Assembly (NCBI GenBank): GCA_013433145.1
Contig: CM024175.1
Location: 3,084,516-3,148,515 of the forward strand
Direction of reading: 5' to 3'
Origin: Ascaris suum
Taxonomy: Eukaryota > Nematoda > Chromadorea > Rhabditida > Ascarididae
DNA: 64,000 nt
The notes under the pieces are model-generated. The model ran no database searches. It worked only from the letters and a program-made list of their open reading frames with translations, and was not told the origin of the DNA. Positions 1 through 64,000 of the stretch are shown here, one piece after another. A program made the position numbers and the translations under genes. Position 1 is the first letter of the stretch. Every line of letters begins with the position of its first letter.

Positions 1-1140
1 GAAGTGATGAGGGAGGGGCAGGGAAGAGAGGGGAAAAGCAGTAGATGGCAGCAAATGAATTGCCAGTTTAGCCCAACTGGCTGGAAAGTTTAAACCTCTA
101 CTCCGAATACGCAAATCTGCGCACGTGATAAGGCGTAGGATCTCTACCCTATCGTCCAAAAAAGTAAATGCAGAACAGTGCAGCTGCAGAATTCCAACAA
201 GCCCTTCCTCAAGAACATACGCACACACTAGTGAAGACCAATACGATAGGTTTAAAATGAGGCATAGATACTACTCAGCCTGCAAAAAAGCCGTTTCCAT
301 AATCTCACAGAGCGCCCAATCTTTGCTGCAGAGCGCTTCTCATGGCTACTCTCCTGCTTCCGAGTCAAATTGTCATGTTTTTAGGCAGCGTGACTCACTT
401 TTGGCAATGGCTCTTGAACAGAGCGGTGATTGGCTTACATTTATTCCTTTTTTTTTTTTTTTTGAAGATCGCTGCCATTTGTTTCCATTCTGAGAAATCG
501 TCTTCCTAATATTAAATGAATACTGGGGCGAAACTGAACCTAGTAAAAGGATTCTGGACTTCTCTAGGGGCGTTTGCGGTACTTATAATGGAGATGATGA
601 TAAACCAGATTAACTCTGAGCAAAAATCACCCCTCCCTCTCCCCCCCCCCCCCTCCCCCACTCGCTCGGCAGAATGGCTTTGCATTTCACCAAATGCTGT
701 CACCTTCAATCGTTCGGCGCAGACGTGGACGAACCGAACTGATGGCTGTGAGGATAATTCCATGAATACCCACTTCAACCCATCTTGAGCGAAAACAGAG
801 CACACATTCGCTTCGTAAAAATTTCACATTTTCTGCTATACGAGGGAGCACTGTAGCTGCAGATGATTGAGTGTTTTCCCAAAATTTGGACACCCTCAGC
901 CTCATTTTCGGGCACAAAGAACTGTGACCACAGCAGCAACAACTAGGTTCTATAGAAAGAAAAGTTCGGGATTCATGATCCTGCATATATGACAAATCAC
1001 GCAACCACATACTTAAAAAGTTGGTATTTTTGGTTCAATTACGCTTGATTGAAAGAGTTGGAATTCAATGAGTAAATATGAACTAAAGCGAAGAAAATCT
1101 GAGCTGCTTGCTTCCACTGCAAGTCATCTCATTCACATAC
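1..1140. other. No gene recognised; homopolymer tracts
   Basis: I see no supported gene here. The stretch carries a run of 16 T at 448-463 and a run of 13 C at 641-653 inside a C/T-rich tract. The open frames on both strands overlap these tracts and show no recognisable protein features. Confidence 0.5.
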
Positions 1141-1307
1141 CAAGAAGTGTAAATGCGAATGTATACGATGGTGTGATGATGTCATGAATAATACGCAGAA
1201 CTTTCATAAGGAGCTCGTCTTCGGGTGCGAGGCATTTAACTAGAAGCAAAAGGAGGAAGTCCAAGATCGCCAATAAGAATATGCCTATTAGTAGAAAAAG
1301 TAGAACT
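1141..1307 (-). CDS. Candidate internal exon of a membrane protein
   Basis: On the minus strand this segment is bounded by a good acceptor (TTTATTTCAG just upstream) and a GTATGTG donor just downstream, and it stays open throughout. The translation is very hydrophobic at its start (VLLFLLIGIFLLAILDFLLL), consistent with a membrane-spanning helix, followed by a short polar loop and a second, weaker hydrophobic stretch. I do not recognise the family. It lies downstream, on the same strand, of two other hydrophobic segments (1848-2051 and 2365-2600), so the three may be exons of one multi-pass protein such as a nematode chemoreceptor. That link is inference. Confidence 0.3.
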
Positions 1308-1847
1308 CTGAAATAAAACAACTGTTTATCATTCCTTCACATTTTGCAAGTGATTCTGCAGTCTGCATTCCGGAAGTAGTTTGCAGGTTTCCTGTTCCAA
1401 CACTCCTAACTTTCCGTCTCTTTGTTGATACTGACTTCAAAATGTTATTCTGCCATTAGCGGCTTGGTCACTGAACCTCATTTTCTCACTTTAGCGTGAG
1501 CCTTTTGGTCTCATAATGGTTTCTAAATTCTCGTCCGTCCAAATTGCTTTTTTCTCCTTTGAAGAAATGAGCTCCCACTGTCCTCATAAACATGACAATG
1601 ATCTCACGGTTTATTTTGTTTGCTCTAAATGTGTACGGCTTTCACAAGGACGCAAATCTCTAATTACTAAAAATTCAAACACATTCATTTGAACCAAAAG
1701 AATCTCCTCTTTCTTTCTGCTATAAAGTAAACACCTCCAATGCGTATCGTTTCCATACTCTTTAGAAGATGCGTGACAGGACAAGTTGTGTTTGTTCGTG
1801 CGTATAAATTTCGTAGTCAATGGGGTGCTTAGGTGGCAAAAACTAAT

Positions 1848-2051
1848 TCACATATAGTTGCCTATTTGTTTTGACGTCATTCTTCTTTTCAAAGATGTGT
1901 TTGTAACGATATGTTTTCGAATCGGAACAATTTGAATAAAAACCATTTCACTCTTACAAAAAACGCCGACGAAAGACTCATTGAAATATAGGGCAAATAA
2001 TTTTCCATAGGCCCACGTCATTAGCAGCAAAAAAAGAAAAAGAGGAAACAT
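1848..2051 (-). CDS. Candidate exon, hydrophobic segment
   Basis: A minus-strand open segment whose first third encodes a hydrophobic stretch (FPLFLFLLLMTWAYGKLFAL) that could be a membrane helix. Splice borders are not clear. It sits between the two better bounded hydrophobic segments at 2365-2600 and 1141-1307 and may belong to the same membrane protein gene. No family is recognised, and this could be a chance frame in AT-rich DNA. Confidence 0.2.
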   Translation of the reverse strand: MFPLFLFLLLMTWAYGKLFALYFNESFVGVFCKSEMVFIQIVPIRKHIVTNTSLKRRMTSKQIGNYM

Positions 2052-2364
2052 AGTAACAAACGCTAGATTTATTCTTATGTATCCAAGTGGAATATCTCGA
2101 AGTTACGTATTGTCACTGAATAGAAATGGTTTTTCACTAATCTTTTCGTATTCTATTGGCTTAGATGCGATCTTCTACACTCCATCCATTGTTGTGAGCG
2201 TTCATTTTAATCCACATAAGTGTTCAAATGCTAATTAATGTTATGTTGATGAAAAGCAAAGTCGGGTTCAGAAAAGTTGCAAAACGATATAGAGAGAAAA
2301 CTTGAGGTGCTTCTGGAAAGTTTCTAAAAAAAAAGACGTCATTAGACGGTCATTCGATGCTAAC

Positions 2365-2600
2365 CTGAAGTTGAGATGAAACTCGGTGACACTCGCGGTT
2401 ACATATACTAATATGAGCATAGAAAAGAAGCCGACAATGAGCAGGCACGTTTCAAACAAATTGATGATAGAATTGCAGCTATCGAAGCTCATTGCTTGCG
2501 AAATATATGGCCACGCAAATAGAATACCCAATTTTTTAGTGTATAACCTAGAGATAACGCTCACTAATATGCTGTATTCGTAATGCAACATCGACATCAT
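2365..2600 (-). CDS. Candidate first exon of a chemoreceptor-like membrane protein
   Basis: Reading on the minus strand from an ATG near 2600, the segment runs open to a CAG|GTTAGC donor at 2365. It encodes a hydrophobic helix (residues about 50-75) followed by the sequence TEFHLNFR. Nematode seven-helix chemoreceptors of several families carry a similar F/LHxNLR motif after the first helix, so a receptor N-terminus is plausible. The match is by eye only, and later helices are only partly visible downstream. Confidence 0.3.
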
Positions 2601-5176
2601 TGTTCAGAACTCGTCATTAATGGGATAACAAAGATTAGGGGAACGACTCAAAGGCGCTCGAGCACGCTCGACGAATACAGGACATATGCTTCGTTCACTC
2701 CGACGTTTTACTTCATCGTTTCTACCAAATAAGTGAATCGAAAACTCCAGTAGTTAACGCGAACGATCAATGTCTACTTGTACGCTGGGATATTTCATCA
2801 CATAGCACCTCAAAAATTCAAAATTGCTACGGGGCGATAATGATGGGACGTGCACTTTAATGATAGCAGAGCATACACAGTTTTATGACAGTTTAACTTG
2901 ACCATCGTATAGAGGAGTTCAGTCACCGCCGATCAGCTCGGTCGGCCACCAAGAACAACAATGTATAAGCGAAATCGCGAAAAAGATGATGGCAAGGATT
3001 CACATTCCAAAATGCACAGCTTCGCGAATGTTGAAAATCGACAAAATAAAGTCTTGAAGTATTGAGGAAACACGCAGAGGTAAATTCATATTCTCCTGTC
3101 AACACATCGAAGGCGTAGTGTTGTTTTCCTACTCACGCAGTTCGTGCATGTGTCCACCCGTCTGAGCATGAATTGATTCATAGAGGTGCATATTAACCAG
3201 ATAACATTTTTTTGTCTTTCATTATATCGAACTCGGATTGTTGAGCGCAAAAACGGATTTGATCTTCCCATAAGGGATAGCATGTTAATCGACACCTGAT
3301 TTATTCTCACCTCACAGTGAAGTAATACTCTGGTATTGGACAAGGTACCCACTTAATGCTTTCATTAGATGGAACATGAAGATAGATGCATATTACTACT
3401 GCTCACTAATTTGGAAGAAATAAATTGCGGCGAATGCGTAATTTAGTAATGCAATGTCAATAAGCTTCGCGTTTCGATCTGCGACATGTGTTGTAGGATG
3501 CGAAAAGGGTGATTATAACCGGACGAGCACATTTCAGTCAGAAATTTAAGTGTGGGTGCGTGTTCACTAATGGAAATTTAGTTTTAGCTCCTTTGAGATT
3601 GCCGAGTTGAATTCGAAGTGCAATTTGCACGGATAAGTTTCGGTCGATGAATTATCGATATTCTAATTCATTCGACGTCGATCGAATGGTGCAAACAAAT
3701 AGTCTCGATTGGGGCGGCAGTTATCACTTTCCGTTGTGGACACGGTTTCAGTTGAGAAATTGTAATCACGGTGAGAAATTATTTCCGCCAAACCTGATCG
3801 TTTACCAGTTGTTATTGCCGGTGGGAATATTTTAGGTTTTATTCGGAACAGAAAATTTTTTGGCATATGTATCGCTCATCATGTTTCTTGTTTTCTTCTT
3901 TTGCTTGTTTCTCTCGTACTCTAATACATTTCGGTTGTTCCTATTGCGACATATCTGATGTTCTTCTCCTCTCGTATATAGTGATGGGCGAAATTTCCAC
4001 AAGAAGTTTTTTGATCATTAGATGTACTAGTTCCCAAATTGAAATTCTCTTGTTGAAAATCTTGTTTACGGGTAGTTAGCATCATTACATGTTGGGAATT
4101 CTATCACATATAAATAGTGGTTTCATTTTGCTCTGTATGAGCAGCGATTTTCATAAATTGCTATGGACAAATGGATCGCATTCATTGCAGCATATCGTTC
4201 CTCGGTAAATCCGAAAGGGGGAATGCGACGATATCAGTTTTGCAATTGGTGTTAAAAACAACGAAAGTCAAACATCATAATTTCATTTCAACTGTTTTCT
4301 GCACAAAAAGTGAAGAAGCTGATGCGCCTAGGAATATTTCTCGTTGCGCCGGTGAGACTTTTATTGTGAACAGTACAAACTTCCTCCATGTGAGGCAGTG
4401 TTTTCAAGTCGTATAAATTTGATTAATTTTCCGCTCTTAGAATGTGGATTTCTTTTTTTGCCAGTATTATTATTCGCTTTCCAATCTTCCTGCTATGTTT
4501 CATGATGATCCATGAAGAAATTTTCCCTCAGCATGCAAATGTGCGATATTCAAATCTGTTGTTCACCACAATGATTGCAAACGAAAGATTGCGCCTTCTG
4601 TCAAAATACTCATCTGTCGAAGTTCACGTTCACAAGGAAGTTATAGAAGAGGGTAGAAAATGCGAATCCAACACCAGCCTTAACAAAAGAAAAGAAACAA
4701 CTCAAGTTAATCTCAAGTCAAGCCTGCGAATAGTTTCTGAAGAAGAACTAGCGCACGGTTAAGAAGGACGAGTTCAGAAATGAAAAACAAATTCAGCATC
4801 AAGAAAATCAGATTTCTGAGGAACCCACAGAGGCAGCAACAATAGATGAGTGTTGTATGTGTGACAGTCAACATCGAGTGCTATCTCACTGAGACGAATG
4901 ATCGAACATTAAAATACAAAATTTCATCGGCGTATTTGATGTTGCCATTGTGATTTTTATTGCTCACGAATGATGCTTATACGAACAATTGTTATTTGGT
5001 ATTCTAAATGCAAATAAGTTGCGTAGCAACAACTTGAAGTTATGTTTAAAAAAAAGTACATGCATTGAAGCTATGCATTAACAACGAAATTCTCATTTGA
5101 AAAACTTAGAACAAATCTCTTGCCAAAAAAAAGACCATTTCCGATGAAATTTTACTGAAGATTGGACGGATCTCAC
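2601..5176. other. AT-rich stretch, no supported gene
   Basis: No conserved protein is visible. A plus-strand frame at 4442-4762 starts with a hydrophobic leader (WISFFASIIIRFPIFLLCFM) followed by a polar tail and could be a small secreted protein, but there is no family match and no supporting splice or transcript signal. Confidence 0.4.
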
Positions 5177-5362
5177 CTTTTACAGCTTGAAGAGTGGCCT
5201 CGCAACAAGGATATGCTTGAAACTTCACCCTGAAGTTGTGCAGAATAATGCCAACGACTCGAACGTTATGCTTTGTGAACATATCATAAAAAGTCTTAAC
5301 GGCTCCGTCGTAATTATTCTTGTTAAATGAGAACGTACGAAATACATAACTTATGCAGGAAA
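5177..5362 (-). CDS. Candidate internal exon, family unknown
   Basis: A minus-strand segment bounded by a CGTCCAG acceptor and an AAAG|GTGAGA donor, open throughout (about 62 residues). The translation has the balanced composition of real protein (for example NYDGAVKTFYDMFTKHNVR, and a C-C pair before EATLQAVK). I cannot assign a family. It may share a gene with the candidate exon at 8629-8836 on the same strand. Confidence 0.3.
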
Positions 5363-8300
5363 CTGGACGAGACAAAGAAACCGCATTGAGAAGATGTTAA
5401 CGTTCAATTTCAAGCATACGACATCAAAAAAATGGTCTAAAAATCTCCCAAGTTTTCTCGCGAGCACGTGGAACAAAATGAATAATTGAGGAGTTCCGAC
5501 GCAGTGAAAACGAAGTCCGGAAGATTAAAAAATACGGATGGGATTAGCGGTTCGGGCAGAAAATGAAAATTTTGCAAATACGAAGTATGCAAAACTTCAG
5601 TAGAACTGAACGCTGCTAGGTAATGTGTATAAGGCCTCGAATATGTGCTCGGTCTCAGCTAATGCTAATCGTGCACAAAGTTCACCTTGAGTAGAGGAAA
5701 TTGCTGAGAGAAGTGGATACACTCCGATCACGTCTCTGCTCGAGGGGAACTTGGCTTCCTCAACAGCAAGACACAGTGCAGCATGTAGCCAAATTGAACA
5801 AACTGCAGTATCAAAATGTGCACATGTATAGTCCCATCAAACGAGGTAGACGAACAAGAAGGAAAATGTGGGATCGTTTCAAAACATATGAATATGTGGA
5901 AGCTCAACGGATATCAATAAAGAAAAGGAGTGGACCATTGCAATAGAACTAGTCGTAAGAATAAATTGGCACCTATACGCATATATGAATTTTCAACCAC
6001 CACTATGATGAGAGGTCTCGAAACAGCTCTCATGCTAAATTTCGACGAATGCAGCGGAACAGGATGGCAAAGAATGCTTTCGTATGAAGCCTGAACTCTT
6101 TTCTGTGACGGTTGTTTGCGTGTTCATGGTTATAGCAGCGCCGAAGCAAAATTAGTACCGCCCTCTGCTCTATAGACAAGCTTGGTCTTTAAGGTGATGA
6201 AAAATTTTGCACGATCATTTGATGTTTTAGCCTGAATTCGTTTCCTTCAGCGTTCCTAAATGCAAACAAAACCAACTTCTTGTCCAGTTCCGTTCCAGCA
6301 GTGCAATCAACCCTTTGAGGAATTCCTTTGATTCATTCAAGATTTGGTTTCTCGAATTTCACAAATTTCATTAACACTATCTTGCTGACTGTGACCATCC
6401 GCCCTACTCTCTCGTCCCCGTTTTTACGCCTCTTCCGCCCAACTAAATCACCTCCACGATCACATTTTCTGCTGATCTTGTATAACTCTGAGAATAATCA
6501 ATGGACTTTTGAACAATTAGATGGTTATTCTTCCCGCAATCCTCATTTTCGGAACGGCGATGACGTTATTTAGCATAATTGGTCTCTGATCTCTTTTGAG
6601 GTGTCTAATCGCTCCGATGTGGCAAACAGCGGATTAGCATGGTAGGGAGAGCGCAAAATTTTTGCTGAAACACCACATGCTTTTCTCTTGAGAAACCAAG
6701 GTTTTTCTTTTACTCTCACGGTACCTTTCTCGGTTATCCATATTGCGATCTCATCTGCGGCTCTTCGGAGTGGCATATTATTTGGGCAAACGTCTTCGTC
6801 TACTTATATGAATCTCTTGGGATCACTTACCCGAACTTGCGAAAAAATTTTCTTTTCTTATAAACTGCTGAAATAAGCAATCTATCGTTTACATATTTCA
6901 CACACTTCCTTCATTTTGTTTCGAAGAATTCCACTACTTCATCGGACCGCTCCTCAGCCTTCTTGTTTTCTTCGGTTGAATTTATAGTACTTGTTCTGAA
7001 AGGGTGTCATAAGAAAAGCCTCTGAGATAATGTTATTTGAGAGTACTCGTTTGGGGAATTCATGAAACAAAGTTCTACGGCATTGTCCGTAAAATTGCCT
7101 GCCGAGATAACTTTGGCTCACTTCATTTTCTCCTATAACTTTCGTCAATTTAAGCATGTTTTTGTTTTGGAGGAGAATTTAATCGAAAGGACTCACTTGA
7201 AAGGAAAGTTAGGTGTAGGTTATTCTCTACTTTCCATGATGGAAGAATGTTAACCACGAGATATTCGGTGCCTTTCAGGGAAGAAGACACTTTAAGGGCA
7301 AAAGGAAAGGCTGCCATTCAAGCGAATACGATGCCACTTTTGAAATGGCATGAGGCACTCTTTATGCGACCATCCACTGTGTAATTTTAGAAATTAATGA
7401 CTATCTGCAGAATTTGCAAAACCGTCGTCGAAAACTATGTTGTCACTAATAAAACTCTGAACGGTAGGGATTTGCACTATGGAACTGAAGTAGAAAAGCG
7501 CGAAGCATCTGTTGCCTCGTCAAATGCTAACACGCTTAGGATCATATAGGCAACGTTGGAACGTCAACAGCGTTCGATACAGTCAACGAGCTGAATCCAT
7601 AAAAATAACGTCCGGTCCCATCAAACAGAGTTGCGAAGTCAACGTTATCAATGCGAAGTGCTTAGAAAGAAAATCGTGGATCATACATAATTCGATCTAC
7701 ATACATCATACGAAGCGCATATCCAACATCGGAGGGTTTGAAAATATTTTGTGCTCAAGTCGATGCCGAAGATGTGCACAGAGCTCGAGGATCTGAATAT
7801 GCTTTTTGAGTGAATTGCAACGGCCTCCTGGCACAGGCAACTCTCGGCAACCTTATGTAAGTCTAAACCTAATCACCTTAATGTGCTAAATCTCCCGCTC
7901 AAGTGTATGGATGAGGAGACACAAATTCATCATAAAACACACTTGGACCACTTCCACTGGATATTAAACTGGTGCAAAATTAAGGAAAAAAGGGGAGAAA
8001 ACTAAGGCACCATTCGAAAGACAATGAAAATACAAACCCACTCGAGAAACTCGGAAGCAAGAACTTTCAAAATACGATAATTGGTGCAAATGCAATTTGC
8101 ACGCGTTGCTGTTAACTTGATTACTTTGTTATGCAAAATCAGGGAAATATCAAAGATTAAATATCGGTTCAGGTGCACTTAACGCACTGCACCTCGTGAG
8201 GGTGACATAAGAAGGCATATAATATCGAGTTCTTGTCTGCTTGCATACATGCGGTATGTATCTCTCCTCACTTGTCGTTGTTTTAGTAAAGAAACCGTTG

Positions 8301-8628
8301 AACCAGAGTTACAAAGTTGTTGTTTGAGGTGAAAAAGCGTGTAATGACTTCATATTTCTTATTTCAAGTTCGTCTGCAAATAAACAAGTTTTAATAAATA
8401 TTTCACATGTTTCACGCATGACTTTTCACACACAAAAAAACAGACACCTTTAAAGAGGTGAGAGATAACTAATAACGATAGAAGACTTACAGCAGCCTGC
8501 ACCGCTTGTATTTCTACTCTAATCCGATAAACGTACAAAAGAAAACCTTTAGCATATAAATTATACAAGCTATCGACTACAGTACTATCTCTTGTATTTT
8601 ATTTCTTTTTCAGTGTAAGCAACGCAAC
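5363..8628. other. AT-rich stretch, no supported gene
   Basis: Frames here are short, unbounded by convincing splice sites, and not recognisable. I see no RNA gene or repeat of note. Confidence 0.4.
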
Positions 8629-8836
8629 CTGAAGATTGCAATGAAGTTTATCGAAATCTCCATTTGAAGCTCTAACAGTTTCACGGCCATACAATGTTGC
8701 TGAGTAAGAAGGTTGGTTGCAGTAAGGCAAATCGAAGAAGTTTTGCCCGGGAATGAAAGCTTCGTTAACTATACTGATTGAGAAAGAGGTGATCGCAAAA
8801 GGTGAAAAAATAAGTTGTTTAGACGAAGAATGCAAA
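8629..8836 (-). CDS. Candidate exon, family unknown
   Basis: A minus-strand open segment ending in a CTTCAG|GTTGCG donor. The translation contains a stretch with protein-like composition (AFIPGQNFFDLPYCNQPSYS, then ATLYGRETV). The upstream border is uncertain; a possible acceptor is TTAG at 8837. I do not recognise the family. Confidence 0.28.
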
Positions 8837-10328
8837 CTAATTTCCAGCACCCTCAAAAGAATGCTTATGGAAATTCAATAGGAAATGCTCGTGTTCAATC
8901 ATTTTGTCTCGTTTCATGGATAAATAACTGAAAAATTGCACATGTCATTCAATTTAGATATGGAGGCTTTCGATTTGGACTTATTTTCACAATGCAGCAA
9001 AACAATGGATGTCTTTCGAGCGAATGATAATGCACAGAGCTGCGTACACCATTTTCAATTAGTGTAAAAATGAGCTAGCTATACGATAGTGCTCCTAAGA
9101 CGGAAATTCAGGGCATAAATTTCGCGAAAACAGGAAGAAGTAGAGAAGAGCGCCGAACAAAAGAATATGTTCTTTTCTTTCGCAATCCGTGAAGCTCATT
9201 TATTGGTGAATTTCTGAGAATAATAAAAGAGATTGTGTAACAGTGCATTCAATATTAATTTCTCAACGCTAATGCTCTATGAAAGAGTTTGTTTCCAAGT
9301 ATGATCAAAAGGTGTGCACAAATTTGTTTTTCTAAACATTGTACTCTTAGGTTCCGTTTAACCTCAAATATTATAGAAAAGAAAATGCCTATCAGCGTGA
9401 AGAGGAATATTCGGGACTAACTTCCGAATGCTTCAATGATTCCTTTAGTGTTTATTATTATTTTTCACGAAATTAGCGCACATAACTGCTTGTTCAGTAT
9501 AATTTGCAAATTACCGCGATGAGGGATTTGGGAAAAACATTTGCCCCATATTTTAGTCTGCCTGAAAGAAAAAAAACAAGAACTTTCGAGGTGAATGCGA
9601 TTCATCGAACGTCCGCATTTTCATGCGCTTTCCGTGATCTTTATTTGCAAAGCTCGTTCTTAATAGCGCCCCTTGCATGAGTATGATCACGTGTGACAAC
9701 ATTTGCGTTGTCCCGACCGAAGAAAATTCGGCAAGATGAGTGACGCTATTTCCCTCTACTTTTTCCCCCCTTCTCCCCAAATACATCTCCAACTCCCTTC
9801 ATATCTTCATATAGTGATCACAGTTCCTATTTCGAGAAAAGGTATAGGCAGCTTTAGCCTCTGAATATGCTCTAAACTTGCAAGCATTTTACATCGGCTT
9901 GACCGCAATTTAGAGCTGCTTAAAACCATTCGCAAAACTTCACTGTAAGTGGTCAGGTCAGTGAAGACCTGAAGCGATACGGACTTCGGTAACTTCACTT
10001 TGCGAAAGCATGATATGATGATTTCTCATCCGTTCGCGCAAACTTTTTTTATTGTGTGTGGCTGCCTCATGACTCGGTTGCTTCAACTTCATAATGACTG
10101 AAATCAGTGTGAGGAGATTTGGTGCATTCAATCTAAAGCTGAAAACAGCGTACACAGTTCGATGAGGCAAACGAAGGCACACAACCTCACGTCTCATTTG
10201 TACAACTTGTGGCAGCAATTTATCTCATTTTTAGATAACTATTGTCGCAACGATTCCTCGCATACTGATAGATATTGAAATTCTTGGGGAAAACTTAAGT
10301 ATGCAATTAACCTGAAGATGAGATAATT
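8837..10328. other. AT-rich stretch, no supported gene
   Basis: No recognisable coding, RNA or repeat feature was found. Short minus-strand frames between 9550 and 10220 lack splice borders and family features. Confidence 0.4.
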
Positions 10329-10702
10329 ATTCGATACGGCGCTGAAGAGCCAACCCAAGATATCTACTTGTGATCTAAATCTATTTGTGACCTAATATTG
10401 CAGTGATCATTTTGCTCGTATAGGCGGTTCTCGTTCATTGCTCTTCGCCCAGTGCCATTGATCAACTTAGGTGCTTTTGGTCTACCTGAGGCCAATATAA
10501 GTCGGGCTTCAGCCATTCGGAGTTAGTCTTCTCCAGTCGACAACTCCCGGATCTGCAGCCCTTCTTGGTACCTCTCCCCTCTCCCCGTCTCTATTCGTTC
10601 TTGGGAGCTCTGCTGCTCCCCAGTAAACCACCTTCGACTCTCCCCGTGTCCCTTTACGTTCAACCCGGCCTCTCTCTTCACGTCGCCGCCACCAGTGTTA
10701 CA
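10329..10702 (+). mobile_element. Solo LTR, unknown family, plus orientation
   Basis: About 370 bases here match the reverse complement of 13826-14183 at high identity. The 3' end reads GTTACA in both copies, and the better preserved copy begins TGTTGGG, so the unit has the TG...CA ends of a long terminal repeat. A TATA-like AATATAAG at 10493-10500 precedes CAGCCATTCGGAGTTAGTC, which looks like an LTR promoter and initiator. The first few bases of this copy are diverged. No internal retroelement coding lies next to it, hence solo LTR. A MITE with long inverted ends is the alternative. Confidence 0.55.
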
Positions 10703-12789
10703 ACAACTGTTGCAAAAGCCGCTGTGATTTTTGTAAATTTCAATCATTGTGCTCGTATTGTAAGAATATTTTATCAGTTTTACTGATTTAAAACAATATA
10801 ATTAGGGAATAAACTTTTGTAGAGGAAGTTTTATCCTCCTCATTAGTGATATCGGTACTGTTTTAAATATTTGTAGCGAATCAACTGAAGTTTAAAAAAT
10901 GCAGATTTGTTCGATTGCATTGCATAATTCAAAATTAGACGTGAAGAAATGGAAAGGCTCATAGTATGAACTCATTACTAAGGTTTGCGTAGCGGAGACC
11001 ACATGGTCCTCGAAGGCGAAGCGTTTCTTGGGCGTGTTTTTGCGACTGAAGATAAAAATGGCTGAGTCCGAGGCTCCGGCAACAAGGAGCTCCCCAGAGC
11101 TTCTGACCGGGTCTCCTCCCTGTCGTCGATTTCAGTAAGCACGAATGGCGGAGTTGGGATCGGGCAAATTCCATTGCCGGGCAGCTCCGCCTCCCACTTC
11201 TTCTAATGCATTCGACGCCATTTTACTTCTATTGATGCGTCTTGTATTTACGTTGCTATTTCCTCTGGATGCAATACTGTTTCCGCTTGACGCACCTCGA
11301 TTTCAGCTCGTCGTTGGCGCTGCTGAGGCGGCGAGCCTCTTTTCGCCGTGCGACGGCTCCAGCGAGCCGCTATGATGCGATTTGCGAGTAGCGACAAAGG
11401 GATTAATCGATAAGCATTCATTCGGGATACTCTGACGATATTTTTCTTAGGGTTTAATCATAACAATCGTCATGCTTACATCACCGTTGAAAGGAATCCC
11501 TCAAAAATTTTCCGTTCGATTCGAACGCAGCTGTAACATTGAAAAACGGAACACGGCATCTAATCTATTTGATGCTGATATTGGTTGGTGTCTTTCCAGA
11601 ATTTGAAATAAAGAATTTTAGATGGAAATATGAAATTAGCATAAATGAAAGTCAACCAGAATTAGACAGCTTCATTTCTTACCACTTCATAAAACCTACC
11701 ACTTTATTTAAAAAAGAGTTTCTTTCGCCATAATAAGTGAGAAAGAATCGACAAGAATACGTGAATATTGAGCGACAAAAATAGGTAGAACATAACTGGC
11801 GAAGAATGTACTGGAATTGTCAAATTAGCTAACGGATTTTCCCACAAAATTGGCGAATGAAGACTGCAGACTTTGGTTAGAAACCTCTGACTAATTCAAG
11901 GTGCAATAGCATAAAAGCTATAACACCGGCTAAGAGCCGGCAGAGTTTCATGAATTCGGGAGTTTTCCGTTTTGATATTCGATCAGGATTAAATTTCCGC
12001 GCAGTGCTTAAATCTAGCAGCGATGCAACGAAGCAAAAGTGAATCATCGATCGCATACACCAAACTGCTATCGAATTTTAAAAAGTGAGTATTTTTCAAT
12101 AGTAATCACCTTAAATTCTCGTTTTTTTTGTAAAGAGGAACGCCTGCCTCAGAGGGTGTTCCTTTGAATCAGGTTACTAAGCAATTAACATTGACTGCAG
12201 TGAATTGCTTAAGCGATGAGTTTATTTGAATATAATGATAATAGCTGAACATTTCTTTTGAAGCTTCCACAGATGCGAAAGTTGTGGCGCCTCGGAATCA
12301 TTTTATGGGAGCGATCACTAAGGTGGAATAATACGTCGAATAAAGATGGCCCTATTCGTTTCATTCAACGCCAACGAAAGTAGAAAGAACAATTACAGCC
12401 CACAACCTCAAATTCATCATAAAAATCATTAAGTCATCGCCTATTAGAAACATTTTTTCTTTAATTCTTCAGTCAGTTATGCGCCCATATGACTGAGTTT
12501 ATGTTGAGAAAAATAAAGCAACTTTCTTCCCGTTATACTTTTCGCAATTCTTTTAATATTTCATTCCATCTCCTTAGCTGCTACCATCATGTACTACTTG
12601 CGCACAATGTTAGAAAACATTCTATAATCTAATATCCATATCAATGGCCAACGACAATTGTATTTGTGAAGATTCCATTCCAAGAAATTTCTTTGAAAAA
12701 CATTGGAGGTAAAAGCCAATCCCTAAATAACGAATAATTTTTCGATGGTAATCACACTATAATTTATATCTTATCGATGGTGTACTCAC
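10703..12789. other. Non-coding stretch with a GC-richer island
   Basis: A GC-richer patch at about 11060-11380 contrasts with the AT-rich surroundings and could be an old repeat. The frame across it (11145-11375) has low complexity and no family features. The remainder holds nothing I can support. Confidence 0.35.
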
Positions 12790-12959
12790 CTCACGTATGA
12801 AGGCATGATCGCATCCACGATAATATGTATTATCATCGGATAAAATATCTTGAAAAAAGCAATATCGTGGGGGTTAACATCTTCTTCCTGATCCGTGTCT
12901 TGAACGTTGGCATGCAATCGCATTCGAAGATGGCAACGCAACCATGATCACACATATCA
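12790..12959 (-). pseudogene. Exon of a secreted cysteine-rich (Ly6-like) protein, frame broken
   Basis: On the minus strand a CTTCAG acceptor precedes this segment and a CGTGAG|GTGAGT donor follows it. Read across two frame changes, it encodes a hydrophobic leader ending ALPSSNAI, then CHANVQDTDQEEDVN, then RYCFFQDILSDDNTYYRGCD. The exon at 27636-27810 has the same layout (LPPLNAI, CHANV, YCFF, YYRGCD) with one open frame. The motif order resembles small nematode proteins of the Ly6/three-finger or activin-receptor ectodomain type: signal peptide, paired cysteines, RGCD. One break falls at a run of five C and the other next to the first cysteine codon. Each is explained by one missing base, so the break may be an assembly error, not true decay. 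Confidence 0.45.
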
Positions 12960-13825
12960 CTGAAGTTAAAATGACGTCATCCGCATAAATGGTTTGTCAA
13001 GCAAGCTGGCCAATACGAACCATTTGGCAAAGTAGGCGTAGTATCGCATGGTTGGTTCAGTTGGCGTATGCGCAAGTGTCGGTTGACCGGATAGGAGAAA
13101 GTGGTGGAAGGTAAAATATATGGTTTTTTAGGTTGCTGCAGGTTGTTTACAATCCGTGAATCAATCCGAAATTCGGCATATGTACCATCCTAGAGTGAGG
13201 GCTGAGGGCTGGACAATAAAAAGGTGCAATGGGATACCAAATACTTTTGCACAATATTTGCGTGAATGATCAGATGACTTCCAACGTGAATTCAGTGTTG
13301 TTATGTTTCATTATTGGTTCACATTTGTGGAACCGGTAGCCCAGCAATGGGAAATGCAAACGCACGTAGCGGTCGCCTAATCTTGGACGCTCCAGAGGGT
13401 ATAGATTATATGCAAGAGGTTTCTCAACCTTATTTCTGACAGCTGTTAGGTTCAAACCGTCAGGCCGAAACGGCAGGCGCGCAAACGTCTACAGACAGAT
13501 AGGCTCTTACAGGGAAATAAGCACATAGGCAACAGTGGCAGGATAAAAACTTGTGCACACAGGAACAGAAAACAACTTGTTATGAGCATCGCAAGCGCGA
13601 ATTCGGAGAAGCACGCAGGAAGTGAATAATAAAATCACCAAAGCATCCCATAAAGAACCACATAACTTCAAATCAAAGCCCTTCAAATGCGGTTCCCGTG
13701 GAAAACAAAATTGGAATCCATATCGAGAAGAAATCCTAACCAACGTCCTTATACTTAACCAACATCATCCGCAGCCATCTCAGTTGATCGTCGACGCGAT
13801 GATTGAACAGAAATTACTTCCTCTT
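12960..13825. other. No gene recognised
   Basis: The stretch between the Ly6-like exon and the minus-strand solo LTR holds no feature I can support. The frame at 13622-14017 runs into the LTR and is not a gene. Confidence 0.4.
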
Positions 13826-14183
13826 TGTAACTCTGGTGGCGAAGACGAGAAAAGGGAGGCCGAGTTTAATGTAAGGGACACGGGGATAGTCGAGGTGGTT
13901 TACTGGGGAGCAGAAGAGCTCCCAAAAAACAATAGAGACGGCGAGAGGCGAGAGGTACCAAGAAGGGCTGCAGATCGGGAAGTTGTCGACTGGAGAAGAC
14001 TAACTCAGAATGGCTGAAGCCCGACTTATATTGGCCTCAGGTAGACCAAAAGGACCTAAGTTGATCATTGGCACTGGGCGAAGAACAACGAACGAGCAAA
14101 ATGATCACTGCAATGTTAGATCACAAATAGATTCAGATCACAAGTAGATATCTTGGGTTGGCTATTCAGCACCACACCCAACA
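13826..14183 (-). mobile_element. Solo LTR, unknown family, minus orientation
   Basis: Inverted counterpart of 10329-10702. Read on the minus strand it begins TGTTGGGTG at 14183 and ends GTTACA at 13826, about 358 bases, giving TG...CA ends. The same TATA-like motif and initiator region are present. The five bases on either side do not match each other, so no target duplication is visible. It ends about 120 bases before the BEL/Pao 5' LTR, which has an unrelated sequence. Confidence 0.55.
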
Positions 14184-14305
14184 AACGCATTGCAAATCTG
14201 CTACATAATTTTTGGATTTAACATCGAATGAGTTATGCCATTAGATCGAAAGAAACGAATATAACATATATTTTGTATAATATTTAAATAAATGATTATA
14301 GCAGT

Positions 14306-14562
14306 TGTGTCGAAGCAATCTTCGATGCATATTTATGAAACCGCAAGTCAAAACAACGTGACTAAGACTTGAAAATTCTCACAACACACTTTACAACGCG
14401 CTAAACGACAATATCCATCAAGATTAAGAGCAAAGGACGACTCAATAGACATGGGAACGACGATCTAAAGCGACCTATAAAAGCGAAGCGACAATCCAAT
14501 CAGGTAGTCGAACGGACACCGGGAAAAGCCCAACGAATCTCGTGCGGCCAACTTGGTACGTT
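14306..14562 (+). repeat. 5' LTR of the BEL/Pao element
   Basis: Starts TGTGTCGAAGCAATCTTCG and matches the 3' LTR and the solo LTR at 48172-48427 along nearly its whole length. Compared with the 3' LTR it seems to lack about 30 bases between CTCGTGCGGC and TTGGTACGTT, and it differs by several single-base gaps. A CCTATAAAAGCGAAG box at about 14474 is the likely core promoter. The exact 3' end is uncertain. Confidence 0.75.
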
Positions 14563-15029
14563 GCCGCTTTGAGCGACAACTCGGATTCTTCTCCATCGAC
14601 GTTATTTCCTGTTCCTACTCAACTCCTTACAATGGCCCCTTTGGCACCCTAAAAGAGTGCGCATATTACACCTCGCGATTCAACACCGTCCTTCGGACTG
14701 TGAGCCTTTACACAAAGCCGCGGAATCTCACTTCGCTTTCAGCTTGACCCAGTCAGTCGACTTCTACACAAATTGAATCCATACAACTTGCCGACGTTCT
14801 GCCTTAACAACTTCGGTCTCTCGGAGTTCAACTTGACAGTTGATATTTCTATGATGACTTGGTAGCGTTATTGCAAGTTTCACCACGCCGACGATCCCGA
14901 CCAAGTCCTTGCGGAACAGCAAGCGTTTCCAGCAGATGAACGAAGCCCCTGATGGCCTCCGAAGTATGCTCAATCAACTTCGCATAACGATTCAAAAATT
15001 GGAGTTCTCGATCAGGATCTAGGCGAAAT

Positions 15030-16290
15030 GCTTGCCTCGTCTCGGCACCACGCATGCACCACACCACCACTTGGCTCATCTCGGGATCCCTCGGACAGCA
15101 ATCAACAACTCAACAAACGTCGCCAATTCACCTTCGCCAAGTAATGTGACGCTCCAAGCAACGTGCACCTCCCTAACTTCAGCTACCTATTTCGATGGCA
15201 AACCATACGAATGGTTCGAATTTTTGGGAATTATTCGAAGCCACTGTCGATCGCAGCTCCTTGAGCGATGTGGAAAAACTCGCGTATCTTATTAGCTGTC
15301 TCGCGGGAAAGCAAAGGACGTCGCCGCAGGACACACGACGGGGGTGAAACTTTCACCACTCGTCACAGCACTACGCACTCAGTTCGGCAATAAGGATGCG
15401 CTAAAGCCGTCAACTTGTTAGAATTTGCGTACAATCCGTCTCCTAGTCATAATGGACCCGAATCTATTACGATTCTATAACGATGCTTTCGAATTATTCA
15501 CCACATGCAAATTGCCGATATTGACCCTGAACAACATCAAGTTCTCTTCACTTTGGAAAGAATGTATTCTGAACCCTACTCGAATTCTCATGAATCCGAA
15601 AAACAACAGTTGTTCGCGTTATTCAATAGCGACTTCCGAGTAATCTTACTAAACGTCGCTCAGATGTCATGTCAGTACAGCCGTTACAATACAACATCAC
15701 CTTCTGATCAGTCAGTTTCGGTTCCAACAGAAACAGCGAATCGAACAATGCCAGTCGGGACAAGTTCAAGTTTAAACGAACTATTCCTCAGTATGAGTAT
15801 TCGACTAACCGAAAAGATGCATCAGTTCGCTACCGACAGCAACGAAGAACAAATTCCTCACTCGTATTCACAGGATTATCTCAGGGAAAGGATTCCCACA
15901 TAAAAACGACTCAAACCAACACAGCATTTCCACGGCCGTAAGCGACAACAAACTCCGACAACGCCATGTGCTTTCTGCAATAATCTCCATTGGCACAGAG
16001 AGTGTCCCTGTTATTTTACGCCGGAACAGCGTCGGTCTCGCGCAGCAGAGTTGCCTTTTTTTTCGGTGCCTCAAACCGGATCATCAGTTTTAAAGAATGC
16101 TCGCGAAACAACAAATGCAATGTGTGGTGGAGTTCACAAACGCTTCTTTGCCTCAAAAAGTACATGCTCCACGAAACCGATGCAAATTCATGCTGGCCGC
16201 GTTGAACGATTAAAGAATCGCCGGAACCATCAACAGCTCTATCCGCAATGGCGACAGTTACGCCCAATACGAAAAGGCACCAGTAGCTTA
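15030..16290 (+). pseudogene. gag-like region with zinc knuckle (BEL/Pao)
   Basis: The segment near 15180 encodes YFDGKPYEWFEF followed, after a frame change, by residues typical of the DUF1759 domain of BEL/Pao gag proteins. At 15963-16005 another frame encodes CAFCNNLHWHREC, a CX2CX3HX4C zinc knuckle of the kind that binds element RNA. The open segments 15505-15903 and 16051-16899 are parts of this and the protease region in alternating frames. The product would be the particle protein. As it stands the frame is broken at least three times. Confidence 0.7.
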
Positions 16291-16740
16291 CTCTTTGGCC
16301 AAACAGCAAGGGTCTATAATCCTTATTCCCTCAGTCAACGAAGACGCAATAGTTTTCATCGACCAAGGAAGCCAAGGATCATTTATCACGGAACGCCTTG
16401 CGGCTGCCCTTGGACTAAAGCACAATCAAAGCAGTCCACTCATCATTCACGGTGTAGGAGATATGGTAGGGCAATCACTTCAAAAGCGAACACGTTTCGA
16501 GTGGCATTCGACTACAAGATGAACCCGTCATCAGTTCGAAGCATACACGTTGCGCGAGTAAACGACCAAATTCCTTCATGCGCATATTCCTTATCAGACT
16601 TACCAAAATTATGGGAAAATCAGTCCGATGAGCTTCCCGTTTCCCCTTATGAGGATGAACGCGATATCCTCATCGGGTGTAACTTCATCTCGACAATTGG
16701 CCGCGAGCGATCAAGCGTCTACGATCCAACTTCACATTGT
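16291..16740 (+). pseudogene. Retroviral-type aspartic protease region (BEL/Pao)
   Basis: The frame at 16295-16522 encodes IVFIDQGSQGSFITERLAAA. This matches the active-site region of BEL/Pao proteases (DUF1758), where a D-x-G-S motif carries the catalytic aspartate. A different frame at about 16660-16700 encodes DILIGCNFI, corresponding to the conserved C-terminal LIG motif of the same domain. The frame change between the two disrupts the domain. Confidence 0.7.
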
Positions 16741-16859
16741 ATGATTCAGAACTTGGTCCACTCATTGGAGGTGCTGGAATGGTCAAACGCCAAATATCGC
16801 AAACACAAATTTATCCGCGGCAGTGCTTTTTGGTTGGTAATGCCCAACTTTCAGTCGAG

Positions 16860-18320
16860 CAACTGTGGTCCCTCGATACCCTGGCATCGACCTACCTGAT
16901 GAATCTATTGAGACGACGAAAGAGCACTACACGCCTTTAAGAAGTCTATCAGACGACTTCCGAATGGTCGCTACAGCGTTCGTGGGCCGTGGAAGAGTGC
17001 TCATCCACGTCTGGTTACCAATTACGGTCTTTGTGTTGGACGACTGCAATCTCTGTACGCTCCTTATCCAGACAGCCAGAACGACTACGTCTCTACGATG
17101 AAACTATTCAGCATAACTTGAAGCAGGCATTATCGAACGCGCTATTTTAGTGCAACTGGCCCTCTTGTCCACTATATTCCTCATCAACGGTATGGAACGA
17201 ACAAAAGAAGAAATTGCGCATCGTCTACGACGCGAGTGCAGCGCCCCGGCCGGACAAGCTCTGAACGACAATCTACTACGCGGACCTGTATTCTTTCCAG
17301 ACCTGGTTGGTCAACTTCTTCGCTTACGTCAGCTTGTTATTGCTCTCGTAGCAGATGTGGAAAAAGCATTCTTACAAATTGAGCTGAATACAACAGATAG
17401 AGACGTCGCTAGGTTTCTTTGGGTGGATAACCGACAGAACCCATCGGGCCCAAAATCCGATCATCACCTATCGCTTCACCAGAGTGTTTTTCGGAGCAGT
17501 GAGCTCTCCATTCTTACTCGCAGCTACCATTAAGCATCATTTACAAAGTGCAAAATTCTCTGTGGGTTCACGCTTAGCTGACAATATCTATGTCGATAAC
17601 GTATTGCTTGCTGCTAATTCTGAATTGGAAGCAATTACGGCTTACCGAGAAGCCAAAGAAAATGTTTGCGGACGCGTGCATGAATCTCCGAGACTTTCGG
17701 TCAAACAGTGCAAAGTAAATGGCCATGTTAGCACCGGAGGATCGTTACAATAAAACTCAATCAAGGTGCTAGGTGAATTTGGGATACAGTGAAAGTTACG
17801 ATCAAAATGAAAACGCGTGGTCCACCAGTGGCCCTCTCAGCAACGATCACTTCTTCAGTTTATCGCCCAAAATTTGACCGTTGGGATACTTATCACCAAT
17901 AATTCTCCCATTCAAAATACTACTTCAAGATATTACTAAAAGGGATCAGAGTGGGATGAGAAGTGGCCGACCGCACGTTCAAAAAAGGAATTATCTCAAG
18001 GAAAACTGGGCCATGCTATCTTTCGAATTACCAGCGTTTACCGAGTGGCCCACTCCAGCTCCACGTGTTTGCTGATGCTTCTAAACCGCGCATATTCTAG
18101 CGTTGCATATGCGAAGGGAACGACAAAAATCGTTCTACTTTACGCAAAATCTCGGTTGTGCCCCTTAAAGGACTGACAATTCCACGCTTGGACTATTAGC
18201 CGTGCTGATAAGTCTCCGTATTATAAATTTCTTAACCCAGCAACTTAATCTCGGAGATATTCCACGAACTATATTGGAGCGACAGTAAGTGTGCTCTTGC
18301 ATGGATAGATCGCCACCCAC
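16860..18320 (+). pseudogene. Reverse transcriptase and RNase H region (BEL/Pao)
   Basis: Motifs in order: VYDASA at about 17230 (by frame change), ALNDNLLRGP, ALVADVEKAFLQIEL with its first catalytic aspartate at about 17360, FFGAVSSPFLLAATIKHHL at about 17487, and IYVDNVLLAA at about 17590. The last replaces the usual YVDD with YVDN, a form I recall as seen in some BEL/Pao elements. RNase H is suggested by FADASKP at about 18065 and AKSRLCPLKGLTIPRLDY at about 18150. Frame changes separate almost every pair of motifs. Confidence 0.75.
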
Positions 18321-18779
18321 TGAAAAACTTCCGGCTTCGTTCAAAATCGACTAATGAAATCAAGAAAACGACAGATGTCAACTATGGATATGTTACGACA
18401 GAGGACTAATTCCTGCAGACTCCGCTTCCAGAGGCCGCAACACCCGAAACCTTGGCTGACGAACAGAAATGGTGGCAAGGACCTTCGTGGCTTGCAACAG
18501 TGAGGACAATTGCCAAAACATTCCCATCGCTACCAACTTATGACATAGCCTAATCCGAAGAACCGCTTGCAAATAGCTGAAAATCTTTCCACTCAAGTGG
18601 CAAGAGCTACTCTACTCCCGCCAACAGAATCATTTACGTTTATCGATATGGATCGATTCAGTAGTTGGACTGGCTCGTAGGAAGTAACCACAATGGCGCT
18701 TCGCTTCCTTCGCGATCATAAATCACCACCTACGTGGTTCAAAAATTTCTCAACCAAGGTCCAATCACTGCTCAGGACC

Positions 18780-20030
18780 ACTTTATCGCTCGGCAATTGT
18801 CTCCTGCGTCAGGCTCAAGGTAACTCACTATCCACTGAAGGATATTATTCGATGGGATCTTCGCAAAGATGAAACTGGCCTGTGGCGTTGTGGCGGTCGC
18901 CTCTCGGAGACTGTCATACCGCGCTCCGAGCAGTACCCTATCTTTTTACCCCAAACTCATCGACTTACACAATTACTCATCCGTGAGCATAAGTCCATTT
19001 TTCATGGTGGAGCCAGCAACCTTGTACGGCCTTCGCCAACACTTTTTGGATACCTCATGACGCCGTGCCAGTCAGACTCGTCATACTAACACTGCTTACA
19101 ATGTCGACGTTGGAAAGGCAAAGCCGTTTGCCCTTCCGCCTATGCCACCTCTTCCAGTGCACGAGTACAGCCCGCACCCCCCCCCGGTTTTCGACTGTAC
19201 TGGTATTGACCTACTAGGACCTATACGGTGTTTCCTCAGAAAACTGGAGCTTCGAAGCGGTGATAGCCTTATTTACGTGTTTAGTAACACGCGCGGTGCA
19301 CCTAGAAATCGCCGAGATTTTCAGCCGTCAGCCTGGTAGAATGTCTGCGACGCTTCATAGCACGGCGGGGCTCCACGAGAAATAATCTCCGACATGGCAC
19401 CAACATGATACTCACGGCAAAAAGTTTGAAGGACATACCGGATGCATGCTCAGTAAAATGGACCTTTATCACCGCATTCGCACCCTGGAAAGGAGGAGTT
19501 TATGAACGACTGGTGGGATTAACAAAAACATGTCTTCGTCGTCGGTAGGACGCCGTCTGCTAAGCGAGGAGAACTTGAACATTAGCTGCCGAAGTGAGGC
19601 AGTTCTTAATGAGAGGCCGATAACATACGTTGAAAAGTGACGATATTCCAAGTCATTCGACCCATCGACTACTTGCGTCCTAGAGCACATTTATCGGTCA
19701 CGTTGAAAGAACAAATGAGGACCCGGAGTTCAACCCACAACCTCCAATACACGACAGCAGCTTCTCGAGCAATGGAGTAAAGCTCAGGAATGCCGGAATA
19801 AATTTTGGGAAATTTGGTTCTCGTGAATATCTTCAGCTCCTCCGAGAACGCGACCCGCGTTTCCACAAAGGACGCGACTTCAAGAGCATCGAATTCCTCG
19901 AGTAGGAGAAATTGTTCTTCTTAGCGAATACAACCGCTCCTCGGGCTTTTTCTGGCGCCTGGCAAAAAGTCGTTGAGGTCCCAATTGGATCAAGACAACA
20001 GGTACGAACTGCTCGAGTCAAATGTTCCTC
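18780..20030 (+). pseudogene. Integrase region with DUF5641 tail (BEL/Pao)
   Basis: The histidines and cysteines of an HHCC zinc-binding domain can be followed from about 18960 (HRLTQLLIREHKSIFHGGAS) to 19110 (CLQCRRW). FDCTGIDLLGP at about 19190 contains the first aspartate of the DDE catalytic triad in its usual context. At 19895-20030, a segment with EYNRSSGFFWRLAK and RTARVKCSSGR matches the DUF5641 domain that ends BEL/Pao polyproteins. Several frame changes and stops break it. Confidence 0.7.
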
Positions 20031-20229
20031 AGGTCGTACCTTCTACGCACTATTGCACAACTGAACCCTCTCGAAGTATCGTCGGTGAAACTGAACAAAC
20101 AGAAGTCAGCCCGGGACAAACTCCCCGTTTACGCAATTCTGATAAGAATGCCGACGATCCACAGCCTGCCCTCATTACCAGAAGAATTACGCGAAGTATG
20201 ACGCGTAGTCACAACTGCAACCACCAATG

Positions 20230-22136
20230 CAGCGTGCTACGTTAAGCTTTATCCTAAAGCATCATTTTCTTGCTAACGCTTCTGACTGTGATTCGGACTT
20301 CACGAGTCGCATCAATGCAAGTACAAATCTGTCCTTATCAACACTCTGGGGTGTTTGTTCGACTTCCCCGATCAATCAATTGTACCGCACGAGCGCTGGA
20401 CCGTTGGACGACAACATCGTGTAGCACTCTATCAAAGGCGACTCGTACGGTTAAACGCTACCTACTGCTCTCAGCTTACGCGAACAGTTTGCACATGGGC
20501 ATTTCTCCGCTGGAGTCTACAAGTAGTCAACGACACTTACTCTATGCATAATGTTCCTCTCACTGACTGCCAACAGATGCAACGAGAAAAAACGATTAGG
20601 GCACATATTCTTCAACAATCAGATCTAGCGCCACAAATGGACGACTGCATATCGGTGCAATACTCCTATGGATTTTTTTTTTTCGGTGAACGTGCGAATC
20701 AACCCACTAACTACTCATGGAATATGGAGAAGCAATTCTTTTTGACGGCAGCAACCTTCTTACTGAGTTCACACACGAACGGTGGCTGCATGCCTCGCAA
20801 AACCACTGGTTTCACACCTCATGAAACAATCATTTGGGGACTATGCTGAGTTTCAGCACCGCTGCCATTACAGTACAAAGGCACATACATGGCGCAGGTG
20901 TCAGCTGACGAAGTATTTATCCACTCCCTCCAGACAGCTTTCATCCGGACAACGGCGTACCGAATCTCGCGGACACATGTGGAATTGCCCATCCAGTTCT
21001 CATGGTGAACGATGTCATCATTTCATTTGTCACAAAAATAATGATCACGACAAGATAAAAGATAGTCGAACGACGGGGGTAGACCGCTCTCATAGAACGT
21101 GTCGAAAACCAACCGGACCAAATCAATGCGCGATTACAATACTCTACGACGTACCAGGCTCGACGCAAACGCAATTACAGTGGTGTATCAGCAGAAACGA
21201 GTTCACTAGCCTAGTACAGTGGTCAGCATCTCGGATCCAAGAGCGGCGGCACGATTTTGCCAATAGAACGGATGTCTCTGCTCGATAGTAGGAGACACTC
21301 TACTAGTTTCGAAATGTCAAAAAAACGGAAGCTACCGAAGTCCACGAGAACCTTCAACGTGGCGGGAATGTTTTGAATGGCTTCCGGTCACAATCGGTCT
21401 CAAACGGCCGCCTTTGTCATACCACATACTTACGATGTCGTTCTCAGCTCATGGGAAAGCACCATGTCCCTGGAAAGGGCCTCTAACACACTCAAAACGA
21501 TGGACTGCAGTAAGTCTCTATTCCGTTCCGGGTCAGCCCCCCACTCATCTTCATGCAAAGCATTCAACGGACATTTCAAATCCAAACTGCTTCAGCTCGC
21601 TGTAGACCGCCTTGGAACTGCGCAATTTCAAGACCCGGGATTATATTCAACAAAAAAGGTGGCAAAAAATCGGAGTTCAGCAGAGAGCTAATTCATGAAC
21701 TAGGTCACGAGATAGAAACAACAACCGAAGATATTGTAAATGCACACGATTCCATCACCAACCAATGGAAATGGCTTACCGCAAGGCGGAGCAATCCTAC
21801 TAACTCACTATTCTTGCAGTTACCCTAGTGATAAAATGCCGACATATAGGATACGACAAGCGGAATCCTAACGTGGTGATGGTCAAGCTAACCGACATTC
21901 AAACTACGGGAGCCCCAATCTAACTGCAACGAAATCACGTTCTTCTCAATCGATTCCCAAATTTCGACTCCGTGTCTCATCAAGGTCAATCTCAAACACC
22001 CAGTTCTGAACGGAAATCTATACGCATTAAAAATGCCTGCACGGAAAACGCAACGAACAAAAGACGAACGAAACGTCGACAGTAGTCACTTTACGTCAAG
22101 CAGTGCAGCCGGCAACTAACAAGAATATCGGCGGGA
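20230..22136 (+). pseudogene. Extra 3' coding-like region, possibly envelope-like
   Basis: Between the integrase tail and the 3' LTR lie about 1.9 kb that the gag-pol model does not explain. Open segments at 20355-20849 and 20782-21288 are rich in cysteines and N-glycosylation motifs (NATYCSQ, NDTYS, NYSWN). Some nematode BEL/Pao elements carry an extra envelope-like gene in this position, so an envelope-like glycoprotein is a reasonable reading. I see no fusion peptide or clear membrane anchor, and frames are broken. It could also be unrelated inserted DNA. Confidence 0.4.
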
Positions 22137-22424
22137 GTGACGAAGCAATCTTCGATGCATACTTTATGAAACCGCAAGTCAAAACAACGTGGACTAAGAC
22201 TTGAAACATTCTCACAACACACTTTACAAAGCGCTAAACGACAATATCCCCATCAAGATTAAGAGCAAAGGACGACTCAATAGACATGGGAACGACGAAT
22301 CTAAGCGACCCTATAAAAGCGAAGCGACAATCCAATCAGGGGACAGTCGTCGAACGGACACCGGAGAAGCAACGCTTCTCGTGCGGCACAACAAGTTTGC
22401 AAGACGGATATGTCATTGGTACGT
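22137..22424 (+). repeat. 3' LTR of the BEL/Pao element
   Basis: Matches the 5' LTR from GACGAAGCAATCTTCG through the CCCTATAAAAGCGAAG promoter box to about TTGGTACGTT. It has lost a few bases at its very start (GTGACG against GTGTCG). It retains a stretch missing from the 5' copy, so the two LTRs are not identical and the insertion is not recent unless the differences are sequencing errors. Confidence 0.75.
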
Positions 22425-25400
22425 TTTTGTTATCGGTTCATTTTTTACTATTGCTTTGTTCATATTTACTATATATACACGACGACAAGTTCGATTTGAT
22501 GAGAACGAGCGAACACAGAGCCCAATTATTCTGGCGAAAGCGATGGAAAGGAAATAGCATACTTAACCAACATCGATATAGAAAAGTAAAAAAAAAAAAA
22601 AAAGAACAAGGAAAACGTGACCAACCAACGAAGGAAATATACAGAAAGGTAGAAAGAGAAAATAAAAAAAAGAAACAACGTGACCAAAATCGATAATTCA
22701 ATGAGGCACTTCAATTGTGGACTCAGCTTCAACAGGTACCAAGTTGAATTGGCCGAACCGTGGACGCACACATACACACGCATAAGATACGACATCTTTG
22801 TCACACCACGTCCAAAAATACACTTGCGGGAGGCGTTAAACTTTAGTGTTTTCTAGGAAGTTTACATAGGACGGTTTGTAAATTTATATTAAAAAAATTT
22901 ATTCCCTAGAAAGCTAGTAATTTGTTCACTAGAACTCTGAGTGCGGTATTTTGCACTTTCGTTATTTTACGATAATTTATGGGTTCGAACCGCATTCGCG
23001 AATGGTATTTTCATGTGCATCAAACAATGTTGCTCATCTAAAACACAGCAGAATGGCTTTGGCAAAAAGCGCTAAGCACGTCAGCGATTTATGGAAACTG
23101 ATGAGTTTGGTAAGAAGGATTAATGAGCGCAGATTATTCAGTTTGTTTGGAACGCTTTCGGATTTGTTATTCTAGAGCGTAATGTTTATTTCTTCTCGAA
23201 ATTTATGTTTCGAATGCAGCTGTCATTAGATGGTGCGATAGTGGGTAGCAATGTAAATGCGATCCAGATGAAACATGTTGCAAACAGTCAGCGAGGATGA
23301 ATTTAAAAGAAAATTAAGGTTCCCCTGAGAAAAAACCCTCTAATTCGATGTACCCTCCTTTCAAATTCTTTCTTACTCACTTCATAGAACTCTGTTGTTC
23401 TTTCCGTGCGCGCGCAGATTTCATTGGTGCTGCGCCTCTGCTAGATTGATCGTCCATCCTTTTAGATATTATAATACTTATTAATTGGGATGTAACAACT
23501 CGCTTTCATCGGATCCACTCACTTGAAAGCTTTATTAAGAAAATTTAGTCTCATCTATTGGCATACAAATGTCAGGTCCATGGAGCACCTAAAAATGCTA
23601 ACCGGGATAATAAATCCCTTCCACAAGATTCTATGATGTATTAGCGTGCAATAATCTCTTGCTTTTTCATGCTTTCCTCAGTGAAAACGAAACCAGAAAT
23701 GCTGAATATTTAGCTGTTAGCGTGTAGAACGTAAAAATCATTCGAAATTGAAGTTTGTACATTGAGTGACGCATACTGTTTAGTGATTTCGGGAAATAAC
23801 TGTTGTAACTTACAGAGTAAAAACGTGAATTTCAAAATTTAACGGTTGTGTTCAAATGTCAATATTTAGGTCAGAAAGGTTGATACATGCAGGTTGATTT
23901 GAAGAATCTGAAGAAAACAGTTTAGGTCTATAAATCATTACAGCTATAAGTGTATATATTGAACCACATGAAAAGTTGCATGAAATTTTCCCTGTTTGTT
24001 CGATTCAGAAGGAAGTTCTTGATACTCTAGTCAGCGCATCAGCTGTAACATGAGCAATCAAAGAGCATTGTCTAATTCCCGAATTCTTCATGGTAACGGC
24101 GAACGTTTGTTAGAGAATGTTCTCGACACCATTCGAATCTATGCTTTCTTGTCAAATCGTAGAAGCAGCTCTATCATGGAAATTTGATCGATATTTTTGA
24201 GCATCTATTTTCATTGTGACCAAAGAAACTCAATGGATAGAATGACCAATTGAATATATGAAAAAACCCAACACCTTATGACAATCATAACGCAATAGAG
24301 GAGCAAGCACTGCAAAATTCTCACATATGCACGTATCAATGCTGCACACCTGGATGCACAATTTTTGGAAAAAGGCTTATGCGCCAAATCACTTCTATAT
24401 CACGTTTATTCAGCTATTACATCAATACAACGTCACTTTATTATCATTGGAGAACAGCACAATACATACATCAAAAATAACTGTGAGATTATTAATTGAA
24501 GGTTTTTTAGTTGATTTCTTTAAAATTTTCCAGACCAGGCATTTTGAGTCGTTTAGCCATTTTATAGAGTGCCTTATAGTCATCAATAGTTCCATCTAGA
24601 AGCGCTTAGTTTCTCCCTCTCGCTGAAACCTTTCTCATCTGGTGACTTTTATTGCAGAAATCTGTGCTGAACAGCATAACGTCCCTTTACGCATTGTTCG
24701 TCCTCGGCCTCTGTATGGGGCATTAGCAGCGCACCATTCTTAGGTGGACGTTAGCCGTCGTAATTGCTAATTTTCCGTGCGAAGACACATTTGCTATGGC
24801 GGACATCGTTGAATTAGCTTCGGCTAACACCTAAAAATTATGAAAAATTGGTTCTCAGATTGTGCGATGTCTTAAAGGTCCTCCCATAATGCCATACTCT
24901 TAAGATGTGCTGGTTTGCCCCATTGTGGTCAGTCGAAAATTGGTGGGCTCTCCTTCTGTTCGTTCTTCATTGCTAAGAGTTGTCGGTATTAAGGGGGTCT
25001 TACTGTTCATGTTTTTCAAACTTGCTACATTTTGCTGGAATATCTCAACGTTTTTATTTAAAAAATAGCAATTTTCTTCTGAGTTTGTTGATTGAAATAT
25101 AATTATTACGCTGAATGGATTTTGAGTAGTAGAGCGAAATTGCTTTTGCTGACTTCAAAAGATGGATTTCATGGCATCATTTCGCAGGCGGGTTGGAAAT
25201 TCCTAGCGATTGTTGTTGGCGGTGTTCTGTTGAGTGTCTTGAGGTTGTCATTGAGGACAAAATTTAAAATGTTCAACCCACGTTATAGCAAAATCATATA
25301 GGAAAATAAACAAAAGCTGAAAGAGCAGAAGATAATAAAACAAAAAAAACGTCAGTCTTCATAGAATGGGCCATGTCCTCGTATCGTAAGCCTATTCAAT

Positions 25401-27635
25401 GTTTTCGCGTACTTTTATGATGTCAATGCAATTTCGTACTATCGTTCACAAAAGTCGGCAAAATGGCTGTGACTATACTGCCGCGAAAGCTATTCCATCG
25501 CATCGAGGAAATCTATCAATCCGGAGTGTATGTTGCACTAATAGCATTATTACTACTGGTAATACATATGGGGCTAATGGAATGTTTTATAGTCATATAC
25601 GATGTTATCAGTGGAATTATGATAGATAATTGGTGCAATAATAAAATTGGATGATGCGAACAGCCGATACCATATTGCCGCATTTAGTGAACTCTAGAGA
25701 TCGATAGGCTAAAGATTCTGATTACTAAAACCTTAGAGCGCCAATAAAAAACTTCCTCGACTTTGTGAAGCAAAACATCACTGCTGAAAATAAAGTGGCA
25801 ACGGCCCCCAGATGTTCTTTTTTGGCTTCGTCGAAACAAGGTCGGCCTGCTATAATACACTTCCGGTCTCCCACGTCTCCTTTTTCCCTGCTGGAGTTAT
25901 TTTAACGGTTTTGTAATATCCGCGATCAAAAGGCTTGCTAATACTAAATGCGGATTTCGAAATCGTGACGCGTATTAAAAGAAAACTTGAAGGAATACAG
26001 TGCGTCGATTAGAGCAATCATTCCCGGCATTCTGGGGTCGAATTAAACTACGACTGTTTCACTCAGGGATAGAATTGAACTATCATTGAGCAATGAAATC
26101 TCAAGAAATGCTGGTTGCTTTTCACAAGTTGCTTCCAACAAACACACACAAAAACTTTTGTTTCTAAAAGAACTTTGCAAAATAACATTTGCCAACTGAC
26201 TACTATAAAATTCTTCTCTTTCTTGTTTCTATGATATGTACGTTTCCTTTCAAGTTGGTGCTTCGAATTTCATGAGCAAAAGGAAATACTACATGCGATA
26301 GTGTTTTTGTTTGTGCGATTACATGCAACAACAAAAAACTCTTCAGTTGTTTCTAGCATGAACTCTTGTTCAGATGCGCCCTCTGAGGTACAATGCTCAA
26401 GTGGTCATTCATTGTGTAATTTCCGTGACAGTATTGGTCATACTGTTCATTTATGTAGTGAAAGGAAATACGAACGTGAAAAAATGAAAAGAAAAAGATC
26501 GTCGCCCAACCATGCCAACGAATGAGGGGAAATGAACATTATGAGCAAAGAAATTGATTAAAAAGTTGAGGAGAAAAGGATAAAAAAGAAATGAAACAAG
26601 AGATCGCGTAAAAGCACATTTTGGCCATGAATTTTGACGATGTTTTCGCTGGCTACGGATGGATTTTCCATAGATAGCCATCCATATAGGATTTCTGTTT
26701 ATTAACCTTGAGGTGCAATAACAAACTTTGCAAATGAAGTTCTATCCTCTTAAAGCAATAGGAAGAACGAATATATTGAAAAGAGGAAAATTGCGCATCA
26801 GATCACTTTTTCGAGCGGTAAAAAAATCATCACGAAAACATCCTTTATCAACGGACGAATTTGGGTTTTTTTTTTTATTAAGCGGCTATATTCGTCTGCA
26901 AATTGTGAAGCAAAATTGAATGCCTTTGAAGAATCATCGGAAAATAGCAAATTGAATGCATATCGGAGGCAATGCCTTTGTCTAATAAAATAAAGAGATG
27001 ATAGTGGTTGCGATATTTAGATAGTTGGTATGCTCTTTAAATTGTTAGAAATGCTTTTGGCACAAAATATTGCTTCACAATACTCATTTCTGAACTCTTC
27101 TCGTACACTAAATTTCGCCGCCTTTTGTTGTATGGATTTCATATCCACTTTGCACTTCTTGGATTGACTCTCAAAAAAATCTTTGGTCTTTCAGAAGAAG
27201 GCGTGATTGTATGACGTACTTTAGCCATAGCTGAGGTAGTACTAACGCTCGCCACTAGTTTCGTCATTGGATACAGCCAACATACCTCACGTTTTCCTTG
27301 TAACAGGAGGCTTCCGTTCGTTGAATGTATCCCTTAAGCCCTGTGCGTTGTGATGAGGGAGGGTGGAGAGGGGAAAGAAATTCCAAAGTCGTTTGCAATG
27401 CGGTGTTTTTTAATTCTATAAACCTACTGAAGTACGCAGTTCTCCAATCGATTGCCGCCCGTGTTTGCATAGAAATTTATCTACGAGGATCTACTTCAAT
27501 AATTTTACTAACTTTTCTATCTTCACTGCATCGATCAAATTCTGGACATTATGCAGCTGATATTGATGATGCAAGCTCTAGAAAGAGTTTGTTCGGTTAT
27601 GCAAATGGAGAGATTAAATAATGCTAACTTCACAC
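22425..27635. other. AT-rich intergenic stretch, no supported gene
   Basis: It begins near a 16-base A run (22588-22603). Frames in this 5 kb are short. Those at 25092-25301 and 25463-25654 have one hydrophobic segment each but no splice borders or family features. I see no RNA gene. Confidence 0.4.
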
Positions 27636-27810
27636 ATAAGATGTTGTCACAGCCGCGATAATAGACAATTCCTCTTTTCGATGATGACATATCCAAAAAG
27701 AAACAATAGGCCATCGGGACACAATCTTCGTGATGTTCGGTTTCATGGACGTTCGCATGGCAGTGTATGGCGTTCAACGGTGGCAGTGATACAAGAATGA
27801 GAAACACTGA
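27636..27810 (-). CDS. Exon of a secreted cysteine-rich (Ly6-like) protein
   Basis: On the minus strand a TTTTCAG acceptor precedes the exon and a TTAT|GTGTGA donor follows it. It is open throughout and encodes a hydrophobic leader (SVFLILVSLPPLNAI), then CHANVHETEHHEDC, YCFFLDM and VYYRGCD. Leader, cysteine spacing and the RGCD motif suggest a small secreted or membrane-anchored protein of the nematode Ly6/three-finger or activin-receptor-ectodomain type. Its partner is unknown. The exon at 12790-12959 is homologous and has the same acceptor position. An ATG at 27829-27831 could be the start if the acceptor is not used. Following exons, which should carry the remaining cysteines, were not found. 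Confidence 0.45.
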
Positions 27811-29717
27811 CTGAAAACATTTATACAACATTTCTGTTATTATTCACCATCGGCGGTGAGTCCTTGTGCGTTTTTTGAGCTATTTCTAAAAGTATTGAGA
27901 CTGTTCCTGCTCCTCTCCTAGGATTTGGCGCCGTGCTCTAAACTCGCATCTCAGGATAGGTACCTCAATGAATTTATATGAGGAACAACTCAATTTTTCT
28001 CTGCCTGGATGCTATGTGGTGTTTTTACGAATCCCAATGAGAGCAATCGACCAGGTTTTTAGAGACTGATATTTAGAACGTCCCCCCCCCTCCTCCCAAA
28101 CCAATCTGTCAAGGATGAGGTTTTTGAGAAAAATAAAGCATCATGGTAACCCAATTTACAAACTCTTCTTCTTTCAAGGGAACGAACACAGTTGATTATC
28201 GACTGTCGTCTGTGCATCAGAAATGATTTCCCAGTGAGTCAATGTCAATCCAAAGAATTGCCTGTGCGTCAAATTTTTCCTCTTAGGTCTACGGTCACAG
28301 TATGTGCACACCGTGTTGCAGGTCTGAAAATTTAAAAGCACAGTATGAAAAATAGTGTAACCAGTGGAAACTGACATAATTTATTCAAATTCAGAAGGAT
28401 TTCTTTAGGGGAAATTCTCCAAGTCCAAATAATTAATATTAGCATTCATGTGGTTGTTGATTTGTTTCGGTCATGGGGTTGATTCACTTAAGCCACAGTT
28501 TAGTTTGACCACAAGATCCTTTTACGAAGAAAACAGCGAAACTTTGCATAAAAATCTATCAGGCATAAATATTTTCAAGCATATGCTTTTTCAAGAGCAT
28601 TTTCAAGAGTCAAATAAATAAAAGTGGAAAAATACTGTGTTATATGGATTCGATATCTTAACTGCTTGAGAAAATACAGTCACATTTTTAAATAATGCAA
28701 GCATATGCTTCATCAAGCTTTACCATAAGATGACATTTCCCATATACGTTTGGAAGCAACGTAAAACCTCCATAAGATGCTCCAAAGAGGACAAAAAGTA
28801 CACTATAAGCAGTCTAAACAGTGTTCGTCTCACAGTATGAAAGAAGAAATAAACATAACCTGAATACCTTTATAGCCTGAACGATGGAGAGTAGACAGTA
28901 CATCCTTGAATGAACGTCGAAGAGAAAATGATTCGAGAGTCACGAAAAAAAACGCCATAATTAGCGATTCCGTAGCTGTGAATCTTGCCTAATTTAGAAG
29001 GTAAATAATTTAAGAAATATTCAAGAATGGAAGCAATTTTTAAATAGCCGACAAAATCTGGTTTTTTTTTTCAAAAGCTAAAGGCGTTTATTTAAAATAA
29101 TGGTTGCGAATCAAACTATCGACAAAATAACATTGCTACGACTATTATCGAAAATATTTTTGAATGGAATGACAAAAAGCCATCATCTCATAATTGTTGA
29201 CAGTATCAAGCAGGCTGCTACTATTGCAGGATTGCATTCAGCGAATATTCTAAAAAAGGTGTTCTAACTCTTGAACAACAGGATAGCTGCCCAGACATTA
29301 CTAAGTCATTGATTGTACGCTAAATCTGTTCACCATCGCTTTCCTTTCCCGTCGTCTTTTATGTCGTATTGCTTCACAGCGAAATGCCAGATGCAGATGC
29401 GCTCCCGTTGCTCCTTTGCGTACTTTATGAACGACAGGGAAGATTGTGACTGGCTCTCCACACTGATTTATTCACATATTTGTCAAGTTCACCTCATTTT
29501 TTTCCAGCCCGTTCAAATATGTGCCTTTCATTAACACAACGAGCTCCTTCATTTATGCACCCATCTCACGCAACCATTTTTTCCATTGGTTCATATAAAA
29601 CGGGATTCCTTCTAGCAACATGTCATTGCATTTTTCGAACAACGAGGTAATGAAGGTCATAAATTGCAAAACAGCTCAAGAAAGGAACCGTGACGGATCC
29701 CAACTGCTGGACCCTGC
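27811..29717. other. AT-rich stretch with two identical 12-bp palindromes
   Basis: No gene is supported. The 12-base perfect palindrome AAGCATATGCTT occurs at 28577-28588 and 28699-28710, each preceded by C. A minus-strand frame at 28174-28377 follows a possible acceptor but has no recognisable features. Confidence 0.4.
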
Positions 29718-29787
29718 TTCCCATGCGGGAATCGAACCCGGGCCGCGTGGGTGAAAGCCACGAATCCTAGCCACTAGACCACATGGA
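29718..29787 (-). tRNA. tRNA-Glu(TTC), two bases short
   Basis: Read on the minus strand, this gives a near-complete tRNA-Glu: D arm GGTCTAGTGGCTAGGATT, anticodon loop CTTTCAC with anticodon TTC, and T arm CCCGGGTTCGATTCCCG. The acceptor strand TCCATG lacks one C against the partner CATGGGA, and the T stem to acceptor junction lacks one G. Both gaps fall in short homopolymers, so the gene may be intact in the animal. Box A and box B are present. Confidence 0.6.
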
Positions 29788-29902
29788 TTCGGTTTTACGA
29801 GTATGTCAATGAGGTTTTCGGGAAGAAGAGGTAATCAATGTTCGTACACTGGAAAACCGTGGAGAAAAGACATTGTTAAGAGGTCCTGCTGCTGGACGTT
29901 CT

Positions 29903-29969
29903 TCCCATGCGGGAATCGAAGACCCCGTATGAGTGAAAGCCACGAAACCTAGCCACTAGACCATCTAGA
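29903..29969 (-). pseudogene. Decayed tRNA-Glu
   Basis: A second tRNA-Glu-like unit about 184 bases from the first. The D arm (GGTCTAGTGGCTAGG), the TTC anticodon loop and the CATGGGA 3' acceptor strand can still be read, but the 5' acceptor strand does not pair, the anticodon stem is mismatched, and the T arm has lost its stem. Flanks resemble those of the neighbouring copies, so it is part of a decaying tandem repeat. Confidence 0.6.
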
Positions 29970-30082
29970 TTGCGCACTAGAAAAATGTCATTGAGTTTTT
30001 CCGAAGGAAGATATCAGCAAGCTCACAAAGCGGAGAATCTTGCAGGAAAAGACATTCTTAAACGAGTATTGCAGTTATATCG

Positions 30083-30152
30083 TCCTTCCGATGCTAGGAA
30101 TCGAACCCCAGCCAACGTGGGTGAGAGCCCACGAAAGTCCGGCACACTGCAT
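30083..30152 (-). pseudogene. Decayed tRNA-Glu-like sequence, CTC anticodon
   Basis: Third unit of the series. On the minus strand a strong anticodon arm, CGTGGG-CTCTCAC-CCACG, with anticodon CTC and a GGTTCGATTCC box B remain. The D arm and acceptor stem are lost. It ends within about 10 bases of the left end of the transposon at 30160. Confidence 0.45.
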
Positions 30153-30779
30153 TAACGATGGTGCCCCATTGCGAACCGCGAACGGAGCTGCGCTCGTGCA
30201 CCACATTGCCTATGCATCAATACCGTACTCTGCATCCAGCACCATAACAACAATAACGACAATAGCAACACAAAAACTGTAACAAGCATGCGGCAACAGT
30301 CGGGATTTTGGAGCCGATCGGCGGTTTCAAGCAGGCAAGGGAATTCGGCGTTTTTGGTTATGGCGGAAGAGGATCGGAGATGTAGGACTCGAAATTCGCT
30401 TCCGACGTCCTTAGCATTCAATTGATCATCCGCTTAGCGTGGCTCCATAGCCCGTTGATGGTGTTCATATAGATGCGGAGGGGCTCACCCTTGTGCTTAA
30501 CCGTGTGAGGGAAATTTCTGCTGTGGTTCATGCAACAAGCATTTAGTGTGTATTCCTGCAGATGTTACATGGATGACACGTCTGGAAAATCCCGACTCAC
30601 TAGGCCCAACTACACTTCAAACGAGAACATCCAACGGCGCATCCCGAAATCTTCAGCGGTAGCATGAACAAGTTAGTGTTGTGAAGGCTCAGTGATGAGC
30701 GTCAGCATGTATATGTTGTTGAACATCAGCACCCATCCTATACAAAGGATAATAGCGAAAGTGGTTTTTACGGTGTGAG

Positions 30780-32080
30780 GGGTCGTGGCATTGCAGTGAA
30801 CGTTTCTACTGCACAACGCTGGTGCTTAAAGAAAAAGAAAACTGTGCGTGAAGAATAGGGTTCGCCTGTTCCTTGGTACCTTTGGCAATTTCCACATAGA
30901 AGCCGTTTTTCGATGCTACCGCCTAATACTAAATTATCACGTTGAGCATGATCAACGACAACGAAAAGAAACTCATGTATGATGGGGATACCCAAGGGCT
31001 GACAATCCGTTATAAGCGGCCCACATATCGATATTACGATAGTGCCTGGCCGGGAGCCATCGAGAAATCAACGCCTCTTGGTCGCTCTCGTCCTGTCTGG
31101 CACTTTGAAGAGAACTGCATTGGCGATCCCTCTTTCCACAGCACCAAACATCCATGTGTGTTCTCGCACCTACAACAAACGCACTTTACACACGCATGCA
31201 CTGAACGGAGGCGATAACACCGAAACGTGTGGAAGAACTCCAGCATCATCTTCTGGTGAAATTTACGTGTAGAGGAAAATAAAGGAGCTTGCAAGAGAGA
31301 TAGGTATAAGGCATATCCCGCGCCGCGAATGTACCTGAACCTGCAGAACACTGATTCGTCTACCTGTCCACTTTACCGGACCCCAAGTGGTGTCCTGCAA
31401 AAATGAATACTTCAGAAGCGTCATGTAGTGCTGCTGCCGGTTGCGACATTCGAAACGGAAGTGTTTGAATAATGTGCTCATACGTTGCACGACACTAGCC
31501 AGGGGATGCCATCACTAGTAACAACAACAAATGTATGCGTTGATTGTCAAGGATATAAAACTCTGACGTACCTGTACCTGCCTCCTCTCCACGTAATAGG
31601 CGCATATTTTCCCGTATGAACATCTCCCAGTCCACAGCGGTATGCTCAGCGATGCCCGTGGAGAAGCGGATGTTGTCTTTGGCGCACGCTGCGACGACAA
31701 GAACATCACCGATTGCACTGTCGCTATTGGCAGCCGCGACCTGTCGAAAACACTTCCGCGGGCGAATCGAAACGACGGCGCACGGGACCTTCTTCTTCTT
31801 TGCACGCAGCCTCTGTCGTCGTCGTGGCTCTGGCGCGGTCTTCATGCAGCGCCACTGCAACGATATGACATCATTCATCCAAAACAGACGATCACTCACA
31901 GTTCAACAAAGTGGACTGTATTACTCACCTCCATGGTATCGGAGCACTTGCATTTCCAGATCTTCATCCACGCACCGCATTTTGCGCAGCTCCGCTCGTT
32001 GGCAATGAGCCGATAACCTGTTGCAAACTCCACTGCCGAAGCGGCATCGCCGGACAACTGGGACATCTGGAAGTAGGCGA
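30780..32080 (-). pseudogene. ISXO2-like (IS1595/Merlin) transposase, broken
   Basis: From the N-terminal side on the minus strand: CAKCGAWMKIWKCKCSD (zinc ribbon, about 31960-32010); QWRCMK and a long segment ending GIAEHTAVDWEMFIRENMRL (31600-31860), which matches the helix-turn-helix-like region of this family; an arginine/proline segment GRERPRG near 31080; and DMWAAYNGLSALGYPHHT near 30970-31030, followed by FVDHAQRD near 30940. The aspartate in DMWAAYN is a catalytic residue in this family. At least four frame changes separate these blocks, so no transposase can be made from this copy as given. Confidence 0.6.
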
Positions 32081-32229
32081 TGTCCATCTTCCTCAGTGCA
32101 CCCTGCACGCTCCCCACGGTTACAATCACGCAGGGTTGACAATGGTTAAGCGGCTCATGATCCCGAATGTGGCAGAGCCGTTTCGAGAAAGCTATATATG
32201 GCTCATGTCCCGTTGTAGACCCGCAAATC

Positions 32230-32620
32230 CGCGAAAGTTTTTATCTATTTTCGCGCGCACTGCACTATCCTGCACTTTTTTGCCCTTTTCAAATTTAAAG
32301 TGCAAAGCAATGAAAGTTTTATGCAAGTTTTATCTGTATTCGCGCGCACCGCAGTTTTGTCTGTTTTTGTGCACATTGCACTGTCTTCCCAAAATCGCAT
32401 ATTTCTATTACAACCCAGCAATTTCACTTTGCCAAAAAAAGCATGTTTCTATTACAAGTTTTCGAGTTCCTGCGATTGCGCCACTTCAAGATTGCAGAGA
32501 ACGATGGGCATCTGCAAGTGCATTTCCACTCCATCAATTGAGCTGAAATTTTGCAGAGGGACATTACTTGACATTCTGAGTTCCAACGAGTGCAAAAAAT
32601 CGTATGTTTCTATTACATGG
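32230..32620. repeat. Internal short repeats of the transposon
   Basis: TTTCTATTACA occurs three times (32402, 32446 and 32607), the last two followed by GTTTTCGAGTT-like sequence. A second motif, TCGCGCGCAC or a one-base variant, occurs at about 32250 and 32340, each preceded by TTTTATCT. Such repeats near one end of a DNA transposon may be transposase binding sites, but that is inference. Confidence 0.4.
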
Positions 32621-32746
32621 TTTTCGAGTTGTTGGTGAGAGATGCGTTATTATTCGCACGCCAGAGTGCAGAATATTGGTAGTGATGCGTACGCAGGTGG
32701 ATGCACGAGCTCAGCTCCGTTCGCGGGTCGCAACTGGAGTGCCACC

Positions 32747-33490
32747 TATTCATTCTTCCTTGAGCGCGGTGGTTGCACAACGCTAAAAAACTGTATTAGT
32801 AAACTAGCCGTATTTCGACTCGTCGTTTGCGGTTTTTTATTGAACCTGTGACATTCAAAACCTCATGTATTTAAGCTCTGGTGAAAATATGTCGGCCACT
32901 CTGCAATTCGTGTCAGCGGCACCTCATAATGAATAATGAAATTAGAAAATTTTTGATCTTATCATATGAAGGAATTTAATAGATAATTTAATGCATTTTT
33001 AATATGCCTGTCTACACTTTGAAAATCTCGTCTTATTCTGTATTTCTAGGTTTGGAGATCATCCATATCCAATTCTACTTCTTTAATTGTATGTTAACAA
33101 AATTATGTTTGTAAAAAAGTTTTGGTTTTCTCAGGATATTGTTGATTTTGACAAAGTTTCAGCGCTGTCTGAAATGTGTTGTTTCATCTTCAAAAATTTT
33201 ACTTCTTTAGGATATATTACCATATTTACTGCTATACTTTTCATTCAAGCATGACTTTCGTCAGTGTCACTTGCTTAGAAGTATGTGCGCTCTCTTCTCT
33301 ATCTCTCTTCCGTACGTGCCGTTATAGCATAGTTTTGTGCGTTGTTTCGCATCCCTGACGCGAGTGGGGAATATTTGTTGCTTTTAGGTTGTTGTGTTTT
33401 GTTTTCTTTCATATTAGTTGCTTTGTGTGTCTGTTGGATTTTGAACAATGTCAGTGTTTTTTTCTTCATTATTCGCAACAATAACTTCTG
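32747..33490. other. Intergenic stretch upstream of KIN17
   Basis: AT-rich DNA with no supported gene. Any KIN17 promoter should lie here, but I see no convincing core element. Confidence 0.35.
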
Positions 33491-33496
33491 TTTCAG
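33485..33496 (+). promoter_or_regulatory. Probable trans-splice acceptor before KIN17
   Basis: TTCTGTTTCAG ends nine bases before the ATG at 33506, with no in-frame coding upstream. In nematodes an acceptor this close to the first codon usually receives a spliced leader. This is inference from position. Confidence 0.45.
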
Positions 33497-33505
33497 TTAC
33501 GAAGA

Positions 33506-36500
33506 ATGGGCAAGTAAGAGAAAGGGTACCCGAAGAAATCGCAACCGATGCAAATCGAAGGCCTTCAGAAACTGCGATGGTTACGGTTTTTTTGATTATG
33601 ATTCTAGCAAACTGCAATACTGACAAAATCACTAGATAGTTTACATTTTCACCCAGAACCAGGGGATGTGTGCCAGAGCTATCATGATGCTTTTTTTCGG
33701 ACCTCCTCTCATCCAGGGTGGCCTTCATTGGTCTCGATACACTAGCCCTAAAAGTTCAGTTAGACTGATGTGGAATGTTGGAATAGGACTTGAATAAGCC
33801 TTGATGTATCCAAACTCACGCAGCAGAACTCCTTTTGAAGTCGATGGATGGAGTGGAAATTGTTGTAAACAACGAGCATAGTATAAATTTAGGGCCATGA
33901 AGTTTCCTTATTCTTGCCTCCGTACTCTTGGGTTGAACTTATCGTGCAGAAAGAAACTCACACAAACAGGTATGAACATCAAGTCTTTAATATTTTTTGC
34001 ATAAAGAATTTGCAGAACAGCTCTAAAAGCATCGGTTCTTGCGTAGGGTGTTTATTATAGCAGTATTTCTTTCCAGTGGTATATCAGAGATAGGTCACGT
34101 TCATGCCGTCAAAATTGCGCGTAAAAGTGATCTTTTTACGAGCAGGCTGGATGAATTGTTCAGCAATATACGCGAGACGCTATCATGTTAATGATTCAGG
34201 TGAGAGAAAACTTGAAAAACAACACACAACGTTAGGGCAAGTAGACGTTGCAAACAAAGTCACTCCGTTAAACGAAATCGGGATCTTATAAACACAAATT
34301 TTGCGATATTTCATAGGGATTTTTGAAAATAAGCAATTAAAGCTAAAAGGCTAGAAAATTTTTAGAGTTGCCAAGTGGAAATATGCAGTTAATTAGCTTT
34401 ATCACGCTTTGCAACCAACATCATTGGGAATACAGCATTCGTACGTAATTCTCTTTCGATTTTCCACCGCTTTTTCATTACATTATATGTTATTTTCTTT
34501 GTTTGGTTTTCTTGCTCTCACAATTTTTGTTTTACTAATTTGATCGAGAAAGTAATCAGCTCAGCTTTTATTTGCTTTTTTTTTTTTGTAAACTTGAAAG
34601 GACGGTAATCACTCATGTCAGGCGTTCCATATTTTACATGTTGACTATAGCATTCGTTATAGGTTTTGTCAAATGTGTCAGAAGCAGTGTCGAGATCAGA
34701 ATGGTTTCAAATGTCATCTAATGAGTGAAGCTCATCAACGACAATTATTACTCTTCGCTGAGAATCCATTACATATTTGAAAGAGTATAGCGAGCAATTC
34801 GAGAAGGCTTTCTTACCGTTAGTTTTACATTTACTTTCATTTCCCACTTTTTTGCCCTTTTCAAATACCTTATTTTTTTTACGATTTGAATTTTGCAACG
34901 TCGAGGTAGTGATGAAATGTTTAATTTCTGTTTTAGTAATTTTAGTCGTACATAAGGTAAATTTTATTGAATTTATTCATTTGTTGCTTTGTACTCCGTT
35001 GACTGCTGTTGACTGCTTTTTTTCACGAGTGTTTTCATGAAGTTAAACACTATGCTGCTACGCACGCAACGCTTCTAATATTTATTGCCTTGACAGAAAC
35101 GTTCTTACCACATAGATGCCTGTTATTTTAGAACGTGCATTGATGAAGCATTGTGTTAGTTGAGTTCAGTTGTTTTGTGGTGATGGCTGGATGAGAGAAC
35201 ACTGTTATGGCAACAGTTAGGTAATAGATATTGGAATCTACAGTGATTTTTGACGTATGACGCCGAAGCGACACTGTTTTGTGAAAAAATGACAGCATAT
35301 AGTTGTCTCCAATTTTCATTCAGTTTTTTTGACTACTTTTGCTCAGCTTTATATTTTCTTTTTTCAGCAATAGCTGCAGGTGGGGATGAGGAAAAGATAC
35401 TTAAAAACCCCTATAGCGCAACTTGTGCCAGAGGATTTGTGCTGAGGTTTCCTTTCCTTTCCTTGCGCGATTAAGAGAAAGACCAGCTTCTGCTTACCTC
35501 CATTTCCTTGGAGAAGATTCCCGGTTTTTAATCAAGGTTCAATTAACGTGAGAAAAAAAACGTGACCTAATCAGAGTGCTTTTTTATTCGACGGTACCCA
35601 CTGCGCGGCATGTTTGAGATTATAAAATTTCTTTGGAAAGTTGCAGAGTGGCATAGTAGTCAGGTTTTGCCTGGCAACAGGAGTGAGGGAGGTCACAAAG
35701 TATGGGAATAAAAAGGTTTCCGAAAGAATGAAAAGAAATTATTCCTTTTTCACAATAAAGGGGCGAACGCAGCCGTTCTGTCAGTAAATGAATGGATCCG
35801 AACTTCACCAACGATTGAACTAGTAAACATTGCTTAGGGTAGTGGCTGCCTTATTCTGTGGATAGCTAAAATGTCAGCGTCGACTGTTGTTCTGGTGACT
35901 TAGTGACTTTACATTCCAAAGAGTTTCTTGTTGAGCGCGACCTCCAACAAATGCCATGCAGGTTCAGACCGCTTGAACAGGTCACAGCGTCTGTGGACCT
36001 CCTTGCCATCCACAGAATATACTGCTTGCGGAAGTTGTTTGCGAAAATGCCGTTAGTAACTGGGATTTTCCGTTCCTTCATTAACCAGTTTGACTTTCGT
36101 CATTGCTGCAGCTGTTCTACCTCGTCTAGTACATGGGTATCTTCTATCTTCGCACCCAAGCGAAACCTCAGTGCCTAGGCAGATGATACAACATTTGAAT
36201 CCTTGAAGGTCTTGACTGCTTTGGCCAGGAGCGGTCGTTCTCATGCGCCAATTGAGCAAAAGACATGTGATATCCGACAGGACAAGCTTGCTCAATATAT
36301 CCGTTTCATGATGAGCGTGCTGTTACGCAAGGTTGCATCAGAGTGTTTGGATGATTCTGTTTAATAATAGTGCAGTTAATATATTGATTTCAAAGGTGCT
36401 GCGAAATACGTTTGGAACGAAGCGTGTTCGGGCAAATGAGGTTTATCAAGAGTACATCAGAGACAAGATGCATGTTCACATGAACTCGACAACTTGGCAT

Positions 36501-39500
36501 ACATTGACCAACTTCGTACTTTATCTTGGCTCATCGGGAAAATGCCGCATCGACCAAACAGAGAAAGGTCTGCACGAGAAAATTCCTTGTCTATATCCTT
36601 TAATATTTCCATCGCGCCGTCTAGGAATCCCTTGTACTTTCAATGATCTTTGCAAGGTATATGCGAATTCTTTATTTCCTTATTAAAAAGAAAGTAGTTA
36701 TGTAATGTGTTGTAATGCTGGGAATGTGCTGTGCCCTCGACTGTTAACTGAGGATGTTATTTCGTATTTTCGATTACATCGCATGAAGTTTACTGTGACA
36801 GTGACAAAAGCTGTCAGGCATGGAGGAACGAGGCGAATTAATGAAATGGAAAGCAAGGTTTATCCCTGATGAGCTATATGCACCACTATATGGGTAATGT
36901 GGAATTTTGCAGTTTTTCATTAATGAAGTAACAAATTCAGTTTGAATTATTTCATCGCCGTTATGACTAAAGTGCGAAGTGATGTGGACAACTAGTCGAA
37001 CTCCTTCAACTCCTCAATAATAACCAATACCTTTTGATTATATATACTTTCAGCGTATTACAGGTGACATCATTAATCCCACTGCTCGTATGTATATAGC
37101 TTATGAGCACCAAACGAAGCGTTTTCATATTGGTTGTTTATGTTTCCTTTCACTGAAAAATGCAATATTTTTAATAATAAGAGATGTTCGATTCAATATT
37201 GGCTATAAACGTAAAGGCATTGATGAAGATTAGTTGAGATAAGTGATGACGCTATGTAAGTATATTATTTAGTGTTGTCGAAAAAACGCGCTATTACTAT
37301 AGGTTTAAGCAGAATCGAGCAGTCGAGAAGAACGAAGGGTACTGAAAGAAGAACAGTGTAGGAGAGTCGGTGGGCGAAAGCAAAATCTGATAGAGTTCTT
37401 TCTCCAATTCTTCGACCATTGCGGCATTAGATTGGTGAAAAATGAATTTGATATACTCAAAGGCGTATTCGATGTTTGCTCACTCGATGATATGAGGCCG
37501 TACTTTTAATGCTTTAACAGCTGCGAGAAAATTTTGGTTGAGAGTGTTCCCATTTGCAGGTTGGTTTATAGCGCTAGTGGATCAGGAAGAGGAGATGCGG
37601 AAGCAAGAAGCAGCACATAAGGCAAAAGCAGATCACGATGATGAAGAACGCCAACAGCAATTGCTCGAACAACGTTGAAAGGTCCTATGCTTACTAGTTT
37701 GTTTATTTTTGTCTATTTTTGTTGTCTCTCATTTAGAACTTATGAAGTTCAAATGTTTAGTGGAGTCAACATTATTTTGTTGATGATGTTGATCGTATAA
37801 GCCTTCGCTTTATTCAACTTTAATCTTCGATCATAAATTTCACATTTTCACTATTCCTTTCTCATTATTGAAATCACCTGTAAGGGATGCAATGATGACT
37901 TAAAATCTGCTGGAACTCATATGAGCTTTTGTGTTTTCATATGGATAAAAAATACGGACTTTCGATTACTCTTCTAGTTTGACAGATCCGACGAAGCAGA
38001 GTTACTATGCTCCTTTCACAAGATAATATGTAAACGTTGCGAGGAGGGTACTCGCGAATGGACGACAGTGGTATTAGCGAAAGATGTTTGCATTTGTTAT
38101 TGCGGAATGAACTCATGTCGCATGTGAGGGGACTAGTCATGTCACCGTTGTATCACAGCGCATATTATTATGTTGTTAGGCTTACTCATGATCTCTACGA
38201 GATTCGAGAAGCATTAAGAAGGGCGCCACAGGGCTGAAACCTGCAGTCCAAGCAATATATATCCGACCAGAGCAAACTAAAAAACCTCGAGCACAGAGCA
38301 TGAGGCTGTATGTCTGTGAACAGTGAAAGCTTAAGAAATCGGCGAACATTGAAAAATGTGAAGATGTAGAAGCTGAAGTGTGAAACGTATGCTAGCCACA
38401 TCGGCTTCATCCATTCAGCTAGTTTTCTTGACATTTCAGTTCACTTTGCCATGTTCCATATATCGGCTTTCCACTCTTTTTCCCGGCTGTGTTCCGTTCC
38501 TTCCCACATCCCCCCTTCCCACTGAGTACGTGAATTCGGTGTTTCTGCTGTTTTTTTCCCCAATTATATATCAATTTCAAACCCTACTTTGCACTGTTCC
38601 ATTTTGCGGTGCAGCTTATCATCTCTCCACCTATGCCTATAATTAAAGTGGGCTCTGTTTCCTATATAGGTTGCAAATCATGTTCGTTAGCACAGTTATC
38701 TGCAGAGCGCGAGAACGATTGCGTGACGAAGAAGGACACGAAAGCGGGCCATCAAAACTGCAACGCACCGACAATGACGATAAGATTGCCTTCTCCTTAG
38801 CTCCAAAAAAAGCGATCGCAACGGTATTGACATTTCTTATTATTCAAGGATTGTGTTTTCTGAGGTTATCCTGCCTCGGGTTATTCTTTGCTCGCAGGAA
38901 GGAAGGCTTTGCGATGTGTTGGAAAATTAGCTGGACATTAGAAATCGAAGGTGTATGTGCGCCTTCTTTGTTGCAGTTCAAAAATATTTATGTTCACTTT
39001 TTATCTTCTTCGAAACTTATATGCGAAAATTTGCAGCGCATTTGGCACTGACCTTTTACTTTTCATCTTGTCGTTCTGTAGATTTGGTCTTCTGTCGCGC
39101 CACAATAGGAATTAATAAACGAACTCATGTGGCCATCTGTATTTTACGTTACCATACATAGCAGCTAGCAGTTTTCAGCAAGCGGATGTGGTCATGTTGA
39201 ATTTTGTAAGAGTTTATGAGCAGCTTTTTTTAATGTCGAACGAAAATTGGAAAGAATATGATTGAGATGAAGCCTGTTCAGATGGATTTTGTGAGCGAGA
39301 ACGTAAATAGTAGCGAAAACTACTAGCGAGACACTTGCATCTAGTAATAAAAGCGGAGTCAATTAAGCATTCATATATCCAAAAGGAAATTGAAAAATTG
39401 CGGGCGTGGCAACCATATGAACGTTCATTAAACTTGTCCTATATAATGAGCAGCACAGCTGTGGTCAGCACTCGCTCGCAAAAACATCCTGTTCCTTCAG

Positions 39501-42500
39501 CGTGACCCTTGAAGGTGGCGCGCTGTTGAAATTGAAGGATGTTCGGACGAAAAGCAGAGGAGGGCTATTCGATAGGCATACGAAGCTGCCAAAGCTCTAC
39601 CGCATTTCTTTGATGAAAGCGGATCTTTGAGTGTTGCTTGACAGTTGACAGTGGACATGGTCAACAGCGGATCTGTGTATTTTTATACTACCGGCACGGA
39701 ATTCATAGTAGCTGTTTCAATCAATATTCTGGAAGGTCGTTTTCATATAATAAAGGCAAAACCTGATAAAAACACTGCTCCGGATATCCAGATCAAAGTG
39801 TTTTGAGAGGAGGGGGCGCATTCCCTATATTTTCTCTTCTGCATCCCTAACTGGCTTCTTTTGCATAACCGAGGCTATGAAAGATTTGGCGTCGAGATAT
39901 TTATTCATTCATTATTTATTCATTTGCTACTGACACAGATAGTCTATAGTCGTTCACTTCCTTTTATTCCTTTTGCTTTTTCGTTGAGTCATTTTTTCTA
40001 TGAAGTGTATACATGAAGGAGCTGGTGCGTCCAACAACTTCGGCAGCTGCATATTCATCGTCCATATTGGAAGTTAAGACGACGGTGAAGAAAGAAGAGA
40101 TCGAATCGGATAAGCCCAGCAGTTCAAAGAAAATGAAATACTCGGATACGAGCGAAAAGAGAACCAGGTTTAATGATGATAATCGAATGCGAAGATCCGA
40201 AAAAGGTTTGTCTTATTTGTCTTTTTAACATTTGGTTTGTCTTATTAGTAGTTTGTTATTGCATCTGTTCACTTGTGACTTTGTCGATTGCGCTCAGCCA
40301 ACGAAGGAGGACAATAGTTGTAGTCGCGGTAGAAGCATTTATTACTCTTGAGGCTTCTTATTTTCCTATTTCCGTCCGTTCTGTTCCATATCTTTTATTT
40401 TTCTGCTCCTATGGAGGCAGGATTTCCAATTGGAAGTTTTTCTGCAGAATTTGAGAACCCTCAGAGGTGGCTGTAAAGGGATTATGCTTTTTTTTCGTAC
40501 GAATATTTCTAAGCGCTTGTTGCATGTTAAGCGCAGTCTCTATCGTGATTTTAAAAAGTGCTAGTATTGCGCTTTTTGACGCAGGCTGTTTGGCTTAGAG
40601 GCAAATGTGAAGCGGAAACTGCCGCGTAGCTTAGAGTTTCCAGTTTCTCTTTTATTCTCCACCGAGATTGATGCTTATCACTTGGATATTCCATCACATC
40701 CCTTCCTTTCACGTTATAACGACTGTGCTCTTCGGGATTGATTAAAACAGTTTCTTTTTTTTCAGTTATGATTTCTGCAAATTTGGAACTATGGTTGGAT
40801 TATTCTCATGGAAGCTTTCCTCTTAGTAACTGTTTACATTTGGCACGATAGTTCTTTTGCTATTAAATCAAAAGCCTTCGTTATTTTGATATCTTCGAAG
40901 GTAGCCCGATTGCGTTTGTTATTCTCTTTGAGCGTTTCGAGTCTCACATCAAATGATATCTATGGAAACTCATAATTGCCATCTCTTCAGGTTATTTTAC
41001 CCTTCCTTTGTCACAGGATTTAGATGTGGCATTTGCTGCGCATCCCGAGGATACGGGATGCATGTTCAAGGCCGGTAGTATGTTCGGACGATTTTAGTAA
41101 CAGAATAGTTTAATCCAAATTTCCAAGAGCTAATCTTTTCTTTTTCCGATCCTGCAGAGAGCACTTAGTCGCCTAGGATAGTTTTTATTCGATCAGGCGA
41201 AATATCGTAGTTGTAGTAGCAGCATAAATTTGAGCGATACGACTGCAAACTTATTAGGAAGCTATTTGAAGAACAGGCGTGTTAGAAGGGTCGCCAGAAT
41301 TTTCTTTCCTTTACGCGTTGTGCCAAATCAAATTACGCTTATGTCCACAAGGAGTCGCACTGTTCTCCCCGGTTTTCTCCTTTTTCGTATTTCTATTTCG
41401 GCTTTCAATATTGATGAGAAATTAGGGAGCAAAAGCGAATGAAGTTTGAAGTGATTAGCGGGTGCCTGAGAAAGAAGCTCGTGAAGCTAAGCTCGCTTTT
41501 TTGAATTTGCTTTGATTTTTTTTTTTTGCTCAAAAGCAGAATGTGGCTCTATATTAATATAATTATAAAACCGATCTATTTTTTCATGAAATGCTGTTTC
41601 CTCCTCTTGCCTTCTATCCCTCATGCTGTCTTCCCGTCTCCGCCCTCTAGTTGGATCATAATGGCAAGTTGGATGGCAGGGAACAGTATAATCGCCCTCT
41701 TTTCGGAAACTCCAAACATGCCGACGTTTAATAATAGATCAGTTACCACCTAACGTGCTTTTCAGAGGTTAGAAAAGAAATAAAGCCAGGAGCAGAAGGA
41801 AACTCAAAGCATGAGGAAACAAAGCAAAAAGGTCGGCTTTGGACGAAATTCGCGAAATGGAAGAACGTAAAAAAGAGCGACAAAACAGAAAAGATTACTG
41901 GCTGCATGAGGGATTATCGTAAAGGTAAGTTTACGTCTGACTCTGATGGCGCTATCCACTGTCCAAGCACCTACTCCATCCCTCTGCCTGCCTAACTTTC
42001 AACAATTTTTATGTGAGCCTATTTTTTGTCTTTCTGATCAAAAATATCCCTATTATTCTGGGCTATCAGTAAGGGTTGTGAGATTGTGAGATTTACATGT
42101 GCCATACCGTATGTTATAAGTAAAATCCAAAGTCATGTTAGTCACTTCTTGAATTGTAGTGCTACTGTCCTGAAGCTTCGGTGGCGGTATTCGGAGTATA
42201 CGATGCACAATTTTCCTAAACATTCACCGCGCCAATCTTTTCAGAACAGCTGCTGCAAGTTGAGCGTGTTCTGTCGAATACCGCGCACTCTGCAGCGATG
42301 AATGTAATGAAGAGGAGTAGTGTCACTATTGTGGTGCTTTACAATTGTAAAAATTTTCTATTGTCTCCCCGCAGCAATCGAATGTCCATCAGTGCCGCGC
42401 CAATATTTTTTTTTCTTTTTTTTTTCCGGATTATCTGGGCATACCTATCAATATGTATGCCACCTTCGTTAATCTCCTTCTTCTCGATTAGGAGCGTGCG

Positions 42501-43590
42501 CGTATTTGGCTTTGATGTTCTCGTTTTTTTTTTCCACGGTCGTTTCGAAGCATGCTGCAGTGAAGGATGCATTTTGTTTGTGGGCACTTCATAAGACAAA
42601 TAATTTGATGTGAATAGCAGTCATTTGGTTTGCTGAAATCACTAATTATACGCCTCAGTCTTGAGAAATTTCTCATTTTCGCATGAAACTCTGATTTTTT
42701 TCTAAAACAAATCGTGGTGGTATCTGACATACATAAAACTGAGCAGGTACGCAAAAGCCAAGTGAAGAGTGATAGTGCATCTTATTCTTGTGGTTTTAAC
42801 TAACATAAATTAAACTTTTGCTTGACGCGTGGGAAAGATAAACTTCGAAATATTTTCTGGAGCAAAGAGTTCGTATAGATTTTTCCTGCGTTAAAGTTTT
42901 TTTGTTTAGGTGATGACCAAAAAGCTGGGTACCGACTTTTACAAGTCTAAAGGAGTGGTGAAGTCGCTCGTCGATGAATACACTGCGCTTGTTGATGTGG
43001 ATGGTATGTTGCTTTTATTTAAGTACGTGTTGTGTTGCTTGCCCATTTTTGGATGCTCTTGATGTTCTGCACTCTACTTGCTTTATATAATCTGTTAGTG
43101 CATAGTTGATGTAAAATTTTGGAGAATTTTATTGGAACATCTTGTTATTAGCTGGAGGAGGTTTTCGTTGAGGCTGTACAAGAACTCGTAAAGTGTACGA
43201 CTTTTTACATGATAGAGAACTCTTATATATAATTTTTTTTCCTGACATATTATATAATCGTGAACCAATTCCACCTAAGTTTCTCCACACCCATAACTCG
43301 GAGAAAACTGAAGGCTTAAGGTTTGGTTTAGGACTTTCATACGCAGTGCCTTTGTCATCTGTATTAGTTTTGCAGGTGCTGTAGTGAAAGTTGATCAGGA
43401 GCACGTGGAGACGGTCATCCCAGCAGTGGGCAGACATATGCTTATTGTTAACGGTGCATATAGAAACACAAAAGCAGTTTTGGAATCGGTGAACGAACGC
43501 GACTTTTCCGTCACACTTCGGCTAGACGAGGGCCATGCGAAGGGCCGAGTGATATCTGTGCCCTATGAAGATGCGTCGAAATTGGCATAA
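33506..43590 (+). CDS. KIN17 DNA/RNA-binding protein gene, with frame breaks
   Basis: KIN17 is a conserved nuclear zinc-finger protein linked to DNA replication, repair and pre-mRNA processing. Visible exons: 33506-33579 (start to KGLQKLRW), 34663-about 34808 (C2H2 finger CQMCQKQCRDQNGFKCH...H), 36396-36567 (FGTKRVRANEVYQEYI, winged-helix domain), 37560-37673 (KGWFIALVDQEEE), 38706-38823, about 40012-40205 (lysine/serine-rich), 41766-41924 (SALDEIREMEERKKERQNRK, DYWL), 42910-43003 and 43376-43590 (KOW/SH3-like C-terminus ending YEDASKLA). Most junctions are GT/AG with matching phase. Odd points: an in-frame TAA at codon 4; three missing A in exon 1; one missing base in exon 2 near 34769, after FAENP; one missing A at about 41838 and another near 41911. 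The middle and last two exons are clean. Phase between 37673 and 38706 does not fit, so a small exon may be missed. Confidence 0.85.
34810..36395. other. KIN17 intron 2 with an anomalous GC-richer insert
   Basis: The segment at about 35870-36300 is richer in G and C than the intron around it, and minus-strand frames cross it in two phases. It may be a fragment of a mobile element, but I recognise no domain. Confidence 0.3.
38824..41765. other. KIN17 introns, nothing else seen
   Basis: Apart from the exon at about 40012-40205, this span is AT-rich intron with no recognisable gene, RNA or repeat. Confidence 0.4.
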
Positions 43591-43672
43591 CTTTATGGCA
43601 TTTCATAAACTTGAACAATTTTAGCCGGTTGCAAACAGAAGAGCTGCGGTGAGGGAGGAGGCTTGTATCGTA

Positions 43673-43678
43673 AATAAA
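43673..43678 (+). promoter_or_regulatory. Poly(A) signal of KIN17
   Basis: AATAAA lies 83 bases after the KIN17 stop codon, a normal distance for a nematode 3' end. Confidence 0.6.
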
Positions 43679-45052
43679 CTCTAATTAAGCTGTAAATGTT
43701 CTGCAACACAACACCAGATTGAAGGTCGTCTGCAGAGATTTTGTACTTAATGGAATAGAATCGGAATGAATTCAGTCGATTCTACGTCTCAAACACAATA
43801 GATAACTCTGTTATTCCACTAGAAGTTATGCGTTGCTGTGATGGAAGTGGATTTTTTTTTTCATCTTTGTGAAAACATGTATGCTCTGATGTTGTTTTAT
43901 CGATTGGGTTGATTCACTCGTGTATTCAGTGTGTCACTATTTCATTTAGCGCTTTGTGGGGATGATGCTAGGGTATACATGGCAGATGTCGCTTAGTTCA
44001 CTTTGACCGTTCATTTATGGAGGCTAATTTTAGGTATTCTCTTAAGGTTATGTATTATATAGACAATGTGCTATTGATGTTGATTTTTTGACATATATGT
44101 GCAGAATTTGGCGGCTGTCTTGAAAATTTGGCGGCGTCGCCGGCTAATTAGGTAAGTTCAAGAATGGTTTGAAAGTACTGGTTGCGTGGAAGGAGGAATT
44201 AGTCCTTTTTTATGCCACTTCATTCGTCTACCTTTTGTTTATCTTCGTGGCTATTGTTTGATATGTTTGTCATTGCTTTTGTACATAAAATATTGATTAT
44301 AAAATATGGCAAGGTTATAATTTCTTTGTGCCGCTTGGTACACGCGTTTCGGGAAGGTCACCCTTCTGTATTCTCTTAATTATTTTAACGCTGGGAGCCA
44401 CCAAAAAGGCTGCTTGGCATATATAGCATTTCTGGCCGGAGCATTGAGTGGGTTTGCTTAGGTAGTTTCGAGCATTGATTTGCGTTCTCAAGGTAATACA
44501 TGCTGTACTCAAATTCTTATTCGTTGAAAATATTAGTGACTGTATGAGCATCGAACTGATTCAAGTCAACCAACCACGATAGGGAAATGATAAGTGGATA
44601 ATGTATGTTTGAAGATGTTTGCACAGATTGAAGCGATCTTGTCGAATTGGATGTGATATCGCAGTTTGTTATACTCGGTTTCAGATGCCCGTAAATTGTC
44701 GTAGTTTTGTGGGCAACTTTTGATGCTTTGAGTAGCAATAAGGAATTGCAAAAAAGATATGTTCATGCGAAGGAGTGTTGGTCGTATATTCTGAATTGGA
44801 CAACTAGATCAGAAAATGCTTTAATTTCGTTTAATGGGGGTTATAAAAATAGAAAAGTAATTCTGGGATGGATGATAAACGAGCGTCACCGCTTTGAGGA
44901 GAGGGTTAAAAATTTTCCAGTGATGGTGAGTGCGCTTCAGATGCATCATAATGAAAACGATATCAAGAGTCGAATGGTAATAATAGAAAGGAAAACTCTA
45001 ATAAATTTCCTTTCTTGACGTTTCAAAAATTTTTTAAAGGTGAGAGCGTGTG
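43679..45052. other. Intergenic stretch between KIN17 and PIN4
   Basis: About 1.4 kb separates the two plus-strand genes. A frame at 44707-45018 encodes 100 or so residues of ordinary composition but has no start, splice border or family I can support. The PIN4 start follows a TTTTTTAAAG that could be a weak acceptor. Confidence 0.35.
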
Positions 45053-47647
45053 ATGCCTCCTAAGAAAGCAGGAAGTGCGAAAGCGGTAAGGCATCAGTGA
45101 ATGCCGGGGATGCACCCAAAAAGGAGACAAAAGGCGGAACGGCTATCAAAGTGAGGCACATACTATGTGAAAAACAGGTAACTGAGTGTAACCGTGGCAT
45201 TCATTACGAGCATCCGCCCAATTCTTTTGTGGAATAATTTCTCATTGTTCCTCAGTAACATTCACGGCGGTTCTTATATAGCAAATTTAAAACCAAAGCG
45301 GATTTTAAGCCATTTTATACTAACCAGTAGCTTGATAGAGGTAGAAGTTGGATCTCTCGAAAACATTTTATTAACTGCTTCAAATATTTTTTGATCTGGC
45401 TGACAAGTTAATGGTAATACCTGGTGCTCTTGACTTTCCAAACATAAAGGATAAAGCTCATGTCACGTGACTATTTTCAAGCAGGTATGGATTGCTTAGA
45501 ATATTTTAATTTATATCTGTTGTAGCTTCAACGTGTACAAGGTATTTTGTAAAGTACATTTAAATACCTTGCTTTACTATGTGTAATTGAGAGTAAAACG
45601 TTTATATCTCTTCGGTTGTTGGTGATGGAGGATGAATTTTAGAGATCCTCTACAGTTGAAGGAAAATGCATGCTTTGGTATGCTTTCAAAATTTCTATCG
45701 GAGTGTGGAAATATTGTTTCATTCCATTGGTTTCTTTACATATTTATATGAGAAAAAGTTTCGAGTTAGTTTTCTTCAGAGAAATTCACGTGGTGTATGC
45801 TGATGTTGACTACACATTTGTGCATGAAGATTGTAAAAGAGCATGAGCAGAAAATTGAAACAATAAATGCACTATGAATTTTCACATGAATTCATTTTAA
45901 GTTTATGCTATTATTAATGAAAACGAATAAAAAGCTAAAGTATCAATTAGCTTGTTGAACAAATAATTCATAAAATCAAATTGAATGTCAAGAATTTGTA
46001 TTGTTATGTGTTGTTGGAGAAAGTTAGATCTTCCCAACTAGTTTTTAACGCTTTGTACTTATAATGCAATTTAAGAGTAAGGCCCTCGAAGCTATGGAAA
46101 AGCTGAAATCGGGTATGAAGTTCAACGAGGTCGCTGCTAATTACAGCGAAGATAAAGCTAGATCTGGGGTATGTTTTTTTTTCTGTGCTCATCATGCATC
46201 ACTCCTGATAGTTGTTCGATTAATGCACTATATTGTTGATAGATGTCGTTTTGCGTCGGAAAGTGCCTAATTCCAGTCAGCCATTTATTGAGTACATTCA
46301 TAAATGATTTTTTTCTTCAGTTACTCTTCCCATCCTTTTTTCTGCTCTTTGTCGCCAAGCGTGTGAAAACATGTAGAGAGCATGGATCGGGAGTGTGTAC
46401 GATAGATGGGTCTGCATTGCGAAGGTCTTTTTGTATTGGTATTTGGAATTGCTTGATGATTTGCCTGTTTGGAAAATTGAAAAGATGCTTCACTTTGGAC
46501 ATACGATACAATCCCTCATACGTGTGAAGTACTACCTGAGGTGGAATGCACAGGTGGCTAGTTACCTCGTGTCTCGTTTGCACATATATACTGTAACATA
46601 TATTTCCTATTGCACCATAGCTTTACTTTATATTTGGTGAAAGTCTGTGCGGAAACAAAGAGAAGACCAGATGCTCAAGAACAGGTAAATTTTTTGTGCA
46701 TTTGTCATTTCTAACTGGAAGGGCACTGTTTTAATGAAAATCTTGTCGACAGAATGACTGAATGACATGTAACCAACAAGGTAATGTAAATGAGGACTTT
46801 CTACACTTAATTACTTCATTGTTGCTTCAAAAGAAAAACATTTCCGGTAGGGTCTTCTACCAACCGATTGAAAGAACTGAAAAAGCAGGCAGCGTTTTGA
46901 TATGCGAAATGCTTCTTTAGTATTGAAATATTAAGTACAGATTTTAAAGAGGGAATTGCGAAAAACTGAAACAACGAAAGCAGGCAGTGATAATGAAGAG
47001 GAGTTTACTTAATAGTAAGTGATAAAATTACTAGTAAAGTTGGTTATAGGAAGGGCAACTGAAGCTGCCTAAGCGCCGAGGAAATGCACGGTAAAAAAAA
47101 AAAGAAAAAAAACAAAATTAAAGAAGCTGTCCTGGCTGTTGATCCTTCTCTGTTCGATTTCGGCTCATTAACTTCTTGCATTTCCAATTTTCGAGCATTC
47201 CTTGAGGCGTAACCTTGATATGTGTGGCTTAGCGCTTTTTTCAAAGATGAAGAGTAGAAAACAGGAAGGAGCGGTGTTTTTCAAGTACAAATAAAGAATG
47301 ATGGATGTAGCAAAAGCGTTTTAAAACGCACGAAGCTCCTAACGCTAAAATTACCACACCTTGTTGTTTTGAGTACGGGTAACTTAACTTAAATGAATAG
47401 AAAGATTGTGCGAATAAAGCAGTTGCTGATGCTGGTATGGATGGATACAAAGTGAAACCAGTTGTACGGAAATCCTTCGTCGTTTCAGGGTGACCTCGGC
47501 TGGATGACACGTGGTTCGATGGTTGGCGCTTTTCAAGATGCAGCGTTTGCATTGCCGACGAGTACAGTTGATAAGCCAGTTTATACAGACCCTCCAGTAA
47601 AGACGCAATTCGGCTATCATATTATTATGGTTGAAGGGAAAAAATGA
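45053..47647 (+). CDS. PIN4 parvulin-type peptidyl-prolyl isomerase
   Basis: PIN4 (Par14) is a small rotamase of the nucleus that helps fold proteins and takes part in pre-ribosome assembly. Three exons: 45053-45177 ([11 protein letters not shown], basic linker, then [12 protein letters not shown]), 46076-46168 ([20 protein letters not shown], then [10 protein letters not shown]) and 47489-47647 ([20 protein letters not shown] through [12 protein letters not shown], stop). Together they cover the full family length of about 125-130 residues and the complete rotamase fold, including the conserved GWM and FGYHII segments. Introns start GTAACT and GTATG; the last ends in TTTCAG. Odd point: exon 1 shifts frame at AAAGCGGTAAGGC, where one extra G restores the family reading (AGK), so a G was probably lost from a GG pair. 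Exons 2 and 3 are clean. Confidence 0.88.
45178..46075. other. PIN4 intron 1
   Basis: AT-rich, with nothing recognisable inside. Confidence 0.5.
46169..47488. other. PIN4 intron 2
   Basis: 1.3 kb, unusually long against the short exons. Frames on both strands at 46240-46640 overlap one another and are not supported as genes. Confidence 0.45.
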
Positions 47648-48171
47648 AGCTTTTTTTGTGGACTGATCAACGCAGCACTAAATGAGCGCCTTTTAAGTTA
47701 TTTTGAGGGCATCAGACTCAGCAGCTTCTCTGAGCCAGTTTCTGAGCCGTGTTAACTGCAGTAAGATGGCGAGAGCGTGAACACATTCTTTCAACACTGA
47801 GCGCAATTTACATACCATCGTACATGAAATACTTCTAGATCTAGGAGTTGGCAATTTCGGTAATCAACGACGGATACTGCCGGTGACCCATGTATCAGCT
47901 TTTCCCTTACTCTTTCTTCGACGTATTGTTGTTTCGTTTAGCTGTGAATTCGTTTCTTGTGAATTTTTCCAGCTTTGTCAACAACAGCTACTGCTATGTT
48001 TTTAACAACTTCCAAGGAAATGATATGTTCTCACCAGAAAAAAAACTCCTCATTGGCAAGTCAAGTCCGTCAAGTCATGCTATCTTTGTTGTGCTTTAAA
48101 ATGCAGCTATCACTGAAGACGTTCTAGAGGGCGTTTTATTTTAGATATTTCAGGTATTTAGAGTTTCACTT
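47648..48171. other. Intergenic, no gene seen
   Basis: Region downstream of PIN4. I see no canonical AATAAA close to the stop codon. Confidence 0.4.
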
Positions 48172-48427
48172 GTCATTGAATCAAATTGTTGCGCCGCACG
48201 AGGGTTGCCGTGATTCCTCCTATCTGTCCGTCTTCGATTCAATGGTCGCCTCTCTTTTATAGGGTCGTTCAAATTCGTCGTTCCCATCCAGATTTGCCCT
48301 TAATCTTGATGGGAATGTTGTTGGTTAGCGCTTTGTAAAGTGTGTTGTGACAGTGTTCGAAGTCTTAGTCACGTTGTTTTGACTTGCGGCTTTCGTGAAA
48401 TTGTGCATCGAAGATTGCTTCGACACA
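48172..48427 (-). mobile_element. Solo LTR of the BEL/Pao family
   Basis: Read on the minus strand it starts TGTGTCGAAGCAATCTTCG at 48427 and follows the LTRs of the 14.3-22.4 kb element through the CCCTATAAAAGAGAGGCG promoter box to CTCGTGCGGCGCAACAA. It differs from them at many scattered positions, so it is a separate, older or different lineage. No internal coding flanks it, as expected after recombination between two LTRs. Confidence 0.75.
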
Positions 48428-50150
48428 AGTATTGATGATAGGTAAAATCTGAAATAAATTACACATGAGAGGAATTCTCTCCTACAAAAGTAGAATCCTT
48501 TGTGCATCCTTCGAAGGATTTGAAGGAGGATGACATCGATCTTTGAATACGTTTGCTGTAGTCGAAACAAGCCAGCTGCTGTTGTCTTATTTTGTCTTAT
48601 TTTCTTTGTTTACTGTTTGTGTCCTTTATACTGGAATAAGAATGTCGTCACCAGTGCTGAGCGAACGTGAATACAATCGAATTCGGCAATTTTTTTTTCT
48701 CACTTTCGATTTTTGAAGCACACACTTTTATGATTACGTTGACGTTTCGTCGTAGGGCAATTACAGCAGTACGCGCTTACATATAGCCTCTTGGTTGTCC
48801 ACTGTGTAATACACAGTGCTTTTTTATGCCCGAATACTGCTTATATCTGTCTGTCCCGCAAGCCACGCTCCACATCACCTCCTTGATGTGCAGAGCAAAA
48901 AATGAGTTTTGGGGAATATACCCTCGGAGCGTTATGCCCTGTCAGGTCCTGTCATGCTGCAGAAGCCCCTAGTAGGTCGTGGGATGACGAAGCGTGCCCG
49001 AATGTCATTGATCATCCCGGCTAGGTGTGGGAAGCCAAACTGCGGCAATAGGGGCACGAGGGATAGCAACCCGAGACGTCACTGCTTCAAGCTTTAGTCG
49101 CTAAAAAGTTGAGTGGAAATAAACGGAATGATTCTTGGCTTCTGACCTTTGGACTGGATGTGAAACGAGTATTGAATCACGATTTGGGTGCAGACTTTTT
49201 CGTTAATTCGTATAACAAGTTCTGTTAACTGATATTCGCCTCATTCATCCAGATAAACATCCAAAATGAATGCTTCTCAATTGAAAATCTAATTAGATGA
49301 ATTTTCAAGCTAATTTTCTAAATTCGTGCAGCTGATAAATTTGACGATCCAATTTTGCGCAGTGGTTGGAGTTTCCGACTCTCCGTACGCAGTATTTTGG
49401 TATAATTTCATCGATCAGAATTGTAATATGAAGGGCAAGATGGTTACGCTAGGTTTACAGTTAACTGTACAACAGTAAACAGTGCGTTGTTGGATTTGGT
49501 GTGCGGTCATAAGCAATGAGTCGTAAGGTAATAGGCAGCGGGCTGTGCGGTCGAGTGTAACGTGATAAACAGTGGGTTGTGAATTGGTCGGCAGGAGGAC
49601 TGGAGAGAATGGAAATTTTCGATTCACAACGCCCTGAACGTTGCAGCTTTCCAGATAACTTGTAGCTCGTCAAGCTCCTGGGGTTTTGCAAATTCGTGGG
49701 TGCGCCATCAATTTGAGGTCTTCCTGGAAGACTCTAATCCTGCTCCGAGATTATCTAGGGCACCCCCTCTCCTCGTTCACCACGTACAAAGAAGGCTACA
49801 CTCAAAAAATGTCTTATACTTTTCTCACACCTTCTCACAGAAAACCACTTTTACTTTCATTGCATTTTGCATCTGAAGAAAAATGAGGCATCAAATCGTC
49901 GCAAGCAAAATCAGAACGAGAAGGGTAGAATAAACCATCACAAGCAACTGCAGCAGAAGAAAAAACACCGTGTCATTTATGCGAAGGACGCAGAACTCTT
50001 TCCCGTGCAACAAAAACCCAACAACAAAACCAAAAGAACCAAAGATACATAGATATGTGCGAAGTTTAAACACTACGAGACTGAATCAAGTGGATGGATG
50101 CATTCCATAAAAATTCACCCACTGCAAATTTTTAGATAATCTGCTTTTCA
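48428..50150. other. Intergenic stretch up to the tRNA array
   Basis: No gene is supported. The segment 49450-49585 repeats variants of AAACAGTG(C/G)GTTGT. The lysine-rich frame at 49867-50052 is low complexity. Confidence 0.4.
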
Positions 50151-50327
50151 AACTGTCGGAAAAGGTTCGACGGCAGCCTCATACCCGACTCACATAGAAC
50201 GTTTCACATGTGCTTTTCATAGTTGTCATCCGATGAAGTCTTTTGACCGAATGGGCGGAACGGACATTCCTTTCCTCTCGGAAGCAGTCCGAACCTGAAG
50301 AACTCAGGCCAGATGAAGTCGGATGTT
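50151..50327 (+). repeat. Left-edge half unit without a tRNA
   Basis: Homology to the spacer starts abruptly at about TGTCGGAAAAGG, just where the trailer of a preceding tRNA would end, and then runs through to copy 1. This half unit is the most diverged in the array (for example GGTTCGACGGCAGCCTC), as expected for an edge unit outside homogenisation. Confidence 0.7.
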
Positions 50328-50400
50328 GGCCCTGTGGCCTAATGGATAAGGCGTCGGACTTCGGATCCGAAGATTGTAGGTTCGAGTCCTGCCAGGGTCG
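50328..50400 (+). tRNA. tRNA-Arg(TCG), array copy 1
   Basis: Flank type C. Next copy 262 bp on. First spacer T-run has only three Ts. Confidence 0.93.
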
Positions 50401-50589
50401 AGAAGATCGTGGGAAATTGTCGGACAAGGTTCGAGGGAGCCTCACGCCCGACTCACATACAATGTTTCACATGTGCTTTCCATAGTCGTCGTCCGATGAA
50501 GTCTTTTGACCGAATGGGCGGAATCCACGATGATTTCGTCTCGGAAGCAGTCCGAACCTGAAGAATTCAGGCAGATGAGGTCGGATGCT

Positions 50590-50662
50590 GGCCCTGTGGC
50601 CTAATGGATAAGGCGTCGGACTTCGGATCCGAAGATTGTAGGTTCGAGTCCTGCCAGGGTCG
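50590..50662 (+). tRNA. tRNA-Arg(TCG), array copy 2
   Basis: Flank type A. Next copy 261 bp on. First spacer T-run has three Ts (CTTTGATAATC). Confidence 0.93.
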
Positions 50663-50850
50663 AGAAGATCGTGGGAAATTGTCGGACAAGGTTCGAGGGA
50701 GCCTCAGGCCCGACTCACATACAATGTTTCAGATGTGCTTTGATAATCGTCGTCCGATGAAGCCTTTTGACCGAATGGGCGAATCGACGATGATTTCCTC
50801 TCGGAAGCAGTCCGAACCTGAAGAACTCAGGCCAGATGAGGTCGGATGTT

Positions 50851-50923
50851 GGCCCTGTGGCCTAATGGATAAGGCGTCGGACTTCGGATCCGAAGATTGT
50901 AGGTTCGAGTCCTGCCAGGGTCG
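50851..50923 (+). tRNA. tRNA-Arg(TCG), array copy 3
   Basis: Flank intermediate between A and C (GAGGTCGGATGTT). Next copy 261 bp on. Three-T run. Confidence 0.93.
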
Positions 50924-51111
50924 AGAAGATCGTGGGAAATTGTCGGACAAGGTTCGAGGAGCCTCAGGCCCGACTCACATAGAATGTTTCACATGTGCTT
51001 TCATAGTTGTCATCCGATGAAGCCTTTTGACCGAATGGGCCGAATCGGCGATGATTTCCTCTCGGAACCACTCCGAACCTGAAGAACTCAGGCCAGATGA
51101 AGTCAAATGTT

Positions 51112-51184
51112 GGCCCTGTGGCCTAATGGATAAGGCGTCGGACTTCGGATCCGAAGATTGTAGGTTCGAGTCCTGCCAGGGTCG
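51112..51184 (+). tRNA. tRNA-Arg(TCG), array copy 4
   Basis: Flank type B. Next copy 260 bp on. Three-T run. Confidence 0.93.
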
Positions 51185-51371
51185 AGAAGATCGTGGGAAA
51201 TTGTCGGACAAGGTTCGAGGGAGCCTCAGGCCCGACTCACATACAATGTTTCAGATGTGCTTTCATAGTCGTCATCCGAAAAAGCCTTTTGACCGAATGG
51301 GCGGAATCGGCGATGATTTCGTCTCGGAACAGTCCGAACCTGAAGAATCAGGCCAGATGAGGTCGGATGCT

Positions 51372-51444
51372 GGCCCTGTGGCCTAATGGATAAGGCGTCG
51401 GACTTCGGATCCGAAGATTGTAGGTTCGAGTCCTGCCAGGGTCG
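51372..51444 (+). tRNA. tRNA-Arg(TCG), array copy 5
   Basis: Flank type A. Next copy 261 bp on. First T4 at 51520, 76 nt after the tRNA end. Confidence 0.93.
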
Positions 51445-51632
51445 AGAAGATCGTGGGAAATTGTCGGACAAGGTTCCAGGGAGCCTCAGCCCGACTCACA
51501 TACAATGTTTCAGATGTGCTTTTCATAGTCGTCGTCCGATGAAACCTTTTGACCGAATGGGCGAATCGACGATGATTTCCTCTCGGAAGCAGTCCGAACC
51601 TGAAGAATTCAGGCCAGATGAGGTCGGATGCT

Positions 51633-51705
51633 GGCCCTGTGGCCTAATGGATAAGGCGTCGGACTTCGGATCCGAAGATTGTAGGTTCGAGTCCTGCCAG
51701 GGTCG
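51633..51705 (+). tRNA. tRNA-Arg(TCG), array copy 6
   Basis: Flank type A. Next copy 260 bp on. Three-T run. Confidence 0.93.
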
Positions 51706-51892
51706 AGAAGATCGTGGGAAATTGTCGGACAAGGTTCGAGGAGCCTCAGGCCCGACTCACATACAATGTTTCACATGTGCTTTGATAATCGTCGTCCGAT
51801 GAAGCCTTTTGACCGAATGGGCGAATCGGCGATGATTTCCTCTCGGAACCACTCCGAACCTGAAGAACTCAGGCCAGATGAAGTCAAATGTT

Positions 51893-51964
51893 GCCCTGTG
51901 GCCTAATGGATAAGGCGTCGGACTTCGGATCCGAAGATTGTAGGTTCGAGTCCTGCCAGGGTCG
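51893..51964 (+). tRNA. tRNA-Arg(TCG), array copy 7, one base short at 5' end
   Basis: Flank type B. The only copy whose body differs: it begins TTGCCCTG where all others have TTGGCCCTG, losing one G of the first acceptor pair. The remainder is intact. Next copy 261 bp on. Confidence 0.85.
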
Positions 51965-52153
51965 AGAAGATCGTGGGAAATTGTCGGACAAGGTTCGAGG
52001 GAGCCTCAGGCCCGACTCACATAGAATGTTTCACATGTGCTTTTGATAGTTGTCATCCGATGAAGCCTTTTGACCGAATGGCCGAATCGGCGATGATTTC
52101 CTCTCGGAACCACTCCGAACCTGAAGAACTCAGGCCAGATGAAGTCAAATGTT

Positions 52154-52226
52154 GGCCCTGTGGCCTAATGGATAAGGCGTCGGACTTCGGATCCGAAGAT
52201 TGTAGGTTCGAGTCCTGCCAGGGTCG
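52154..52226 (+). tRNA. tRNA-Arg(TCG), array copy 8
   Basis: Flank type B, like copy 7. Next copy 261 bp on. Three-T run. Confidence 0.93.
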
Positions 52227-52414
52227 AGAAGATCGTGGGAAATTGTCGGACAAGGTTCGAGGGAGCCTCACGCCCGACTCACATAGAATGTTTCACATGT
52301 GCTTTCCATAGTCGTCGTCCGAAAAAGCTTTTGACCGAATGGGCGGAATCGGCGATGATTTCCTCTCGGAAGCAGTCCGAACCTGAAGAATTCAGGCAGA
52401 TGAGGTCGGATGCT

Positions 52415-52487
52415 GGCCCTGTGGCCTAATGGATAAGGCGTCGGACTTCGGATCCGAAGATTGTAGGTTCGAGTCCTGCCAGGGTCG
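52415..52487 (+). tRNA. tRNA-Arg(TCG), array copy 9
   Basis: Flank type A. Next copy 261 bp on. T4 present in spacer. Confidence 0.93.
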
Positions 52488-52675
52488 AGAAGATCGTGGG
52501 AAATTGTCGGACAAGGTTCCAGGGAGCCTCAGCCCGACTCACATACAATGTTTCAGATGTGCTTTTGATAGTCGTCATCCGATGAAGCCTTTTGACCGAA
52601 TGGGCGAATCGACGATGATTTCGTCTCGGAAGCAGTCCGAACCTGAAGAATTCAGGCCAGATGAGGTCGGATGTT

Positions 52676-52748
52676 GGCCCTGTGGCCTAATGGATAAGGC
52701 GTCGGACTTCGGATCCGAAGATTGTAGGTTCGAGTCCTGCCAGGGTCG
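52676..52748 (+). tRNA. tRNA-Arg(TCG), array copy 10
   Basis: Flank intermediate A/C, like copy 3. Next copy 262 bp on. T4 present. Confidence 0.93.
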
Positions 52749-52937
52749 AGAAGATCGTGGGAAATTGTCGGACAAGGTTCGAGGGAGCCTCAGGCCCGAC
52801 TCACATAGAATGTTTCACATGTGCTTTTGATAGTCGTCATCCGATGAAGCCTTTTGACCGAATGGGCCGAATCGGCGATGATTTCCTCTCGGAACAGTCC
52901 GAACCTGAAGAACTCAGGCCAGATGAAGTCAAATGTT

Positions 52938-53010
52938 GGCCCTGTGGCCTAATGGATAAGGCGTCGGACTTCGGATCCGAAGATTGTAGGTTCGAGTCCT
53001 GCCAGGGTCG
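52938..53010 (+). tRNA. tRNA-Arg(TCG), array copy 11
   Basis: Flank type B. Next copy 263 bp on. T4 present. Confidence 0.93.
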
Positions 53011-53200
53011 AGAAGATCGTGGGAAATTGTCGGACAAGGTTCGAGGGAGCCTCAGGCCCGACTCACATACAATGTTTCACATGTGCTTTTGATAGTCGTC
53101 ATCCGATGAAGCCTTTTGACCGAATGGGCCGAATCGGCGATGATTTCCTCTCGGAACCACTCCGAACCTGAAGAACTCAGGCCAGATGAAGTCAAATGTT

Positions 53201-53273
53201 GGCCCTGTGGCCTAATGGATAAGGCGTCGGACTTCGGATCCGAAGATTGTAGGTTCGAGTCCTGCCAGGGTCG
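53201..53273 (+). tRNA. tRNA-Arg(TCG), array copy 12
   Basis: Flank type B. Next copy 262 bp on. T4 present. Confidence 0.93.
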
Positions 53274-53462
53274 AGAAGATCGTGGGAAATTGTCGGACAA
53301 GGTTCGAGGGAGCCTCAGGCCCGACTCACATAGAATGTTTCACATGTGCTTTTCATAGTCGTCGTCCGATGAAGCCTTTTGACCGAATGGGCGGAATCGG
53401 CGATGATTTCGTCTCGGAAGCAGTCCGAACCTGAAGAATCAGGACAGATGAGGTCGGATGCT

Positions 53463-53535
53463 GGCCCTGTGGCCTAATGGATAAGGCGTCGGACTTCGGA
53501 TCCGAAGATTGTAGGTTCGAGTCCTGCCAGGGTCG
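53463..53535 (+). tRNA. tRNA-Arg(TCG), array copy 13
   Basis: Flank type A. Next copy 263 bp on. Spacer starts with the GGTTCCAGGG variant. Confidence 0.93.
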
Positions 53536-53725
53536 AGAAGATCGTGGGAAATTGTCGGACAAGGTTCCAGGGAGCCTCACGCCCGACTCACATAGAATGT
53601 TTCAGATGTGCTTTTGATAGTCGTCATCCGATGAAGCCTTTTGACCGAATGGGCCGAATCGGCGATGATTTCCTCTCGGAAGCAGTCCGAACCTGAAGAA
53701 CTCAGGACAGATGAGGTCGGATGCT

Positions 53726-53798
53726 GGCCCTGTGGCCTAATGGATAAGGCGTCGGACTTCGGATCCGAAGATTGTAGGTTCGAGTCCTGCCAGGGTCG
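53726..53798 (+). tRNA. tRNA-Arg(TCG), array copy 14
   Basis: Flank type A. Next copy 261 bp on. T4 present. Confidence 0.93.
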
Positions 53799-53986
53799 AG
53801 AAGATCGTGGGAAATTGTCGGACAAGGTTCGAGGGAGCCTCAGGCCCGACTCACATAGAATGTTTCACATGTGCTTTTCATAGTCGTCATCCGATGAAGC
53901 TTTTGACCGAATGGGCGGAATCGGCGATGATTTCCTCTCGAAGCAGTCCGAACCTGAAGAACTCAGGCCAGATGAGGTCGGATGCT

Positions 53987-54059
53987 GGCCCTGTGGCCTA
54001 ATGGATAAGGCGTCGGACTTCGGATCCGAAGATTGTAGGTTCGAGTCCTGCCAGGGTCG
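53987..54059 (+). tRNA. tRNA-Arg(TCG), array copy 15
   Basis: Flank type A. Next copy 261 bp on. T4 present. Confidence 0.93.
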
Positions 54060-54247
54060 AGAAGATCGTGGGAAATTGTCGGACAAGGTTCGAGGGAGCC
54101 TCAGGCCCGACTCACATACAATGTTTCAGATGTGCTTTTCATAATCGTCGTCCGATGAAGCCTTTTGACCGAATGGGCGAATCGACGATGATTTCGTCTC
54201 GGAAGCAGTCCGAACCTGAAGAATCAGGACAGATGAGGTCGGATGCT

Positions 54248-54320
54248 GGCCCTGTGGCCTAATGGATAAGGCGTCGGACTTCGGATCCGAAGATTGTAGG
54301 TTCGAGTCCTGCCAGGGTCG
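54248..54320 (+). tRNA. tRNA-Arg(TCG), array copy 16
   Basis: Flank type A. Next copy 262 bp on. Spacer carries the unusual GATAGTGTCG. Confidence 0.93.
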
Positions 54321-54509
54321 AGAAGATCGTGGGAAATTGTCGGACAAGGTTCGAGGGAGCCTCAGGCCCGACTCACATAGAATGTTTCACATGTGCTTTT
54401 GATAGTGTCGTCCGATGAAGCCTTTTGACCGAATGGGCCGAATCGACGATGATTTCCTCTCGGAAGCAGTCCGAACCTGAAGAACTCAGGCCAGATGAGG
54501 TCGGATGCT

Positions 54510-54582
54510 GGCCCTGTGGCCTAATGGATAAGGCGTCGGACTTCGGATCCGAAGATTGTAGGTTCGAGTCCTGCCAGGGTCG
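54510..54582 (+). tRNA. tRNA-Arg(TCG), array copy 17
   Basis: Flank type A. Next copy 263 bp on. Three-T run. Confidence 0.93.
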
Positions 54583-54772
54583 AGAAGATCGTGGGAAATT
54601 GTCGGACAAGGTTCGAGGGAGCCTCAGGCCCGACTCACATACAATGTTTCACATGTGCTTTCCATAATCGTCGTCCCGATGAAGCCTTTTGACCGAATGG
54701 GCGGAATCGACGATGATTTCGTCTCGGAAGCAGTCCGAACCTGAAGAACTCAGGCCAGATGAGTCGGATGCT

Positions 54773-54845
54773 GGCCCTGTGGCCTAATGGATAAGGCGTC
54801 GGACTTCGGATCCGAAGATTGTAGGTTCGAGTCCTGCCAGGGTCG
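54773..54845 (+). tRNA. tRNA-Arg(TCG), array copy 18
   Basis: Flank type A with one G missing (GATGAGTCGG). Next copy 262 bp on. T4 present. Confidence 0.93.
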
Positions 54846-55034
54846 AGAAGATCGTGGGAAATTGTCGGACAAGGTTCGAGGAGCCTCAGGCCCGACTCAC
54901 ATACAATGTTTCAGATGTGCTTTTCATAGTCGTCGTCCGATGAAGCCTTTTGACCGAATGGGCCGAATCGACGATGATTTCGTCTCGGAAGCAGTCCGAA
55001 CCTGAAGAATTCAGGACAGATGAGGTCGGATGCT

Positions 55035-55107
55035 GGCCCTGTGGCCTAATGGATAAGGCGTCGGACTTCGGATCCGAAGATTGTAGGTTCGAGTCCTGCC
55101 AGGGTCG
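55035..55107 (+). tRNA. tRNA-Arg(TCG), array copy 19
   Basis: Flank type A. Next copy 261 bp on. Three-T run. Confidence 0.93.
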
Positions 55108-55295
55108 AGAAGATCGTGGGAAATTGTCGGACAAGGTTCGAGGGAGCCTCAGGCCCGACTCACATACAATGTTTCACATGTGCTTTCATAGTCGTCGTCC
55201 GATGAAGCCTTTTGACCGAATGGGCGAATCGGCGATGATTTCGTCTCGGAAGCAGTCCGAACCTGAAGAATTCAGGACAGATGAGGTCGGATGCT

Positions 55296-55368
55296 GGCCC
55301 TGTGGCCTAATGGATAAGGCGTCGGACTTCGGATCCGAAGATTGTAGGTTCGAGTCCTGCCAGGGTCG
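55296..55368 (+). tRNA. tRNA-Arg(TCG), array copy 20
   Basis: Flank type A. Next copy 260 bp on. T4 present. Confidence 0.93.
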
Positions 55369-55555
55369 AGAAGATCGTGGGAAATTGTCGGACAAGGTTC
55401 GAGGGAGCCTCAGCCCGACTCACATAGAATGTTTCACATGTGCTTTTGATAGTTGTCATCCGATGAAGCCTTTTGACCGAATGGGCCGAATCGGCGATGA
55501 TTTCTCTCGGAAGCAGTCCGAACCTGAAGAACTCAGGCCAGATGAAGTCAATGTT

Positions 55556-55628
55556 GGCCCTGTGGCCTAATGGATAAGGCGTCGGACTTCGGATCCGAAG
55601 ATTGTAGGTTCGAGTCCTGCCAGGGTCG
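55556..55628 (+). tRNA. tRNA-Arg(TCG), array copy 21
   Basis: Flank type B with one A missing. Next copy 263 bp on. T4 present. Confidence 0.93.
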
Positions 55629-55818
55629 AGAAGATCGTGGGAAATTGTCGGACAAGGTTCGAGGGAGCCTCACGCCCGACTCACATAGAATGTTTCACAT
55701 GTGCTTTTGATAGTTGTCATCCGATGAAGCCTTTTGACCGAATGGGCCGAATCGGCGATGATTTCCTCTCGGAAGCAGTCCGAACCTGAAGAACTCAGGC
55801 CAGATGAAGTCAAATGTT

Positions 55819-55891
55819 GGCCCTGTGGCCTAATGGATAAGGCGTCGGACTTCGGATCCGAAGATTGTAGGTTCGAGTCCTGCCAGGGTCG
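55819..55891 (+). tRNA. tRNA-Arg(TCG), array copy 22
   Basis: Flank type B. Next copy 262 bp on. Three-T run (CTTTGCATAG). Confidence 0.93.
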
Positions 55892-56080
55892 AGAAGATCG
55901 TGGGAAATTGTCGGACAAGGTTCGAGGGAGCCTCAGGCCCGACTCACATAGAATGTTTCACATGTGCTTTGCATAGTCGTCGTCCGATGAAGCCTTTTGA
56001 CCGAATGGGCGGAATCGACGATGATTTCGTCTCGGAAGCAGTCCGAACCTGAAGAACTCAGGCCAGATGAGTCGGATGCT

Positions 56081-56153
56081 GGCCCTGTGGCCTAATGGAT
56101 AAGGCGTCGGACTTCGGATCCGAAGATTGTAGGTTCGAGTCCTGCCAGGGTCG
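56081..56153 (+). tRNA. tRNA-Arg(TCG), array copy 23
   Basis: Flank type A with one G missing. Next copy 262 bp on. T4 present. Confidence 0.93.
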
Positions 56154-56342
56154 AGAAGATCGTGGGAAATTGTCGGACAAGGTTCGAGGGAGCCTCACGC
56201 CCGACTCACATAGAATGTTTCACATGTGCTTTTGATAGTCGTCATCCGATGAAGCCTTTTGACCGAATGGGCGGAATCGGCGATGATTTCTCTCGGAAGC
56301 AGTCCGAACCTGAAGAATTCAGGCCAGATGAAGTCGGATGTT

Positions 56343-56415
56343 GGCCCTGTGGCCTAATGGATAAGGCGTCGGACTTCGGATCCGAAGATTGTAGGTTCGA
56401 GTCCTGCCAGGGTCG
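56343..56415 (+). tRNA. tRNA-Arg(TCG), array copy 24
   Basis: Flank type C. Next copy 262 bp on. T4 present. Confidence 0.93.
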
Positions 56416-56604
56416 AGAAGATCGTGGGAAATTGTCGGACAAGGTTCGAGGGAGCCTCACGCCCGACTCACATAGAATGTTTCACATGTGCTTTTGATAG
56501 TCGTCATCCGATGAAGCCTTTTGACCGAATGGGCGGAATCGGCGATGATTTCGTCTCGGAAGCAGTCCGAACCTGAAGAACTCAGGCAGATGAAGTCGGA
56601 TGTT

Positions 56605-56677
56605 GGCCCTGTGGCCTAATGGATAAGGCGTCGGACTTCGGATCCGAAGATTGTAGGTTCGAGTCCTGCCAGGGTCG
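56605..56677 (+). tRNA. tRNA-Arg(TCG), array copy 25
   Basis: Flank type C. Next copy 264 bp on, the longest interval. T4 present. Confidence 0.93.
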
Positions 56678-56868
56678 AGAAGATCGTGGGAAATTGTCGG
56701 ACAAGGTTCGAGGGAGCCTCACGCCCGACTCACATAGAATGTTTCACATGTGCTTTTGATAGTTGTCATCCGATGAAGCCTTTTGACCGAATGGGCCGAA
56801 TCGGCGATGATTTCCTCTCGGAAGCAGTCCGAACCTGAAGAACTCAGGCCAGATGAAGTCGGAATGTT

Positions 56869-56941
56869 GGCCCTGTGGCCTAATGGATAAGGCGTCGGAC
56901 TTCGGATCCGAAGATTGTAGGTTCGAGTCCTGCCAGGGTCG
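56869..56941 (+). tRNA. tRNA-Arg(TCG), array copy 26
   Basis: Flank type C with one extra A (GGAATGTT). Next copy 262 bp on. Confidence 0.93.
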
Positions 56942-57130
56942 AGAAGATCGTGGGAAATTGTCGGACAAGGTTCGAGGGAGCCTCACGCCCGACTCACATA
57001 GAATGTTTCACATGTGCTTTTGATAGTCGTCATCCGATGAAGCTTTTGACCGAATGGGCGGAATCGACGATGATTTCGTCTCGGAAGCAGTCCGAACCTG
57101 AAGAATTCAGGACAGATGAGGTCGGATGCT

Positions 57131-57203
57131 GGCCCTGTGGCCTAATGGATAAGGCGTCGGACTTCGGATCCGAAGATTGTAGGTTCGAGTCCTGCCAGGG
57201 TCG
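57131..57203 (+). tRNA. tRNA-Arg(TCG), array copy 27
   Basis: Flank type A. Next copy 263 bp on. Three-T run. Confidence 0.93.
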
Positions 57204-57393
57204 AGAAGATCGTGGGAAATTGTCGGACAAGGTTCGAGGGAGCCTCAGGCCCGACTCACATACAATGTTTCAGATGTGCTTTGCATAGTCGTCGTCCGAT
57301 GAAGCCTTTTGACCGAATGGGCGGAATCGACGATGATTTCGTCTCGGAAGCAGTCCGAACCTGAAGAACTCAGGACAGATGAGGTCGGATGCT

Positions 57394-57466
57394 GGCCCTG
57401 TGGCCTAATGGATAAGGCGTCGGACTTCGGATCCGAAGATTGTAGGTTCGAGTCCTGCCAGGGTCG
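57394..57466 (+). tRNA. tRNA-Arg(TCG), array copy 28
   Basis: Flank type A. Next copy 263 bp on. Three-T run. Confidence 0.93.
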
Positions 57467-57656
57467 AGAAGATCGTGGGAAATTGTCGGACAAGGTTCGA
57501 GGGAGCCTCAGGCCCGACTCACATACAATGTTTCACATGTGCTTTGCATAGTTCGTCATCCGATGAAGCCTTTTGACCGAATGGGCGGAATCGACGATGA
57601 TTTCGTCTCGGAAGCAGTCCGAACCTGAAGAATTCAGGACAGATGAGTCGGATGCT

Positions 57657-57729
57657 GGCCCTGTGGCCTAATGGATAAGGCGTCGGACTTCGGATCCGAA
57701 GATTGTAGGTTCGAGTCCTGCCAGGGTCG
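57657..57729 (+). tRNA. tRNA-Arg(TCG), array copy 29
   Basis: Flank type A with one G missing. Next copy 263 bp on. T4 present. Confidence 0.93.
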
Positions 57730-57919
57730 AGAAGATCGTGGGAAATTGTCGGACAAGGTTCGAGGGAGCCTCAGGCCCGACTCACATACAATGTTTCACA
57801 TGTGCTTTTGATAGTCGTCATCCGATGAAGCCTTTTGACCGAATGGGCCGAATCGGCGATGATTTCGTCTCGGAAGCAGTCCGAACCTGAAGAATTCAGG
57901 ACAGATGAGGTCGGATGCT

Positions 57920-57992
57920 GGCCCTGTGGCCTAATGGATAAGGCGTCGGACTTCGGATCCGAAGATTGTAGGTTCGAGTCCTGCCAGGGTCG
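57920..57992 (+). tRNA. tRNA-Arg(TCG), array copy 30
   Basis: Flank type A. Next copy 262 bp on. T4 present. Confidence 0.93.
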
Positions 57993-58181
57993 AGAAGATC
58001 GTGGGAAATTGTCGGACAAGGTTCGAGGGAGCCTCAGCCCGACTCACATACAATGTTTCAGATGTGCTTTTGATAGTTGTCATCCGATGAAGCCTTTTGA
58101 CCGAATGGGCCGAATCGGCGATGATTTCGTCTCGGAAGCAGTCCGAACCTGAAGAATTCAGGACAGATGAGGTCGGATGCT

Positions 58182-58254
58182 GGCCCTGTGGCCTAATGGA
58201 TAAGGCGTCGGACTTCGGATCCGAAGATTGTAGGTTCGAGTCCTGCCAGGGTCG
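58182..58254 (+). tRNA. tRNA-Arg(TCG), array copy 31
   Basis: Flank type A. Next copy 262 bp on. T4 present. Confidence 0.93.
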
Positions 58255-58443
58255 AGAAGATCGTGGGAAATTGTCGGACAAGGTTCGAGGGAGCCTCAGG
58301 CCCGACTCACATACAATGTTTCAGATGTGCTTTTGATAGTCGTCATCCGATGAAGCCTTTTGACCGAATGGGCGAATCGACGATGATTTCGTCTCGGAAG
58401 CAGTCCGAACCTGAAGAATTCAGGACAGATGAGGTCGGATGCT

Positions 58444-58516
58444 GGCCCTGTGGCCTAATGGATAAGGCGTCGGACTTCGGATCCGAAGATTGTAGGTTCG
58501 AGTCCTGCCAGGGTCG
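58444..58516 (+). tRNA. tRNA-Arg(TCG), array copy 32
   Basis: Flank type A. Next copy 261 bp on. T4 present. Confidence 0.93.
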
Positions 58517-58704
58517 AGAAGATCGTGGGAAATTGTCGGACAAGGTTCGAGGGAGCCTCAGGCCCGACTCACATAGAATGTTTCACATGTGCTTTTGATA
58601 GTCGTCATCCGATGAAGCCTTTTGACCGAATGGGCGAATCGACGATGATTTCGTCTCGGAAGCAGTCCGAACCTGAAGAATCAGGACAGATGAGGTCGGA
58701 TGCT

Positions 58705-58777
58705 GGCCCTGTGGCCTAATGGATAAGGCGTCGGACTTCGGATCCGAAGATTGTAGGTTCGAGTCCTGCCAGGGTCG
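58705..58777 (+). tRNA. tRNA-Arg(TCG), array copy 33
   Basis: Flank type A. Next copy 261 bp on. T4 present. Confidence 0.93.
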
Positions 58778-58965
58778 AGAAGATCGTGGGAAATTGTCGG
58801 ACAAGGTTCGAGGGAGCCTCAGGCCCGACTCACATAGAATGTTTCACATGTGCTTTTGATAGTCGTCATCCGATGAAGCTTTTGACCGAATGGGCGAATC
58901 GGCGATGATTTCGTCTCGGAAGCAGTCCGAACCTGAAGAATTCAGGACAGATGAGGTCGGATGCT

Positions 58966-59038
58966 GGCCCTGTGGCCTAATGGATAAGGCGTCGGACTTC
59001 GGATCCGAAGATTGTAGGTTCGAGTCCTGCCAGGGTCG
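58966..59038 (+). tRNA. tRNA-Arg(TCG), array copy 34
   Basis: Flank type A. Next copy 260 bp on. Three-T run. Confidence 0.93.
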
Positions 59039-59225
59039 AGAAGATCGTGGGAAATTGTCGGACAAGGTTCGAGGGAGCCTCAGCCCGACTCACATAGAAT
59101 GTTTCACATGTGCTTTGATAGTCGTCATCCGATGAAGCCTTTTGACCGAATGGGCGAATCGGCGATGATTTCGTCTCGGAAGCAGTCCGAACCTGAAGAA
59201 TTCAGGACAGATGAGGTCGGATGCT

Positions 59226-59298
59226 GGCCCTGTGGCCTAATGGATAAGGCGTCGGACTTCGGATCCGAAGATTGTAGGTTCGAGTCCTGCCAGGGTCG
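59226..59298 (+). tRNA. tRNA-Arg(TCG), array copy 35
   Basis: Flank type A. Next copy 262 bp on. T4 present. Confidence 0.93.
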
Positions 59299-59487
59299 AG
59301 AAGATCGTGGGAAATTGTCGGACAAGGTTCGAGGGAGCCTCAGCCCGACTCACATACAATGTTTCACATGTGCTTTTGATAGTCGTCGTCCGATGAAGCC
59401 TTTTGACCGAATGGGCGGAATCGGCGATGATTTCGTCTCGGAAGCAGTCCGAACCTGAAGAATTCAGGCCAGATGAGGTCGGATGCT

Positions 59488-59560
59488 GGCCCTGTGGCCT
59501 AATGGATAAGGCGTCGGACTTCGGATCCGAAGATTGTAGGTTCGAGTCCTGCCAGGGTCG
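59488..59560 (+). tRNA. tRNA-Arg(TCG), array copy 36
   Basis: Flank type A. Next copy 263 bp on. T4 present. Confidence 0.93.
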
Positions 59561-59750
59561 AGAAGATCGTGGGAAATTGTCGGACAAGGTTCGAGGGAGC
59601 CTCAGGCCCGACTCACATAGAATGTTTCACATGTGCTTTTCATAGTCGTCATCCGATGAAGCCTTTTGACCGAATGGGCGGAATCGGCGATGATTTCGTC
59701 TCGGAAGCAGTCCGAACCTGAAGAATTCAGGCCAGATGAGGTCGGATGCT

Positions 59751-59823
59751 GGCCCTGTGGCCTAATGGATAAGGCGTCGGACTTCGGATCCGAAGATTGT
59801 AGGTTCGAGTCCTGCCAGGGTCG
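59751..59823 (+). tRNA. tRNA-Arg(TCG), array copy 37
   Basis: Flank type A. Next copy 263 bp on. T4 present. Confidence 0.93.
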
Positions 59824-60013
59824 AGAAGATCGTGGGAAATTGTCGGACAAGGTTCGAGGGAGCCTCACGCCCGACTCACATAGAATGTTTCACATGTGCT
59901 TTTGATAGTTGTCATCCGATGAAGCCTTTTGACCGAATGGGCCGAATCGGCGATGATTTCGTCTCGGAAGCAGTCCGAACCTGAAGAATTCAGGACAGAT
60001 GAGGTCGGATGCT

Positions 60014-60086
60014 GGCCCTGTGGCCTAATGGATAAGGCGTCGGACTTCGGATCCGAAGATTGTAGGTTCGAGTCCTGCCAGGGTCG
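60014..60086 (+). tRNA. tRNA-Arg(TCG), array copy 38
   Basis: Flank type A. Next copy 263 bp on. Three-T run. Confidence 0.93.
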
Positions 60087-60276
60087 AGAAGATCGTGGGA
60101 AATTGTCGGACAAGGTTCGAGGGAGCCTCACGCCCGACTCACATACAATGTTTCACATGTGCTTTCCATAGTCGTCGTCCGATGAAGGCTTTTGACCGAA
60201 TGGGCGGAATCGGCGATGATTTCGTCTCGGAAGCAGTCCGAACCTGAAGAATTCAGGACAGATGAGGTCGGATGCT

Positions 60277-60349
60277 GGCCCTGTGGCCTAATGGATAAGG
60301 CGTCGGACTTCGGATCCGAAGATTGTAGGTTCGAGTCCTGCCAGGGTCG
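60277..60349 (+). tRNA. tRNA-Arg(TCG), array copy 39
   Basis: Flank type A. Next copy 261 bp on. T4 present. Confidence 0.93.
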
Positions 60350-60537
60350 AGAAGATCGTGGGAAATTGTCGGACAAGGTTCGAGGAGCCTCAGCCCGACT
60401 CACATACAATGTTTCAGATGTGCTTTTCATAATCGTCGTCCGATGAAGCCTTTTGACCGAATGGGCCGAATCGGCGATGATTTCGTCTCGGAAGCAGTCC
60501 GAACCTGAAGAATTCAGGACAGATGAGGTCGGATGCT

Positions 60538-60610
60538 GGCCCTGTGGCCTAATGGATAAGGCGTCGGACTTCGGATCCGAAGATTGTAGGTTCGAGTCCT
60601 GCCAGGGTCG
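60538..60610 (+). tRNA. tRNA-Arg(TCG), array copy 40
   Basis: Flank type A. Next copy 263 bp on. Spacer has an unusual CTCACAGCCCG. Confidence 0.93.
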
Positions 60611-60800
60611 AGAAGATCGTGGGAAATTGTCGGACAAGGTTCGAGGGAGCCTCACAGCCCGACTCACATACAATGTTTCAGATGTGCTTTTGATAGTTGT
60701 CATCCGATGAAGCCTTTTGACCGAATGGGCGGAATCGGCGATGATTTCGTCTCGGAAGCAGTCCGAACCTGAAGAATTCAGGACAGATGAGTCGGATGCT

Positions 60801-60873
60801 GGCCCTGTGGCCTAATGGATAAGGCGTCGGACTTCGGATCCGAAGATTGTAGGTTCGAGTCCTGCCAGGGTCG
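60801..60873 (+). tRNA. tRNA-Arg(TCG), array copy 41
   Basis: Flank type A with one G missing. Next copy 262 bp on. Three-T run. Confidence 0.93.
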
Positions 60874-61062
60874 AGAAGATCGTGGGAAATTGTCGGACAA
60901 GGTTCGAGGGAGCCTCAGGCCCGACTCACATACAATGTTTCAGATGTGCTTTGATAATCGTCGTCCGATGAAGCCTTTTGACCGAATGGGCGGAATCGAC
61001 GATGATTTCGTCTCGGAAGCAGTCCGAACCTGAAGAATTCAGGACAGATGAGGTCGGATGCT

Positions 61063-61135
61063 GGCCCTGTGGCCTAATGGATAAGGCGTCGGACTTCGGA
61101 TCCGAAGATTGTAGGTTCGAGTCCTGCCAGGGTCG
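61063..61135 (+). tRNA. tRNA-Arg(TCG), array copy 42
   Basis: Flank type A. Next copy 263 bp on. T4 present. Confidence 0.93.
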
Positions 61136-61325
61136 AGAAGATCGTGGGAAATTGTCGGACAAGGTTCGAGGGAGCCTCAGGCCCGACTCACATACAATGT
61201 TTCACATGTGCTTTTGATAGTTGTCATCCGATGAAGCCTTTTGACCGAATGGGCCGAATCGGCGATGATTTCGTCTCGGAAGCAGTCCGAACCTGAAGAA
61301 CTCAGGACAGATGAGGTCGGATGCT

Positions 61326-61398
61326 GGCCCTGTGGCCTAATGGATAAGGCGTCGGACTTCGGATCCGAAGATTGTAGGTTCGAGTCCTGCCAGGGTCG
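61326..61398 (+). tRNA. tRNA-Arg(TCG), array copy 43
   Basis: Flank type A. Next copy 262 bp on. T4 present. Confidence 0.93.
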
Positions 61399-61587
61399 AG
61401 AAGATCGTGGGAAATTGTCGGACAAGGTTCGAGGGAGCCTCAGCCCGACTCACATACAATGTTTCACATGTGCTTTTGATAGTTGTCATCCGATGAAGCC
61501 TTTTGACCGAATGGGCGGAATCGACGATGATTTCGTCTCGGAAGCAGTCCGAACCTGAAGAACTCAGGACAGATGAGGTCGGATGCT

Positions 61588-61660
61588 GGCCCTGTGGCCT
61601 AATGGATAAGGCGTCGGACTTCGGATCCGAAGATTGTAGGTTCGAGTCCTGCCAGGGTCG
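61588..61660 (+). tRNA. tRNA-Arg(TCG), array copy 44
   Basis: Flank type A. Next copy 263 bp on. Spacer starts with the GGTTCCAGGG variant. Confidence 0.93.
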
Positions 61661-61850
61661 AGAAGATCGTGGGAAATTGTCGGACAAGGTTCCAGGGAGC
61701 CTCAGGCCCGACTCACATACAATGTTTCAGATGTGCTTTTGATAGTTGTCATCCGATGAAGCCTTTTGACCGAATGGGCCGAATCGGCGATGATTTCGTC
61801 TCGGAAGCAGTCCGAACCTGAAGAATTCAGGACAGATGAGGTCGGATGCT

Positions 61851-61923
61851 GGCCCTGTGGCCTAATGGATAAGGCGTCGGACTTCGGATCCGAAGATTGT
61901 AGGTTCGAGTCCTGCCAGGGTCG
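61851..61923 (+). tRNA. tRNA-Arg(TCG), array copy 45
   Basis: Flank type A. Next copy 262 bp on. Trailer lacks one G (TTGTCGACAAGG). Confidence 0.93.
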
Positions 61924-62112
61924 AGAAGATCGTGGGAAATTGTCGACAAGGTTCGAGGGAGCCTCAGGCCCGACTCACATACAATGTTTCACATGTGCTT
62001 TTGATAGTTGTCATCCGATGAAGCCTTTTGACCGAATGGGCGGAATCGGCGATGATTTCGTCTCGGAAGCAGTCCGAACCTGAAGAACTCAGGACAGATG
62101 AGGTCGGATGCT

Positions 62113-62185
62113 GGCCCTGTGGCCTAATGGATAAGGCGTCGGACTTCGGATCCGAAGATTGTAGGTTCGAGTCCTGCCAGGGTCG
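62113..62185 (+). tRNA. tRNA-Arg(TCG), array copy 46
   Basis: Flank type A. Next copy 263 bp on. First of the most uniform units. Confidence 0.93.
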
Positions 62186-62375
62186 AGAAGATCGTGGGAA
62201 ATTGTCGGACAAGGTTCGAGGGAGCCTCAGGCCCGACTCACATACAATGTTTCACATGTGCTTTTGATAGTTGTCATCCGATGAAGCCTTTTGACCGAAT
62301 GGGCGGAATCGGCGATGATTTCGTCTCGGAAGCAGTCCGAACCTGAAGAATTCAGGACAGATGAGGTCGGATGCT

Positions 62376-62448
62376 GGCCCTGTGGCCTAATGGATAAGGC
62401 GTCGGACTTCGGATCCGAAGATTGTAGGTTCGAGTCCTGCCAGGGTCG
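62376..62448 (+). tRNA. tRNA-Arg(TCG), array copy 47
   Basis: Flank type A. Next copy 263 bp on. T4 present. Confidence 0.93.
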
Positions 62449-62638
62449 AGAAGATCGTGGGAAATTGTCGGACAAGGTTCGAGGGAGCCTCAGGCCCGAC
62501 TCACATACAATGTTTCACATGTGCTTTTGATAGTTGTCATCCGATGAAGCCTTTTGACCGAATGGGCGGAATCGGCGATGATTTCGTCTCGGAAGCAGTC
62601 CGAACCTGAAGAACTCAGGACAGATGAGGTCGGATGCT

Positions 62639-62711
62639 GGCCCTGTGGCCTAATGGATAAGGCGTCGGACTTCGGATCCGAAGATTGTAGGTTCGAGTCC
62701 TGCCAGGGTCG
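62639..62711 (+). tRNA. tRNA-Arg(TCG), array copy 48
   Basis: Flank type A. Next copy 263 bp on. T4 present. Confidence 0.93.
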
Positions 62712-62901
62712 AGAAGATCGTGGGAAATTGTCGGACAAGGTTCGAGGGAGCCTCAGGCCCGACTCACATACAATGTTTCACATGTGCTTTTGATAGTTGT
62801 CATCCGATGAAGCCTTTTGACCGAATGGGCGGAATCGGCGATGATTTCGTCTCGGAAGCAGTCCGAACCTGAAGAACTCAGGTCAGATGAGGTCGGATGC
62901 T

Positions 62902-62974
62902 GGCCCTGTGGCCTAATGGATAAGGCGTCGGACTTCGGATCCGAAGATTGTAGGTTCGAGTCCTGCCAGGGTCG
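62902..62974 (+). tRNA. tRNA-Arg(TCG), array copy 49
   Basis: Flank type A with CTCAGGTCAG upstream. Next copy 261 bp on. Three-T run. Confidence 0.93.
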
Positions 62975-63162
62975 AGAAGATCGTGGGAAATTGTCGGACA
63001 AGGTTCGAGGGAGCCTCAGGCCGACTCACATACAATGTTTCACATGTGCTTTGATAGTTGTCATCCGATGAAGCCTTTTGACCGAATGGGCGGAATCGAC
63101 GATGATTTCGTCTCGGAAGCAGTCCGAACCTGAAGAATTCAGGACAGATGAGGTCGGATGCT

Positions 63163-63235
63163 GGCCCTGTGGCCTAATGGATAAGGCGTCGGACTTCGGA
63201 TCCGAAGATTGTAGGTTCGAGTCCTGCCAGGGTCG
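63163..63235 (+). tRNA. tRNA-Arg(TCG), array copy 50
   Basis: Flank type A. Next copy 262 bp on. Trailer has a substitution (TTGTCAGAC). Confidence 0.93.
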
Positions 63236-63424
63236 AGAAGATCGTGGGAAATTGTCAGACAAGGTTCGAGGGAGCCTCAGGCCGACTCACATACAATGTT
63301 TCACATGTGCTTTTGATAGTTGTCATCCGATGAAGCCTTTTGACCGAATGGGCCGAATCCACGATGATTTCGTCTCGGAAGCAGTCCGAACCTGAAGAAC
63401 TCAGGTCAGATGAGGTCGGATGCT

Positions 63425-63497
63425 GGCCCTGTGGCCTAATGGATAAGGCGTCGGACTTCGGATCCGAAGATTGTAGGTTCGAGTCCTGCCAGGGTCG
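63425..63497 (+). tRNA. tRNA-Arg(TCG), array copy 51
   Basis: Flank type A. Next copy 263 bp on. T4 present. Confidence 0.93.
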
Positions 63498-63687
63498 AGA
63501 AGATCGTGGGAAATTGTCGGACAAGGTTCGAGGGAGCCTCAGGCCCGACTCACATACAATGTTTCACATGTGCTTTTGATAGTTGTCATCCGATGAAGCC
63601 TTTTGACCGAATGGGCGGAATCCACGATGATTTCGTCTCGGAAGCAGTCCGAACCTGAAGAACTCAGGACAGATGAGGTCGGATGCT

Positions 63688-63760
63688 GGCCCTGTGGCCT
63701 AATGGATAAGGCGTCGGACTTCGGATCCGAAGATTGTAGGTTCGAGTCCTGCCAGGGTCG
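63688..63760 (+). tRNA. tRNA-Arg(TCG), array copy 52
   Basis: Flank type A. Next copy 263 bp on. Trailer lacks one G, as in copy 45. Confidence 0.93.
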
Positions 63761-63950
63761 AGAAGATCGTGGGAAATTGTCGACAAGGTTCGAGGGAGCC
63801 TCAGGCCCGACTCACATACAATGTTTCACATGTGCTTTTGATAGTTGTCATCCGATGAAGCCTTTTGACCGAATGGGCGGAATCGGACGATGATTTCGTC
63901 TCGGAAGCAGTCCGAACCTGAAGAATTCAGGTCAGATGAGGTCGGATGCT

Positions 63951-64000
63951 GGCCCTGTGGCCTAATGGATAAGGCGTCGGACTTCGGATCCGAAGATTGT
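63951..64000 (+). tRNA. tRNA-Arg(TCG), array copy 53, cut by window end
   Basis: First 50 bases only, through the anticodon arm and variable loop, identical to the other copies. Confidence 0.9.

Follow-up and report, generated by a model that had tools for sequence, protein, structure and literature searches.

We find that a bounded array of 65 tRNA-Arg(UCG) genes in the Ascaris suum genome is probably a bulk source of this tRNA, with each copy predicted to yield, through transcription by RNA polymerase III (Pol III), a precursor with a long 3' trailer. The supply of one isoacceptor, which had been offered in an earlier, sequence-only reading of this DNA, stays the best explanation in our analysis.

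Extent and integrity of the array

In the window, i.e., the whole 64-kb stretch of DNA analysed, ARAGORN identified 52 complete tRNA-Arg(TCG) genes from position 50327 to 63761, all on the + strand, and Rfam returned the identical 52 together with a 53rd gene cut by the window end (Table 1), in agreement with the 52 complete genes and one partial gene on the same strand counted in the sequence-only reading. The internal A box, TGGCCTAATGG, and the internal B box, GGTTCGAGTCC, were assigned by the general box consensus. Rfam scored 51 copies at 68.6 bits and one at 59.7 bits against a gathering score of 29, so the cloverleaf of every complete copy in the window lies well above the family cut-off. 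TRF reported a period of 262 with 97% matches, and the copy-to-copy spacing is 259-264 bp, with one tRNA in each unit of about 262 bp, arranged head-to-tail; no shorter tandem repeat within the unit was reported by ARAGORN or TRF. The claim of a real head-to-tail array of a single isoacceptor is thus borne out by ARAGORN, Rfam and TRF. Past the window end, where the array had been said to be still running, it continues for another 3.4 kb to 65 intact copies in the assembly, and a search with the 3' half of the gene recovered the identical 65. The end of the array according to TRF, C13:3151934, falls within a single degenerate edge copy reaching 3152077; this 66th copy was excluded from the tRNA and spacer column counts given below.

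Table 1. Coordinates of the array and its elements in the window
Feature	Position	Strand	Basis
Tandem array, ~262-bp unit, 52 complete and 1 cut tRNA-Arg(TCG)	50150..64000	+	ARAGORN, TRF, Rfam
Left edge: incomplete unit without tRNA, covering unit positions 87-262	50150..50326	+	nhmmer, unit profile
tRNA-Arg(TCG) copy 1, 73 nt; A box TGGCCTAATGG, B box GGTTCGAGTCC	50328..50400	+	ARAGORN, Rfam
tRNA copy 2	50590..50662	+	Rfam
Trailer of copy 2, first 25 nt	50663..50687	+	Consensus 25/25 identical between two Arg-TCG arrays
Last complete tRNA copy of the window	63688..63760	+	Rfam
tRNA copy 53, truncated at the window end but whole in the genome	63951..64000	+	Rfam
First TTTT downstream of tRNA copy 1, with 103 intervening bases; predicted distal Pol III terminator	50504..50507	+	Sequence
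Next TTTT behind tRNA copy 2, 102 bases between	50765-50768	+	Sequence
Optional nearer TTTT, 75 bases behind tRNA copy 5	51520..51523	+	Sequence

Repeats of such high identity are hard to assemble, and the spacer has single-base gaps, so one might suspect that copies were multiplied or merged during assembly. However, 63 of the 65 units differ from one another in sequence, and this speaks against an assembler having made up the copies; the array lies in a single 12.19 Mb contig with non-array sequence on either side; and errors would strike tRNA and spacer equally, whereas the tRNA is without indel. We therefore regard an assembly artefact as extremely improbable.

As for the surroundings, no Pfam family was found at E 0.01 in five long open reading frames of the window. 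The genome carries SL1 RNA in repeats of about 1 kb, and it carries genes with sperm-protein domains, both pointing to a nematode; the arginine codons of four sperm-protein genes (n=15, too few to use) are CGT 10, AGA 2, CGA 1, CGC 1 and AGG 1.

Conservation within and between tRNA arrays

The tRNA bodies of the array are identical in 63 of the 65 copies, with indels in 0/65, and the 3' half of the gene, including the B box, is unchanged in all of them. Variable columns amount to 2/73 in the tRNA versus 46/195 in the spacer across the 65 copies. A spacer search elsewhere in the genome, which passes over very common words and failed to list even the array of the window itself, gave a match extending beyond the tRNA only at C13:1254132-1255043, where a second, diverged Arg-TCG array of three copies lies 1.88 Mb away and terminates in a truncated copy; a spacer word had no match in public prokaryote and viral contigs. 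Between the 65-copy and the 3-copy array, the tRNA is identical at 72/73 positions and the spacer at 155/191 columns. Since tRNA columns vary far less than spacer columns both within and between arrays, we infer that purifying selection acts on the array tRNA. The better conservation of the tRNA likewise disfavours a spreading satellite, which had been put forward earlier. The neighbour-unit difference in the array is 7.2, versus 9.1 in shuffles, and none of 5000 shuffles was as low; the copies evolve in concert, with neighbouring units homogenised. Unequal exchange and gene conversion would hold the copies alike, while selection would maintain the tRNA.

The unchanged B-box-bearing 3' half could also be taken to favour a chromatin boundary or structural element acting through TFIIIC binding. 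However, TFIIIC should be able to bind even if the acceptor and anticodon stems are damaged, and both stems are nearly invariant too. By analogy, the human 1q23.3 tRNA repeat, likewise a tandem repeat bearing tRNA genes, has been proposed as a boundary, although its unit is 7.3 kb and CTCF-bound whereas the unit here is 262 bp with one gene (PMC4041453). A boundary role is in our estimation very improbable.

The genome holds at least seven tRNA arrays (Arg-TCG, Arg-ACG, two Lys-TTT, Arg-TCT, Gly-TCC and Leu). The Arg-ACG array, ACG being the other main CGN-reading arginine anticodon, has 75 exact arms and is larger than the Arg-TCG array with its 65, and on this ground, along with the other arrays, we reject TCG as a singular case; the sequence-only reading had found so many TCG genes in one block surprising. 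B-box counts were rejected as a gene count: of 19 places with a single GGTTCGAATCC listed for C1 and C2, 18 were retrieved, and ARAGORN found a tRNA in only 4 of these. In a 10-kb stretch of the Arg-ACG array, 41 of 42 bodies are identical, the 42nd being a broken end copy, and variable columns amount to 0/73 in the tRNA versus 57/155 in the spacer among 40 aligned units, which were picked by exact start word and length, so that the end copy is missing from them, as is one long-spaced unit. On the other hand, 4 of the 8 listed genes of the second Lys array are short of one or two tRNA bases, from which it appears that not every tRNA array is kept intact.

Displaced terminators and the two sets of genes

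None of the 65 Arg-TCG array copies has a TTTT starting within 74 nt behind the tRNA: the first TTTT lies at 74-77 bases in 46 copies and at 101-104 in 19. A TTTT at 101-104 bases is present in all 65, and this distal T4 is also kept in the 3-copy array. Among dispersed tRNA genes (a non-random sample), 23 of 25 have a T4 no more than 22 nt from the gene end called by ARAGORN, the exceptions being L063 and the Glu gene of the window; L053, where ARAGORN had joined two pieces and a T7 lies at 16, was excluded. Thus, a nearby T4 is missing in 5/7 tRNA arrays versus 2/25 dispersed genes (Fisher p 0.002, the 3-copy array not being tallied as an eighth), and since the Arg-TCT and Leu arrays do have nearby T-runs, the displacement is not universal. 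The array copies lack the close T-run that is usual among the dispersed genes of this sample, which lowers their standing as ordinary tRNA genes, not as tRNA genes.

Under the bulk-supply explanation, each copy would be transcribed by Pol III from its own internal promoter, the precursor would carry an unusually long 3' trailer of about 75-105 nt, RNase Z would take this trailer off, and, where tissues or stages make high demands, the germ line for example, the array would supplement the dispersed genes. Some points speak against bulk supply. A displaced terminator is expected to slow Pol III recycling, and slower recycling would fit poorly with bulk output. In yeast, surveillance is reported to keep 3'-extended pre-tRNAs low (PMC4937561).

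The absence of a nearby T4 in 5/7 arrays and the partial decay of one Lys array would also suit a silent tandem repeat, amplified by unequal exchange, which lost its nearby terminators and is now mostly shut in chromatin, as is reported for the Arabidopsis Ser-Tyr-Tyr (SYY) cluster, silenced in most tissues (PMC12308677). However, a long-silent array would not keep tRNA changes so far below spacer changes, within and between arrays, nor is loss what the distal T4 displays, being retained in every copy. We consider this reading rather unlikely.

The trailer itself raises the question of whether a non-tRNA product is selected, be it a transcript of about 150-180 nt, its trailer, or tRNA fragments. 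Its first 21 nt are invariant across all 65 copies, and its first 25 nt are identical at 25/25 columns between the two Arg-TCG arrays, versus 61/76 columns farther on (p 0.02). The Arg-ACG array likewise has only rare variants (at most 2/40 units) up to and past its T5, common ones occurring only beyond unit position 160. On the other hand, the rest of the Arg-TCG trailer varies among copies, and the trailers of different arrays show no likeness by eye. The long trailer shows no special fold (z +0.47 versus shuffles for the copy 2 trailer), and although the folds predicted for the two types of Arg-TCG array contain a long hairpin, its 3' side includes sites that differ from copy to copy, leaving a conserved structured trailer RNA unsupported. 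A selected non-tRNA product is accordingly judged improbable.

Only four Arg-TCG genes lie outside arrays, versus 65+3 within them, and for Arg-ACG the figures are 4 dispersed and 75 in the array. Position 50 is T in 65/65 array copies, and in the 3-copy array too, versus C in 4/4 dispersed Arg-TCG genes. Arg-ACG is without such a mark: two dispersed genes have the array's tRNA sequence, with T4 at 3 and 4. A sequence mark separating array from dispersed genes thus appears not to be general, holding for Arg-TCG and failing for Arg-ACG. Tentatively, there might be two gene classes per anticodon, namely, dispersed genes of a housekeeping kind, which have the usual stop, and rDNA-like bulk arrays with the stop displaced 40-180 nt downstream, which would yield long-trailer precursors whose trimming could be switched by tissue or stage.

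Related systems and implications

An array beside ordinary dispersed genes resembles, by analogy, the oocyte and somatic tRNA-Tyr genes of Xenopus (Stutz et al. 1989, cited in PMC3565088), which are likewise two gene sets for the same tRNA. Stage-specific expression is reported for Xenopus, and the accessible part of that source mentions no displaced terminator; here, a large tandem set stands beside four other genes, with the T50/C50 mark for Arg-TCG. In Entamoeba, tandem tRNA arrays also occur across the genome, as here, but with up to five tRNA genes per unit and short repeats between them (PMC2652664); the present array, whose units bear a single tRNA each and in which no shorter tandem repeat was reported, is not of the Entamoeba type. 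Large tRNA clusters occur in Nematostella and teleost fishes (PMC2888827), in an account whose accessible part covers Caenorhabditis among nematodes and does not discuss terminators. The Arabidopsis SYY cluster (PMC12308677) and the 0.4-kb tRNA-Cys repeats (PMC10701932) are tandem, expanded by duplication and redundant with dispersed genes, as here; SYY, however, is described as silenced in most tissues and reactivated in root tips.

The displaced terminator and the array-specific T50, both beyond what the sequence-only reading had seen, would allow this odd repeat to be studied as a testable system of two classes of tRNA genes. With the difference at position 50, ordinary tRNA sequencing can show which Arg-UCG genes are in use in a tissue, and from the displaced terminators one would expect a class of precursors visible on a gel. 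Such a system would bear on the reasons for the amplification of tRNA genes in some animals, and on whether the distance to Pol III termination may serve as a control point.

Extent of the array and related loci

ARAGORN and Rfam agreed on 52 complete tRNA-Arg(TCG) genes in the window (G000:C13:3084516-3148515, in a genome of 277.8 Mb and 97 contigs), all on the plus strand between 50327 and 63761, and Rfam added a 53rd that is interrupted by the window end, as the sequence-only reading had described. The array was also rightly said to be still running at that point: genome sequence read on past the window brings the intact copies to 65. The units are 259-264 bp long, and 63 of the 65 have distinct sequences. 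Neighbouring units show 7.2 differences, against 9.1 in shuffled order (0 of 5000 shuffles was as low), and the right half of the array is more uniform (6.5 against 10.5).

The Arg-TCG anticodon-arm pattern, allowing up to two mismatches, matched 73 places genome-wide, namely, the 65 main-array copies, one degenerate edge copy, three copies in a small array and four genes outside arrays. The corresponding Arg-ACG pattern matched 80 places, of which 75 exact matches and one with two mismatches fall in an array on C17 and four are dispersed. We counted 2211 occurrences of the B-box word GGTTCGANTCC and 138 of its reversed control; we rejected the former number as a gene count, because only 4 of 18 single GGTTCGAATCC places carry a tRNA. 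In the second Lys(TTT) array (stretch L025), 0.18 Mb from the intact one, one or two bases are missing in 4 of 8 genes among those listed. The lone tRNA-Glu(TTC) of the window scores low (42.6 bits) and is perhaps a decaying copy. The SL1 spliced-leader RNA also lies in repeats of about 1 kb on C19 (50 scored matches, all above the cut-off), part of the fetched stretch L041 holds what we take to be 5S rRNA in both orientations, and genes with a sperm-protein domain are present in the genome. The SL1 RNA and the sperm-protein genes mark the genome as that of a nematode.

Coordinates of the array and of other loci in the same assembly (C1 to C22, contigs; L, fetched stretches)
Feature	Location	Remarks
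Main Arg-TCG array, left edge	window position 50150	starts inside a partial unit
Degenerate copy, right array end	C13:3151879-3152077	after the 65 intact copies
Small Arg-TCG array	near C13:1254132-1255088	3 copies by arm pattern; strand opposite to main array
Dispersed Arg-TCG genes	three on C5, with 1.6 kb between two of these; one on C22	4 by arm pattern
Arg-ACG array	C17 (L077, 2642000-2651999)	period ~225; at least one of the 75 exact arms in a broken end copy
Lys-TTT array	C1:3395319-3404413	at least 29 scored matches
Second Lys-TTT array	near C1:3.588 Mb (L025, 3587700-3590700)	
Arg-TCT array	near C22:4.188 Mb	at least 24 scored matches
Gly-TCC array	C1:3.268-3.285 Mb	84 B boxes among matches listed
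Leu array	from C5:11.465 Mb on (L078, 11464400-11474399)	at least 67 B boxes
tRNA-Glu(TTC)	window 29718-29788	
SL1 RNA, two separate tandem blocks	C19:1429929-1458379 and 5856233-5884198	spacing mostly 1.03-1.06 kb

Displaced terminators

We measured terminator distance as the number of bases that separate the T-run from the tRNA. Behind the Arg-TCG tRNA, the first TTTT, a predicted Pol III terminator, lies at 74-77 in 46 of the 65 copies and at 101-104 in 19; a TTTT at 101-104 is present in all 65, and also in the small Arg-TCG array. The first T-run lies at 69-71 in 40 of 42 Arg-ACG copies (at 142 in one and at 15 in the broken end copy), at 147-180 and 152-155 in the two Lys arrays among copies where one was found, at 43-76 in the Gly array, at 11-15 in the Arg-TCT array, and at 17-20 in 49 of 50 Leu copies (47 in one). 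Among dispersed genes, T4 follows the ARAGORN end by no more than 22 nt in 23 of 25 (by subset 17/17, 3/4 and 3/3, plus the window Glu gene); the exceptions are the Glu gene, with T4 at 46, and that of stretch L063, with none in 150 nt. Five of seven arrays lack such a nearby T4 (Fisher p 0.002, arrays against genes as units); the dispersed genes are a non-random sample, mostly matches to the array query and the best-scoring Rfam ones. The tRNA of the Arg-ACG array recurs unchanged in two dispersed genes whose T4 lies at 3 and 4, so it is the flanking sequence that differs and not the tRNA itself. The degenerate right-end copy carries TTTTT 6 nt behind its tRNA remnant, which may be left over from a close terminator that the array has lost.

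Conservation of tRNA and spacer

Across the 65 Arg-TCG copies, variation affects 2 of 73 tRNA columns (each in one copy) and 46 of 195 in the spacer; with columns treated as independent, Fisher p is 2e-5. The main and small arrays agree at 72/73 tRNA positions and at 155/191 over all spacer columns; in the trailer, the first 25 nt are identical (25/25) and the next 76 columns match at 61. In 10 kb of the Arg-ACG array, 41 of 42 tRNA bodies share one sequence and the exception is the broken end copy; 40 aligned units vary in 0/73 tRNA against 57/155 spacer columns. In 50 Leu units the figures are 2/82 and 52/119; within the tRNA, only the first anticodon base has a common variant. The tRNA is far less variable than the spacer both within and between arrays, so it is the part on which selection acts.

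In the Arg-ACG array, tRNA and trailer are nearly constant as far as the T5 at 71 and also beyond it, and common variants appear only past unit position 160, after the predicted transcript end. The Leu copies are almost alike except at the first anticodon base: of 50, 33 have AAG, 14 have TAG and 3 have an altered loop length, with the types mixed along the array; judged by sequence, a single array would feed two isoacceptors. Variants were classed in the window array and in stretches L023-L027, L050 and L072. Of the 43 site-by-base changes in the Arg-TCG spacer, 16 are C/G transversions, more than of any other class; with five arrays pooled, they stand level with the two transition classes A/G and C/T (36, 37 and 36 of 155). 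Such sites often also show a one-base gap, and the class may have either a mutational cause or be a consensus artefact.

T-stem position 50 separates array from dispersed Arg-TCG genes, being T in 65/65 array copies and in the small array, and C in 4/4 dispersed genes. Two of these four also carry the paired acceptor-stem change T6C and A67G, as would be expected of working tRNAs. No such mark separates array from dispersed genes for Arg-ACG.

A possible working of the array

Arrays or large clusters of tRNA genes are not new as such: the matched parts of the literature describe them in Entamoeba (PMC2652664), Nematostella and fishes (PMC2888827), newts, Arabidopsis (PMC12308677, PMC10701932) and human (PMC4041453). 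Among the matches listed from the open-licence literature, we found no description of nuclear tRNA arrays of a nematode, or, for tRNA arrays, of array-specific terminator displacement.

The Arg-TCG array combines tandem copies with internal promoter boxes, a selected tRNA, displaced T-runs and similar neighbours. Unequal exchange and gene conversion would homogenise it; Pol III would initiate at every copy and continue to the T-run 74-77 or 101-104 bases on, and RNase Z would cut off the long trailer. In yeast, read-through pre-tRNAs are typically 50-200 nt longer and their steady-state levels are low, according to PMC4937561, which counts against easy bulk output from the array. The general plan of an array beside dispersed genes resembles that of Xenopus, for which the matched text describes oocyte and somatic tRNA gene sets (PMC3565088). 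The Ascaris array would likely supplement the few dispersed genes with bulk tRNA, possibly for the germ line.
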